From contig CP070679.1 of assembly GCA_020352535.1 (NCBI GenBank), positions 485,431 to 525,915 of the forward strand: DNA of 40,485 nt, read 5' to 3'. Source of the stretch: Candidatus Bathyarchaeota archaeon. Lineage in GTDB: Archaea > Thermoproteota > Bathyarchaeia > Bathyarchaeales > Bathyarchaeaceae. Every line of letters starts with the position of its first letter. The first letter of the stretch is position 1. The notes beneath the pieces are model-generated. The model was not told the DNA's origin. It did not search any database and saw nothing but the letters and a program-made list of their open reading frames with translations. Positions 1-40,485 of the stretch are shown here, one piece after another. The translations under genes were made by a program, and so were the position numbers.

Positions 1-204
1 GTCATTCGACTGGCTGAAGAATGGAGCTACCCCGTCATTCAGGACCTCTGTAAGCCTCTCCTACAGAGCCACCCATCAGCATTAGATTCTAGCGCTCTCC
101 CGAAGGTCGAGATAGTAACATCCAGCAATCGTGAACAGTTGACGGAGGAGAGCATAGCTTTCAGAAAGCTGGTCAGAGGCAAGTCTATAGGAGAACTAGG
201 CTAG
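1..204 (+). CDS. 3' end of an unidentified gene (partial)
   Basis: Frame 1 is open from the first base to a TAG at 202-204 and gives the last 67 residues of a protein, ending KLVRGKSIGELG. The stretch is mixed charged/hydrophobic with a single Cys and no recognisable motif. It ends 13 nt before the ftr start, on the same strand, so it is probably co-transcribed with ftr. A role in tetrahydromethanopterin C1 metabolism is possible from context only; I do not recognise the family. Confidence 0.6.
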   Translation, partial: VIRLAEEWSYPVIQDLCKPLLQSHPSALDSSALPKVEIVTSSNREQLTEESIAFRKLVRGKSIGELG

Positions 205-217
205 TTGAGGTGAAGTC

Positions 218-1123
218 ATGCTGGCTAAGGTTGAAGACACATATGCAGAAGCCTTTGAGGGATTATACTCCAGAATCATAATCACTGCAGATGATGAAAA
301 GACCCTGCGAAGAGCAGTCGAAGACGTTACAGCAACCCCTTCACTCGTCATAGGTAGAATCGAAGGGGGAACCGAGCAATGGCTAAACGATAAGGCGACT
401 CCAGATGGACGTCCTGGCGCCGTTGTGCAGCTTTGGGGAGGAATCGACAGGAGAAAACCTCTAACTACGTCTGCTGAACGATTTGAGGTTGAGCTGTCAT
501 ACCGCATACGTCAAGACGTATTGGTGAAACCATTTACTGCAATATTTGACGCGCTTCTTAATCCTGCGGGAAAAATCGACACTATGAAGCGGATTGGTCA
601 CTGCGGAGATGGTTTTGAATGGGAGGAGACGCGTCATGGACGTAACATGATTATTGTACCTCTTATGGTACCTGACTTCCAAATAGAACGGTACCTTGGG
701 TATGCTCGTGGTGTAATGGGTGGCAACTTCTGGTACTTATGTAAAACTAAGACGGCGGTAACCAACGCTGGGGAAAGCGCGCTGAGAGCTATTGGAGAAG
801 TGGCAGGAGCTATCACCCCGTTTCATGTCTGCTCCGCGGGATCAAAACCTGAAACAAAGTTTCCATGGATTGGCCCAACGACCAATCACCCTTATTGTCC
901 AACGCTGAGAGATGCGTTGGGACACCAATCGAAGGTGCAAGTGGGTACAAACTACATTCCAGAAATCGTAGTAAGCGGTACATCACTTGACGTGGTCAAA
1001 GAAGCGATGAAGGCGGGCATCCAAGCTGCTAGAAGTGTTAAGGATGTCCTGATGATATCTGCAGGTAACTATGGCGGGCAGCTAGGCCAGTACAAGATAT
1101 TTCTTCGGGAGCTGTTTCCTTGA
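218..1123 (+). CDS. ftr: formylmethanofuran--tetrahydromethanopterin N-formyltransferase
   Basis: Transfers the formyl group between formylmethanofuran and tetrahydromethanopterin, a cytosolic step of the archaeal methyl branch of Wood-Ljungdahl or methanogenic metabolism. The 301-residue protein has the usual length of the family (about 297). Recognisable blocks are VEDTYAEAF near the N-terminus, TPDGRPG around residue 61, the central [11 protein letters not shown] block, [12 protein letters not shown], and a C-terminal [20 protein letters not shown] that matches the methanogen enzymes closely. The ATG is preceded by GAGGTG about 7 nt upstream. Its TGA overlaps the TTG start of the sugar kinase that follows. 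No other C1 genes are in view, so direction (methanogenesis, acetogenesis or methyl oxidation) cannot be told from this window. Confidence 0.95.
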
Positions 1124-2079
1124 GGTTTGACGCCATCTGCTTCGGCGCCTTGAACGTTGATAGACTGTACCGAGTGAATCGAATAGCAGGAAGAGATGAA
1201 GAGAGTTTCATTACGAGTGTAGAGGAACATGCTGGAGGCTCCGCCGCTAACACTGCAGTAGGATTAGCTAGGCTTGGACTGAGAATAGGCTTCATTGGGA
1301 AGCTCTCTGATGACCCTGAAGGCACGTTTCTTCTCGATGACTTCAAGCGTCAAAACGTGGACACCGTGGGAACTGTAATTGCAGAGGAAGGTAGAACCGG
1401 TTTAGTCCTTGGCTATGTTGACTCAGCAGGTGACAGAGCACTCTACATTGCTCCTGGTGCGAATAACGCTTTAGAATTCAGCGACATCAATCTTGAGTAT
1501 GCGGGTACTGCTAAGCTTTTGCATCTGACATCTTTTGTTGGGGAGAAGCCGTTTGAAGCGCAGAAGAAGTTGGTGACGAAGCTTCACAATGTTAAGGTGA
1601 CTCTCGACCCTGGCGAGTTGTACGCTCGAAGGGGGTTAGCAGCTTTGTCACCACTGCTGAGGAGAAGTTCAGTAGTTCTGCCAAGTGAGAATGAAGTGAA
1701 ACTGCTAACTGGGCGAGAGTACGTTGAGGGGGCAAGAATCCTACTTGAAGAAGGAGCAGATATAGTGGCTGTCAAACTAGGCCGGAGAGGTTGCTACGTC
1801 GTTGATGAACACGAACATCACCTCGTGGAGTCGTTTAAGGTGAGCGCCATAGACACAACGGGTGCTGGCGACGCGTTTTGCGCCGGCTTCCTATACGGCC
1901 TGATAAACGGGAAAGACTTGTATGAGTGTGGAAGACTGGGGAATCTTGTTGCTTCTCGCTGTATCAGGGAAATTGGTGCCAGAGAAGGATTGCCACGAGC
2001 TTCCGATCTAGATGAAGCAGAAGCCCTAAATCAGCTTATCCATAAAGAGCCGAAGGTGCGATTGCATGAAACGAGATGA
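1120..2079 (+). CDS. PfkB-family carbohydrate/nucleoside kinase
   Basis: Cytosolic ATP-dependent kinase of the ribokinase (PfkB) superfamily, 319 residues. The first PfkB signature is seen as [15 protein letters not shown] (about residues 40-54) and the second as [13 protein letters not shown] (about 247-259), which carries the catalytic Asp and the anion-hole GAGD. The start is a TTG (1120-1122) whose last bases form part of the TGA of ftr, a TTGA coupling; no better start exists upstream. Its own end overlaps glnA by 14 nt. The substrate cannot be read from sequence; sugars, nucleosides and ADP-type substrates are all possible. The operon position between ftr and glnA suggests, but does not show, a link with C1 or nitrogen metabolism. 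Confidence 0.88.
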
Positions 2080-3385
2080 ACTAGTCGAAAAAGTCCAACG
2101 AGAAAAGATTGAGTTCATTGACTTGATGTTCTCAGATTTGCTTGGTCAATTGAAGAGCGTAACAATCTCGCCAAGGGAACTGAAGGATTGTCTTGACAAC
2201 GGAAAATGGTTTGATGGCTCCTCTATTGAAGGGTTCACGAGGATACATGAAAGCGACATGATGCTGATTCCAGATCCTTCAACGTACGTTCTCCTCCCTT
2301 GGCCACGTGACCAAAAACGAGTTGCCCGAATAATCTGCGATGTTTACAATCCTAATAACGCTCCCTTTGCTGGTGATCCACGATACGTTCTCAAACGGAT
2401 TGAAGAAGAGGCTCGTGCGAAATCGTACTCCTACAATGTTGGACCCGAAATCGAATTCTTTCTATTTAGGTCACGAGAGGACCGAACCTATCATGACACC
2501 GCTGGATACTTCGACTTTTCTCCTAGGGATCTGGCAACTGACATACGAGCGATCATAACCTCAACCCTTGAGCAGCTTGGAATAAACGTCGAGATGTCTC
2601 ATCACGAGTGTGCCCCAAGCCAACATGAGATAGACATAGAGTATTCAGGTGCTCTGAAGTGTGCGGATAACGTTATGATCCTCAAGCAGGCTATCAAGAC
2701 AGTGGCAAGTGGCAGTGGTCTTAGCGCAACCTTCATGCCGAAACCTATCTTCGGGATAAACGGAAGCGGGATGCACACTCACCAATCACTCTTTGATAAG
2801 AGAGGTGTAAACCTCTTCTATGGTGAGAAGGATGGGTATAGGCTGTCACAGCTAGCCTATCACTTCATGGGCGGTCAACTGAAGCATATCAGAGAAATGG
2901 CTGCGATACTGTGTCCTACAGTGAACAGCTACAAACGCCTTGTACGGGGCTACGAGGCACCAGTGTACATTTGCTGGGGGCAGCGAAACCGATCAGCATT
3001 GATAAGAGTTCCACGATACAGTCGAGGGAGAGAAAAGTCAACCAGACTTGAGTTGAGGTGTCCTGACCCAAGCTGCAACCCTTACTTGGCCTTCGCTGTG
3101 ATGCTAGCTGCTGGTCTGGAAGGAATTGACCAGAAGATCACGCCGCCTAAGCCCGTGGAAGAAGATGTCTATAAATTTGACAATGGGAAACTCGCGAGGT
3201 TTTACATAAAAACTCTCCCCGCTAACTTAGGGGAAGCGATAGATGCGTTTGAAGCAAGCAGATTCATGAAAGAAACGTTAGGTGAACACGTCTTCAGCAA
3301 GTACCTTGACATTAAAAGGGCAGAATGGACTGACTATCAGAGTAGCGTTACTGACTGGGAGCTTAAAAGATATAGTAACTTGTAG
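2066..3385 (+). CDS. glnA: glutamine synthetase, type I
   Basis: Makes glutamine from glutamate, ammonia and ATP; soluble and normally dodecameric. The 439-residue length fits the short GSI form. Landmarks in order: beta-grasp N-terminal part with FSDLLGQLKSV, the signature WFDGSSIEGF (about 50-59), metal-binding GPEIEFFLF, HHECAPSQHEID, the ammonia/glutamate site NGSGMHTHQSLF, YEAPVYICWGQRNRSALIRVP and RLELRCPDPSCNPYLAFA. It begins inside the 3' end of the kinase gene (14-nt overlap), so translation is probably coupled. It converges on guaA across a 19-nt gap. A divergent GS-like ligase cannot be excluded, but the catalytic blocks look complete. Confidence 0.95.
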   Translation: MKRDELVEKVQREKIEFIDLMFSDLLGQLKSVTISPRELKDCLDNGKWFDGSSIEGFTRIHESDMMLIPDPSTYVLLPWPRDQKRVARIICDVYNPNNAPFAGDPRYVLKRIEEEARAKSYSYNVGPEIEFFLFRSREDRTYHDTAGYFDFSPRDLATDIRAIITSTLEQLGINVEMSHHECAPSQHEIDIEYSGALKCADNVMILKQAIKTVASGSGLSATFMPKPIFGINGSGMHTHQSLFDKRGVNLFYGEKDGYRLSQLAYHFMGGQLKHIREMAAILCPTVNSYKRLVRGYEAPVYICWGQRNRSALIRVPRYSRGREKSTRLELRCPDPSCNPYLAFAVMLAAGLEGIDQKITPPKPVEEDVYKFDNGKLARFYIKTLPANLGEAIDAFEASRFMKETLGEHVFSKYLDIKRAEWTDYQSSVTDWELKRYSNL

Positions 3386-3404
3386 CACATCAGCCGATTA
3401 CCTT

Positions 3405-4949
3405 CTACTCCCATTCTATTGTAGCTGGCGGTTTGTGCGTAATATCATATACAACTCGTGTGACCTCGGAAATCTCATTGGTAATCCTTGTTGCGATTTT
3501 CTCCAGGGTTTCATACGGGATTTTAGCGAAACTAGCGGTCATGGCCTCTTTGCTTTCCAGTGCCCTAACTACTATGGTATGGCCATAAGCTCTGGCATCA
3601 CCCTTGACTCCGGTGGTTTTCGAATCAATTAGCACGGCGAAGTATTGCCATAGGTTTTCACCTAATCCACTAGCCTCAATCTCTTCTCTGACAATCGCGT
3701 CTGCTTCTCTCACTACATCTATCTTTTCTTGCGTTATATCTCCAATTATTCTCACTGCCAGCCCTGGACCGGGGAAAGGTTGTCTCCTGACAAGCAGATC
3801 GGATAAATTTAGCTTCTCCGCCACTCTTCTCACCTCATCTTTGTATAGGTTCCTCAATGGCTCAACGATTCCCCGAAACTTGATTCTTGCTGGAATCCCA
3901 GCTACATTGTGATGGGTCTTAATCTTTGCGGAATGCTGGCCAAAACCTGATTCGATTATATCTGGATAGATGGTTCCCTGCATGAGATATTCTGCCCCAA
4001 CTCTCTCAGCCACTTCCTCGAAGACTCGGATGAACTCTTCGCCGATAATCTTTCTTTTTTGCTCAGGATCGGTTACTCCTTTCAGTCTCTGCAGGAATCT
4101 CCTCCTGGCATCAATTGGGATGAAGCTTAAATCGAATCTCTGGAAGAAGGATTGAATGAATTCAGGCTCCCCTTTTCGCATGAATCCATGATCAACAAAG
4201 ACCGCGGTAAGGCTTCGTCCAATTGCTTTCGACGCTAAGACTGTAGCTGTGCTAGAATCAATTCCACCGCTTAGACCGATGACACACTTCTTGCTCCCCA
4301 CGACCTGTCGCACCTCTTTGATGGCTTGGGCTGCAAAGTCTTCCATAACCCAATTCGGCACACAATGACAAATCCTGAAAAGGAAATTCTTCAGCGTCAA
4401 TGAGCCATTCTCTGTATGTATAACCTCGGGATGCCACTGTAAACCATAGATTGGTTTCTCTCGATGCTTGAACGCGGCTACCGGGCAGTTCTTGGTGTGT
4501 GCAAGTATCTGGAAGGGTCTAGGGAGCTCAAAGACTGTATCCCCATGGCTCATCCAAACCTTCTGAATCCCGGTCAAACCCTTCAGCAAATCATCTGGAC
4601 TATCCACCATTGCATAGCTTATACCATATTCCCTCTTCTTTGCAGCTTCTACTCTTCCACCATATAGGGAAGCAATCAGTTGGTGTCCATAGCATAAGCC
4701 TAGAGTCGGGATGTTCAAGTCAAATATCATTGGGTCACACTTGGGCGCATCTTCTTCGTAGATGCTGGACGGTCCGCCGGAAAGTATGATTCCTTTAATG
4801 TTGATGTGCTTCGTCAAGGCTTTGATGTGATTGGATGTGATGTTGTATGGGGTAATCTCCGAGTAGACTCGGTGTTCTCTGACTCTTCTTCCTATCAGGT
4901 GACAGTATTGTCCGCCAAAATCGAGAACGAGGATTGTGTCGGGTTTCAT
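3405..4949 (-). CDS. guaA: GMP synthase (glutamine-hydrolysing), single chain
   Basis: Converts XMP to GMP using ATP and the amide of glutamine. Domains: class I glutamine amidotransferase (about 1-195) with nucleophile Cys86 in GLCYGHQ and the His173/Glu175 pair in QWHPEV; ATP pyrophosphatase with P-loop SGGIDSS at 227-233; C-terminal dimerisation domain ending KPPATIEWE. At 514 residues it is the fused, bacterial-like architecture; many archaea encode the amidotransferase and synthetase as separate genes. The glutaminase N-terminus reads DFGGQYCHLI where DFGSQYTQLI is more usual. The ATG overlaps the TGA of purQ (ATGA), so guaA is the last gene of the purS-purL-purQ-guaA operon and joins IMP synthesis to the guanylate branch. 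Confidence 0.97.
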   Translation of the reverse strand: MKPDTILVLDFGGQYCHLIGRRVREHRVYSEITPYNITSNHIKALTKHINIKGIILSGGPSSIYEEDAPKCDPMIFDLNIPTLGLCYGHQLIASLYGGRVEAAKKREYGISYAMVDSPDDLLKGLTGIQKVWMSHGDTVFELPRPFQILAHTKNCPVAAFKHREKPIYGLQWHPEVIHTENGSLTLKNFLFRICHCVPNWVMEDFAAQAIKEVRQVVGSKKCVIGLSGGIDSSTATVLASKAIGRSLTAVFVDHGFMRKGEPEFIQSFFQRFDLSFIPIDARRRFLQRLKGVTDPEQKRKIIGEEFIRVFEEVAERVGAEYLMQGTIYPDIIESGFGQHSAKIKTHHNVAGIPARIKFRGIVEPLRNLYKDEVRRVAEKLNLSDLLVRRQPFPGPGLAVRIIGDITQEKIDVVREADAIVREEIEASGLGENLWQYFAVLIDSKTTGVKGDARAYGHTIVVRALESKEAMTASFAKIPYETLEKIATRITNEISEVTRVVYDITHKPPATIEWE

Positions 4950-5776
4950 CAGAGTCGCCCATTCTTCTCCTTCAAGTGTCTCACAACAGACTCAAAGAGT
5001 AGTCTTCCATCACCATAATCCATTGCATTTCCCAGTCTAGTCCAGTCTGGCAGTTGCCAGCTATAGTAGGCCCGTTCTGGATGAGGCATGAGTCCGAGAA
5101 CGTTTCCAGCTGGATTGCAGATTCCAGCGATGTCATGGAAGGCACCGTTTGGACTGGCTGGATGCCTGCCGTTTGCAGGATTGCCATCCTCATTACAATA
5201 TCGGAAGACTAGTTGATCGTTGTCGTGCAGTACCTGGAGGAAGCTGCTCTCATTCTCCTTTGTAACCATAAATCGACCTTCGGCATGGGCTACTGGCATT
5301 CTCAGCACCTTTTGCATAGGAATGCTCTTCGCGAAGATGCAGTTGCCTTGACTGGTATGTCGAACATAGACCCACCCGCAGTAGTACCCAATTGGTACAT
5401 TGGTTCCTAAAGCGCTTTCAGGCTGCTCACTGATTCCGGTGAAACCTGGAAGCAGACCAGCCTCTACTAAGACTTGAAAGCCATTACAGATTCCTAGAAT
5501 CGGTTTTCCTCCTTCAGCGTATTCCTTCAACTCTGGACCAAGTTTCGCCGAGATTTCCTTAGCCCAAATCGCTCCTGCTCTTACGTAGTCACCGTAGGAA
5601 AAGCCGCCTGGAACCACGAGGGCGCTGTAGCTTGGGAGATTCCTGCTTTCGACCATATCGTTCATGTGTACTGTCTCTGCCTTCACCCCGAGGTCAGTGA
5701 AGGCTCTGCATGTCTCAGCGTCGCAGTTTGTTCCACCAACCCTCAGTACGCAGACGCGGATTTCTGACCGTTTCAT
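4949..5776 (-). CDS. purQ: phosphoribosylformylglycinamidine synthase, glutaminase subunit PurQ
   Basis: Supplies ammonia to PurL for conversion of FGAR to FGAM in de novo purine synthesis. It is a class I amidotransferase with the N-terminal RVGGTNCDAET block, nucleophile Cys in GICNGFQVLVEAGLLPG, and the His/Glu pair in LMPHPERAYYSW. The start is set at the ATG at 5774-5776, which overlaps the TGA of purL (ATGA); a reading frame 8 codons longer exists but would run into purL. The resulting 275 residues exceed the 220-230 of the usual stand-alone PurQ, with extra sequence before the C-terminal PHPERA region. It should work in a PurLQS complex with the two upstream genes. Confidence 0.95.
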   Translation of the reverse strand: MKRSEIRVCVLRVGGTNCDAETCRAFTDLGVKAETVHMNDMVESRNLPSYSALVVPGGFSYGDYVRAGAIWAKEISAKLGPELKEYAEGGKPILGICNGFQVLVEAGLLPGFTGISEQPESALGTNVPIGYYCGWVYVRHTSQGNCIFAKSIPMQKVLRMPVAHAEGRFMVTKENESSFLQVLHDNDQLVFRYCNEDGNPANGRHPASPNGAFHDIAGICNPAGNVLGLMPHPERAYYSWQLPDWTRLGNAMDYGDGRLLFESVVRHLKEKNGRL

Positions 5777-8160
5777 GATTTTCTCCACAGATTTTTCCAT
5801 GCTTTTCGTAGCTTGACTAGGCTAACTTCAACTATTGTTGCGCCATTGAGTCCATGTATGGCAAGAGAGTTATCCTTCTCGACTCTTCCTATGAGCGTGC
5901 AGAGGTTCCTCTCCATCACACTTTCAAAGTCCGCTTTGTGTTTCTCTTCGACCTCTACTAGGAACCTGCTGTTTGATTCTGAGAAGAGAATCTGATCGTC
6001 TCTTTCAGCGCTCTTGGATTTCAGAACGCTTCTCAGGGAAAGGTCGATTCCAAGGTCTCCGCTGAGTGCCATTTCTGCTGCAGCGACGGCTAAGCCACCT
6101 TCTGAGAGATCGTGACAGGCTTTCACGTATCCAGCACTGATTGCTTCAGTCATGGATTTCAGTAATGCTCCCGCCTGTTCAATTCTGACCTTGGGAACCG
6201 TTTTTCCTACATAGCCCTTCAACCTGTAATACTCAGAGCCTCCTAGCTCGGGATAGGTTCGACCGGCTAAATAGAGAAGGTTCCCTGGCTCTTTTACATC
6301 CATGGAAACCGCTCTTCTTATGTCTTTGATTACTCCAACCGCGGTGATGAGCAGGGTCGGCGTCACAGGTCCTAAGGGTGACTCGTTGTAGAGGCTATCC
6401 TTTCCTGAGATGAATGGTGTTCCATACACTTTCGCGAAGTCATAGCAGGCCTTGCATGCTCTGAGTAATCCCCCGACTCTGTCAGCCTTCTCTGGACTCC
6501 CCCAAGTGAAGTTGTCAAGAAGCGCGATTCTCCCTCCACCAACGGAAACATTATTTCTAATGGCTTCGTCTATAGCAGAAGCAGCCATCCAGTAGGGGTC
6601 GATCTTACCGTAATTTGGGTTCATTCCGCAAGAGATGACAACGCCTCTCCAAGAGTCTGGTAGAGGCTTGATTATTGCTGCATCATTAGGTCCACCATGT
6701 TTTCCCTGTAGCGGTTTTAGCACAGTATTCCCTTTCACCTCATGGTCGTAAGTTCTTATGATGGGTTCCCTGCTCGCAATGTTTGGTGACGATAAGAGCT
6801 TCAGTAGTTCTTGGGTTAGGTCTGCGGGTTCAGTGACTGTTGGTTCCGAACGTTTAGGAGGCTTCCAGACTGCTTCTCGTATGGTCGTGGGTGGAGTATA
6901 CAAGAAGTCTAGGTCGAGCAAGGCGACTAGGTGACCTTGGTAATCCACTTTGAGCATGTGACCTGGAGTGAACTTGCCAATAGGTGTGGCTTCGACATCT
7001 TCGCGTTTGAAGATGGCTAGGGCTTTCTGCAGATCCTTCTCTTTGACGGATAGCAACATTCTTTCCTGTGACTCTGAGACATGAATCTCCCAAGGAGCTA
7101 CTCCTACGTGCTTGAGGGGCACATTGTCGAGATCGACGTGGATTCCGCAGTTGGACCGGTGGGCCATCTCACCTAGAGCACAGGAGAGACCCCCGCCACC
7201 TAGGTCAGTTATGGCTGAGCCAAGCTGTTGCCTTCTAACCTCGATGATTGCCCGTTTCACTTTTTCCTCTTCGATCGGATTGGCGATTTGGACTGCGGGT
7301 CTTGACACCTCTTCAGACTCCTTAGTCAACTCAGCGGAGGCAAAGGTGACTCCGTGGATTCCGTCTCTTCCTGTCCTTCCACCAGCCAAGATGGCGATGT
7401 CTCCTGGCTGCGTATTTCTGACAAATTCGTTCATAGGCAGGATGCCGAGGCATCCACAGTAGACCACCACGTTTCCTGTATAGCTTTGGTCGAAGTAGAT
7501 TGCTCCGTTGACGGTGGGGATTCCCATGTTATTTCCGTAATGTCCTATTCCAGCGACTACGCCTCTGAAAATATACTTGGGATGCTTTACTCCAGCAGGG
7601 AGGTCATTGTCGTAGTCTGATGGGCCAAAGCAGAGGACATCTGTGCAAGCGATTGGGTCAGCCCATACACCGAGGATGTCTCTGATGACGCCGCCTGTGC
7701 CAGTTGCTGCACCTCCGAACGGCTCGATTGCTGAAGGGTGGTTGTGGGTTTCTACCTTCATGGCGATTGCTTTTCCATCCTCAAAGTCTACTATGCCTGC
7801 GTTGTCTTCGAAGACTGAGAGACACCAAGGTAAAGCAAGTTCTTCTGTTGCTTTGGCAATGTATTCCTGGAACATGCCAGCTACGATTAGCTTACCATCT
7901 GGTGAGACTATCTCTCCTTTGAAGGTCTTGTGGAAACAATGTTCAGACCAAGTCTGCCCTATCGTCTGAAGCTCCACATCGGTTGGATTTCGGTTCTGTT
8001 TTGAAAAGTACCTCTGGATGCTCCTCATTTCAACGAGATTGAGACCTATCCCAAGCTCGTTGCTTATCTGAAGTAGCTGGCGATTCGTTGCGTCTCGCAG
8101 ATTTATGTCGGCAAGCTCGAAGGGCTTGTGGCGCTTACGGTATAGGTGTAACCCTATCAC
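5773..8160 (-). CDS. purL: phosphoribosylformylglycinamidine synthase, synthetase subunit PurL
   Basis: ATP-dependent FGAM synthetase subunit, the partner of PurQ and PurS. At 795 residues it is longer than a common small PurL (roughly 720-760). Visible blocks: QTWSEHCFHKTFKGEI with the catalytic-region His, VETHNHPSAIEPFGGAATGTGG, ILGVWADPIACTDVLCFG, DLGGGGLSCALGEMA, the second-half SGKDSLYNE, and CHDLSEGGLAVAAAEMA. Two repeated AIR-synthetase-like halves are therefore complete. The start is GTG (8158-8160), overlapping the TGA of purS (GTGA); the stop overlaps the purQ start. The long PurL and long PurQ probably evolved as a matched pair (inference). Confidence 0.95.
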   Translation of the reverse strand: MIGLHLYRKRHKPFELADINLRDATNRQLLQISNELGIGLNLVEMRSIQRYFSKQNRNPTDVELQTIGQTWSEHCFHKTFKGEIVSPDGKLIVAGMFQEYIAKATEELALPWCLSVFEDNAGIVDFEDGKAIAMKVETHNHPSAIEPFGGAATGTGGVIRDILGVWADPIACTDVLCFGPSDYDNDLPAGVKHPKYIFRGVVAGIGHYGNNMGIPTVNGAIYFDQSYTGNVVVYCGCLGILPMNEFVRNTQPGDIAILAGGRTGRDGIHGVTFASAELTKESEEVSRPAVQIANPIEEEKVKRAIIEVRRQQLGSAITDLGGGGLSCALGEMAHRSNCGIHVDLDNVPLKHVGVAPWEIHVSESQERMLLSVKEKDLQKALAIFKREDVEATPIGKFTPGHMLKVDYQGHLVALLDLDFLYTPPTTIREAVWKPPKRSEPTVTEPADLTQELLKLLSSPNIASREPIIRTYDHEVKGNTVLKPLQGKHGGPNDAAIIKPLPDSWRGVVISCGMNPNYGKIDPYWMAASAIDEAIRNNVSVGGGRIALLDNFTWGSPEKADRVGGLLRACKACYDFAKVYGTPFISGKDSLYNESPLGPVTPTLLITAVGVIKDIRRAVSMDVKEPGNLLYLAGRTYPELGGSEYYRLKGYVGKTVPKVRIEQAGALLKSMTEAISAGYVKACHDLSEGGLAVAAAEMALSGDLGIDLSLRSVLKSKSAERDDQILFSESNSRFLVEVEEKHKADFESVMERNLCTLIGRVEKDNSLAIHGLNGATIVEVSLVKLRKAWKNLWRKS

Positions 8161-8405
8161 ACCTCCTCGAGAGCGTAGCTGTAGTCGTCTTTGGTCGGGT
8201 TAGCCAAGAGTTTTCTGCACATCTCATCGGTGATTCTGCGAGCTTCGCTTCCGGAGTCTGCTGAGAGGTAGACTGTGTAGACTTTGCCTACATGGGTAGC
8301 TTTGACAGGGTATCCTAACTCTTGCAGGGATTTAGCAGCGGTTTCGCCTTCAGGATCCGAGTGTCCCTGCTTGAGGGAAACCTCAATTCTCACGCGGTAC
8401 ATCAT
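8157..8405 (-). CDS. purS: phosphoribosylformylglycinamidine synthase subunit PurS
   Basis: Small dimeric structural subunit that bridges PurL and PurQ. The 82 residues match the family in length and in the pattern YRVRIEVSLKQGHSDPEGETAAKSLQELG, with a following GKVYTVYL strand (described here in parts: N-terminal beta strand, SDPEGETA loop, helix, KVYTVYL strand). It is the first gene of the purS-purL-purQ-guaA operon. There is no clear Shine-Dalgarno; a TATA-like element lies about 30 nt before the ATG, so the message is probably leaderless. Two consecutive ATG codons open the frame; the first is used here. Confidence 0.93.
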   Translation of the reverse strand: MMYRVRIEVSLKQGHSDPEGETAAKSLQELGYPVKATHVGKVYTVYLSADSGSEARRITDEMCRKLLANPTKDDYSYALEEV

Positions 8406-8427
8406 AGAGTAGTATTAAACAATTAAA

Positions 8428-8435
8428 AATTTAAG
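8428..8435 (-). promoter_or_regulatory. probable TATA box for the purSLQ-guaA operon
   Basis: Minus-strand CTTAAATT begins 30 nt before the purS ATG, inside a very AT-rich 60-nt gap between purM and purS. The spacing fits an archaeal TATA box for a leaderless transcript starting at or near the ATG. A second AT-rich box closer to the purM stop (about 8451-8470) could also serve. Confidence 0.5.
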
Positions 8436-8465
8436 CTTTGCTTTAACGGAAATTTAAATAAAAGT

Positions 8466-9560
8466 TTAAATTCCCTCGTGTAGCGGAATCTTTTCTCCTT
8501 TGTACAATACGATGATTCTTCCGGTTTTTGTTACTTTTCCGATCTGGTCTGCCTTAGCCCCGTTATCTTCAAGGCAGCCAATCAAATCATCTCTCTCGGT
8601 CTTCCCCACGACCACTGCAAACCCCCATCCCATGTTGAAGGTTCTCAGCATCTCATCGTCCGAGATGACACCTCGCGTTTTTTTTGCTGTCTCTTGTATG
8701 AGATTAAAGATTGGTTGTGGTTTGAAGTTATCAAACTCAAATCCTATTCCCTTGGAGAACCGCATCAGCCGGTTAAACTTCAGATAAGCATCTCCAGTGA
8801 TGTGAACCAGCCCTTTCAGCTTATACTCCTTTGCAGCCTTCAAGATAGGCTTAACGTAAATCTTTGTGGGCTCCAAGACTTCAGTGATGAGTTCTCTTTC
8901 CAGCGTGTTCGGAATGTCATATGGCTCGTACCAACCTCCCCACCGTTTGAAAAGTACCTTTCTAGCCAACGATATTCCGTTACTATGGATCCCAGAGCTT
9001 CTCAAGCCTATTACGACATCTCCGGATTCGATGTTGGTTCCAAAGATTATGTCATCCTTAGACAGGTCACCAACGCAAGCGAAGGTCATGTCAAAGCCTT
9101 TCCCTTCGGTGATGCCCTGAATGATTTCTGCTACATCTCCTATCTCTCCGCTTGGCACTATACACTCAGCTTCTTGGGCACCACTCACTATGCCTTTCAT
9201 CCATTCACCTATCAGATGGGGGTCGGATACCTGAGCGTGGATGTTATCCACTAAGGCTAGCGGTTTCGCACCAGATCGGATGACATCGTTTACAGCCATT
9301 GCCACGCCGTCGATGCCTATCGTATCATATTTATCGGCTAGCTGCGCTAGAAGAACCTTGGTCCCGATTCCCTCTATCACGAAGTCGAAGTATCCACTGC
9401 TGACGGGAAAGATGTTGCCGTAGGGAAGCTGGATGATACTTCCATATCGTCCAAGCTTGTACGTTTGTTTCAGAGTTTGCAGAGCTGCTTTGGATTCTGC
9501 CCTCAACTTCCTATCCACGCCAGCCTCTGCATATGTAAACTCGTTTGACACAGGATACAC
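8466..9560 (-). CDS. purM: phosphoribosylformylglycinamidine cyclo-ligase (AIR synthetase)
   Basis: Closes the imidazole ring, FGAM plus ATP to AIR. The 364 residues carry the PurM pattern: TYAEAGVD at the N-terminus, GIGTKVLLAQLADKYDTIGID, MAVNDVIRSGAKPLALVDNI, IPSG-type loop as CIVPSGEIGD, GLRSSGIHSNGISLAR, LVHITGDAYLKFNRL (where GGG is more usual after TG) and NMGWGFAVVV. The frame opens with GTG (9558-9560) with no strong Shine-Dalgarno before it. It lies 29 nt after the purP stop on the same strand and 60 nt before purS, so it is probably the last gene of the PurP-PurP-purM unit. The replacement of the usual G-rich GGG motif by GDA is a mild oddity. Confidence 0.92.
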   Translation of the reverse strand: MYPVSNEFTYAEAGVDRKLRAESKAALQTLKQTYKLGRYGSIIQLPYGNIFPVSSGYFDFVIEGIGTKVLLAQLADKYDTIGIDGVAMAVNDVIRSGAKPLALVDNIHAQVSDPHLIGEWMKGIVSGAQEAECIVPSGEIGDVAEIIQGITEGKGFDMTFACVGDLSKDDIIFGTNIESGDVVIGLRSSGIHSNGISLARKVLFKRWGGWYEPYDIPNTLERELITEVLEPTKIYVKPILKAAKEYKLKGLVHITGDAYLKFNRLMRFSKGIGFEFDNFKPQPIFNLIQETAKKTRGVISDDEMLRTFNMGWGFAVVVGKTERDDLIGCLEDNGAKADQIGKVTKTGRIIVLYKGEKIPLHEGI

Positions 9561-9589
9561 CGTTCTTGAGTATGCAAGATTGATTAAGG

Positions 9590-10675
9590 CTACGTTATTA
9601 TCTTTGGGAGCTGTTTCCTTTTCCGTGCTTCTCGGATTTCTACCGCTATTCTTCTTCCCATGTACATGCGATTGCCATGTTTCAGGTAGGCATAAGGCGA
9701 AGTCCCAATTCCAACATTGGTACCCGCGACTATTCGAGCTGAAATCTCAAACACGTAGATCTCGAGATTGTCTGTTATGACCATTTCCAGGCAGAATGGA
9801 CCTATGATTCCTGCTGAAACTATATCCTTTGAAGCGTTCACCACACTGTCACCCATTCGAATTAATTCTGGAAGAAGGGATTCCCGAAGCGTGATCGGAA
9901 TATTACCAACTATCGTATAAGTGGGATTTGTGATTGCCCTAAGCTGTTCGCTTGCTGGGATTTTTCCGATGGCGTCAACAGCTGATTCATAACGTCGATC
10001 CACCCCGAAAAACTCAACATCGTCATTCACTATAGAAGAAAAGTAATGTGGGTAAACGTTTACACCCAAGATGTATTCCTGCAGATGTATTCGACCGATG
10101 TCTACTTGGTTGAGAAGCTTGCGACCAACCATCTCCTTAACTTTTCTGTGGAACGATTCTGGGGAGTCTGACAAGAAGTACCCCTTCCCACCTTTTGCTC
10201 CAGGGAGCTTAGCTATGGTCAGGCCATGAATCTCCTCTGGCTTCTCAAAGGTTCGTGGCAACCTGAGCTCCGCCTTAGACAGCCATTCTCTCTGCTTCTC
10301 ACGACTGGTTTCCCAATTGAGCAGCTCCCGGTTTCCGAACATGGGAACACGCAGGAGATCAGCCATCTGCTTCATGCTCAAGTAGGCTGTGAATGATCCA
10401 TGGGGAACAAGAATCGTGTTGAGATGACGCAGCTTCTCTTGGATGCTTTCGCTTGATATGTCAGCGAAGTCTCTTACCAGTACTAGTTCATCTGCTACTC
10501 CGAATCTCCTGTAAAGGATTGCATCGGCTTTCCTACAAACACATACTGTTTTAAAGCCTTCTTCTTGTGCTCCCTTCAGAATATTCAGCGCTGAATGAGA
10601 GCCCAAAGTTCCTATTGTCAGCCTATCTGAGTCGTATTTGGCTAGTATCTCCTGTATTTCCTTGTTGTCTATCAC
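9590..10675 (-). CDS. purP: PurP, formate-dependent FAICAR synthetase (canonical copy)
   Basis: Archaeal ATP-grasp ligase that formylates AICAR to FAICAR with formate and ATP, replacing the folate-dependent PurH step. The 361-residue chain keeps the features of characterised methanogen PurP: TIGTLGSHSALNILKGA near the N-terminus, ILVPHGSFTAYL, VPMFGNRELLNWE, the glycine-rich ATP-grasp loop LPGAKGGKGYF, EYILGVNVYPHYF, RIPAS-like KIPASEQL, GNIPITLRESLLP and VFEISARIVAGTN near the C-terminus. It starts with GTG overlapping the TGA of its paralogue (GTGA), so the two are translationally coupled. Of the two tandem copies this is the one expected to be catalytically normal. Confidence 0.93.
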   Translation of the reverse strand: MIDNKEIQEILAKYDSDRLTIGTLGSHSALNILKGAQEEGFKTVCVCRKADAILYRRFGVADELVLVRDFADISSESIQEKLRHLNTILVPHGSFTAYLSMKQMADLLRVPMFGNRELLNWETSREKQREWLSKAELRLPRTFEKPEEIHGLTIAKLPGAKGGKGYFLSDSPESFHRKVKEMVGRKLLNQVDIGRIHLQEYILGVNVYPHYFSSIVNDDVEFFGVDRRYESAVDAIGKIPASEQLRAITNPTYTIVGNIPITLRESLLPELIRMGDSVVNASKDIVSAGIIGPFCLEMVITDNLEIYVFEISARIVAGTNVGIGTSPYAYLKHGNRMYMGRRIAVEIREARKRKQLPKIIT

Positions 10676-11769
10676 GTTACAATTTCCTCAAGCCTTTTTC
10701 CTTTGATAGCCCGTCTTATTTCCATTGCCACCCTCCTTCCGGGACCAACTTCCATCCCATACTTGTATTTCATGTAGGGTGAGGTAGGCTCTACACATGG
10801 GCAACCAGGAACACGAGGGCTAACATCAAAAACGTAGAATTGCAGGCTCTTTGTGATCGCCCCTTGTAGTGCGAATAGTCCTACGATCCCAGGCGGATAC
10901 ACTTTTTTACAGACATCCACGAAGCTTTCTCCTACGCTAAAGACTTTCTCTATCTGGCTTTCTCGCATGGTCAAGCCAAAGTGGCCTATCTCAATGTTCT
11001 GAGTTGGTATTTCAAGTTGAAGCTGCTCGTTGGCTGATAAATCTAATACTCCATCTAAATCAGTTTGTATTCTTCTATCAAATCCTAGAAAGTCAAGCTC
11101 ATCGGCTAGCGGAGACCAGAAGAAGTTGGCATTGAACTTTGCTCCGATTATATACTCTTCTATGACAGCGTCTTCCAGGTCCTCTTTACTGATAATTCCC
11201 TTTTCAAGTCGCTGACTAGCTTTCTTTTCAAACTCTTTAGGGGAAGAAGCATAGAAAAAGGCTCGTTCAATCTTTCTCTCTTTCTCCGGGACCTTGACTA
11301 TGACTAAACGGTCTATCTCGTTATGTGACTTGAAGATCTTTGGCGTCGGTATCCTGGATTTCGTAAGCAGGTAGTGCTGGTTCTTGGGCGAGTTAAGTTC
11401 CTCAGTCCTAAGCATGTACCGATTTCCCATGATGGGTACACTGAATCTCTCTTCTATGGCTTCATATCCTACATAGGTTGAGAATGAACGATTTGGCACG
11501 AAAATCGTGGATAATTCCCTAAATTTCTTAATCTGCTTTGGTTTCGCCATATCCGCAAACTTATCTAGTAACATTACGTGGTCGAAGAGATTTCTATAGT
11601 GTTTGGTGTATGTTTTTTCTCTACCCTTTTGGCAAACCACTACTGTTTCAAATCCTTCTTGTTTAGCTCCATGGGCGACTTCAAGGGCTGAATGCGAGCC
11701 TAACACGCCAACTCTAATCTTACGGACATCATACTTTGAGGCTATCCTCCTAACATCATCGCTAATCAT
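10672..11769 (-). CDS. PurP-family paralogue with degenerate ATP-grasp loop
   Basis: A 365-residue member of the PurP family, colinear with the downstream canonical copy: KIRVGVLGSHSALEVAHGA, IFVPNRSFSTYV, VPIMGNRYMLRTEE, EEYIIGAKFNANFF, FLGFDRRIQTDLDG, GHFGLTMRESQIEK, and a C-terminal EVGPGRRVAMEIRRA. Where functional PurP has a glycine-rich PGxxGGxGYF loop, this copy has VPEKERKIERAFF, and the canonical SARxxxGTN block reads SPRVPGCPCVEP. It may be a second-subunit or neofunctionalised form; a role in the following IMP cyclohydrolase step is one speculative possibility because no purH or purO is in view. The ATG has a good GAGGTGA site about 6 nt upstream. It is the first gene of the PurP-PurP-purM unit. 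Confidence 0.88.
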   Translation of the reverse strand: MISDDVRRIASKYDVRKIRVGVLGSHSALEVAHGAKQEGFETVVVCQKGREKTYTKHYRNLFDHVMLLDKFADMAKPKQIKKFRELSTIFVPNRSFSTYVGYEAIEERFSVPIMGNRYMLRTEELNSPKNQHYLLTKSRIPTPKIFKSHNEIDRLVIVKVPEKERKIERAFFYASSPKEFEKKASQRLEKGIISKEDLEDAVIEEYIIGAKFNANFFWSPLADELDFLGFDRRIQTDLDGVLDLSANEQLQLEIPTQNIEIGHFGLTMRESQIEKVFSVGESFVDVCKKVYPPGIVGLFALQGAITKSLQFYVFDVSPRVPGCPCVEPTSPYMKYKYGMEVGPGRRVAMEIRRAIKGKRLEEIVT

Positions 11770-11944
11770 TCTACTTCACCTCTATAATCACCGCACGTAA
11801 CTCTCAAATGCTCTCCTCCATCAGCTTCGTCCTCTGCCTAGGAGAGTGAGCGGATATAGCTGTCTGTAACTGTTTTCGGGCATTCCGCTCTGCGTCTGTA
11901 GCTGCAGAAGCCAATTTCAGGGTCATCTAAAACTCTCCAGAATG

Positions 11945-12808
11945 TCAGAACTTCTCACCAGTGAGTCTTTCATAAGCTTCGATGTATCGTTGGCTTGTCT
12001 TCTGTACGAGCTGATCAGGTAGAATCGGTTCCTTCAGCTTGGTTCCAGGCTTGGGGGGATTCTTATTCCATCCCTTCTCTTTTTCGAGGTAGTCTCTTAC
12101 AATCTGTTTGTCAAAGCTATCCTGGGCTCTTCCCGGCTGATATTTACTTTTTTCCCAGAATCGGCAGCCATCCGGTGTTCCGATTTCATCGATTAGAACT
12201 ATCTTGTCATTCTCATCTTTTCCGAACTCTACTTTAAAGTCTGCGAGGATGAATCCAGCTCGCTCTGCATCTTCTAGCATCATATTGTTCAATCTTAAGG
12301 CGACTGTTCGGATTTCGTCGATTTCATCAGGAGTGAGCCATCCATAGGTGCTGATGTCTTTCTCTGTTATCAGCCTATCCTTGGATTCCAACTTGGTGGT
12401 AAATTCCACTATAGGTTCTCTAAGTTTTGCAGCCAATATCGGGTCTGTCCCTTCTGGAAGCTTAACTTCATGGCGTTGAAATCTCTTCCAGAAGGAGCCA
12501 TACACATAGTTCCTTCCTATTACTTCTATGGGGATGAGAAAGAGCTTCTTGACAAGCATCTGGTCTGGGCTAGGATTCTCGATTAAATGGGTTTCAATGC
12601 CAGAAATGCTACACTTCGAGAAGTAATATGTAGATAGGCGACATAGAACCTCGCCTTTGTGAGGAATTTCGTCTGCTAGCATTACGTCATGAGACGACAG
12701 TCGATTTGTGTAGACGAGTAGAAGCCTAGCTTCCCCGACATCGTAGATATCCTTAACCTTCCCGCTTCGAAGATAGCGACCTGCTGGTTTGTTCAATGCA
12801 TCATCCAC
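11945..12808 (-). CDS. purC: SAICAR synthetase
   Basis: Joins CAIR with aspartate using ATP to make SAICAR. The 287 residues show the PurC pattern: YLRSGKVKDIYD, LVYTNRLSSHDVMLADEIPHKGEVL, PIEVIGRNYVYGSFWKRF, LADFKVEFGK, IVLIDEIGTPDGCRFWEKS and a C-terminal SFDKQIVRDYLE. The longest frame starts with GTG (12806-12808), overlapping the purE end by 8 nt. A TTG four codons later (12794-12796) lies 8 nt after an AGGTGG site and just past the purE stop, and may be the true start. Either way it is coupled to purE in a two-gene operon. Confidence 0.95.
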   Translation of the reverse strand: MDDALNKPAGRYLRSGKVKDIYDVGEARLLLVYTNRLSSHDVMLADEIPHKGEVLCRLSTYYFSKCSISGIETHLIENPSPDQMLVKKLFLIPIEVIGRNYVYGSFWKRFQRHEVKLPEGTDPILAAKLREPIVEFTTKLESKDRLITEKDISTYGWLTPDEIDEIRTVALRLNNMMLEDAERAGFILADFKVEFGKDENDKIVLIDEIGTPDGCRFWEKSKYQPGRAQDSFDKQIVRDYLEKEKGWNKNPPKPGTKLKEPILPDQLVQKTSQRYIEAYERLTGEKF

Positions 12809-13310
12809 CTGTCAGCTCAGCAACTTTTCTTCCTTTAACTTTGCCATCAGCAACATTGACGTTTCTTCTCTTAGCTAGTTGTCCCTCTATGATTCTCTTA
12901 GCCAGGTCTGGCTCTTCTAGGGCTAGAATTTTTGCAGCTGCTAAACCAGCGCTCTCTGGGTTGAGGACAACAAGGGGGGACACTCCACTTGGCATCCTCA
13001 AGGATGAGAGGATATCATTGCCTGCGAACTTCTCGGAATAGGGTGGGCAAGCGATAACTGGGAATTTTGTCTGAGCATCAACTACTCCTGAAAGCGCGTT
13101 GGATAAGCCAGCAACCGTAATGTAGACGATTGCCTGCTCTGTTCGTTCGTATTCCTCCAAGATTCTGAGTAGTTCATTTGGCGTTTTATGGGCAGATGCT
13201 ACCCGATACTCGTAATGAACGTTCAACCGTTCGAGCATCCGGCCTATTGGGATTGCGAAGTCGAGGTCTCCTTTGGACCCCATTATGATTACGACGACAT
13301 GTCGGGACAT
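12801..13310 (-). CDS. purE: PurE, class II type (AIR carboxylase)
   Basis: Carboxylates AIR to CAIR. The 169-residue chain begins at the ATG at 13308-13310, chosen because a TATA box lies 24-32 nt upstream and the extra 19 codons of the longer frame would lie in the promoter. It has IIMGSKGDLDFA, the SAHKTP motif with His41, and then VAGLSNALSGVVDA, ACPPYSEKFAGNDI and SSLRMPSGVSPLVV. The SAHKT, SNALSG and CPP...SSLRMPSG pattern is that of class II PurE and the PurE part of animal PAICS, which use CO2 directly, rather than the SAHRTP / GAGGAAHLPGM pattern of class I mutases. No purK is in the window, which is consistent. It heads the purE-purC operon. Confidence 0.93.
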   Translation of the reverse strand: MSRHVVVIIMGSKGDLDFAIPIGRMLERLNVHYEYRVASAHKTPNELLRILEEYERTEQAIVYITVAGLSNALSGVVDAQTKFPVIACPPYSEKFAGNDILSSLRMPSGVSPLVVLNPESAGLAAAKILALEEPDLAKRIIEGQLAKRRNVNVADGKVKGRKVAELTGG

Positions 13311-13333
13311 GGTTGTATATTCTAAGAGAAACC

Positions 13334-13342
13334 TATATAAAC
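13334..13342 (-). promoter_or_regulatory. TATA box for purE-purC
   Basis: Minus-strand GTTTATATA sits 24-32 nt before the purE ATG, with no Shine-Dalgarno between. This is textbook spacing for an archaeal leaderless promoter and fixes the purE start. Confidence 0.7.
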
Positions 13343-13501
13343 ACAGGCGATTCCTGCAAGCTTCCAATTCTAGGTACTGAGTTCCCGACCACCTGTGAAA
13401 GTTCCTTCGGATTCTTAGCTTCTACTGAGTAGCGCCGTCTGAGTAACTCTGAGATTTCATCAAGATCAAACTAATGCCTTTTCATCATCCGGCATGGAAT
13501 A

Positions 13502-13541
13502 CTCTAGAGGGCGAAAGATAAAGGTTTACGTTCGTCTAGAG
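13502..13541. repeat. 7-bp inverted repeat downstream of the SSB gene
   Basis: CTCTAGA at 13502-13508 pairs perfectly with TCTAGAG at 13535-13541, leaving a 26-nt loop. It begins 22 nt beyond the SSB stop on the minus strand and could form a 3'-end hairpin of that transcript. No T-run follows, so a terminator role is only possible. Confidence 0.3.
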
Positions 13542-13562
13542 CAATCGGTCTTGAGCGCGGTC

Positions 13563-14036
13563 TCAGTATCTTCTTCGCTGTTGACCGCGACGATCCCCAT
13601 ACCCTCTTCTTTCACCGTATCTTGGGCGATAGGATCGATAACGCCTCTCTTGCTCGTATCGTTTATCGGAGAGGTTGTTATCCGTATTGACTTCGGATAT
13701 GGGTGACTCTTCAAGAAGCTCAAAGCTGCCATATCTTCCGATGTTCAGACGCATATTTCCTCGGAACAGATTGACATAGCCATTGGTGATCTGCAGGGTC
13801 GCATCATCACCGACTTTGTCAATGTTCTCATCCCAGAGAGTCAGATACACGCATCCTGTCTCGTCTCCGACTAGCGCGTCTAGGACTCTCCGTGACGTGT
13901 AATCTCTTGAAGATGTAACGTTTCTAACCTCACTCTTTGAGATTACCTTGGCAATAGTGTTTACTTCTCTCGAGCTTGGAGTCAGTTTTTCAATCTTTAT
14001 GAACTCCTTACCTTCAGCTGGTTTTTCATCTGACAT
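13563..14036 (-). CDS. ssb: single-stranded DNA-binding protein, crenarchaeal single-OB type
   Basis: Binds ssDNA during replication and repair. The 157 residues form one OB-fold (about 10-110) with a pattern like Sulfolobus SSB: INTIAKVISKSEV-like opening, VLDALVGDETGCVYLTLWDE, TLQITNGYVNLFRGNMRLNIG. The tail (about 125-157) is rich in Arg, Tyr and Gly with RYRSYRPRYGERRGYGDRR, resembling the Sulfolobus RGG-type linker but lacking an acidic tip; here it ends in basic RRRY. The ATG has a weak AGAAG site. Single-gene unit between the purine block and the divergent radical SAM gene. Confidence 0.88.
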   Translation of the reverse strand: MSDEKPAEGKEFIKIEKLTPSSREVNTIAKVISKSEVRNVTSSRDYTSRRVLDALVGDETGCVYLTLWDENIDKVGDDATLQITNGYVNLFRGNMRLNIGRYGSFELLEESPISEVNTDNNLSDKRYEQERRYRSYRPRYGERRGYGDRRGQQRRRY

Positions 14037-14319
14037 ATCTTCTACGCTCGCAACGTTTCAATGCCAATTGAACATCCCTATTCTTAAGCATTGTGGTAAG
14101 CCGAGAAACGAAGGCTTTCTAGGATGTGCTGATTGCTATAGACCCTCTAAGAATTCCAACCGTTGTCAGACTGAATCATCAGTCGATGACTCGAACATCA
14201 GGTGCAAAGGCTCACTGCTCAGACAGGTCTTGACCGTGTTGGAAAGAGCTTTATGCTCTCATTCTCTGATTAGGCTGCAACGGATAGGATGTGTTAGCCA
14301 AATATCTGGGGAAATCTTC

Positions 14320-15744
14320 TTGAGAATTCTCTTCGTGGAACCACCAAAAGATTACTGGTTTGTCATGGGCGAGTACCTTCCGCCTCCTTATGGGATTCTA
14401 CAGCTCGCCGCGTTTCTTGAAAGTGAAGCTCCGAGTGTGGAAGTTGAGGTGTTGGACTGCCAAGCTGAAGGCTTAGATTGGAAGGGCCTTGAGAAACGCT
14501 TGGCTTCTTCTATGCCTGATATCGTCGCGTCGAGTTCGCTTGCCACCTGCAACACCTATGTTGCAGTTCGAACCTTTGAGACCGCCAAGAAGGCAAATCC
14601 TAGCGTCCTAACGCTCGCTGGGGGCCAACACTTCACTACAACCGCTCAGGAAAGCCTTGAGTCTTACCCTGAAATCGACGCTATTGTACGTGGCGAAGGA
14701 GAGCAAACCTTGGTGAAGCTAGTTCGAGCATTTGCCAAGAACGAATCATTCGGAAATGTGAAAGGGCTCTCTTTCAGACACAACGGTAAAATTATCCACA
14801 ACCCCCCACAACCTCTACTCCAGAACTTGGATGATTTGCCCTTCCCTGGGTATCACTTGGTAGAGGATGTTGTTCACAAATACCACTTCACGGGGATGGC
14901 GGGTCCTAGGAAACGATATGCCCTAATCGAAGGGTCTCGAGGCTGTCAGCATCGTTGCACATTTTGCACCCAATGGGCTCATTGGAATGGTACTTGGCGG
15001 ACAAAGTCACCGAGTAGAATTGCGGACGAGTTTGAGTATTGTTATGAAAAGTATGGAAGCCGATTCATCTGGCTTACCGATGACAACTTTGGATTGGGGA
15101 AGCGAGCAAACGATTTAGCTGAAGAAATCGCTCAACGAGGTTTCTCCGACGACTTGATGTGGTTTACACAAGTTCGGTGTGATGATGTCGTCAAATACAA
15201 CCATCTGCTCCCGAAGTTGCGGAAATCCGGTCTTCGCTGGACGCTTCTGGGAGTGGAAAACCCGAACCCGTCAACGCTACGCGCTTTCAAGAAAAATTTG
15301 AGTCCGGACGATGCCCGAAAGGCTGTGAAGCTGCTACGGGCTAACGACATCTTTGCCCATGCCATGTTGATTATTGGAGAACGCAAGGATACAACGAAGT
15401 CAATTGCACACGTTAGAGAATTCATGAATGAGATTGATCCCGCTTTTGCGATTTTCGGGATCCTCACACCGTTTCCTGGTACAGCGATTTTCACGCAAGC
15501 CAAACGAGAAGGCTGGATCGAAGATTTCAACTGGGCTCATTACGACATGGTTCACGCAATTATGCCTACCGAAACGCTCTCAAGAGCAGAAGTGCAGGAA
15601 GAACTCTACAACTGCTACCGAAGCTTCTTCGGATCATGGAGCCGACGATTGAAAGGTTTCTTCTCATCGAACGAAATAAAGCGACGCGTCTACTGGTACA
15701 TGTCTACAAGAGGTATCATTCGGCAGCTGAAAAGCTTGTTCTGA
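14320..15744 (+). CDS. B12-binding-domain radical SAM protein
   Basis: Radical SAM enzyme with an N-terminal cobalamin-binding-like domain. The start is put at TTG (14320), giving 474 residues that begin MRILFVEPPKDYW; GGGG lies about 8 nt upstream, and the longer frame would run antisense through SSB. Residues 1-140 have the B12-domain order (PPPYGILQLAAFLE, PDIVASSSLATC, LAGGQHFTTT, VRGEGEQTL). The [4Fe-4S] motif is Cys209-x3-Cys213-x2-Cys216 (GCQHRCTFC), followed by WLTDDNFGLG and LLGVENPN. Such proteins methylate or rearrange unactivated carbons in lipids, cofactors or tetrapyrroles; the substrate is not evident. A membrane protein gene follows after 3 nt and is probably co-transcribed. 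Confidence 0.88.
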   Translation: MRILFVEPPKDYWFVMGEYLPPPYGILQLAAFLESEAPSVEVEVLDCQAEGLDWKGLEKRLASSMPDIVASSSLATCNTYVAVRTFETAKKANPSVLTLAGGQHFTTTAQESLESYPEIDAIVRGEGEQTLVKLVRAFAKNESFGNVKGLSFRHNGKIIHNPPQPLLQNLDDLPFPGYHLVEDVVHKYHFTGMAGPRKRYALIEGSRGCQHRCTFCTQWAHWNGTWRTKSPSRIADEFEYCYEKYGSRFIWLTDDNFGLGKRANDLAEEIAQRGFSDDLMWFTQVRCDDVVKYNHLLPKLRKSGLRWTLLGVENPNPSTLRAFKKNLSPDDARKAVKLLRANDIFAHAMLIIGERKDTTKSIAHVREFMNEIDPAFAIFGILTPFPGTAIFTQAKREGWIEDFNWAHYDMVHAIMPTETLSRAEVQEELYNCYRSFFGSWSRRLKGFFSSNEIKRRVYWYMSTRGIIRQLKSLF

Positions 15745-15747
15745 GCC

Positions 15748-16503
15748 GTGAAACACTTGTCCAAATGCCTATATCGAAACCCTGGGCTCCTGTTTATGGT
15801 CGGAACCTCCTTCTTCGGATTGCTCCTCATTGGTGTTGTGGCTCTGAATCTACAACCGATAAAGGCGAACTTCCTTTGGCGCAAACCCTTGATTGGCTCC
15901 CTCTATGCATTGATCTGCCTTGCTGGGATTGTAGCGGTCTTCTTTCCGACACTCTGTTCCACTTTGGTTACTTCCAAGAAGAAAGCGACGCGTCATAGCC
16001 TCGCCACAAGCCCCTTTAAACCCACTAGCATATATCCCTTTATAGGCGCCCATCACCCTGACTGCCAGAACTTCTCAGCCCATGTGTTTCACACCAACAA
16101 TCGAAGGACTTGCGCAGCGTGCCTTGGATTACTGCTTGGAGGACTGATTTCTCTTGCAGGCACTTGGCTCTTCTTCTTTGGTGAATGGAGCCTCAGTGGG
16201 AATAGCTTGCAAGGAATCCTCCTAGGACTGGTCGGAGTTGGTCTTGGCCTACTTCAGTACAAGATAGGGTCAAACATCATCCGCCTGATAGCGAACAGCT
16301 TTTTCGTCATCGGTACACTCTTCCTGTTAGTAGGGATTGATGAGCTCGCTCAAAGCGTACTAGCTGACCTATTTGTGATTGGGCTAGCTCTATTTTGGCT
16401 TTTCACGCGAATATCGCTGTCGCAGTGGAACAACTGGCGAATCTGCCACAATTGCCCTGTGGATTCCTGTCGACACCGAATATTAGACAATAAGGGGGGT
16501 TGA
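15748..16503 (+). CDS. multi-pass membrane protein with Cys/His segment
   Basis: Unidentified 251-residue membrane protein. Hydrophobic helices are seen at about 14-33, 47-67, 125-145, 152-170 and 175-215. Between helices two and three lies a polar segment with HHPDC, HVFH and RTCAACLG, and the C-terminus has CHNCPVDSC, so two His/Cys clusters could bind metal or a cofactor on one membrane face. It starts with GTG, 3 nt after the radical SAM stop, without a clear Shine-Dalgarno, which suggests coupling. The pairing hints that it is a partner or a target-side membrane component of the radical SAM enzyme (inference). Confidence 0.75.
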   Translation: MKHLSKCLYRNPGLLFMVGTSFFGLLLIGVVALNLQPIKANFLWRKPLIGSLYALICLAGIVAVFFPTLCSTLVTSKKKATRHSLATSPFKPTSIYPFIGAHHPDCQNFSAHVFHTNNRRTCAACLGLLLGGLISLAGTWLFFFGEWSLSGNSLQGILLGLVGVGLGLLQYKIGSNIIRLIANSFFVIGTLFLLVGIDELAQSVLADLFVIGLALFWLFTRISLSQWNNWRICHNCPVDSCRHRILDNKGG

Positions 16504-16507
16504 GCTG

Positions 16508-16861
16508 CTATCGACGGCTTAGCCCATAGATAGCGCCAACGAGTATTAGCACGCCGAAGACTATTGCTGCGAAAGGCCCGATCTCCACATTAGGCATCTG
16601 CTCAGGAAACACTTGTCCTAAAAGCCATATGAGCCCCCAAAGCACGATGAGTACGCCAATTGCCAGGCCGACGATCGAACCACCTCTTGGAATTCCAAAA
16701 CACTCTTCCTCTTGCCTAATTCCAAAACAGTCCTCCTCATGTTTATGTCGACGTTTCCGAGGAGGGGGAGGAGGGGTTCCTGTTTCCAGGTTGAGTCCGC
16801 ACTTCACACAGAACTTTGCCTCTTCTTCGTTCTTCGCCCCGCATTTGGTGCAAACAACCAT
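16508..16861 (-). CDS. zinc-ribbon membrane protein
   Basis: A 117-residue protein with an N-terminal zinc ribbon (Cys4, Cys7, Cys18, Cys21), a proline run TPPPPPRKRR, a duplicated 9-residue unit with EEDCFGI (about 42-48) and EEECFGI (51-57), and two C-terminal transmembrane helices (about 61-82 and 94-114). The ATG has GGAGAAAG about 6 nt upstream. It converges on the preceding membrane-protein gene with a 4-nt gap. Function unknown; zinc ribbon plus transmembrane helices is a common archaeal architecture. The CFGI duplication is visible in DNA as a 27-bp near repeat. Confidence 0.8.
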   Translation of the reverse strand: MVVCTKCGAKNEEEAKFCVKCGLNLETGTPPPPPRKRRHKHEEDCFGIRQEEECFGIPRGGSIVGLAIGVLIVLWGLIWLLGQVFPEQMPNVEIGPFAAIVFGVLILVGAIYGLSRR

Positions 16862-17010
16862 CAGTCTTTCTCCTACATCGAGTCAGGTTTCATTCATACT
16901 GAATCTTCTTAAGACTTTCGGTATGTAGTCATGTTTTGCCTATCTGAAATAGTGATTCACACTTCATAATTCTTATCATAGCTTCTCGTGGTAAAGGCTC
17001 TGGGATCAAG

Positions 17011-17217
17011 ATGAATCACAAAGAGATGCTTCTGGAAGAGGTCATTGAGAAGGTTGGAGACAGAGTAGACCGACAGGCTGCTGCAAAGAAAGTGGAGCAA
17101 TTCTTGAAGCGGGGAAATGTATTCCTCTTGTTCGAAGTGATGAAACTACGAGGAGAAGTCGAAAGGCTACGGGAAGATGTGCAACACCCGAAGCCAAATG
17201 CCTCACGATTGCGCTGA
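17011..17217 (+). CDS. small charged helical protein
   Basis: A 68-residue frame rich in Lys, Glu and Arg, with MLLEEVIEKVGDRVD, QAAAKKVEQFLKRGNV and EVMKLRGEVERLRED; it should be all-helical with a short coiled coil. The opposite strand is also open but has the Ser/Leu/Arg-rich composition of an antisense shadow, so this strand is preferred. The ATG is preceded by a weak GGGATC. No family recognised. Confidence 0.5.
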   Translation: MNHKEMLLEEVIEKVGDRVDRQAAAKKVEQFLKRGNVFLLFEVMKLRGEVERLREDVQHPKPNASRLR

Positions 17218-17381
17218 ATCCAACGCAAGCAACGCTAGCTCCAACAACGGGTACCCCCAGTCGAGCCAGAATCGTGCACTGCATATGGGCAGTCGTCATC
17301 TCGAATGCTGAAAGCGAACCCGATAGAAAGGCTTGATTGACCAGATCCAAACGCTGATGCAGTGGCAGGCAGTTGAAAAGG

Positions 17382-18122
17382 CTAGTCTATAGAGCTCTTG
17401 ATGTTTAATCCCCAATCATAGGGCAGAAAACTGACCTTCATCTCTGAACGATTAGCCTTTAGAAAGCCTTTGCGATCCTTTTCTAGGTATTTCTCTACGA
17501 AGGATAATACGCCACCTGACTCGATTTCAAAATCCTTCTTAAACCAGTCAAAGATAGGCGACAAGCGTAGACTTCGGCTTCCCTCGTGGAGCTCCAAGCC
17601 CTTCGGACTTCTTACAAACATTCTTGCGGCTTCATCCAGCTCCATGTCAAGATGTTCTACGGTGTATAACTGTTTCCTCAAATTGGGACAACTCAGCGAT
17701 GCGCAGCACATCGCAAAGTGCACTCGAGGGTCAAGTGCACTTCGTAGTATCTTCTCGATTTGACCAAAACTGTATTTCTTCCCTCCAATCTCGTGCTTGG
17801 TCTTGTAAAAGAAACGTAGTCTCTGCAATCTACCTTGATTGCCTGTTCTCGCGTACTTGGGATTCTTCCGGAGTCTCTCGATGACGCTGGAGATGACCAA
17901 CATGTTATACGCGTTGATCCAAAATACTATCTTCTCGTTGACAGACTCTAGGCTCTTTCTATCAAATGCTACAAGCCAACCCGAAAACTCCTCTATCGTG
18001 TGACTCCTTTCTAGCAGGGAGTAGTCCACTCGTCCTTCATCGTTAATGGAGCTAGCTAGAGCCGCATTCAAACGACCGATCAACGGGGCTGCTTTACTCA
18101 ACGATCCTTCTCTCCGCAGCAA
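17382..18122 (-). CDS. DUF547 family protein
   Basis: A 246-residue protein of the DUF547 family, recognised by GRVDYSLLE, VFWINAYNMLVIS, KYSFGQIEKILR, the Cys-containing VHFAMCCASLSCPNLR, and the C-terminal RLSPIFDWFKKDFE. The family function is unknown; the CxxxSCP core suggests a papain-like or metal-related fold, but this is not established. The frame starts with TTG (18120-18122); minus-strand ATTTAAG about 20 nt upstream could be the TATA box of a leaderless message. Unlike many bacterial members it has no signal peptide. Confidence 0.8.
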   Translation of the reverse strand: MLRREGSLSKAAPLIGRLNAALASSINDEGRVDYSLLERSHTIEEFSGWLVAFDRKSLESVNEKIVFWINAYNMLVISSVIERLRKNPKYARTGNQGRLQRLRFFYKTKHEIGGKKYSFGQIEKILRSALDPRVHFAMCCASLSCPNLRKQLYTVEHLDMELDEAARMFVRSPKGLELHEGSRSLRLSPIFDWFKKDFEIESGGVLSFVEKYLEKDRKGFLKANRSEMKVSFLPYDWGLNIKSSID

Positions 18123-18575
18123 CAGAACGTTTTTTCGCTTAAATCTTTGGTGCTTCCGGAAAGAAGGCTGATGGATGGCTCTGATTCCTCAGACCACTCA
18201 CACATACTCTCGACTGTAAACCTGTCTGAAGCATTTGGTACTCTTTTAGCGGCGATGTCCAAGTGGCGCTGTTCAGGCTAATCGCAGTGATTAGTCCTAA
18301 TCCGGCGGTTCATGGATCGTCTCAGAAGCTTCAACCGTCTACGACTACGTTCGTCCACGACATCACCCGCCTACAAGGGTGACCACAGTTTCTACAAAAC
18401 GATTATGAAGAGAGAATATAGATTCAGAATATGCCTGAGGTCCCCTTTTTTCACACGACTGGATTAGTAGGTCAAACGAGAACGCAGATGCTATCTAGAC
18501 ATTCGTTTGATCTGGCTGCTGGTGTTTTCAGCTGGAGCCTTTATCGAGGATAAGGTTGGCATTGATTTCGGATGG
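18123..18575. other. gene-poor stretch with short inverted repeats
   Basis: No convincing gene is seen in this 453-nt gap between the DUF547 start and tRNA-Ala. It contains CTAATC (18278-18283), GATTAG (18289-18294) and a third CTAATC just after, giving two mutually exclusive short hairpins. A 36-codon frame starting ATGGATGGC near 18171 is open but lacks a ribosome site or family pattern. A short untranslated RNA is possible but not shown. Confidence 0.3.
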
Positions 18576-18650
18576 TGGACGGGCGGGGATTTGAACCCCG
18601 GACCTCGACGATGCCAACGTCGCGATCATTCCAAGCTGATCTACCCGCCC
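18576..18650 (-). tRNA. tRNA-Ala (anticodon GGC)
   Basis: A 75-nt cloverleaf folds cleanly: acceptor GGGCGGG/CCCGTCC, D stem GATC/GATC, anticodon stem CGACG/CGTCG with loop TTGGCAT, T stem CGGGG/CCCCG with TTCAAAT loop, discriminator A. The acceptor has the G3-U70 pair that defines alanine tRNA. There is no intron and CCA is not encoded. It reads Ala codon GCC (and GCU by wobble). Confidence 0.95.
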
Positions 18651-18675
18651 GGAAATCATACGTTGAAAGCTAAAA

Positions 18676-18683
18676 CTATTAAG
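18676..18683 (-). promoter_or_regulatory. TATA box for tRNA-Ala
   Basis: Minus-strand CTTAATAG lies 26-33 nt before the tRNA 5' end, in AT-rich sequence, as expected for an archaeal stable-RNA promoter. Confidence 0.5.
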
Positions 18684-18782
18684 CGTTATGTCATTTGGTA
18701 ACTCATGTTTTATCTCTTGGACATGGAGTTGATGCGGCTTCCAAAGGTTGCTGTACCTCTAGCTTATAGGATTCAGGTAAAA

Positions 18783-18819
18783 GCTTAAGTATCACGTTTG
18801 ATATCAAATGTGATATCAC
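18783..18819 (+). promoter_or_regulatory. promoter with stacked palindromic operators upstream of the PadR gene
   Basis: A TATA-like GCTTAAGTA (18783-18791) is followed by two perfect palindromes, TTTGATATCAAA (18797-18808) and GTGATATCAC (18810-18819), both centred on GATATC, 12.0 nt apart. The expected transcription start falls on or near them. Closely related half-sites (ATCAC, GGTGATGTGATG) flank both sides. The position directly before a PadR-type gene suggests autoregulation of the whole downstream transporter operon. Confidence 0.65.
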
Positions 18820-18829
18820 TGGTGATGTG

Positions 18830-19651
18830 ATGTTCCCAAGCCTTGCAGTGATTAAAGAACGATTGCTCGAGACCATAGGAAAATTTCGTCGAGAGAACGC
18901 GACCAATCCAGACAAGGCTATGAGCGCTGTTGAGTTGGGTCTTCCGTCTGAGTTTGAATGGTTGATGCAAGGACCGCTAAGGCAGCTAGGCGTCTTCGTT
19001 GAGGTTGATGGCAAATACTACCTCTCAGAGAAACGGGCGAAGGAGGTAGAAAAAAACTTCGATAAGATTGCTGAAGATTTCTTAGTTGATAGGGCATTAT
19101 CGCCTCCTCCACGCTTTCGATATTGGATGAGACATACAGCAAGTGTTCCAAAAGGATTCCTTAGATACCGTGTTTTTCAGCTGCTGAAAGAACAGCCTAG
19201 ATCAGGATCAGAGATAATGTCTGAGATTGAAAGGGAAACAGGGGGCCATTGGAAACCAAGTCCGGGATCTATCTATCCGCTTCTTGCGTGGCTCCAAGAC
19301 AATGGCTATACAGAAGAGGTTCCAGCAAAGGCAACAGGAATGAAATACTATCGACTAACTGAAAAAGGCTTAGGCTTCCTAAGGGAGCAATCCAGACTCC
19401 AAGAGAAGGTTCAGGAGAAGCTGGAATACTTCACACCGCCATTTTTCGGAGGACTTGGTTTTACTCCTAATCCTGAAAAACTCCGTAAGCTTCGTGAGCC
19501 TATCCGCCAATTTCTCAAAGCACTACTTGATTTACGAGTGGTGTTGGAGGAGAACTTGACGGATCAATCTCTAGGTGAAACCAGAGACTTGTTGAATAGC
19601 ACAACTAAAAGGATTGTTGCATTTAGAAAGAAACTCGAGAAGGGACGTTAG
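18830..19651 (+). CDS. PadR-family transcriptional regulator, two winged-helix segments
   Basis: A 273-residue DNA-binding protein. The C-terminal half (about 105-185) is a PadR winged helix: GFLRYRVFQLLKEQPRSGSE, PSPGSIYPLLAWLQDNGY and KYYRLTEKG. The N-terminal half (about 1-85) looks like a second winged helix, with KERLLETIGKFRR, AMSAVELGLPSEFEWLM and a VEVDGKYYLSEKR wing. An extended helical C-terminus (about 190-273) fits the PadR dimerisation helix. GTG (18827) or ATG (18830) may start; ATG is used, with GGTGAT just upstream. The gene ends directly against the ABC ATPase ATG (TAGATG). It probably represses its own operon and responds to a small-molecule or envelope signal. Confidence 0.88.
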   Translation: MFPSLAVIKERLLETIGKFRRENATNPDKAMSAVELGLPSEFEWLMQGPLRQLGVFVEVDGKYYLSEKRAKEVEKNFDKIAEDFLVDRALSPPPRFRYWMRHTASVPKGFLRYRVFQLLKEQPRSGSEIMSEIERETGGHWKPSPGSIYPLLAWLQDNGYTEEVPAKATGMKYYRLTEKGLGFLREQSRLQEKVQEKLEYFTPPFFGGLGFTPNPEKLRKLREPIRQFLKALLDLRVVLEENLTDQSLGETRDLLNSTTKRIVAFRKKLEKGR

Positions 19652-20362
19652 ATGGTAGACATAACAACAGAACTGAACGCTGTAATCGAGACTCAAGGCC
19701 TTAGGAAAATGTACCAGATGGGAGCAATCGATGTATCGGCGCTGAGCGGAGTAGACCTGAGAATCGAGAAAGGGGAATTCATGAGCATAATGGGACCATC
19801 AGGTAGTGGAAAGACAACCTTACTCAACATGATTGGCGCCTTGGACAAACCTAGCGGGGGAAAGGTCCTGATTAATGGAACTAACATTTCACAGCTCAAC
19901 GATAATGAGTTGGCGGAGCTTAGAAACAGAGAAATCGGTTTCGTCTTTCAATTCTTCAATCTCATGGCTCGGATGTCCGCGATTCAAAATGTAGAGATGC
20001 CAATGGCGTTTGCTGGCGTTTCTCAAGAGGAGCGTAGGAAACGGGCAATCCGGCTTCTGGAGGAGGTTGGCTTAGGAGATCGAGTGAACCATCGACCGAC
20101 AGAGCTAAGCGGCGGTGAACAGCAGAGAGTTGCCATTGCAAGGGCGTTGGCGAATGATCCGTCAGTGGCACTATGCGATGAGCCTACTGGAAATGTGGAC
20201 TCAGAGACAGGGAAAGAGATTATTGAGATTCTAAGAAGACTGAACAGGGAACAGCAACAGACCTTTGTGATAGTGACCCATGACCCGCTGGTCGCACGTT
20301 CCGTTGATCGCATTGCACATATGCAAGATGGTCTGATAGTGAAGGAGGAATTGGTCGGGTGA
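19652..20362 (+). CDS. ABC transporter ATP-binding protein, LolD/MacB type
   Basis: Cytoplasmic ATPase of 236 residues that would drive the FtsX-type permease two genes downstream. All motifs are intact: Walker A GPSGSGKTT at 48-56, Q-loop Gln100 in FVFQFFNLM, signature LSGGEQQ at 152-158, Walker B VALCDE ending in Glu177, and switch His210 in IVTHD. The sequence style (IEKGEFMSIMGPSGSGKTTLLN, described in part) is typical of lipoprotein-release and macrolide-exporter ATPases. The ATG follows the PadR stop with no gap. Confidence 0.95.
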   Translation: MVDITTELNAVIETQGLRKMYQMGAIDVSALSGVDLRIEKGEFMSIMGPSGSGKTTLLNMIGALDKPSGGKVLINGTNISQLNDNELAELRNREIGFVFQFFNLMARMSAIQNVEMPMAFAGVSQEERRKRAIRLLEEVGLGDRVNHRPTELSGGEQQRVAIARALANDPSVALCDEPTGNVDSETGKEIIEILRRLNREQQQTFVIVTHDPLVARSVDRIAHMQDGLIVKEELVG

Positions 20363-20368
20363 TTCACT

Positions 20369-21601
20369 ATGACTAGAAAGCAATTGACTTCTGCAGTCTT
20401 GGCAGTATGCCTTGTCATGTTAGCTACTGCAATGAATTTGCAGCCAGCTATAGGTTACCAGAACCCACTTTTGGAGGTTAAGGTCGTTGGAGGTTACCTG
20501 ACAGCTGGGGGTGAGAATGCACTAAGCATCTCTCTTGAAAATGCTGGTGAGTCGAATGCGTATGATGTTAAGGCGGCGTTGTCGGTTCCTTCTTCTGTCA
20601 CCGAGATATCGATTGTGAATGGGTCTCACGCAGTGTTTGAGCAGATTGTATATTATACGATGGATGCGATAGTGTGGATGCATCCGGTTTTGTATGTTGA
20701 GAGTGATTGTCCGCTTGGGGCGTACTCTTTGACGCTGGATTTAGAGTATACCGATACTTCGGACAATGTCTACAGCGACAGCGTGCAGATTGGCGTTGCA
20801 GTCGACGCAGTCATCCCGATTGAACGGACACGAATCGCAATACAGAATTTCACTGTCACTCCCACCGATATCTTTCCGGGAGATGAATTCACTATGGAGC
20901 TGGAGCTGAGAAACTGGGGACCAAGTGCCTACGATGTTCAAGTTCAACTGACAATTGATGCTCAAAGTCCATTCGTATCGCTTAACCCTACTCTCATCTT
21001 CGCTGGAGACCTTAAGCAGGACGAAACTGTAAAAGTCATCTACGATTTGGTCAGTAGTGGCGATGCAGCTGCTCAACTTCACCGCCTTTCATTCGTAATC
21101 TCCTACTATGATATGGATGACCAGCCAGCCAGCTTCAACGAAGACATCGCTATAATGGTGAGTAATATCATTGATTTTCGCCTACTCGACATCCAACCCT
21201 CAACCATCGAAGCCAGTCCAGGCGAGTCTGTTACCATCGAGGCTGACCTGCTGCTACTAGGAACAGAAACGGTCGACTTCGTGGAGGTGGAAATAGTCGA
21301 GGACCATTCCATTGCTCCGATTTCAACCGTTTCAGAGAGCTATGAGTACATCGGACGTATGGATCCAGATAGTCCTGTTCTATTCACAGTCCAATTCGTC
21401 GTTGCCTCTGACGCTGAGCTAGGAGACTACCCCATCCAATTACAGGTCAGCTGTTGGGACGGATACAATCAACCCCGCCAAGTAGTGATTACGCAGCCCA
21501 TCACCGTAGGTGAGACATCAAATCCGAATGGCGCGGCAAATCTAACGCTATGGGACATAATTTGGGCTTTTATTAGAATCCTGTTTGGAGTAACGCCATA
21601 G
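20369..21601 (+). CDS. secreted CARDB/COG1361-like extracellular protein
   Basis: A 410-residue protein with a signal peptide (hydrophobic about 7-22, then NLQPAIGY) and three successive immunoglobulin-like beta repeats of the S-layer/CARDB kind: LSISLENAGESNAYDVKAAL near 50, FTMELELRNWGPSAYDVQVQL near 175, and VTIEADLLLLGTETVDFVEV near 285. The C-terminus is a hydrophobic or amphipathic helix (LWDIIWAFIRILFG) that may anchor it to the membrane. It starts 6 nt after the ABC ATPase stop, with GGTGA about 7 nt before the ATG. Lying between ATPase and permease genes, it is a probable extracytoplasmic partner of the transporter. Confidence 0.85.
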   Translation: MTRKQLTSAVLAVCLVMLATAMNLQPAIGYQNPLLEVKVVGGYLTAGGENALSISLENAGESNAYDVKAALSVPSSVTEISIVNGSHAVFEQIVYYTMDAIVWMHPVLYVESDCPLGAYSLTLDLEYTDTSDNVYSDSVQIGVAVDAVIPIERTRIAIQNFTVTPTDIFPGDEFTMELELRNWGPSAYDVQVQLTIDAQSPFVSLNPTLIFAGDLKQDETVKVIYDLVSSGDAAAQLHRLSFVISYYDMDDQPASFNEDIAIMVSNIIDFRLLDIQPSTIEASPGESVTIEADLLLLGTETVDFVEVEIVEDHSIAPISTVSESYEYIGRMDPDSPVLFTVQFVVASDAELGDYPIQLQVSCWDGYNQPRQVVITQPITVGETSNPNGAANLTLWDIIWAFIRILFGVTP

Positions 21602-21611
21602 AGGACTGCTA

Positions 21612-22847
21612 ATGAAGCTTGACGACATCGTCTTCATGGCTGTGGACGGAATAAAGGAGCGTAAGTTCCGAGTATCTTTGAATGTTCTAGGAATTCTGAT
21701 CGGCATATCTGCCATAGTGGCCCTCCTTTCCATCACAACAGGGATGAGTGTATCAATCACTGAGCAGCTGGAGATTCTAGATCCCACTACAATAATAGTA
21801 ATTCCTGGAAGCTTCATGGGCATCGGTCAACAGGCCAATGAGGGTGGTGGACTAGGAGGTTCAGTTTCACTGACTTTGAGAGACATTGACAGAATAGAAC
21901 GAGTATCTGGCGTGGAAATGGTAACGCCTGTGATAAGCAAGACCGTTGAAATCCATGTTGGTAGCTACTCTGATTCTGTGACGGTCACTGGCATGATTCC
22001 CGAGGAATATACCCAAGCCTTCACCACGGTTGAGGTCACTGAGGGCAGGTTCCTACGAGGTAGTGACAGTATGTCGACCGTGCTAGGCGCGAGTGTTGCC
22101 CATCCTCAACACCTTGATGAGCCCATTGCCCGTATAGGAAGCCGGGTGACACTGACACTTGCTGATGAAGACGAGGAGGAGACTACTACATTCCGAGTAG
22201 CCGGTGTTCTGGAGGAGATTGGAGGCACTTTTTTCAGCTCTGCTGACACGCAGATATTCGCGACCTTCTCAACTGCGCAACGGATTTTTCACACTGGCAA
22301 CTCAATCGACCAGATCATAGTAAAAGCTCGTAGTGTTGAGTATGTAGAGAAGATCACCTCAGATATACAAGAAGAGCTCGGCGAGGACGTGATGGTGATG
22401 TCCTCCGATGTGATTACTGAGATGGTTGGTAGCGTGATGACGATGATGGAGGCAATACTTGGCGGAATTGCTGCAATATCTCTAGTGGTCGCTGGGATTT
22501 CTGTCATCAACACAATGACTATCTCTGTCATGGAGCGTACTCGTGAGATAGGCGTGATGAAGGCGTTGGGAGCGAAGAGTCGAGATGTGTTGACGATGTT
22601 TCTCACAGAATCCCTATTGACTGGATTGATTGGTGGAATAGTCGGAGTTGCTTTTGGAGCACTTCTTGGTCAAATAGCCTCCGCTGCTCTGTCCTTTTCC
22701 ATGGATATTCCTTTAACCTCGGTGCCATCATTAGAGGTTGCGGTAGCTGGAATAGTCTTCGCTATCATTACCGGTACATTATCGGGGCTTTACCCTTCTC
22801 GAAAGGCGTCGAAACTCGCTCCTGTAGAGGCTTTGAGATATGAATGA
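21612..22847 (+). CDS. ABC transporter permease, MacB/FtsX family
   Basis: A 411-residue permease with one N-terminal transmembrane helix (about 21-40), a large MacB-type periplasmic-core-like domain (about 45-260) and three C-terminal helices (about 280-305, 330-360, 370-390) forming the FtsX domain. Typical motifs are GISVINTMTISVMERTREIG, MKALGAKSRDV and the C-terminal LYPSRKASKLAPVEALR. The ATG follows the previous stop by 10 nt, with GAGGA upstream. Together with the ATPase it should be a mechanotransmission-type exporter working on the outer face of the membrane. Confidence 0.94.
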   Translation: MKLDDIVFMAVDGIKERKFRVSLNVLGILIGISAIVALLSITTGMSVSITEQLEILDPTTIIVIPGSFMGIGQQANEGGGLGGSVSLTLRDIDRIERVSGVEMVTPVISKTVEIHVGSYSDSVTVTGMIPEEYTQAFTTVEVTEGRFLRGSDSMSTVLGASVAHPQHLDEPIARIGSRVTLTLADEDEEETTTFRVAGVLEEIGGTFFSSADTQIFATFSTAQRIFHTGNSIDQIIVKARSVEYVEKITSDIQEELGEDVMVMSSDVITEMVGSVMTMMEAILGGIAAISLVVAGISVINTMTISVMERTREIGVMKALGAKSRDVLTMFLTESLLTGLIGGIVGVAFGALLGQIASAALSFSMDIPLTSVPSLEVAVAGIVFAIITGTLSGLYPSRKASKLAPVEALRYE

Positions 22848-23475
22848 GGATTTGGGTGGAAGAGCGATGTTCATGGAAGAACTCATCGGCTGCTTCACCT
22901 CGCCAAGACGCACGCTCAAATCGATACTTGAGAAGCCACGTCTCATAAAGGCGACCGGAATAATACTTGCAATTGCTCTTGTTGCAGCTGTAGCCAGCTT
23001 CAACTACATGAGCAAACTTCCTTCAGATTCTCTACCTCGACAGCTGCCCCTAGGATTGCTAGAAATCGGGAGTGGTTTCTCAGCTTTGATTGGGATTTTC
23101 GGAACATGGATAATCAGCTCTACGCTCACACATAGCTTCGCAAAGCTTCAACGGGGAAACGGCTCCTTCACCAATTTCCTGACGCTGGCTGGATACGCTT
23201 CTCTACCGCTTCTGATACAGCAATTGCTTCGCTTGATGGACTCCTATGTCATCAACCCAGAAGGAGTTCTACAATTTGCAGGTTTTCAGCTCTCAGCAGG
23301 CTCTATCGTCGACGTTGCCGCAAGCACATTCTCAATCTTCCGTATCTGGTCAATGATTCTTCTTACTATTGCTACACGCGAAAACTATGGAATATCAACG
23401 GCTAAGTCAGTGATTTGTGTTGCGTTGTCATTCATTCTTATAGTCTTTTTGTCAATGTTCCTTCCTTTAAGATGA
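22840..23475 (+). CDS. Yip1-like multi-pass membrane protein
   Basis: A 211-residue membrane protein with the Yip1-domain layout: an N-terminal LIGCFTSPRRTLKSILEKPR segment, then five hydrophobic stretches (about 35-55, 75-98, 115-130, 150-180, 188-208). It overlaps the permease gene by 8 nt, so it is the last gene of the transporter operon; an internal ATG ten codons in is an alternative start. Yip1-like proteins often accompany archaeal ABC exporters, but their job is not known. Confidence 0.8.
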   Translation: MNEDLGGRAMFMEELIGCFTSPRRTLKSILEKPRLIKATGIILAIALVAAVASFNYMSKLPSDSLPRQLPLGLLEIGSGFSALIGIFGTWIISSTLTHSFAKLQRGNGSFTNFLTLAGYASLPLLIQQLLRLMDSYVINPEGVLQFAGFQLSAGSIVDVAASTFSIFRIWSMILLTIATRENYGISTAKSVICVALSFILIVFLSMFLPLR

Positions 23476-23525
23476 GCCTTAGAACCATATTCCGATAGAA
23501 CCTAGGGAAAACAAGAATTTTATGA

Positions 23526-23592
23526 TGGTGCGGAGTTTGGAGGTGAAGAGTGAGAGGATAGTCACCTGCAAAGTAAGCTTAGGTCCGCACCA
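23526..23592. ncRNA. possible structured RNA or cruciform: nested inverted repeats
   Basis: TGGTGCGGA (23526-23534) pairs perfectly with TCCGCACCA (23584-23592), and inside it AGGTGA (23541-23546) pairs with TCACCT (23562-23567). The 67-nt element lies in the gap after the transporter operon; AT-rich sequence (gaattttatgatgg) precedes it on the plus strand. No known RNA family is recognised, and no open frame uses it. Strand and expression are not determined. Confidence 0.35.
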
Positions 23593-23729
23593 ATTCAATG
23601 GTTCGGTCAGGAATATAAAACACTGATGTAGGATTGTTCCATAGCAAAATCAGTCATTCCCCTTTTAAAATTCCATCTAAATACGTGTATTTGATGTACA
23701 TTCAAAAATTGGATGCACGAAGGGGAAAT

Positions 23730-23996
23730 ATGAAAGCAGAATTGAAGACCTTAGGGTGCGTAATCTCTCTGAACAAGAGCTTCTTCAAAACCCGGGATTT
23801 GACAAATATGCTGGGAATAAAACCTAAGGGTCGACACAAACTCTCGCATGTGCTAGAAGCTTTAGTCAACCAGAGATTGATAGAGATATACCACCGGAAC
23901 AGCCGTAATCTCTATCACATTCCAGTCTGGAAGAAACTGCTGGACGCATATTATGAATCGCTTTGGAACTATGTCTCCTATCATCCACAAACATGA
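23730..23996 (+). CDS. small winged-helix-like protein
   Basis: An 88-residue protein starting at the ATG at 23730, chosen because AAGGGGAAAT lies directly upstream; a frame 32 codons longer lacks such a site. The sequence SFFKTRDLTNMLGIKPKGRHKLSHVLEALVNQ (helix-turn-helix region about 18-50) followed by RLIEIYHRNSRNLYHIP (wing) reads as a winged-helix domain of the MarR/ArsR-like size. It stands alone between the transporter operon and an orphan membrane gene. A regulator role is inferred from the fold only. Confidence 0.6.
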   Translation: MKAELKTLGCVISLNKSFFKTRDLTNMLGIKPKGRHKLSHVLEALVNQRLIEIYHRNSRNLYHIPVWKKLLDAYYESLWNYVSYHPQT

Positions 23997-24097
23997 TATA
24001 ACCTATAGAACTCACTGCTTACTGATGCTAGATCTCTAGACACATGAGCTATGACTTGTAGCAGCCAAGACCTACCCAAAAGCTGCTTTGCAGTCCA

Positions 24098-24106
24098 CTT
24101 AATAAG
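24098..24106 (+). promoter_or_regulatory. TATA box for the 24131 gene
   Basis: CTTAATAAG lies 25-33 nt before the ATG at 24131, matching other TATA boxes in this window, and no Shine-Dalgarno of proper spacing is present. The message is probably leaderless. Confidence 0.5.
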
Positions 24107-24130
24107 GAACAAATCCCTTATTCCTGCAGG

Positions 24131-24694
24131 ATGCTCACGTCTACCTCCAATCCAACCAAGAGCTTCATGATTTTTGGATTCGCTATGTTAATAGCCGGTG
24201 TAGTTATCATGTCGGTTCTTTGGCTGTTTCCTCCGACGGAGATTGTATATCTGATCGAAGTTGATGAGACTACGAGAACCTCCTACTTCTCTGACTCGAT
24301 TGACACATCGACTGAAGTCTCGTTGAGCAAGTTTCTCTTTGATTTTGATATTAGCACAACTGGTAACAGCACTTTATATGTACGCCGGATTGAAGCGCGT
24401 GGTGTACGAATCGAATTATTCCACGCTAACGCGCAGACTGCTTTCAGCGAACAGGTTCCAGTCACAGTCGGACATAGATTTGAAATCGAAATTGAGAATG
24501 ATGACAAGGGCTACTATAATCCATTGCAGGGATGGATCGACCCAATTCAAATCAACATCACCGGCAGCTTTGCCCTGCGGAGGAAGCCGTTATATTCTGA
24601 TGTACTCATGTCCTTCGGTGCGATTGTGCTTGCATGCGGACTATTAACATACATGCGTACGGAATACAAAGCACGTGCGCGGGTTGAGAAGTGA
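24131..24694 (+). CDS. two-helix membrane protein with extracytoplasmic beta domain
   Basis: Unidentified 187-residue protein: a hydrophobic helix at about 13-33, an extracellular beta-rich region of about 115 residues (FLFDFDISTTGNSTLYVRRI and VTVGHRFEIEIEND blocks), and a second helix at about 158-176 followed by a basic end. The layout suggests both ends in the cytoplasm with one outside domain. Its stop overlaps the GTG start of the next gene (GTGA), so the two are coupled and may form one complex. Confidence 0.7.
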   Translation: MLTSTSNPTKSFMIFGFAMLIAGVVIMSVLWLFPPTEIVYLIEVDETTRTSYFSDSIDTSTEVSLSKFLFDFDISTTGNSTLYVRRIEARGVRIELFHANAQTAFSEQVPVTVGHRFEIEIENDDKGYYNPLQGWIDPIQINITGSFALRRKPLYSDVLMSFGAIVLACGLLTYMRTEYKARARVEK

Positions 24695-25515
24695 ACCTTA
24701 AGCCAGCCCTAAACATGCACCTGCTGCTCTTCTTGGTGCTGTCTGGGGCACTCTGGACATCTTGTCCACTTGCTTGGAGCGTTAACGAAGAACGCGAAGT
24801 TGGCGTAAAGGTTGGAGATTGGGGCCTCTACGGTAATATAACCGTCACCTGGAGCTCCAACGATCCTGGAATGGAACCTGATGAAAGCCTCATCCTAAGC
24901 AACAACACTGCATGGTTTAGACACGACGTCACTGTTGTCACTGGTCCGGCCGTCTTCTTCAGAAACACCACTCATCTCAAGGATGGTACGGAAATATCAA
25001 ACACAGCATGGGTTGACATTGAGAGCGGAACTGGCAATGGAACACTAATGTTCATTTCAGCGTGGCTGAATGACGGGGTTCTCCTCTATGAGCAAACCAT
25101 CGAGCCAGTGTACATCAATAGAACCTTAACTGGTACCTACGCTGGCGCAGAGCGCTTGGTGAACCACCTGAGCTTGAGGTCTAGTTACACGGTCGATGCG
25201 ACTGAGCCTCAAAACATACTGATATCCCTCGACTATTATTGGGACCAAGCTACAGGCATTCTGGTGGAACGCGAAGGCTCCTTCATTAATCAGACGGGGA
25301 GCTACCTGACCTCTTGGCACAAATCAGATATGCTGGTTGAAACGAATCTTTGGGAGTCAGGAGGAGCTCCACCTCCAACCATTAATGGCGGAAGCCTTAT
25401 TCCGTGGCTGCTGGGCGGGGCTATTATCGTCCTTCTCGGCGTCTCAATTATTGTATATAGACGGCGCGGGACTGAAAAACGTGCCAAGAGGCGGCGTCCC
25501 ACTCGGCGACGTTAG
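24691..25515 (+). CDS. secreted, C-terminally membrane-anchored protein
   Basis: A 274-residue protein with a signal peptide (about 7-29, ending near LAWS), an extracellular domain with many N-x-S/T sites (LSNNTAWF, RNTTHL, NGTLMF, NRTLTG, NQTGSY), a stalk GGAPPPTINGG, a transmembrane helix at about 238-258 and a very basic tail KRAKRRRPTRRR. It starts with GTG overlapping the previous stop. This is a type I surface protein, probably glycosylated; the core pattern VGDWGLYGNITVTW is common in archaeal surface proteins of unknown role. Confidence 0.75.
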   Translation: MNLKPALNMHLLLFLVLSGALWTSCPLAWSVNEEREVGVKVGDWGLYGNITVTWSSNDPGMEPDESLILSNNTAWFRHDVTVVTGPAVFFRNTTHLKDGTEISNTAWVDIESGTGNGTLMFISAWLNDGVLLYEQTIEPVYINRTLTGTYAGAERLVNHLSLRSSYTVDATEPQNILISLDYYWDQATGILVEREGSFINQTGSYLTSWHKSDMLVETNLWESGGAPPPTINGGSLIPWLLGGAIIVLLGVSIIVYRRRGTEKRAKRRRPTRRR

Positions 25516-25772
25516 CATCATAGGATAAAGCACGGTTCGATGAATTAGGTTACAATTAAGAACGAAGCCAAAATGTACTTCCTCCCAGCAACTCTAGCTT
25601 TTCTGAGGTGTAATATTCCCATATTCGAAACAAGCCTTTTGAACGTTAGATACCCCTAAGCTGAAGTAGGGTATTCCTAGATTTGTCTTGAAGAGATTGG
25701 AAAAACGGCCACCGTTTCTCCTTTCTCCTTTCTTGACATGGCTGGAGCCACTCTTCTTCGGCGACACCGAAC

Positions 25773-25779
25773 ATTTAAG
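25773..25779 (+). promoter_or_regulatory. TATA box for the 25801 gene
   Basis: ATTTAAG sits 22-28 nt before the ATG at 25801 with no ribosome site between, as for a leaderless archaeal message. Upstream, ATACCC / GGGTAT at 25649-25674 form a short hairpin that may mark the 3' end of the preceding transcript. Confidence 0.45.
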
Positions 25780-25800
25780 AAAGCATTCTCGTTGATAACT

Positions 25801-26517
25801 ATGCAAGAAGAAGGGTATGTACGGTTGCTGGGTACTCTTCTGATCCTTCTCGGCTCAGCCCTCTTGCTCCTGACAATTGTGCTAATCATTCTACTCGCTG
25901 TTGGGGGGGCTCTAGGAAGAAGTTCTGTAAATGCGCAAGTCCTTATTGTGTCAGGCATTCTGGCTATTCTGGTGATTGCAATTGGAACATTGCCGGGAGA
26001 AGGTGTAGTGATAGGACTACTGTTTCTGACAGTTGGTGGCTTAGGTGTATTAGGTCTCGTTTGGATACGCTATTATTGGAGGGCGGATTTGACAAGAGAG
26101 CCACGCCACAAGGGAGTAGGGGTGAGCAGAAACCTTGTCAAACCTCTTCTTAGATTTCTCCGACGTATCATAGTATTTGCTGGGCTCGTCGTTTCGGTTG
26201 ATGTAGTCGGATTATGGATATTTCTCTCCTATCAGGGATCGTGGGACCTTATCAGTTTCATTGAGCTTCTGACATTGCTGCTTCTATTTGAGGGAGCTCT
26301 ATGTGGTGGAATCGGAGGCTTCATGTTTCTCGGCTTTAGTGAGTACCGGCTTGTGAGCCAAGCAGCTTTATGGCCAACTCTTGCAGGCGAACAAGCAAGG
26401 GGATGGAAAGAAAGACGCCTGTCTCAGCAAAAATGGGGCGCTGGCTTGGTGATGCTAGGCGTCTCACTTATTCTCATCGGGCTATTAGTGAGTTGGCTCG
26501 CCTCACTTTGGATTTAA
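25801..26517 (+). CDS. multi-pass membrane protein, unknown
   Basis: A 238-residue protein with five hydrophobic helices at roughly 8-35, 45-62, 66-90, 133-158 and 165-190, plus a sixth near the C-terminus (about 214-235). The ATG at 25801 is chosen from the TATA spacing; the frame runs 21 codons further upstream into the promoter. No motif identifies a family. Single-gene unit in a run of orphan membrane genes. Confidence 0.65.
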   Translation: MQEEGYVRLLGTLLILLGSALLLLTIVLIILLAVGGALGRSSVNAQVLIVSGILAILVIAIGTLPGEGVVIGLLFLTVGGLGVLGLVWIRYYWRADLTREPRHKGVGVSRNLVKPLLRFLRRIIVFAGLVVSVDVVGLWIFLSYQGSWDLISFIELLTLLLLFEGALCGGIGGFMFLGFSEYRLVSQAALWPTLAGEQARGWKERRLSQQKWGAGLVMLGVSLILIGLLVSWLASLWI

Positions 26518-26823
26518 GACCATACTTTGGCTTAGGCGTCTGTTAGCTGCAAACTGAGCAGCCATATGGGCTGGTCCTTTGGACTTCGGTTAGCGCTGAT
26601 AGCTGCCAGCTAGAAGAGTTGACCGAACTTTCTCTTCTTCTTCCGAGTCTTCCGTTTTGGTGCGTATCGAAAATCCATGTTGGTTTTGCTCCATGGCTTC
26701 TTCACTCCCTGTTTTTGATATATCGTTTATGAATCTAGAATCAGTAACTACAACTGCGATGTGCAGGTGAGCAATCCCCCGCACGCACCTGCAAAGTCTT
26801 TGGGTTAGATTTGTGGTCCTAGA
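26518..26823. other. intergenic region with an 8-bp hairpin
   Basis: In this 306-nt gap the clearest structure is TGCAGGTG (26762-26769) paired with CACCTGCA (26786-26793), about 30 nt beyond the stop of the minus-strand gene, where it could mark its 3' end. A 34-codon minus-strand frame (26590-26694, acidic, ending AGSYQR) has GATATATC about 25 nt upstream; it is too short and plain to call as a gene. Confidence 0.35.
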
Positions 26824-27195
26824 TTAGCGGAGCATATGGAGTTGAAGGATTATGGTTACTGCTAATAGTATCAGGGCAATTGCCACTGTGATTGCGCCTT
26901 CTTGCCGATAGCGTTGTCTTTCTCTAGGCTTTAGTTTGGCGAACTTCGCGAAATCAAACCATCTAGTGCGAAATCCCCACCGATATCGGATGCTGTCCTT
27001 CTTGTAGACATACGAACTGAGAGTTTGCACAACTCCAACAATCAGTGTAAATAGGGCTTCATACGTGATCGCAAGAATTAGTAGATGCAGCGAATCAAAG
27101 ATCCAGAGTAGTACGGCAGCAATCAGGCTGGCGGCAGAAATCCATCCTGCGATTTTTGCTATGGCGATGAGAACCTGGAGAGGCTCCTGTTCCAT
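26824..27195 (-). CDS. small three-helix membrane protein
   Basis: Unidentified 123-residue protein with hydrophobic helices at about 8-32, 34-60 and 101-121, and a basic loop between the last two (KKDSIRYRWGFRTRWFDFAK, LKPRERQRYRQEG). The positive loop predicts it lies in the cytoplasm. The ATG has GAGGAGA about 9 nt upstream. A second tiny membrane frame lies just upstream on the same strand. Confidence 0.65.
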   Translation of the reverse strand: MEQEPLQVLIAIAKIAGWISAASLIAAVLLWIFDSLHLLILAITYEALFTLIVGVVQTLSSYVYKKDSIRYRWGFRTRWFDFAKFAKLKPRERQRYRQEGAITVAIALILLAVTIILQLHMLR

Positions 27196-27275
27196 GATTG
27201 GTTCTCCTCTACTACGTAGAAATGCGAGCGGAGATAAATCTGCAGGTAGTGGAACTCAAGGAGCGTGTCACGGTG

Positions 27276-27431
27276 TCAATGCCTAAATCGAGGTATAAAA
27301 TAGATTATCAGTGCTACCACCATGGTTGTGACGGAGACAAGCCATAACCACTCGGATTGGAGAACCCTGTTCACGAAGAGCAGGGCTACCACAACCAACA
27401 TCAGGATTGCTGCAGCTGTTCTAAGTTGCAA
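27276..27431 (-). CDS. possible 51-residue two-helix membrane microprotein
   Basis: A minus-strand frame from TTG (27429-27431) to TGA gives MQLRTAAAILMLVVVALLF, NRVLQSEW and then VSVTTMVVALIIYFIPRFRH: two clean transmembrane helices with a short charged turn and a basic end. CAGGG lies about 8 nt before the TTG; an internal ATG ten codons in is the alternative. It is 80 nt upstream of the 26824-27195 gene on the same strand and could be co-transcribed. Length makes chance possible. Confidence 0.4.
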   Translation of the reverse strand: MQLRTAAAILMLVVVALLFVNRVLQSEWLWLVSVTTMVVALIIYFIPRFRH

Positions 27432-27586
27432 CTTGTAGCCCTGAGAGCTATTGGGGTAAGCATGTTATTACTGTATGTCCTTCGGAAGCACTTGGCATGC
27501 TAAAGCGTAGCGATTCTTCTGCTGCAACGGCGTCTAGAATGGAGAAAGGTTTTAAGACTTCTGTTTCGCTGAATTGATGCGGCAGA

Positions 27587-28873
27587 TTGGGGGTCAAGCC
27601 TTTGGAATCTCAAGCATCTCAGACAACGTTCAGAAGCTATATGCTTCTTTGGTCGGGGCAGCTAGTCTCCTTGTTAGGGTCATCCGTTGCTTCGTTTGTC
27701 ATCATCTGGTGGATTACGTTGGAAACGGAGAGCGCATTGTATCTGTCAATTGCTTCATTAGTAGGCTTCGCGCCTATGATAATTCTGGTTCCCTTCACTG
27801 GCGTGCTAGTTGATAGGTGGGATCGCAAAGTACTTATCGGCATTGTAGATTTCCTGCAGGCCCTAGCCACAGTGGTCCTCATCTTCTTCTTCTGGTTTGA
27901 CATTGTATCGGTCTGGCTTGTCTTGGTGCTACTTGGCTTGAGGGCTATTTTCCAAGCCTTCCACAACCCTGCAGTAGCAGCGATCATCCCCTTGATGGTT
28001 CCCCGCGACAAGTTGAGCCGTGTGAATGGGTTGAACTACCTCCTCTCCGGTGCAGTTACATTGATTGGGCCAGTCTTGGCAGCTGTCCTGTTAGAAATCT
28101 GGCCCATCTATCAGATTCTTTGGATTGATGCAGCCACGTTTCTGGTAGCTATCCTGCCACTCTTGATGATCGGAATTCCTTCTGTCCGAAGGAGAGACAA
28201 CATGCAACTGCAGGGCAAACCTTCCTTCCGAAAGGAGTTCGGAGAAGGGCTAGGCTTCATCAGAAATGCAAGAGGTTTTCTCCCTTTCGTTTTGTTAGCT
28301 ACAGTACTGAATTTTCTCCTCACGCCCTTGTCGACTCTGCTCCCCTACTATGTGCGGTTTGATCATTTGGGGAGTGCCCCTGACTTAGCGCTTATTATGG
28401 CATCTTTCCAAGCGGGGATTCTTGGCGGAGGATTGCTAATGACGGTTATCAAAGGATTTCAGAAAAAGATGGTTGCGATCATGCTCTCTGTGTACTTCAT
28501 CTGCGTAGGATATGCACTCGTTGCGCTTACTCCTACCGGACTCTTCTTGTTTATGGCGATAGGCGGTGCAGCAATGGCCTTCTGTATCCCAATTGCGAAT
28601 GTTTCGATTCAGACGATAAGACAGATTGTTGTACCCATGGAAATGCAGGGTAGAGTAACGTCTGTTCTCGGAGCGTTGGCTTCTGCAGCAACCCCGTTTG
28701 GCATGATTCTCTCTGGAGCAGTGGTTGAGTTCACAGCAACGACTAATCTCTTCTTGGCGTGCGCTGGATTAGGGATAGTGGTGTCGACTGTAGCGTGGCT
28801 CTTCACGGATATCCGATATATCGAAGAAATCCAGGCGACGAAGACTGAAGAAGCGGTAAAGCCGGAAAGCTAG
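27587..28873 (+). CDS. MFS transporter, MefA/enterobactin-exporter-like
   Basis: A 428-residue major facilitator with about 12 transmembrane helices. It opens with FRSYMLLWSGQLVSLLGSS, then motif A after helix two as GVLVDRWDRKVLI, and a second-half equivalent near QMQGRVTSVLGALASAATP-like VPMEMQGRVTSV. The pattern is that of the MFS_3 group of drug and siderophore exporters. The frame starts with TTG (27587); TTTAAG at 27550-27556 is a TATA candidate about 31-37 nt upstream. Substrate unknown; monocistronic. Confidence 0.9.
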   Translation: MGVKPLESQASQTTFRSYMLLWSGQLVSLLGSSVASFVIIWWITLETESALYLSIASLVGFAPMIILVPFTGVLVDRWDRKVLIGIVDFLQALATVVLIFFFWFDIVSVWLVLVLLGLRAIFQAFHNPAVAAIIPLMVPRDKLSRVNGLNYLLSGAVTLIGPVLAAVLLEIWPIYQILWIDAATFLVAILPLLMIGIPSVRRRDNMQLQGKPSFRKEFGEGLGFIRNARGFLPFVLLATVLNFLLTPLSTLLPYYVRFDHLGSAPDLALIMASFQAGILGGGLLMTVIKGFQKKMVAIMLSVYFICVGYALVALTPTGLFLFMAIGGAAMAFCIPIANVSIQTIRQIVVPMEMQGRVTSVLGALASAATPFGMILSGAVVEFTATTNLFLACAGLGIVVSTVAWLFTDIRYIEEIQATKTEEAVKPES

Positions 28874-28965
28874 ATGAAAAGTCGCTACAGTTTTATGCGT
28901 AGAGCCTGAAGGAATAGTGCGGTTCTGCATACAAGCAGCAATTGGCAGAAGTTAGGGGATTAGCA

Positions 28966-29091
28966 ATGTCAAGACGAGTTCATGCTAAGTGTCAGTGTGG
29001 GTACGAGTATAAGGGTCTCCTTTATGATTGCCCCGTTAAATGCCCGAAGTGTGGCGAAATCCTCCTCTCGTTGGATACAGAAGTAAAGTAG
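28966..29091 (+). CDS. 41-residue zinc-ribbon microprotein
   Basis: ATG at 28966 preceded by AGGGGAT at a good distance opens a 41-codon frame ending TAG. The protein is MSRRVHAKCQCGYEYKGLLY, then DCPVKCPKCGEILLSLDTEVK, with Cys9, Cys11, Cys22, Cys26 and Cys29: a small zinc finger of CxC plus CxxxCxxC form. It is too short for many gene finders but has start, ribosome site and a real domain. Function unknown; it may bind RNA or act as a protein-interaction module. Confidence 0.65.
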   Translation: MSRRVHAKCQCGYEYKGLLYDCPVKCPKCGEILLSLDTEVK

Positions 29092-29150
29092 AGTGCTTGG
29101 TCAAAAGGGCGTTCATTCTTCGAGTACCGTACGCACATATCGAGGCTACT

Positions 29151-29843
29151 CTATGTGATATGTTCGAAGATCTCTCGGAGATTGCCAATTACGTTCAGGT
29201 AACCTTCATTGAAGCAATCTTCCTCTCTACGAACCAGCATGGCGCTTATCCCCACTCTCTCTGCAGCCTTGTAGTCGATATCTATGCGGTCTCCAATGAA
29301 CAAGCCTTCTGAGGGTGCAACTCCAAGCGTCCTGAGTGCGTGTCTGAATGCTTCTGGGTGAGGTTTAGCCTTCCCGATTGTGTCAGCCCCAACGATGACA
29401 TTGAAGCTCTTCTTTGGGATGTTAGCATTTTCTAGGATGTAGTCGACTTCTTCCTCATATGCAGTGGTTATGAGACCCAGCTTCATCTTCATCTTTCTGA
29501 GCTTTTGTAGAACCTCCTCTGTTTCGGGATAGGGTGCACAGTCGATGTGATTGAACCACGTGGAATGAACCAACCTAGCGCGTTCTCCATCATCTGTGAT
29601 GTTGAGGTGTTTCAGGACCAATGCATCCCATCGGGTCCAATATTCTTCGCAGGGCATCCTGCCATAGGCGGAGAGTAGGCCCAGTTTCTCGGCTTCTTTC
29701 TCTGTGATCGCCAGTGCTTGCTTTATCTCGTCGACAGCTCGGGAGATTCCCATTGAAGCGAGGACTCTTCGAAACACATCTTCAGGTGAGCCTACATCAT
29801 ACTTGATTAATGTGTTTCCTAGGTCAAATAAGACGGCTTTCAC
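29151..29843 (-). CDS. HAD-superfamily hydrolase
   Basis: A 230-residue phosphatase-like protein. Motif I is FDLGNTL with nucleophile Asp7, motif II is LITTAYEE, the Lys of motif III is in KAKPHPEAF, and motif IV is GDRIDIDYKAAERVG. A helical cap lies at about 15-95. The second Asp of DxD is Gly here, as in several phosphoglycolate-type members. The start is GTG (29841-29843) with AGGTGAG 11 nt upstream. Substrate not deducible; probably a small phosphate ester. Confidence 0.9.
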   Translation of the reverse strand: MKAVLFDLGNTLIKYDVGSPEDVFRRVLASMGISRAVDEIKQALAITEKEAEKLGLLSAYGRMPCEEYWTRWDALVLKHLNITDDGERARLVHSTWFNHIDCAPYPETEEVLQKLRKMKMKLGLITTAYEEEVDYILENANIPKKSFNVIVGADTIGKAKPHPEAFRHALRTLGVAPSEGLFIGDRIDIDYKAAERVGISAMLVRREEDCFNEGYLNVIGNLREIFEHIT

Positions 29844-29926
29844 TGTCAGCTTGGCTCACCTAAGGTATATGGGAATTTTACTCTTCATCACGAGTTGTCA
29901 GCCATAGGGTGGAATCTGTAGGCGGT

Positions 29927-30883
29927 TTATGGTTCTTCTGGTGCAACGGGCAAGAGATACGTCAGCCCGTCTTGACCTAGGATGACTACAAAGTTCTCAG
30001 AGGTTTCAGCAATTTCCTTCAACGCTTCTAAAGTCAAATAGAGGTTCGTCAACTCTGTCGTATTCAACTCGGTATTTTCTGCTATGATTCGGATTGACTC
30101 GGCTGTTCCATTCGCGATGATTAGTCGTGACGTGGCTTCACCATCCGCTGCGATGATTCTCTCAGCTGCTGACGCGTTAGCTAAGATGAGGATTCTCTCC
30201 CTCTCAAATTCTGCTGCCAGTTTTGACTGCTCTGCCGCGAGTTTTCCTTCAATGGCTTGTAGAAACTCGATAGGTGGATCTATATCTCTCAAGTCCACCT
30301 CAACACTTACGAGTGCATCGCCTAATGATTTTTCAGCAAATAGCGAAGTCACAATTCCAGCGCTTAAAGCTTGAGTAATGTCTGTTCTGTTCTCAATTAT
30401 TTCGATTGCTGTATAGTGACCAACTACGTCTCTGGTGGTTTCCCTGATAACTGATGAAATGGCTCGAGTCTTCCAATCTAGAGCAGGAAATGTTTGATAC
30501 AGGGTTTTAAGCTTCGTGGGATCTAGACTCCACCTGACCTGCAAGTCTACTTCTATTCTCAATCCGTCTTTACTCATTGGTGTAACTGCGGGGTAATCGC
30601 CTTGCACTTGGCCCTCTGTCCACATGCCAACGCTATCTATTGCGTAATACAGGTGCACGTCAGACACCCACGGGGCTTTGAGGAACCACGTGGGACCGAT
30701 AAGGGGTTCAGAGATTGTACCATCCATGGGATTTACAAGGACTACGCCATAGCCAACACCGGCTGTTCTGAACATGGTCAATGGAATTATGATTGCGCAG
30801 ATTATCAATATGACTACGAATACCGTTACGGCTTTTGTTAGCTGACTTCTACTTCCGAATCCGATTCGAGGTATATCTTCCAC
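29927..30883 (-). CDS. SPFH/prohibitin-like membrane protein
   Basis: A 318-residue protein with one N-terminal transmembrane helix (about 17-40) and an SPFH (band 7) domain at about 45-225, with VLVNPMDGTISEPLIGPTWF, DGLRIEVDLQVRWSLDP, and VIRETTRDVVGHYTAIEI (each a typical prohibitin block). The C-terminal part (about 215-275) is an Ala/Glu-rich coiled coil ending in a hydrophobic strand. SPFH proteins form large rings on membranes and organise protease or lipid domains. The GTG start has an exceptionally strong ribosome site. Adjacent genes also encode membrane proteins; no NfeD partner is seen. Confidence 0.9.
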   Translation of the reverse strand: MEDIPRIGFGSRSQLTKAVTVFVVILIICAIIIPLTMFRTAGVGYGVVLVNPMDGTISEPLIGPTWFLKAPWVSDVHLYYAIDSVGMWTEGQVQGDYPAVTPMSKDGLRIEVDLQVRWSLDPTKLKTLYQTFPALDWKTRAISSVIRETTRDVVGHYTAIEIIENRTDITQALSAGIVTSLFAEKSLGDALVSVEVDLRDIDPPIEFLQAIEGKLAAEQSKLAAEFERERILILANASAAERIIAADGEATSRLIIANGTAESIRIIAENTELNTTELTNLYLTLEALKEIAETSENFVVILGQDGLTYLLPVAPEEP

Positions 30884-30887
30884 GGTG

Positions 30888-30897
30888 AATCACCTCC
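30888..30897 (-). promoter_or_regulatory. very strong ribosome-binding site of the SPFH gene
   Basis: Minus-strand GGAGGTGATT, complementary over ten bases to the usual archaeal 16S rRNA 3' end, lies a few nt before the GTG start. It is the strongest such site in the window and predicts high translation despite the GTG codon. Confidence 0.7.
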
Positions 30898-30967
30898 TTT
30901 CTCACGGGCATCTGGATGTTAACTAATACCAAGGTATATTTTACACTTCTTCTAGACTCTGAGGAGA

Positions 30968-31294
30968 GTGGGATTTTCAGAGTCGGATGCGAGATATATG
31001 AGACCGTGGAAAAAAAGTTCCCAGTCTGTTCCCAAGTACTTCTTGTTTGCTGAGGATGAACTGCTCTTCCTTATTGTCTGCATTGCATTAGATGTCAGCG
31101 AGTACATCTTCGCGATTCTGCTTCTACCTACAGTAGGCGATTTTCTAGATATAGCTGGAATCTTAGCATGCTTTGTAATGTTCCGTTGGACAGGTGTAGT
31201 CTCGTTGATTGAGCTGATTCCCGGTGCTGATATCTTCCCGATCTTCATCATAACGTGGGGAATCTGGTACTATCTCAGGAAATCACGGAAGTAA
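30968..31294 (+). CDS. small three-helix membrane protein, divergent from SPFH gene
   Basis: A 108-residue frame starting at GTG (30968); a downstream ATG at 30998 is a possible true start. Three hydrophobic helices at about 33-55, 60-77 and 80-100 follow a basic N-terminus (RYMRPWKKSSQS), and the C-terminus is YYLRKSRK. GTATATTTTA at about 30931 is a plausible TATA box. GAGGAGA lies immediately before the GTG, too close for efficient use from that codon. Divergent to the SPFH gene across a gap of about 85 nt, so the two may share regulation. Confidence 0.65.
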   Translation: MGFSESDARYMRPWKKSSQSVPKYFLFAEDELLFLIVCIALDVSEYIFAILLLPTVGDFLDIAGILACFVMFRWTGVVSLIELIPGADIFPIFIITWGIWYYLRKSRK

Positions 31295-31346
31295 TCCAAC
31301 CTATTCATATTGTCTCAGCTGGCAATATTCTCATAGGATTTTGGCG

Positions 31347-32039
31347 TTAGTCGATGCCACGAAACAGGTTGAATACTAGCTCAACCATGGCTACGTAGAA
31401 GTTCTTCTCGATTGGTCGGATGAATTGTGGATAATAGTGGAAGTACGGTCTCAAGACCCATGCAAGCTGCGTACCAACGAACATGAAGATGATGCTTCCA
31501 ACGAAAAAGGCTGCGGTCCAGCTAATCCCTGGATACATGGATAGAAAACCTCTGAGGAGGTAGACGAGTGCGAAGAGCCCTGCAAGAGCGAAGATGATTA
31601 CATTCAGGATGACGAGGAAGGCGTAGCTGGAGTAGGTTGAGTTTGCCGTGGTGAGGATGAAGAACAGGTTTATTGGAACAAGGGCAAGGAGAACAGTCGA
31701 CATTACTGTAAGGCTTGAAAGCAAGAGAATGACCATTTGACTGAAGGAGTGTCTTCCTCCGAACAGTGAGCTCATCACGTAGTAACTTGGCGCTGTCACG
31801 TAGAGTGCTATTAAGAGCAGCATTGGGATTTTCAGAGCACTATACAGGACTTGTATTCCGCCTGGATAGATGCCCATAGTTGCACCGTAGACTGCAGAGA
31901 ACGTGATGATTGCGAGGTTGGAGTTGATGAAGTAATCTTTGAGGTTACGTTGTTTGATTAGGTTGGTGATGAAGTCATCTCGATGTTTGATGAACTTGTT
32001 GATGACTGAGAATCGTGCCAGAAGGCTTGGTTCAGACAT
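31347..32039 (-). CDS. six-helix Yip1-like membrane protein
   Basis: A 230-residue membrane protein beginning at the ATG at 32037-32039 (a TTG three codons earlier is also open). Conserved-looking blocks are AVYGATMGIYPGG, LKIPMLLLIALYVTAPSYYV, SLFGGRHSFSQM and LLALVPINLFF, followed by a C-terminal WVLRPYFHYY. These match a widespread family of unnamed membrane proteins related in layout to Yip1. T-rich TTTTTTTAAC at about 32070 is a TATA candidate. Second Yip1-like protein in the window. Confidence 0.7.
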   Translation of the reverse strand: MSEPSLLARFSVINKFIKHRDDFITNLIKQRNLKDYFINSNLAIITFSAVYGATMGIYPGGIQVLYSALKIPMLLLIALYVTAPSYYVMSSLFGGRHSFSQMVILLLSSLTVMSTVLLALVPINLFFILTTANSTYSSYAFLVILNVIIFALAGLFALVYLLRGFLSMYPGISWTAAFFVGSIIFMFVGTQLAWVLRPYFHYYPQFIRPIEKNFYVAMVELVFNLFRGID

Positions 32040-32149
32040 TCTTCTCAATCATTAATGAGTGGAGCTAGAGTTAAAAAAACATCGCTGACTTGATAGTGGG
32101 AAAGTTAACGAGTCTTCGTAGTGGGTTTCTTGGGGGATGTAACGATATG

Positions 32150-32200
32150 TTTATATAACTCTTATTCATAGATACAAATTACAAATTACATGTTACGAAG
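32150..32200 (+). promoter_or_regulatory. promoter with 7-bp tandem repeats for the RHH/arsM pair
   Basis: A strong TATA box TTTATATAA (32150-32158) is followed, at the expected start of transcription, by TACAAAT (32173-32179), TACAAAT (32180-32186), TACATGT (32187-32193) and the weaker TACGAAG (32194-32200). Short direct repeats at the start site are typical operator sites for ribbon-helix-helix proteins, and the first gene downstream has such a domain. Confidence 0.55.
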
Positions 32201-32213
32201 AAAGGTGAAATGA

Positions 32214-32576
32214 ATGAGTGAAGTAGAAGAAAAGAAGAAAGATAAACTCACTGAAGAAGAGGACGAAGTCGTCATGATGGCCTGTTGCCCAGAAGGCGAG
32301 GGCGGAGAAAGCATCAAAGAGCGGGTTCTCATGCGGATAGGCGGAAAGTTGGGGGAACGAAGCAACGTAGTGATGACAAGATTGAGTGATGAGGATTTGA
32401 AGCAGATAGATGCATTGGTAGAAGTTGAAGCATTCAAGAGTAGATCTGAAGCTGCAGCCTTCTTTATCAAAGAAGGCATACAAGCTCGAAAAGACCTCTT
32501 CGAGAACGTAATGCCAACTGTGGAGAAGATTCGTGCCCTGAAAGAGCAGGCTAAACAATCGCTTAGTAGAGAGTAA
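32214..32576 (+). CDS. ribbon-helix-helix-like protein with Cys-Cys motif
   Basis: A 120-residue protein, upstream of arsM. The N-terminus (1-20) is highly charged, followed by MMACCPEGEGG with vicinal Cys24-Cys25. The central part NVVMTRLSDEDLKQIDALVEV, AFKSRSEAAAFFIKEGI reads as a strand-helix-helix (ribbon-helix-helix) DNA-binding fold at about 51-90; the C-terminus is helical. The ATG has AAGGTGA 6 nt upstream. The CC pair next to a GE-rich loop is a possible As(III) or metal site, so a metalloid-sensing repressor of the pair is a reasonable guess, not a demonstrated one. Confidence 0.75.
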   Translation: MSEVEEKKKDKLTEEEDEVVMMACCPEGEGGESIKERVLMRIGGKLGERSNVVMTRLSDEDLKQIDALVEVEAFKSRSEAAAFFIKEGIQARKDLFENVMPTVEKIRALKEQAKQSLSRE

Positions 32577-32602
32577 CTTGATGATTGTGGGGGGTGGCTG
32601 AT

Positions 32603-33469
32603 TTGGATGAAGAAGAGATGCGGAAGGATGTGAGAAAGGGATACGCGAAGATTGCTAGGGACGGGCTTTGCTGCGGACCTAGCACATCCTGCGAGGGCAG
32701 TGCTGCTATGGTTGAAGATATGGGCAAGAAGATGGGCTACACAGAGGAGGATCTGAAATCGATTCCAGAAGGAGCCAATCTAAGCCTCGGCTGTGGAAAT
32801 CCGGTTGCTTTAGCCTCGTTGAAGAAGGGCGAAACCGTTGTTGATCTTGGTTCGGGTGCTGGCGTTGACTGCTTCCTCGCTTCAAAGAAGGTTGGCGCAA
32901 AGGGCCACGTTATTGGCGTTGATATGACGATAGAAATGATTGACAAGGCTCGCGAGAACGCGAAGAAAGGCGATTACGAGAATGTTGAATTCCGGCTTGG
33001 AGAAATTGAGAATCTACCGGTTGCGGATAACACTGCAGACGTGATAATCTCAAATTGCGTAATTAACTTGACACCTAACAAGCAGAGGGTTTTCGACGAA
33101 GCGTTTAGAATCCTGAAGCCCGGAGGAAGGTTGATGGTCTCAGATATTGTCTTGCTGAAGGAGCTTCCAGACTCTGTTAAAGAAGGTGCTCATCCAGCCA
33201 GTTGTGTCAAAGGCGCTATGCTGAAAGACAAATACCTCAAGACAATTGAACAAGCGGGTTTTCGCAACATCGAGACTGCTGGTAAGGGACAGTATTCAAT
33301 CGAAGAGGTTGCCAATGATCCAAACGCAAAAGTGATAGTTGCCAACCCTAAGACGAAGACTGAGGAATTGAAGAGCATATCCGAGCTAGAGGAGAAGCAG
33401 AAGGCAATTGTGGAGCAGGTGCTATCTTCTACTATGAGTCTGAGTGTCTCAGCTGTGAAGCCCGAATAA
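32603..33469 (+). CDS. arsM: arsenite methyltransferase
   Basis: SAM-dependent methylation of As(III), a detoxifying reaction in the cytosol. The protein has 288 residues from TTG 32603, which lies about 7 nt after GGGGTG; TTG 32585 and GTG 32594 are alternatives. It contains GLCCGPSTSC (Cys23, Cys24, Cys30), SLGCGNPVALA (Cys64), motif I VVDLGSGAGVDCFLA, VDMTIEMIDKA, SNCVINL (Cys152) and HPASCVKGA (Cys201). Cys64, Cys152 and Cys201 correspond in context to the arsenic-binding cysteines of characterised ArsM. The C-terminal extension is helical. The CC-motif protein lies directly upstream on the same strand. Confidence 0.92.
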   Translation: MDEEEMRKDVRKGYAKIARDGLCCGPSTSCEGSAAMVEDMGKKMGYTEEDLKSIPEGANLSLGCGNPVALASLKKGETVVDLGSGAGVDCFLASKKVGAKGHVIGVDMTIEMIDKARENAKKGDYENVEFRLGEIENLPVADNTADVIISNCVINLTPNKQRVFDEAFRILKPGGRLMVSDIVLLKELPDSVKEGAHPASCVKGAMLKDKYLKTIEQAGFRNIETAGKGQYSIEEVANDPNAKVIVANPKTKTEELKSISELEEKQKAIVEQVLSSTMSLSVSAVKPE

Positions 33470-33527
33470 TAGAATCTGGCTGACAGCGTAGATTTTTAGG
33501 TCTGGGTGGAGAAGAGTGTCTCTTCTC

Positions 33528-33866
33528 CTATTGTCCCTTGAGCTTTTTTCTCATCTCTAAGTACTTATCGATTCCAGTCTTTCGTCGATAGGCTAGAAGC
33601 CCGATTCTAAATATAGCGTCTTTCTGCCCTTCTAGATTATCAGGTGCCCCTTCAAAGTGTCCGACGAAGAGGTCGCAGGGAAATTCGGTGCAGAGTCCAC
33701 AGTGTTCGACCTTGTGATCAGTTACGCAGGCATAGAGTTTGCATTCGCCCCAGAATGGATGTCCTTTGTGGTTGCTGCATCCGGAGCAGCTTGGTTTCTT
33801 CTCTTTCTTGTAGTATAGACAGAAACCACAGTATTCACCGCAGGGTCTTACATGTTCCTTCTCCAA
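33528..33866 (-). CDS. DUF3795 cysteine-rich protein
   Basis: A 112-residue protein with ten or more Cys in the DUF3795 order: CGEYCGFCLYYKK, PSCSGCSNHKGHPFWGECKLYACV, and EHCGLCTEFPCDLF. The pattern predicts zinc or iron-sulphur binding; the biochemical role of the family is unknown. The start is TTG (33864-33866) with GGAGGCG 6 nt upstream, a clear case where the ribosome site decides the start. Related to the second DUF3795 gene at 35364. Confidence 0.88.
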   Translation of the reverse strand: MEKEHVRPCGEYCGFCLYYKKEKKPSCSGCSNHKGHPFWGECKLYACVTDHKVEHCGLCTEFPCDLFVGHFEGAPDNLEGQKDAIFRIGLLAYRRKTGIDKYLEMRKKLKGQ

Positions 33867-33967
33867 TCTTCACGCCTCCATTCAATCCTTCATCTTTAAC
33901 GTATTTGCGGTCAAGTTCTTATTGCTTGTGTAGAGGAAAGCCAGGTGCTTGTAGATGATGGTTTCAT

Positions 33968-34519
33968 CTAAAGGAACTTTGCCATTCTGTAGTCATCTCG
34001 GAAGCGTCCATCAACGTAGTCCTCTTTTTCCAGCTTCGCTTCTTTTATGAATCCGCATTTTTCGTAGACGTGGATTGCTCTGCTGTTGTTTGTGTCTACT
34101 CGGAGGTAGATCTTCTTCAACTTACTAGCTTGTGCGATTTCAAGGAGGTGCATGACCATGATGGTTCCGAGGCCTTGATCTTGATAACCGTCGTGGACGG
34201 TTATACCGAGTTCTGCTTTGTGTTTATTGGATTCTCTGGAGTGGAAGGACAGTGATGCTGTGGCGATGATTCGTTTCCTGTCGTCTTCTTGGATTAGAGC
34301 TAGTATGGGAAGGTGCTTGCTGTAATCGATGTTGCTGGTCCAGCCTTCGATTCGTTCTCGAGTGAATGGGTGGATTAGGTATCCGAGGCTTTCTTTGGAG
34401 AGGGTTGAGAACATCTGCCAGAGCATATCGGTATCATCGGCCTGTTCAGGTCGTAGGAAGACCTCGGTTCCGCTCTTGAGGACAACTTGTTTTGTCCATT
34501 CTCTAGGGTATTTCGCCAT
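33968..34519 (-). CDS. GNAT N-acetyltransferase
   Basis: A 183-residue acetyl-CoA-dependent acyltransferase. Features are VFLRPEQADDTDMLWQMFS, IIATASLSFH, the acetyl-CoA loop GYQDQGLGTIMVMHLLEIA and the C-terminal NSRAIHVYEKCGFIKEAKLEKE. The ATG at 34517-34519 is taken as start with AGGTGA about 6 nt upstream; a GTG three codons earlier lies inside that site. Substrate unknown: protein N-termini, polyamines or antibiotics are possible. Monocistronic. Confidence 0.88.
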   Translation of the reverse strand: MAKYPREWTKQVVLKSGTEVFLRPEQADDTDMLWQMFSTLSKESLGYLIHPFTRERIEGWTSNIDYSKHLPILALIQEDDRKRIIATASLSFHSRESNKHKAELGITVHDGYQDQGLGTIMVMHLLEIAQASKLKKIYLRVDTNNSRAIHVYEKCGFIKEAKLEKEDYVDGRFRDDYRMAKFL

Positions 34520-34687
34520 TAGCTTCACCTTCTAACTTGAGATGTAGGCAGGTCTGATACAGGCATGCAGCTCTTGATATCGTTTTCTAGCAGCAAATGG
34601 GAGCCTACGTGTGTGGGCATCTGACCAGAGCTGTTAGTTAGAAAACCTTTTCAAGGCTACATACTGAGAATAACCAGCAAACCCCGT

Positions 34688-34765
34688 GGGCCGGTAGTCT
34701 AGCTCGGTTAGGACATCGGCTTGACGTGCAGAAGGTCGCTGGTTCAAATCCGGCCCGGCCCACCA
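34688..34765 (+). tRNA. tRNA-Val (anticodon GAC), CCA encoded
   Basis: Acceptor GGGCCGG/CCGGCCC is fully paired, D stem GTCT/GGAC, anticodon loop TTGACGT (anticodon GAC), T arm GCTGG-TTCAAAT-CCGGC, discriminator A, and CCA follows in the DNA (34763-34765). No intron. The anticodon stem TCGGC/GCAGA has one mismatch, G29 against A41, which is unusual for a functional tRNA. Confidence 0.9.
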
Positions 34766-34784
34766 CGTAATTCTCGCGTGACTT

Positions 34785-35279
34785 CTACTTGCTAGGTCCA
34801 TGTGTAACCTTGCATGCTGTTACAGGCATCTTAGTTATTAGGGCACGCATATCATCTTCGGACCAGCCCATTCCGATGCCCACTTTACGCGTCAAGATGT
34901 GAACATATCGTTGGTGCTGATGTGTGAAGTCTACGAGTATCTTTTTAGCCATGTCGAGTGGCAGAGCCGATGTTCGAACTGTAAACTTGCGTCGACCGAT
35001 TTGTGCTTCTACAATGGGATTGGCTTTGAGGTTGAGAACCTAGTCTGAACGTGAGCCAAATGCTGCACTTATGTAGTAGGTGTCTTTGGTCTTGTCGTGT
35101 TTGATAATATCTACAGCGACTTTGTGTGGTCGTCTGGTTCTACGTCCTATCGTTGTTAGGAGGATTTGCATACCCATTAGATTTCCTAGGCCGATTCGAT
35201 ATAGCACTAGGGGCAGGCGGAAGAGTATACGTAGTATGCGACTTGATGGTTTTATGGTGACTTCTTTTGCGCTTCTCAT
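34785..35279 (-). pseudogene. deazaflavin (F420)-dependent nitroreductase-like protein interrupted by one amber codon
   Basis: From ATG 35279 the frame reads ILRILFRLPLVLYRIGLG, IGRRTRRPHKVAVDII and DTYYISAAFGSRSD, then TAG at 35040-35042, then continues in the same frame with VLNLKANPIVEAQIG and 70 further residues to a TAG at 34785. The family pattern at the break is DWYxNLxANP, so the amber sits exactly on the conserved Trp (TGG to TAG). The second half is intact and family-like, total length 164 codons. The family (DUF385/PF04075) uses F420 or related cofactors. A point nonsense mutation or sequencing error is most likely; if translated only to the stop, a 79-residue fragment results. Confidence 0.75.
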
Positions 35280-35304
35280 CTAGGGCACATTTGCATTCGA
35301 TGAG

Positions 35305-35314
35305 CTATTAAATT
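35305..35314 (-). promoter_or_regulatory. TATA box for the amber-interrupted gene
   Basis: Minus-strand AATTTAATAG lies 26-35 nt before the ATG at 35279, suitable for a leaderless message. The promoter thus looks intact even though the coding region is broken. Confidence 0.45.
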
Positions 35315-35363
35315 CGCCTGGACTCTGAATATGCATTCTCGAAGTGTGGAAGTGGAAATGAAT

Positions 35364-35843
35364 CTATTTGGGTTCTTCTAGGTAGCTGAAGCCTTTGTCT
35401 ACTTTCTGCTGCATTTCTTTTGCGTAGCTTTCGATTCCGTTCTTGCGGATGTTTTTCAGAGCTGGTACGAGCCCCTTGTAGCCCTGGCGATAGGGTGCTA
35501 GGTTTTCGCAGGTTTTAATTTCCTTGCATTCAGCGCAGGTGCGGTATCCTTTCTGCTTTGCACATGCTCGTACTTTGCAGCCGGGATCTCCGCCTTCATG
35601 CATACATCCTGGACAGTCACCGAATAAATTCACCAAGCCGTCTAAGACTTCGGCGAATTTGTCATAGTTTTTCAAGCTTGGCTCATATTTTACGAGGTCT
35701 GGCATCACCTTGTCGAAGCCATAGTAGGTAATGAGGCCTTGCAGGTTATTTGCCGCGTCCTTAATCTTCTCTTGGCGGATTCCACAGGCGTTGCAGTAGA
35801 GGCCGCAATGACCAACGAAGTCTGCTGAGTTCGTCGTCGTCAT
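35364..35843 (-). CDS. DUF3795 cysteine-rich protein
   Basis: A 159-residue member of the same family as the 33528 gene: HCGLYCNACGIRQ (Cys at 13, 17, 20), a helical insert, DCPGCMHEGGDPGCKVRACAKQKGYRTCAECKEIKTCENL, given here in order as three Cys clusters. This arrangement is a putative zinc or iron-sulphur binding scaffold. The ATG is 2 nt after the stop of a zinc-ribbon microprotein on the same strand, so they form a two-gene unit. Enzymatic role unknown. Confidence 0.88.
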   Translation of the reverse strand: MTTTNSADFVGHCGLYCNACGIRQEKIKDAANNLQGLITYYGFDKVMPDLVKYEPSLKNYDKFAEVLDGLVNLFGDCPGCMHEGGDPGCKVRACAKQKGYRTCAECKEIKTCENLAPYRQGYKGLVPALKNIRKNGIESYAKEMQQKVDKGFSYLEEPK

Positions 35844-35845
35844 GT

Positions 35846-35986
35846 TTAGCCCTTCTTATTGTGTTTTTCTTTTAGCGCTCCACAGCTTGAGCAGGTTGCT
35901 TGTCGGCATCTGCTGGTGTATTCTCTTTTGCATTCTGAACATATCCATGTTGGCATCCGATGCTTATTCTCCCTGTTGTGTCTCAA
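35846..35986 (-). CDS. zinc-ribbon microprotein upstream of DUF3795
   Basis: A frame too short for routine gene calling encodes MPTWICSECKREYTSRC then RQATCSSCGALKEKHNKKG, a compact zinc ribbon with Cys pairs CSEC and CSSC and two more Cys between. From TTG 35984-35986, which has GAGGTGA 4 nt upstream, it is 46 residues; from the inner ATG (35954-35956) it is 36. It ends 2 nt before the ATG of the DUF3795 gene, which makes a coupled pair likely. Confidence 0.6.
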   Translation of the reverse strand: MRHNRENKHRMPTWICSECKREYTSRCRQATCSSCGALKEKHNKKG

Positions 35987-36086
35987 TTGTCACCTCGTGT
36001 GGGGCCCGATTATTAAGAATTACGTGTTCCTTCTGTCTTGAGCTGGAAGCGTAGTCTGTGGGTTCATCTGATTAAGCAAGGTGTAG

Positions 36087-36830
36087 CTATGAGGTGCTCG
36101 CAACGAAGATTAAGTTCTTACTTTCTGAGGAATGTGCTGTCTTGTTGAAGCTTCCATAGATGCTGTCTATATTGAAACCTACGTCTTTCAGAAGTTTCTC
36201 GATTTCTATCTTCGTGGAAATCTTTGCTTCACCCTGTTCATAGAATCTCTCTTCCACCCTTCCTTCATGATAGACTCCGAAGAAGAGCTGCACCATTACA
36301 ATATTGGTCTGGGAGTCCCGTTTTGAGAAGATTGTCCGGATAACTTCTCTTCCGGGGCTTAGTTCTCTGCGTTCAATCCACCATGAGCTTTCGGGTTTTC
36401 CTAGTGGAGGTTGGGATAGGTCGAAGGCGAATACGCCTGGTCTTTCTAGAATGTTGAGTACGCTCGTTAAACACTTGGTTTGGTCTTCTTGCGTAAGGCA
36501 GTGTTCGAACGTTGCGGATGGGATGTAGACGAAGGGAAATCTTTCTTTCAGCTTGAAGTTTCGCATATCTCCGTGTTTCAGGACTACGCGTTTCCGGACT
36601 GCAGTTGCGGAGCTTCTCAGCTTCTGTCTGGCAACTCCAAGCATGTATTTTGAGTTGTCGATTCCCCACATATTGACATCTGCTTTGGCTAGTTCAATTG
36701 CCACGCGTCCTGTGCCTACGCCTAGTTCTAGGGCTTTTCTTCCATGTTTGAGGGCTAGTTCCTTGTAGAAGTTTATGTCGTCTTTTGCTGCGAACAGGTC
36801 GTAGTATTTTGAGGCAGGTCCATAGTTCAC
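36087..36830 (-). CDS. class I SAM-dependent methyltransferase
   Basis: A 247-residue methyltransferase: GPASKYYDLFAAKDDINFY, motif I ALELGVGTGRVAIELA, acidic MWGIDNSKYML, motif IV-like FPFVYIPSATFEHCLT, and a beta-rich C-terminus. GTG 36830 is used as start, with GAGGGTGG about 6 nt upstream; a frame from TTG 36845 is 5 codons longer. Substrate unknown; the Methyltransf_25-type fold acts on small molecules. Confidence 0.85.
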   Translation of the reverse strand: MNYGPASKYYDLFAAKDDINFYKELALKHGRKALELGVGTGRVAIELAKADVNMWGIDNSKYMLGVARQKLRSSATAVRKRVVLKHGDMRNFKLKERFPFVYIPSATFEHCLTQEDQTKCLTSVLNILERPGVFAFDLSQPPLGKPESSWWIERRELSPGREVIRTIFSKRDSQTNIVMVQLFFGVYHEGRVEERFYEQGEAKISTKIEIEKLLKDVGFNIDSIYGSFNKTAHSSESKNLIFVASTS

Positions 36831-36862
36831 TTCAACCACCCTCAAGGATTGGTGATTGGTGG

Positions 36863-37516
36863 TTACTGCCTATGTCGCTTGAGGCTCTTCTCTAAGGCTT
36901 TGGTATCTTCTAATTCCTTCAAAACGCCGCTGCAAATTGCCATGTTTATCTTCACTAGCTTTGCCAGTTCATCTTCTCCAGTTTTAGTCCACATGCGGCC
37001 AAAATCACCCTTCTCGGCTTTCCTTAAATAGTTGAGGAAGGATTGAACTTGTTCCTTCAGCTTCTTCAGATCTGTGAGCTCCGCCTTCTTTCCGAAGAGC
37101 AGTATTCTTACGAACCCGAATCTATCTAGTGTGTCTGCATCTTGCAGGATTTTTGCTTCGATTGTTATTGGATGGAATTCTCCAACGTGGCTTTTGATGG
37201 CATACGCGACTTTTTCAATGAATTCTTGGGAGAAGTCTTTCTTCTCTAGGTAATTTCGAGCTATCTCAGCGCTCTTTATTCCGTGTTTACGATACTCTTC
37301 TGAGGTGAAGTGGGATACATCGTGAAAAAGCGCTGAGATAACGCAGGATTCGACATCAGCCTTAGCTTCGTCTGCTAGTTGGTGGGCCCAGTGAGAGACT
37401 CGAAGCGTGTGTTCCCATCGATATTTTGGGCCCCATGTTTCGTCTAGGTGGTCTTTGCCACTCTTGATTAAGTAGTCGTGGACGAAGCGAGAAACCTGCT
37501 CTATCTTGTGGGTCAT
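36863..37516 (-). CDS. HD-domain phosphohydrolase
   Basis: A 217-residue metal-dependent phosphohydrolase. HD residues are visible as His36 (WEHTLRVSHW), His65-Asp66 (ALFHDVSHF), His110 (KSHVGEF) and Asp128 (QDADTLDRFG). The ATG at 37514-37516 is chosen: minus-strand CTTAAAAC lies about 25 nt upstream, and the longer frame would run through the divergent gene at 37640. Typical activity is hydrolysis of nucleotides or cyclic nucleotides; specific substrate unknown. Confidence 0.88.
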   Translation of the reverse strand: MTHKIEQVSRFVHDYLIKSGKDHLDETWGPKYRWEHTLRVSHWAHQLADEAKADVESCVISALFHDVSHFTSEEYRKHGIKSAEIARNYLEKKDFSQEFIEKVAYAIKSHVGEFHPITIEAKILQDADTLDRFGFVRILLFGKKAELTDLKKLKEQVQSFLNYLRKAEKGDFGRMWTKTGEDELAKLVKINMAICSGVLKELEDTKALEKSLKRHRQ

Positions 37517-37639
37517 AGGCTCCAAATACGGTTTTAAGGGTAAAATCGTTTCCCTTGCGCAAATCTGCCCCTTCTTGGTCAACGGACGAATATCGAAATT
37601 CTTTAATGCCGTTGCCCTGATTTCCTTCACGGTGTTTCG

Positions 37640-38491
37640 ATGAAAGCGTTCATTTCTGTTGATTTGGAAGGTATGCCTTACATCGTTATTCCTGGTCATT
37701 TGAGTTTGAAAGGCTCATTGTACAAGGAGGCTAGGAAGATTGCCACGAAGGTCACGTTCATTGTAGCTGAGGAACTATATAAGAATGGATTTGACGAAGT
37801 TGTAGTTGCTGATAGTCATGGGCCTATGGTTAACCTCTTAGTTGACAATCTACCTGAGTATGTCGAGCTTGTCCGAGGTTACCCTCGACCCGTCAGTATG
37901 GTTGCTGGTGTGGAAGAGGGATGCGATGTCGCATTATTCCTTGGGTACCATGCGAAGTTCGGTACTACTAGGTCATCGTTTGATCATACTTATAGTGGTG
38001 GAACCATCAACAAGCTTGAAATCAATGGCAATGCTGTAAGTGAGTTTCTCCTGAATGGTTATGCAGCGGGAGAGCTGAAGGTGCCTGTCATACTGGTTGC
38101 AGGCGACGCCCAACTTCTAGAGGATGATGTCGAGAAATATGCGCCATGGGCGGAGACTGTTCCTCTGAAACGCTCTCTAAGCAGAGTTGCTGCAAAGAGC
38201 CAGAGCATGGTGAGAATTGAGAAGAACCTGCGGAAGGCTGTGGCCCGTGCGGTTGTCAACTATCGAAAGAATAAGGTTAAGCTGCTTACCGCCAAGAAGC
38301 CGGTTCGGGTCAAGATGACTTTTCAGAGGAGCCACTTTGCGGATGTTGCGGAATCACTGCCGATGGTCAATAGAATTGATGGGCTAAACGTTGAGTATGA
38401 AGCAAGCGATATGATTGAGGGTTACAAGATTTTCGAACTCTTAGTCCTAGCAGCGCACGGTACAACCTATCTGCTTGAACTCCGGAAATAG
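37640..38491 (+). CDS. M55 family D-aminopeptidase (DppA-like)
   Basis: A 283-residue zinc peptidase. The zinc ligands known for Bacillus DppA line up well: Asp8 and Glu10 in SVDLEGM, His60 in VVADSHGP, His104 in LGYHAKFG, and a Glu at 135 in NAVSEFLL where DppA has Glu133. SFDHTYSG (about 113-120) carries the conserved active-site His. The natural substrate is not known in archaea; D-amino acid peptides or related amide bonds are candidates. It is divergent from the HD gene with a 123-nt shared upstream region. Confidence 0.92.
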   Translation: MKAFISVDLEGMPYIVIPGHLSLKGSLYKEARKIATKVTFIVAEELYKNGFDEVVVADSHGPMVNLLVDNLPEYVELVRGYPRPVSMVAGVEEGCDVALFLGYHAKFGTTRSSFDHTYSGGTINKLEINGNAVSEFLLNGYAAGELKVPVILVAGDAQLLEDDVEKYAPWAETVPLKRSLSRVAAKSQSMVRIEKNLRKAVARAVVNYRKNKVKLLTAKKPVRVKMTFQRSHFADVAESLPMVNRIDGLNVEYEASDMIEGYKIFELLVLAAHGTTYLLELRK

Positions 38492-38532
38492 CCCTTGTGT
38501 CTAGGATGTGTTCTCTGTTGCAGCTATGAGGC

Positions 38533-38913
38533 CTATTCCCTAGTATCTTCCAGCTCGGCTGGCAGTATGAACTTGCCATCTCGATTTGGCTCAAAGCTGC
38601 GGACTTTGACAACAGCATCCACGTTCAGAGGACCATAGATATGAGGATACAGCTCTCTTCCCTCAGACTTTTCAAATCGAATTTCCGACCGAACCTTGCT
38701 GGGATTGATGGTAAGGAGCACCAGTCCCCTTTGACCATGGTACACGGCGTTTGCCACTTTGACTACTTGCTGTGGAGATGAGCAGTGTATGAAACCGTCA
38801 GAGCTTAGGGTGTCGCCTTTATAGATTCCAGTTGATTCTGCCTGTTTCCATTGCTCCAGCCTTGTGATATGCAATATAAGATTCAAGGCTGATTCCACAC
38901 TATTGACTTGCAT
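38533..38913 (-). CDS. DUF952 family protein
   Basis: A 126-residue protein recognised as DUF952 by LILHITRLEQWKQA, YKGDTLSSDGFIHCSSPQQV, GLVLLTINPSKVRSEIRFE and ELYPHIYGPLNVDAVVKV. Family function is unknown, although the conserved His residues in GFIHCS and PHIYGPL suggest a catalytic or ligand site. Start ATG at 38911-38913; 12 nt separates it from the asparaginase stop on the same strand, so co-transcription is likely. Confidence 0.88.
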   Translation of the reverse strand: MQVNSVESALNLILHITRLEQWKQAESTGIYKGDTLSSDGFIHCSSPQQVVKVANAVYHGQRGLVLLTINPSKVRSEIRFEKSEGRELYPHIYGPLNVDAVVKVRSFEPNRDGKFILPAELEDTRE

Positions 38914-38925
38914 CCGCGAATATGG

Positions 38926-39828
38926 CTAGACTTGCGATTCGGGCTTGTCCATTCCTTCCTTCATATAGGCACAGGCCATCTTTGGCGTGTTGTAGGAGAG
39001 CCCAATATCTCCACCTTTGTCTATTACGATGACTCCTCCTCTGCCGTCAATCCGGTTCTCCAGCAGCTTCACGCTTTCTTGGGCAGCCTTTTCTGCGTTC
39101 AATCCTTTACCGAGGTATTCGCAGACGACTTTGGAGAGGGCAATCTTCATTATTGATTCTCCATCACCCGTTGCAGAGACGCCGCCGACCTCGTTATCAG
39201 CATAAAGACCACTGCCGATCAAGCATGAATCTCCAACTCTACCTGGAGGCTTGAATGGTACGCCGCCAGTTGATGTTGCTGCTGCGATGTTTCCGGTAGC
39301 ATCGATGGCGACAGCTCCCACCGTTCCACCTATTTCGGAGAACTTCATTGTTTCCTTGTATTCTTTGTGGAGTCGCTTCCATCTTTCAGTCTCTCTTCGA
39401 ACTTTCAAGCTCGTGAATATCTCGTATCCTTGATGAGTGGCGAATTTGTTAGCGCCCCTCCCGACAAGGAGCACATAGTTCGAATTTTCCATCACGCTTC
39501 TAGCTAGTGAAATGGGATTCTTGATATTTCTAACTGCAGCAATAGCTCCAGCGTTCAAGGTCTTGCCTTCCATGATTGCAGCGTCTAGTTCGACTTCGCC
39601 TTCGGCATTCAAGACTGAGCCAGTTCCTGCGTCAAAATGGGGGTTATCTTCTAGGTATCTGACTGCTAGTTCGACAGCGTCAAGGGCTGAGCCATTGTTC
39701 ATCAGGCATTTCATTGCAAGTCTGGCAGACTCTTTCACACCTTTTCTGCTGGGTTTCTGTAGCTCCTTCGGTATTTTCCAGGCTCCTCCATGGACGATGA
39801 CTGCTCTCTTCAAGAGTCCCACCGACAT
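38926..39828 (-). CDS. plant-type L-asparaginase / isoaspartyl peptidase
   Basis: A 300-residue Ntn-hydrolase precursor that autocleaves into two subunits. The new N-terminal nucleophile should be Thr169 in EIGGTVGAVAID, with TSTGGVPFKPPGRVGDS and GLYADNEVGGVSATGDGE forming the substrate-binding part. The N-terminus AVIVHGGAWKIP and HFDAGTGSVLN match the family. It degrades L-asparagine or isoaspartyl dipeptides from damaged protein. ATG 39828 is used, with AAAGGA directly before it. Downstream DUF952 gene follows by 12 nt. Confidence 0.92.
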   Translation of the reverse strand: MSVGLLKRAVIVHGGAWKIPKELQKPSRKGVKESARLAMKCLMNNGSALDAVELAVRYLEDNPHFDAGTGSVLNAEGEVELDAAIMEGKTLNAGAIAAVRNIKNPISLARSVMENSNYVLLVGRGANKFATHQGYEIFTSLKVRRETERWKRLHKEYKETMKFSEIGGTVGAVAIDATGNIAAATSTGGVPFKPPGRVGDSCLIGSGLYADNEVGGVSATGDGESIMKIALSKVVCEYLGKGLNAEKAAQESVKLLENRIDGRGGVIVIDKGGDIGLSYNTPKMACAYMKEGMDKPESQV

Positions 39829-39966
39829 TCCTTTCTACTGCAGTGCCCGTGATAGTTTTTTTGTTTGCTTAGCTAAAGCTCAGGTAGAAATAGATAATGA
39901 CCTAGCTGCTTCATGGGCGGTTCGCTTGAGCCCGGGTCTTTAGATGAGTGCAGAGACTCGTTTGTG

Positions 39967-40245
39967 CTAGTGATGCTTGCTCTCGTAGTATTCCTCGGCT
40001 TCTTCTTCCATCTTCTTGAGTCTTGTATAGTAATCTGAGAATTCATTCAAGTGAGCTAAGGCTATCTTCCCAGTTACCAATGCGTCATCGTCGGTGACGT
40101 TGGTATTGGCATCCTGTAATCCATGTTCTAGCTCGACATCCATGCCCATTCTGAACTGCTCTACGTCAAATTTGCTCCAATCAATGTTAAGGGCTTCGCC
40201 GATTCTCTTGGCTTCTTCAGTTGTGAAATGCTTCTTACCTGTCAT
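39967..40245 (-). CDS. DUF5661-like small protein
   Basis: A 92-residue protein starting at ATG 40245: KKHFTTEEAKRIGEALNIDW, FRMGMDVELEHGLQDANTN, and KIALAHLNEFSDYYTRLKKM with a Glu-rich end. The Gx-VELEHG and ALAHLxExxDYYxRL blocks match the DUF5661 family, whose role is unknown. A frame 60 codons longer exists, but its extra N-terminus has no family pattern. T-rich GATTTTTATCC about 30 nt upstream may be its TATA box. Confidence 0.82.
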   Translation of the reverse strand: MTGKKHFTTEEAKRIGEALNIDWSKFDVEQFRMGMDVELEHGLQDANTNVTDDDALVTGKIALAHLNEFSDYYTRLKKMEEEAEEYYESKHH

Positions 40246-40485
40246 AACTCTAGCAGTGAGAAGCTTGGGATAAAAATCTAACCCTACACACACACTAAAA
40301 CAACGAAGTGTTCGTTGATTGGATAGGATTTCTTTGCGCACGTGCAAAAACCTAAAGTATCTATTGAGCTCTGCCAGCATAATGTGCGGTTCCGTCCAAT
40401 GTGTGGAGGCGAATATGTTTGGCAAGTAGCGTGTCTGATGATGAGATGAATTCGACCAGTGAACGTGCCAAGTCAGAAATAATCC
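40246..40485. other. upstream region and window edge
   Basis: No convincing gene is seen between the DUF5661 start and the end of the window. The open minus-strand extension of the DUF5661 frame occupies most of it but lacks family pattern. Confidence 0.3.

Follow-up and report, generated by a model that had tools for sequence, protein, structure and literature searches.

A five-gene unit in a Bathyarchaeia genome

The DNA studied here comes from Candidatus Bathyarchaeota archaeon (Bathyarchaeia; contig CP070679.1), and positions are numbered within the 40,485-nt stretch that was analysed, hereafter the window. Reading of its open frames identified five genes on the same strand, encoding a PadR-family regulator, an ABC ATPase, a CARDB protein, an ABC permease and a Yip1-family protein, with junctions of 0, 6, 10 and -8 nt down the unit. 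The coordinates bear out the genes, order and junctions given by an earlier sequence-only reading. The features are as follows:

18782..18791, + strand: TATA-like AT-rich stretch upstream of padR, read from the sequence
18799..18818, no strand: candidate PadR operator, perfect 20-bp dyad TGATATCA-AATG-TGATATCA, from the sequence
18830..19651, + strand: regulator of the PadR family, bearing an additional winged-helix-like domain at its N terminus (PF03551, AlphaFold2 model)
19652..20362, + strand: MacB/LolD-type ABC ATPase, YknY position (ABC_tran)
20369..21601, + strand: CARDB/NEW3 three-Ig extracytoplasmic protein, adaptor (YknX) position (PF07705, PF10633, AlphaFold2)
20375..20434, + strand: N-terminal signal/anchor helix, residues 3-22 (hydropathy, AlphaFold2 helix)
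20471..20812, + strand: Ig-like domain 1, residues 35-148 (AlphaFold2)
20834..21160, + strand: Ig-like domain 2, residues 156-264 (AlphaFold2)
21170..21508, + strand: Ig-like domain 3, residues 268-380 (AlphaFold2)
21548..21583, + strand: amphipathic/hydrophobic C-terminal 12-residue helix, residues 394-405 (AlphaFold2)
21612..22847, + strand: MacB/FtsX-type (type VII) ABC permease, YknZ position (MacB_PCD, FtsX)
22840..23475, + strand: four-TM membrane protein of the Yip1 family, YknW position; its gene and that of the permease share 8 nt (PF04893)

The regulator belongs to the PadR family by its PF03551 winged helix at residues 117-185 (5.7e-15; 55.5 bits against a gathering score of 27). 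Its N-terminal ~75 residues were modelled as H-H-E-E-H with a pLDDT of about 60-90 (AlphaFold2, alignment of 3, whole-model pLDDT 66), an arrangement compatible with a second winged helix. Translation most likely starts at the ATG at 18830, because the codon that matches the alternative GTG at 18827 is not a start codon in the congener G001. The AT-rich stretch at 18782..18791 is a putative archaeal promoter element, and congeners carry TTTTAATA and TTATATA at the TATA-like position. The dyad at the padR start is also perfect in G001 (locus L019) and near-perfect in G002 (L016), and sits in a ~40-bp block that is conserved among the window, G001 and G002 far better than the DNA just upstream. 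This conservation suggests that padR is autoregulated through a candidate operator.

The ATPase (ABC_tran in Pfam, 3.4e-35) matches the LolD model TIGR02211 (1.3e-79; 266.8 bits, below the cut-off of 307.75), MacB (PRK10535, 4.7e-74) and FtsE (210 bits, below the cut-off of 264.85); its best match in the PDB is MJ0796 of M. jannaschii (1.9e-69). The permease, encoded by a separate gene, has the composition of the type VII (MacB) superfamily, with four TM segments, a MacB_PCD ectodomain (5.8e-30) and an FtsX domain (1.8e-22, both in Pfam). Its best PDB matches are to MacB (4.1e-50), and it scores 84.5 bits against lolCE (cut-off 362.45) and far below the FtsX models too.

CARDB/COG1361 proteins are common, anonymous archaeal surface proteins, frequently labelled 'S-layer domain'. 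In Haloferax, silver stress raises an S-layer/COG1361 gene (PMC10694973). The sequence-only reading had placed a secreted, three-repeat protein of this kind between the ATPase and permease genes, and both the coordinates and the N-terminal signal helix agree. Pfam assigns CARDB (PF07705, 1.2e-5; 25.9 bits against a gathering score of 22.7) and NPCBM_assoc/NEW3 (PF10633, 3.7e-6, above gathering), and the AlphaFold2 model resolves the repeats into three Ig-like sandwiches at a pLDDT of 90. The Y-I-G and D364 positions of the third domain are conserved across 31 archaeal homologues. In the alignment, a full transmembrane segment stands in for the C-terminal helix in most distant homologues; an N-terminal signal is present in 83 of 90 homologues and a C-terminal TM segment in 77.

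We considered a hidden remote membrane-fusion fold in the CARDB protein, and neither Pfam, PDB profile search nor Foldseek revealed one. No HlyD-type Pfam domain was found in it, and no enzymatic domain in CARDB proteins; Foldseek with the model returned strings of Ig domains, with no membrane-fusion protein among the 50 matches listed. No funnel such as that of MacA or YknX is expected of a protein that is anchored C-terminally and lacks hairpin, lipoyl and barrel domains.

CARDB at the adaptor position across archaea

A co-conservation search across archaeal genomes showed that CARDB with an ABC ATPase/permease pair recurs widely, and a search with CARDB only found it directly adjoining a MacB-type ATPase and/or permease in 10 of 10 other genomes. 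The exact five-gene order with padR, proposed from the sequence as one unit, is complete only in the window and the congener G002; the rest of the set recurs, and PadR is an occasional rather than constant member, present in few homologous loci. Chance clustering is ruled out by the neighbour counts and by the recurrence of the gene set in many distantly related archaeal genomes. The possibility that CARDB and Yip1 genes almost never lie near an ABC pair, raised with the sequence-only reading itself, fails for both genes. A viral or mobile origin was also considered, and a Yip1 scan of viral contigs gave no relative.

A set of 80 named loci, seeded on the permease and blind to the adaptor, comprised 47 archaeal and 33 bacterial loci. 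CARDB genes occur in 35 of the 47 archaeal permease runs and a bacterial-type adaptor in none, whereas bacterial runs contain an adaptor in 26 of 33 cases (including L060, L079 and L105, whose adaptor labels are circular or unverified) and CARDB in one. Pfam annotation of the proteins at the same position, which excludes these three loci, recovered CARDB in 29 of 34 archaeal and HlyD_D23 in 21 of 25 bacterial proteins. No Pfam adaptor domain was found in L060 or L079, and the adaptor labels of all three were left out of the argument from the tree. A second permease-seeded sample, from Halobacteriota, gave CARDB in 30 of 39 permease runs and an adaptor in 0 of 39.

By locus counts and Pfam, CARDB thus holds the adaptor position that the sequence-only reading had surmised for this unit, and does so across archaea. 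The absent outer membrane, which it had treated as a special circumstance, does not set these cells apart, since monoderm bacteria also pair adaptors with MacB-type pumps (PMC5985334). The evidence leans towards an archaea-wide exchange, in which the adaptor of MacB-type pumps gave way to an unrelated Ig-like string and the motor and, in several lineages, Yip1 were kept. If true, a single subunit of a transport machine would have been replaced by a non-homologous one throughout the domain. The CARDB protein may nevertheless have another task than the adaptor whose place it takes.

Yip1 and the known transporters

The Yip1 protein matches PF04893 (4.3e-18) and the NCBIfam model of YknW, NF052650 (2e-16); its 60 bits lie under the cut-off of 110, so it is homologous rather than equivalog, and these profile scores place it in, or near, the YknW family. 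YknW of Bacillus is a Yip1-family fourth component of the MacB-type transporter YknWXYZ, in which it acts as a modulator of assembly and YknX as a binding partner of the YknZ ectodomain (PMC4887032). Yip1 is no odd extra beside the ABC genes. Among Halobacteriota loci seeded on Yip1, 24 of 40 contain CARDB with an ATPase/permease, against a background of 8 of 286 other genes in the same loci. These loci are mostly arranged YIP1-CARDB-ATP-PERM, which is yknW-X-Y-Z with CARDB for YknX. Yip1 belongs to the CARDB/ABC system, though less widely than CARDB: most CARDB systems have no Yip1, and in Methanobacteriota Yip1 adjoins a different partner. As hints to the substrate, the recurring neighbours of Halobacteriota Yip1 operons yielded only RadC and TPR genes. 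Related same-order systems have a four-TM extension of the ATPase, and profile comparison was negative for a fused Yip1 (probability 0.4 percent).

In many Bathyarchaeia a related, second Yip1 type, with an extracellular insert, adjoins genes for thiolase and HMG-CoA synthase, and genes for an ATPase and a permease of MacB type sometimes come next. Operons with this second type mostly have no CARDB gene.

The window unit shares with YknWXYZ an ATPase, a MacB-type permease with a large ectodomain, encoded separately, a membrane-anchored extracytoplasmic partner and a Yip1-family protein in the operon. It differs in that the partner of YknWXYZ is a membrane-fusion protein with an N-terminal anchor, whereas that of the unit described here is a three-Ig CARDB/NEW3 protein with a C-terminal anchor, and in the added PadR regulator. 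Without an adaptor of the HlyD/MacA family, the unit is a variant of YknWXYZ and not a member.

HlyD-ATPase-permease-Yip1 sets lie beside bacteriocin genes as bawDEFG (PMC10707071) and also accompany cyclized bacteriocins (PMC8659200). This BawDEFG/AS-48EFGH type is alike in adaptor, ATPase and permease, with Yip1 in BawG and other clusters; it differs in its HlyD-family adaptor and linked bacteriocin genes, neither of which was recognised in the five-gene operon. MacAB-TolC shares the MacB-type ATPase and permease ectodomain, but the five-gene unit has separate ATPase and permease genes, and there is no MacA, TolC or outer membrane. The type VII motor is also common to LolCDE and to FtsEX, which likewise has an extracytoplasmic partner; the unit differs from the former in its single permease gene and from the latter in its full MacB_PCD ectodomain.

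Proposed function

MacB-type pumps in bacteria expel membrane-damaging molecules. We regard the unit as likely to encode an archaeal ABC exporter of four components, type VII (MacB family) and of the same kind as YknWXYZ, with CARDB as adaptor, removing peptides or amphipaths. Its motor would consist of two copies each of the ATPase and the permease, and in it cytoplasmic ATP hydrolysis would move the permease ectodomain (mechanotransmission) rather than pass substrate through a channel. The signal peptide would export the CARDB protein, which the C-terminal helix would keep at the membrane, docked on the permease ectodomain where bacteria have a membrane-fusion adaptor; the partner for assembly of the complex would be Yip1, as it is YknW in Bacillus. 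PadR may repress its own operon through the TGATATCA dyad until released by substrate or membrane damage. With export as the presumed direction, the likeliest job would be to clear the membrane's outer face of amphipathic compounds, membrane-active peptides among them. The surface-delivery machine of the sequence-only reading finds no support. Those relatives that have been characterised give protection from membrane-active peptides or have a link with them.

It is unlikely that CARDB is instead the cargo, a surface protein that the ABC pair would pull from the membrane and pass on to the envelope, in the way that LolCDE handles lipoproteins. MacB-type and LolCDE permeases are able to extract proteins, the CARDB gene is dedicated to the transporter and CARDB proteins occur in archaeal secretomes (PMC8345856; PMC10667668), but each transporter has one such gene, in the slot of the bacterial adaptor, and release is disfavoured by the C-terminal membrane anchor that most of these proteins keep.

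A reading in which the motor switches CARDB as an extracytoplasmic effector, to remodel the S-layer or pseudoperiplasm with no export, is similarly improbable. Type VII motors include FtsEX, which switches cell-wall partners (PMC5985334), and the Ig-domain strings look like adhesive or surface-binding modules in Foldseek; against this, the CARDB proteins are non-enzymatic by domain content, the permease is nearest to MacB rather than FtsX, and the Yip1/YknW partnership favours the export class. Movement of membrane lipids or lipid-linked compounds is less probable still: the thiolase/HMG-CoA synthase neighbourhood of the second Yip1 type and an archaeal CARDB-permease-ATPase set beside an HMG-CoA reductase gene (L092) speak for it, but the former mostly occurs apart from CARDB and no lipid-related gene lies within the window operon.

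With the exporter reading, a large subset of CARDB/COG1361 proteins gains a concrete, testable partner and role, and the Yip1/YknW puzzle of Bacillus is now tied to archaea. The exchange also offers a natural comparison for the contribution of an adaptor to a MacB-type motor where there is neither an outer membrane nor a funnel. Open-literature searches returned no description of the archaeal CARDB/MacB-type pairing, and the word 'archaea' is absent from a review of the MacB family (PMC5985334). The machine called undescribed by the sequence-only reading is of a four-component type known in Bacillus; its CARDB-adaptor version is widespread in archaea and apparently undescribed in the open literature.

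MJ0796 is a much-studied ABC ATPase structure. A search of 152 genomes for its gene neighbourhood gave no copy, and a literature search was likewise empty. As the nearest solved relative of the window ATPase, it may give the class a structural foothold.

Organization of the unit and proposed regulation by PadR

The window, positions 485431-525915 of a single-contig 1.36-Mb genome, carries five contiguous same-strand genes encoding a PadR regulator, an ABC ATPase, a CARDB/NEW3 protein, a MacB/FtsX permease and a Yip1 protein, all with clear Pfam identities; the junctions of 0, 6, 10 and -8 nt claimed in the sequence-only reading were reproduced. The closest named relatives of the permease in a permease search are from Bathyarchaeota MAGs. 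The most likely padR start is ATG 18830 rather than GTG 18827. Two features flank the genes:

18799-18818, perfect dyad TGATATCA-AATG-TGATATCA, 11 nt upstream of the padR ATG
24691-25515, secreted 274-aa protein with a C-terminal TM, downstream of the unit and 3′ of a two-TM 187-aa protein

For the 274-aa protein, Pfam gave nothing above gathering. The dyad is retained in both congeners with a related unit (G001 and G002) within a conserved block of ~40 bp, the DNA just upstream not being conserved, and its natural reading is that PadR would repress its own gene from this site. PadR is also encoded 5′ of the ATPase in three Woese-/Micrarchaeota loci (L048, L050 and L054), and divergently upstream in L022, L024 and L025. 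The G002 PadR ORF (L016:10088-10678) lacks the N-terminal winged-helix-like part, with the upstream start region and dyad still recognisable.

CARDB proteins in the adaptor position

When 150 related genomes were searched with the CARDB protein alone, ten other genomes gave a match, each directly adjoined by a MacB-type ATPase and/or permease (10/10). The initial proposal was to be given up if CARDB and Yip1 homologues in related genomes were hardly ever close to ABC ATPase/permease pairs; for CARDB, regularly found beside ABC genes, they are not so rare. The five-gene unit is complete in G002 and divided over two places in G001, one with an assembly gap; in a further genome (G010), a contig end falls within the CARDB gene. 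Congener G003 gave no CARDB match, which makes the system an accessory one.

A second, adaptor-blind sample, obtained by searching 84,980 species genomes with a permease alignment, yielded 80 loci (47 archaeal and 33 bacterial), which, being the top matches to an archaeal query, only sample bacterial MacB diversity. With genes in all loci called mechanically as longest ORFs and contig ends affecting neighbourhood counts throughout, CARDB was present in 35 of the 47 archaeal permease runs and the bacterial-type adaptor (a membrane-fusion protein) in 0/47, whereas the adaptor was present in 26 of the 33 bacterial runs and CARDB in 1/33, the single case being a possibly misbinned 3-kb MAG contig. 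For these counts Fisher's test gave ~1e-16, which overstates independence since the species are related. The adaptor profile was built in part from sequences of the same loci, with Pfam as an independent check: archaeal proteins in the adaptor position matched CARDB in 29/34 cases and HlyD in none, and bacterial ones HlyD_D23 in 21/25 and CARDB in none. Lineages covered include Bathy-, Micr-, Aenigm-, Pace-, Woese- and Nanohaloarchaeota, Methanosarcinales, Thermococci, Thermoplasmata and Nitrososphaerales. In a third sample, from Halobacteriota, CARDB occurred in 30 of 39 permease runs and the adaptor in 0/39; on a Haloferax larsenii plasmid, the CARDB and permease genes overlap by 4 nt. In a Thermoproteota MAG (L092:7738-8619), the CARDB-permease-ATPase set is directly adjoined by an HMG-CoA reductase gene.

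The CARDB protein was modelled with AlphaFold2 (31 archaeal sequences; mean pLDDT 90) as a signal helix, three Ig-like sandwiches (residues 35-148, 156-264 and 268-380) and a short C-terminal helix; the pTM of 0.57 means that inter-domain angles are not fixed. In Foldseek the model resembles chains of Ig domains, among them integrin legs and complement C3, with no membrane-fusion protein among the 50 matches listed, and a PDB profile search gave weak, Ig-type matches. An N-terminal signal was found in 83/90 CARDB proteins and a C-terminal TM in 77/90, a topology that predicts a position outside the cell, held by the membrane. For the window family, whose C-terminal helix is short, membrane anchoring by this helix is uncertain.

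Comparison with YknWXYZ and proposed mechanism

In Bacillus, YknY and YknZ form an ABC pair, the YknZ ectodomain is the binding partner of the membrane-fusion protein YknX, and the Yip1 protein YknW modulates assembly of the transporter, which has been implicated in protecting cells from the SDP toxin (PMC4887032). An HlyD-ATPase-permease-Yip1 set is present in a leaderless bacteriocin cluster (PMC10707071), Yip1 genes are repeatedly found alongside the accessory ABC sets of cyclized bacteriocins (PMC8659200), and adaptors are known and discussed in monoderm bacteria (PMC5985334). The archaeal unit resembles the YknWXYZ class in three of four components but lacks the adaptor by which family membership is judged; it is therefore best called a variant, working, on the basis of the shared components, like that class. 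An earlier description of the CARDB-MacB pairing is possible, the literature covered being open-access papers.

The motor of the unit is shown by homology to be of type VII. Gene position suggests that CARDB would dock on the permease ectodomain, Yip1 may be an assembly partner as YknW is, and by analogy the substrate could be membrane-active peptides or amphipathic compounds.

Yip1 linkage and other Yip1 types

Against the NCBIfam YknW family, the window Yip1 scores 2e-16, under the equivalog cut-off. Close homologues (52-55% identity) lie 3′ of the permease in G001, G002 and G010, as does the Yip1 gene of MAG CSMAG_1075 (L028); the wider Bathyarchaeia family is mixed. The expected proximity to ABC genes was borne out for Yip1 in Halobacteriota, where, at 40 loci taken from high-scoring Yip1 matches, CARDB plus ATPase or permease accompanied 24/40 Yip1 genes versus 8/286 other genes of the same loci; it failed in Methanobacteriota, in which ABC genes are absent within 1.5 kb and the partner is an unrelated single-TM protein. 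The Yip1-transporter link is thus real, not universal. The usual Halobacteriota order is YIP1-CARDB-ATP-PERM, with YIP1-ATP-CARDB-PERM in L307 and L312, and the permease tree places the sets with Yip1 in two or more separate archaeal groups. The Methanobacteriota single-TM protein (L324-L343; ~265-275 aa), directly 3′ of Yip1, has no convincing Pfam match.

The window's genome holds a second Yip1-family gene:

G000:C1 ~382061-383224 (L027:7061-8224), minus strand, second Yip1-family gene

In its product, TM1 is followed by an extracellular insert of ~200 aa, and the gene lies 3′ of HMG-CoA synthase-like and thiolase genes. Because this second type accompanies thiolase and HMG-CoA synthase genes, a lipid role for the system stays a live alternative to peptide or amphipathic substrates. 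The insert-bearing cluster recurs in many Bathyarchaeia, and is followed next by a MacB-type ATPase and permease in L167, L168 and L175. In three Bathyarchaeota MAGs (L034, L036 and L049), insert-bearing Yip1 is encoded 5′ of a MacB-type permease, with ATPase-permease following it immediately in L034 and L036, and a separate CARDB gene is absent, as though Yip1 itself incorporated the extracellular partner.

In related same-order systems (L020, L022, L024 and L025) without Yip1, the ATPase N-terminus bears a four-TM extension, which gave no match to Yip1 in profile comparison. One Bathyarchaeia family (L152, L156, L157, L162, L163 and L166) has a ~345-aa nine-TM Yip1-like protein, whose partners are a 316-aa ABC ATPase and two six-TM membrane proteins.
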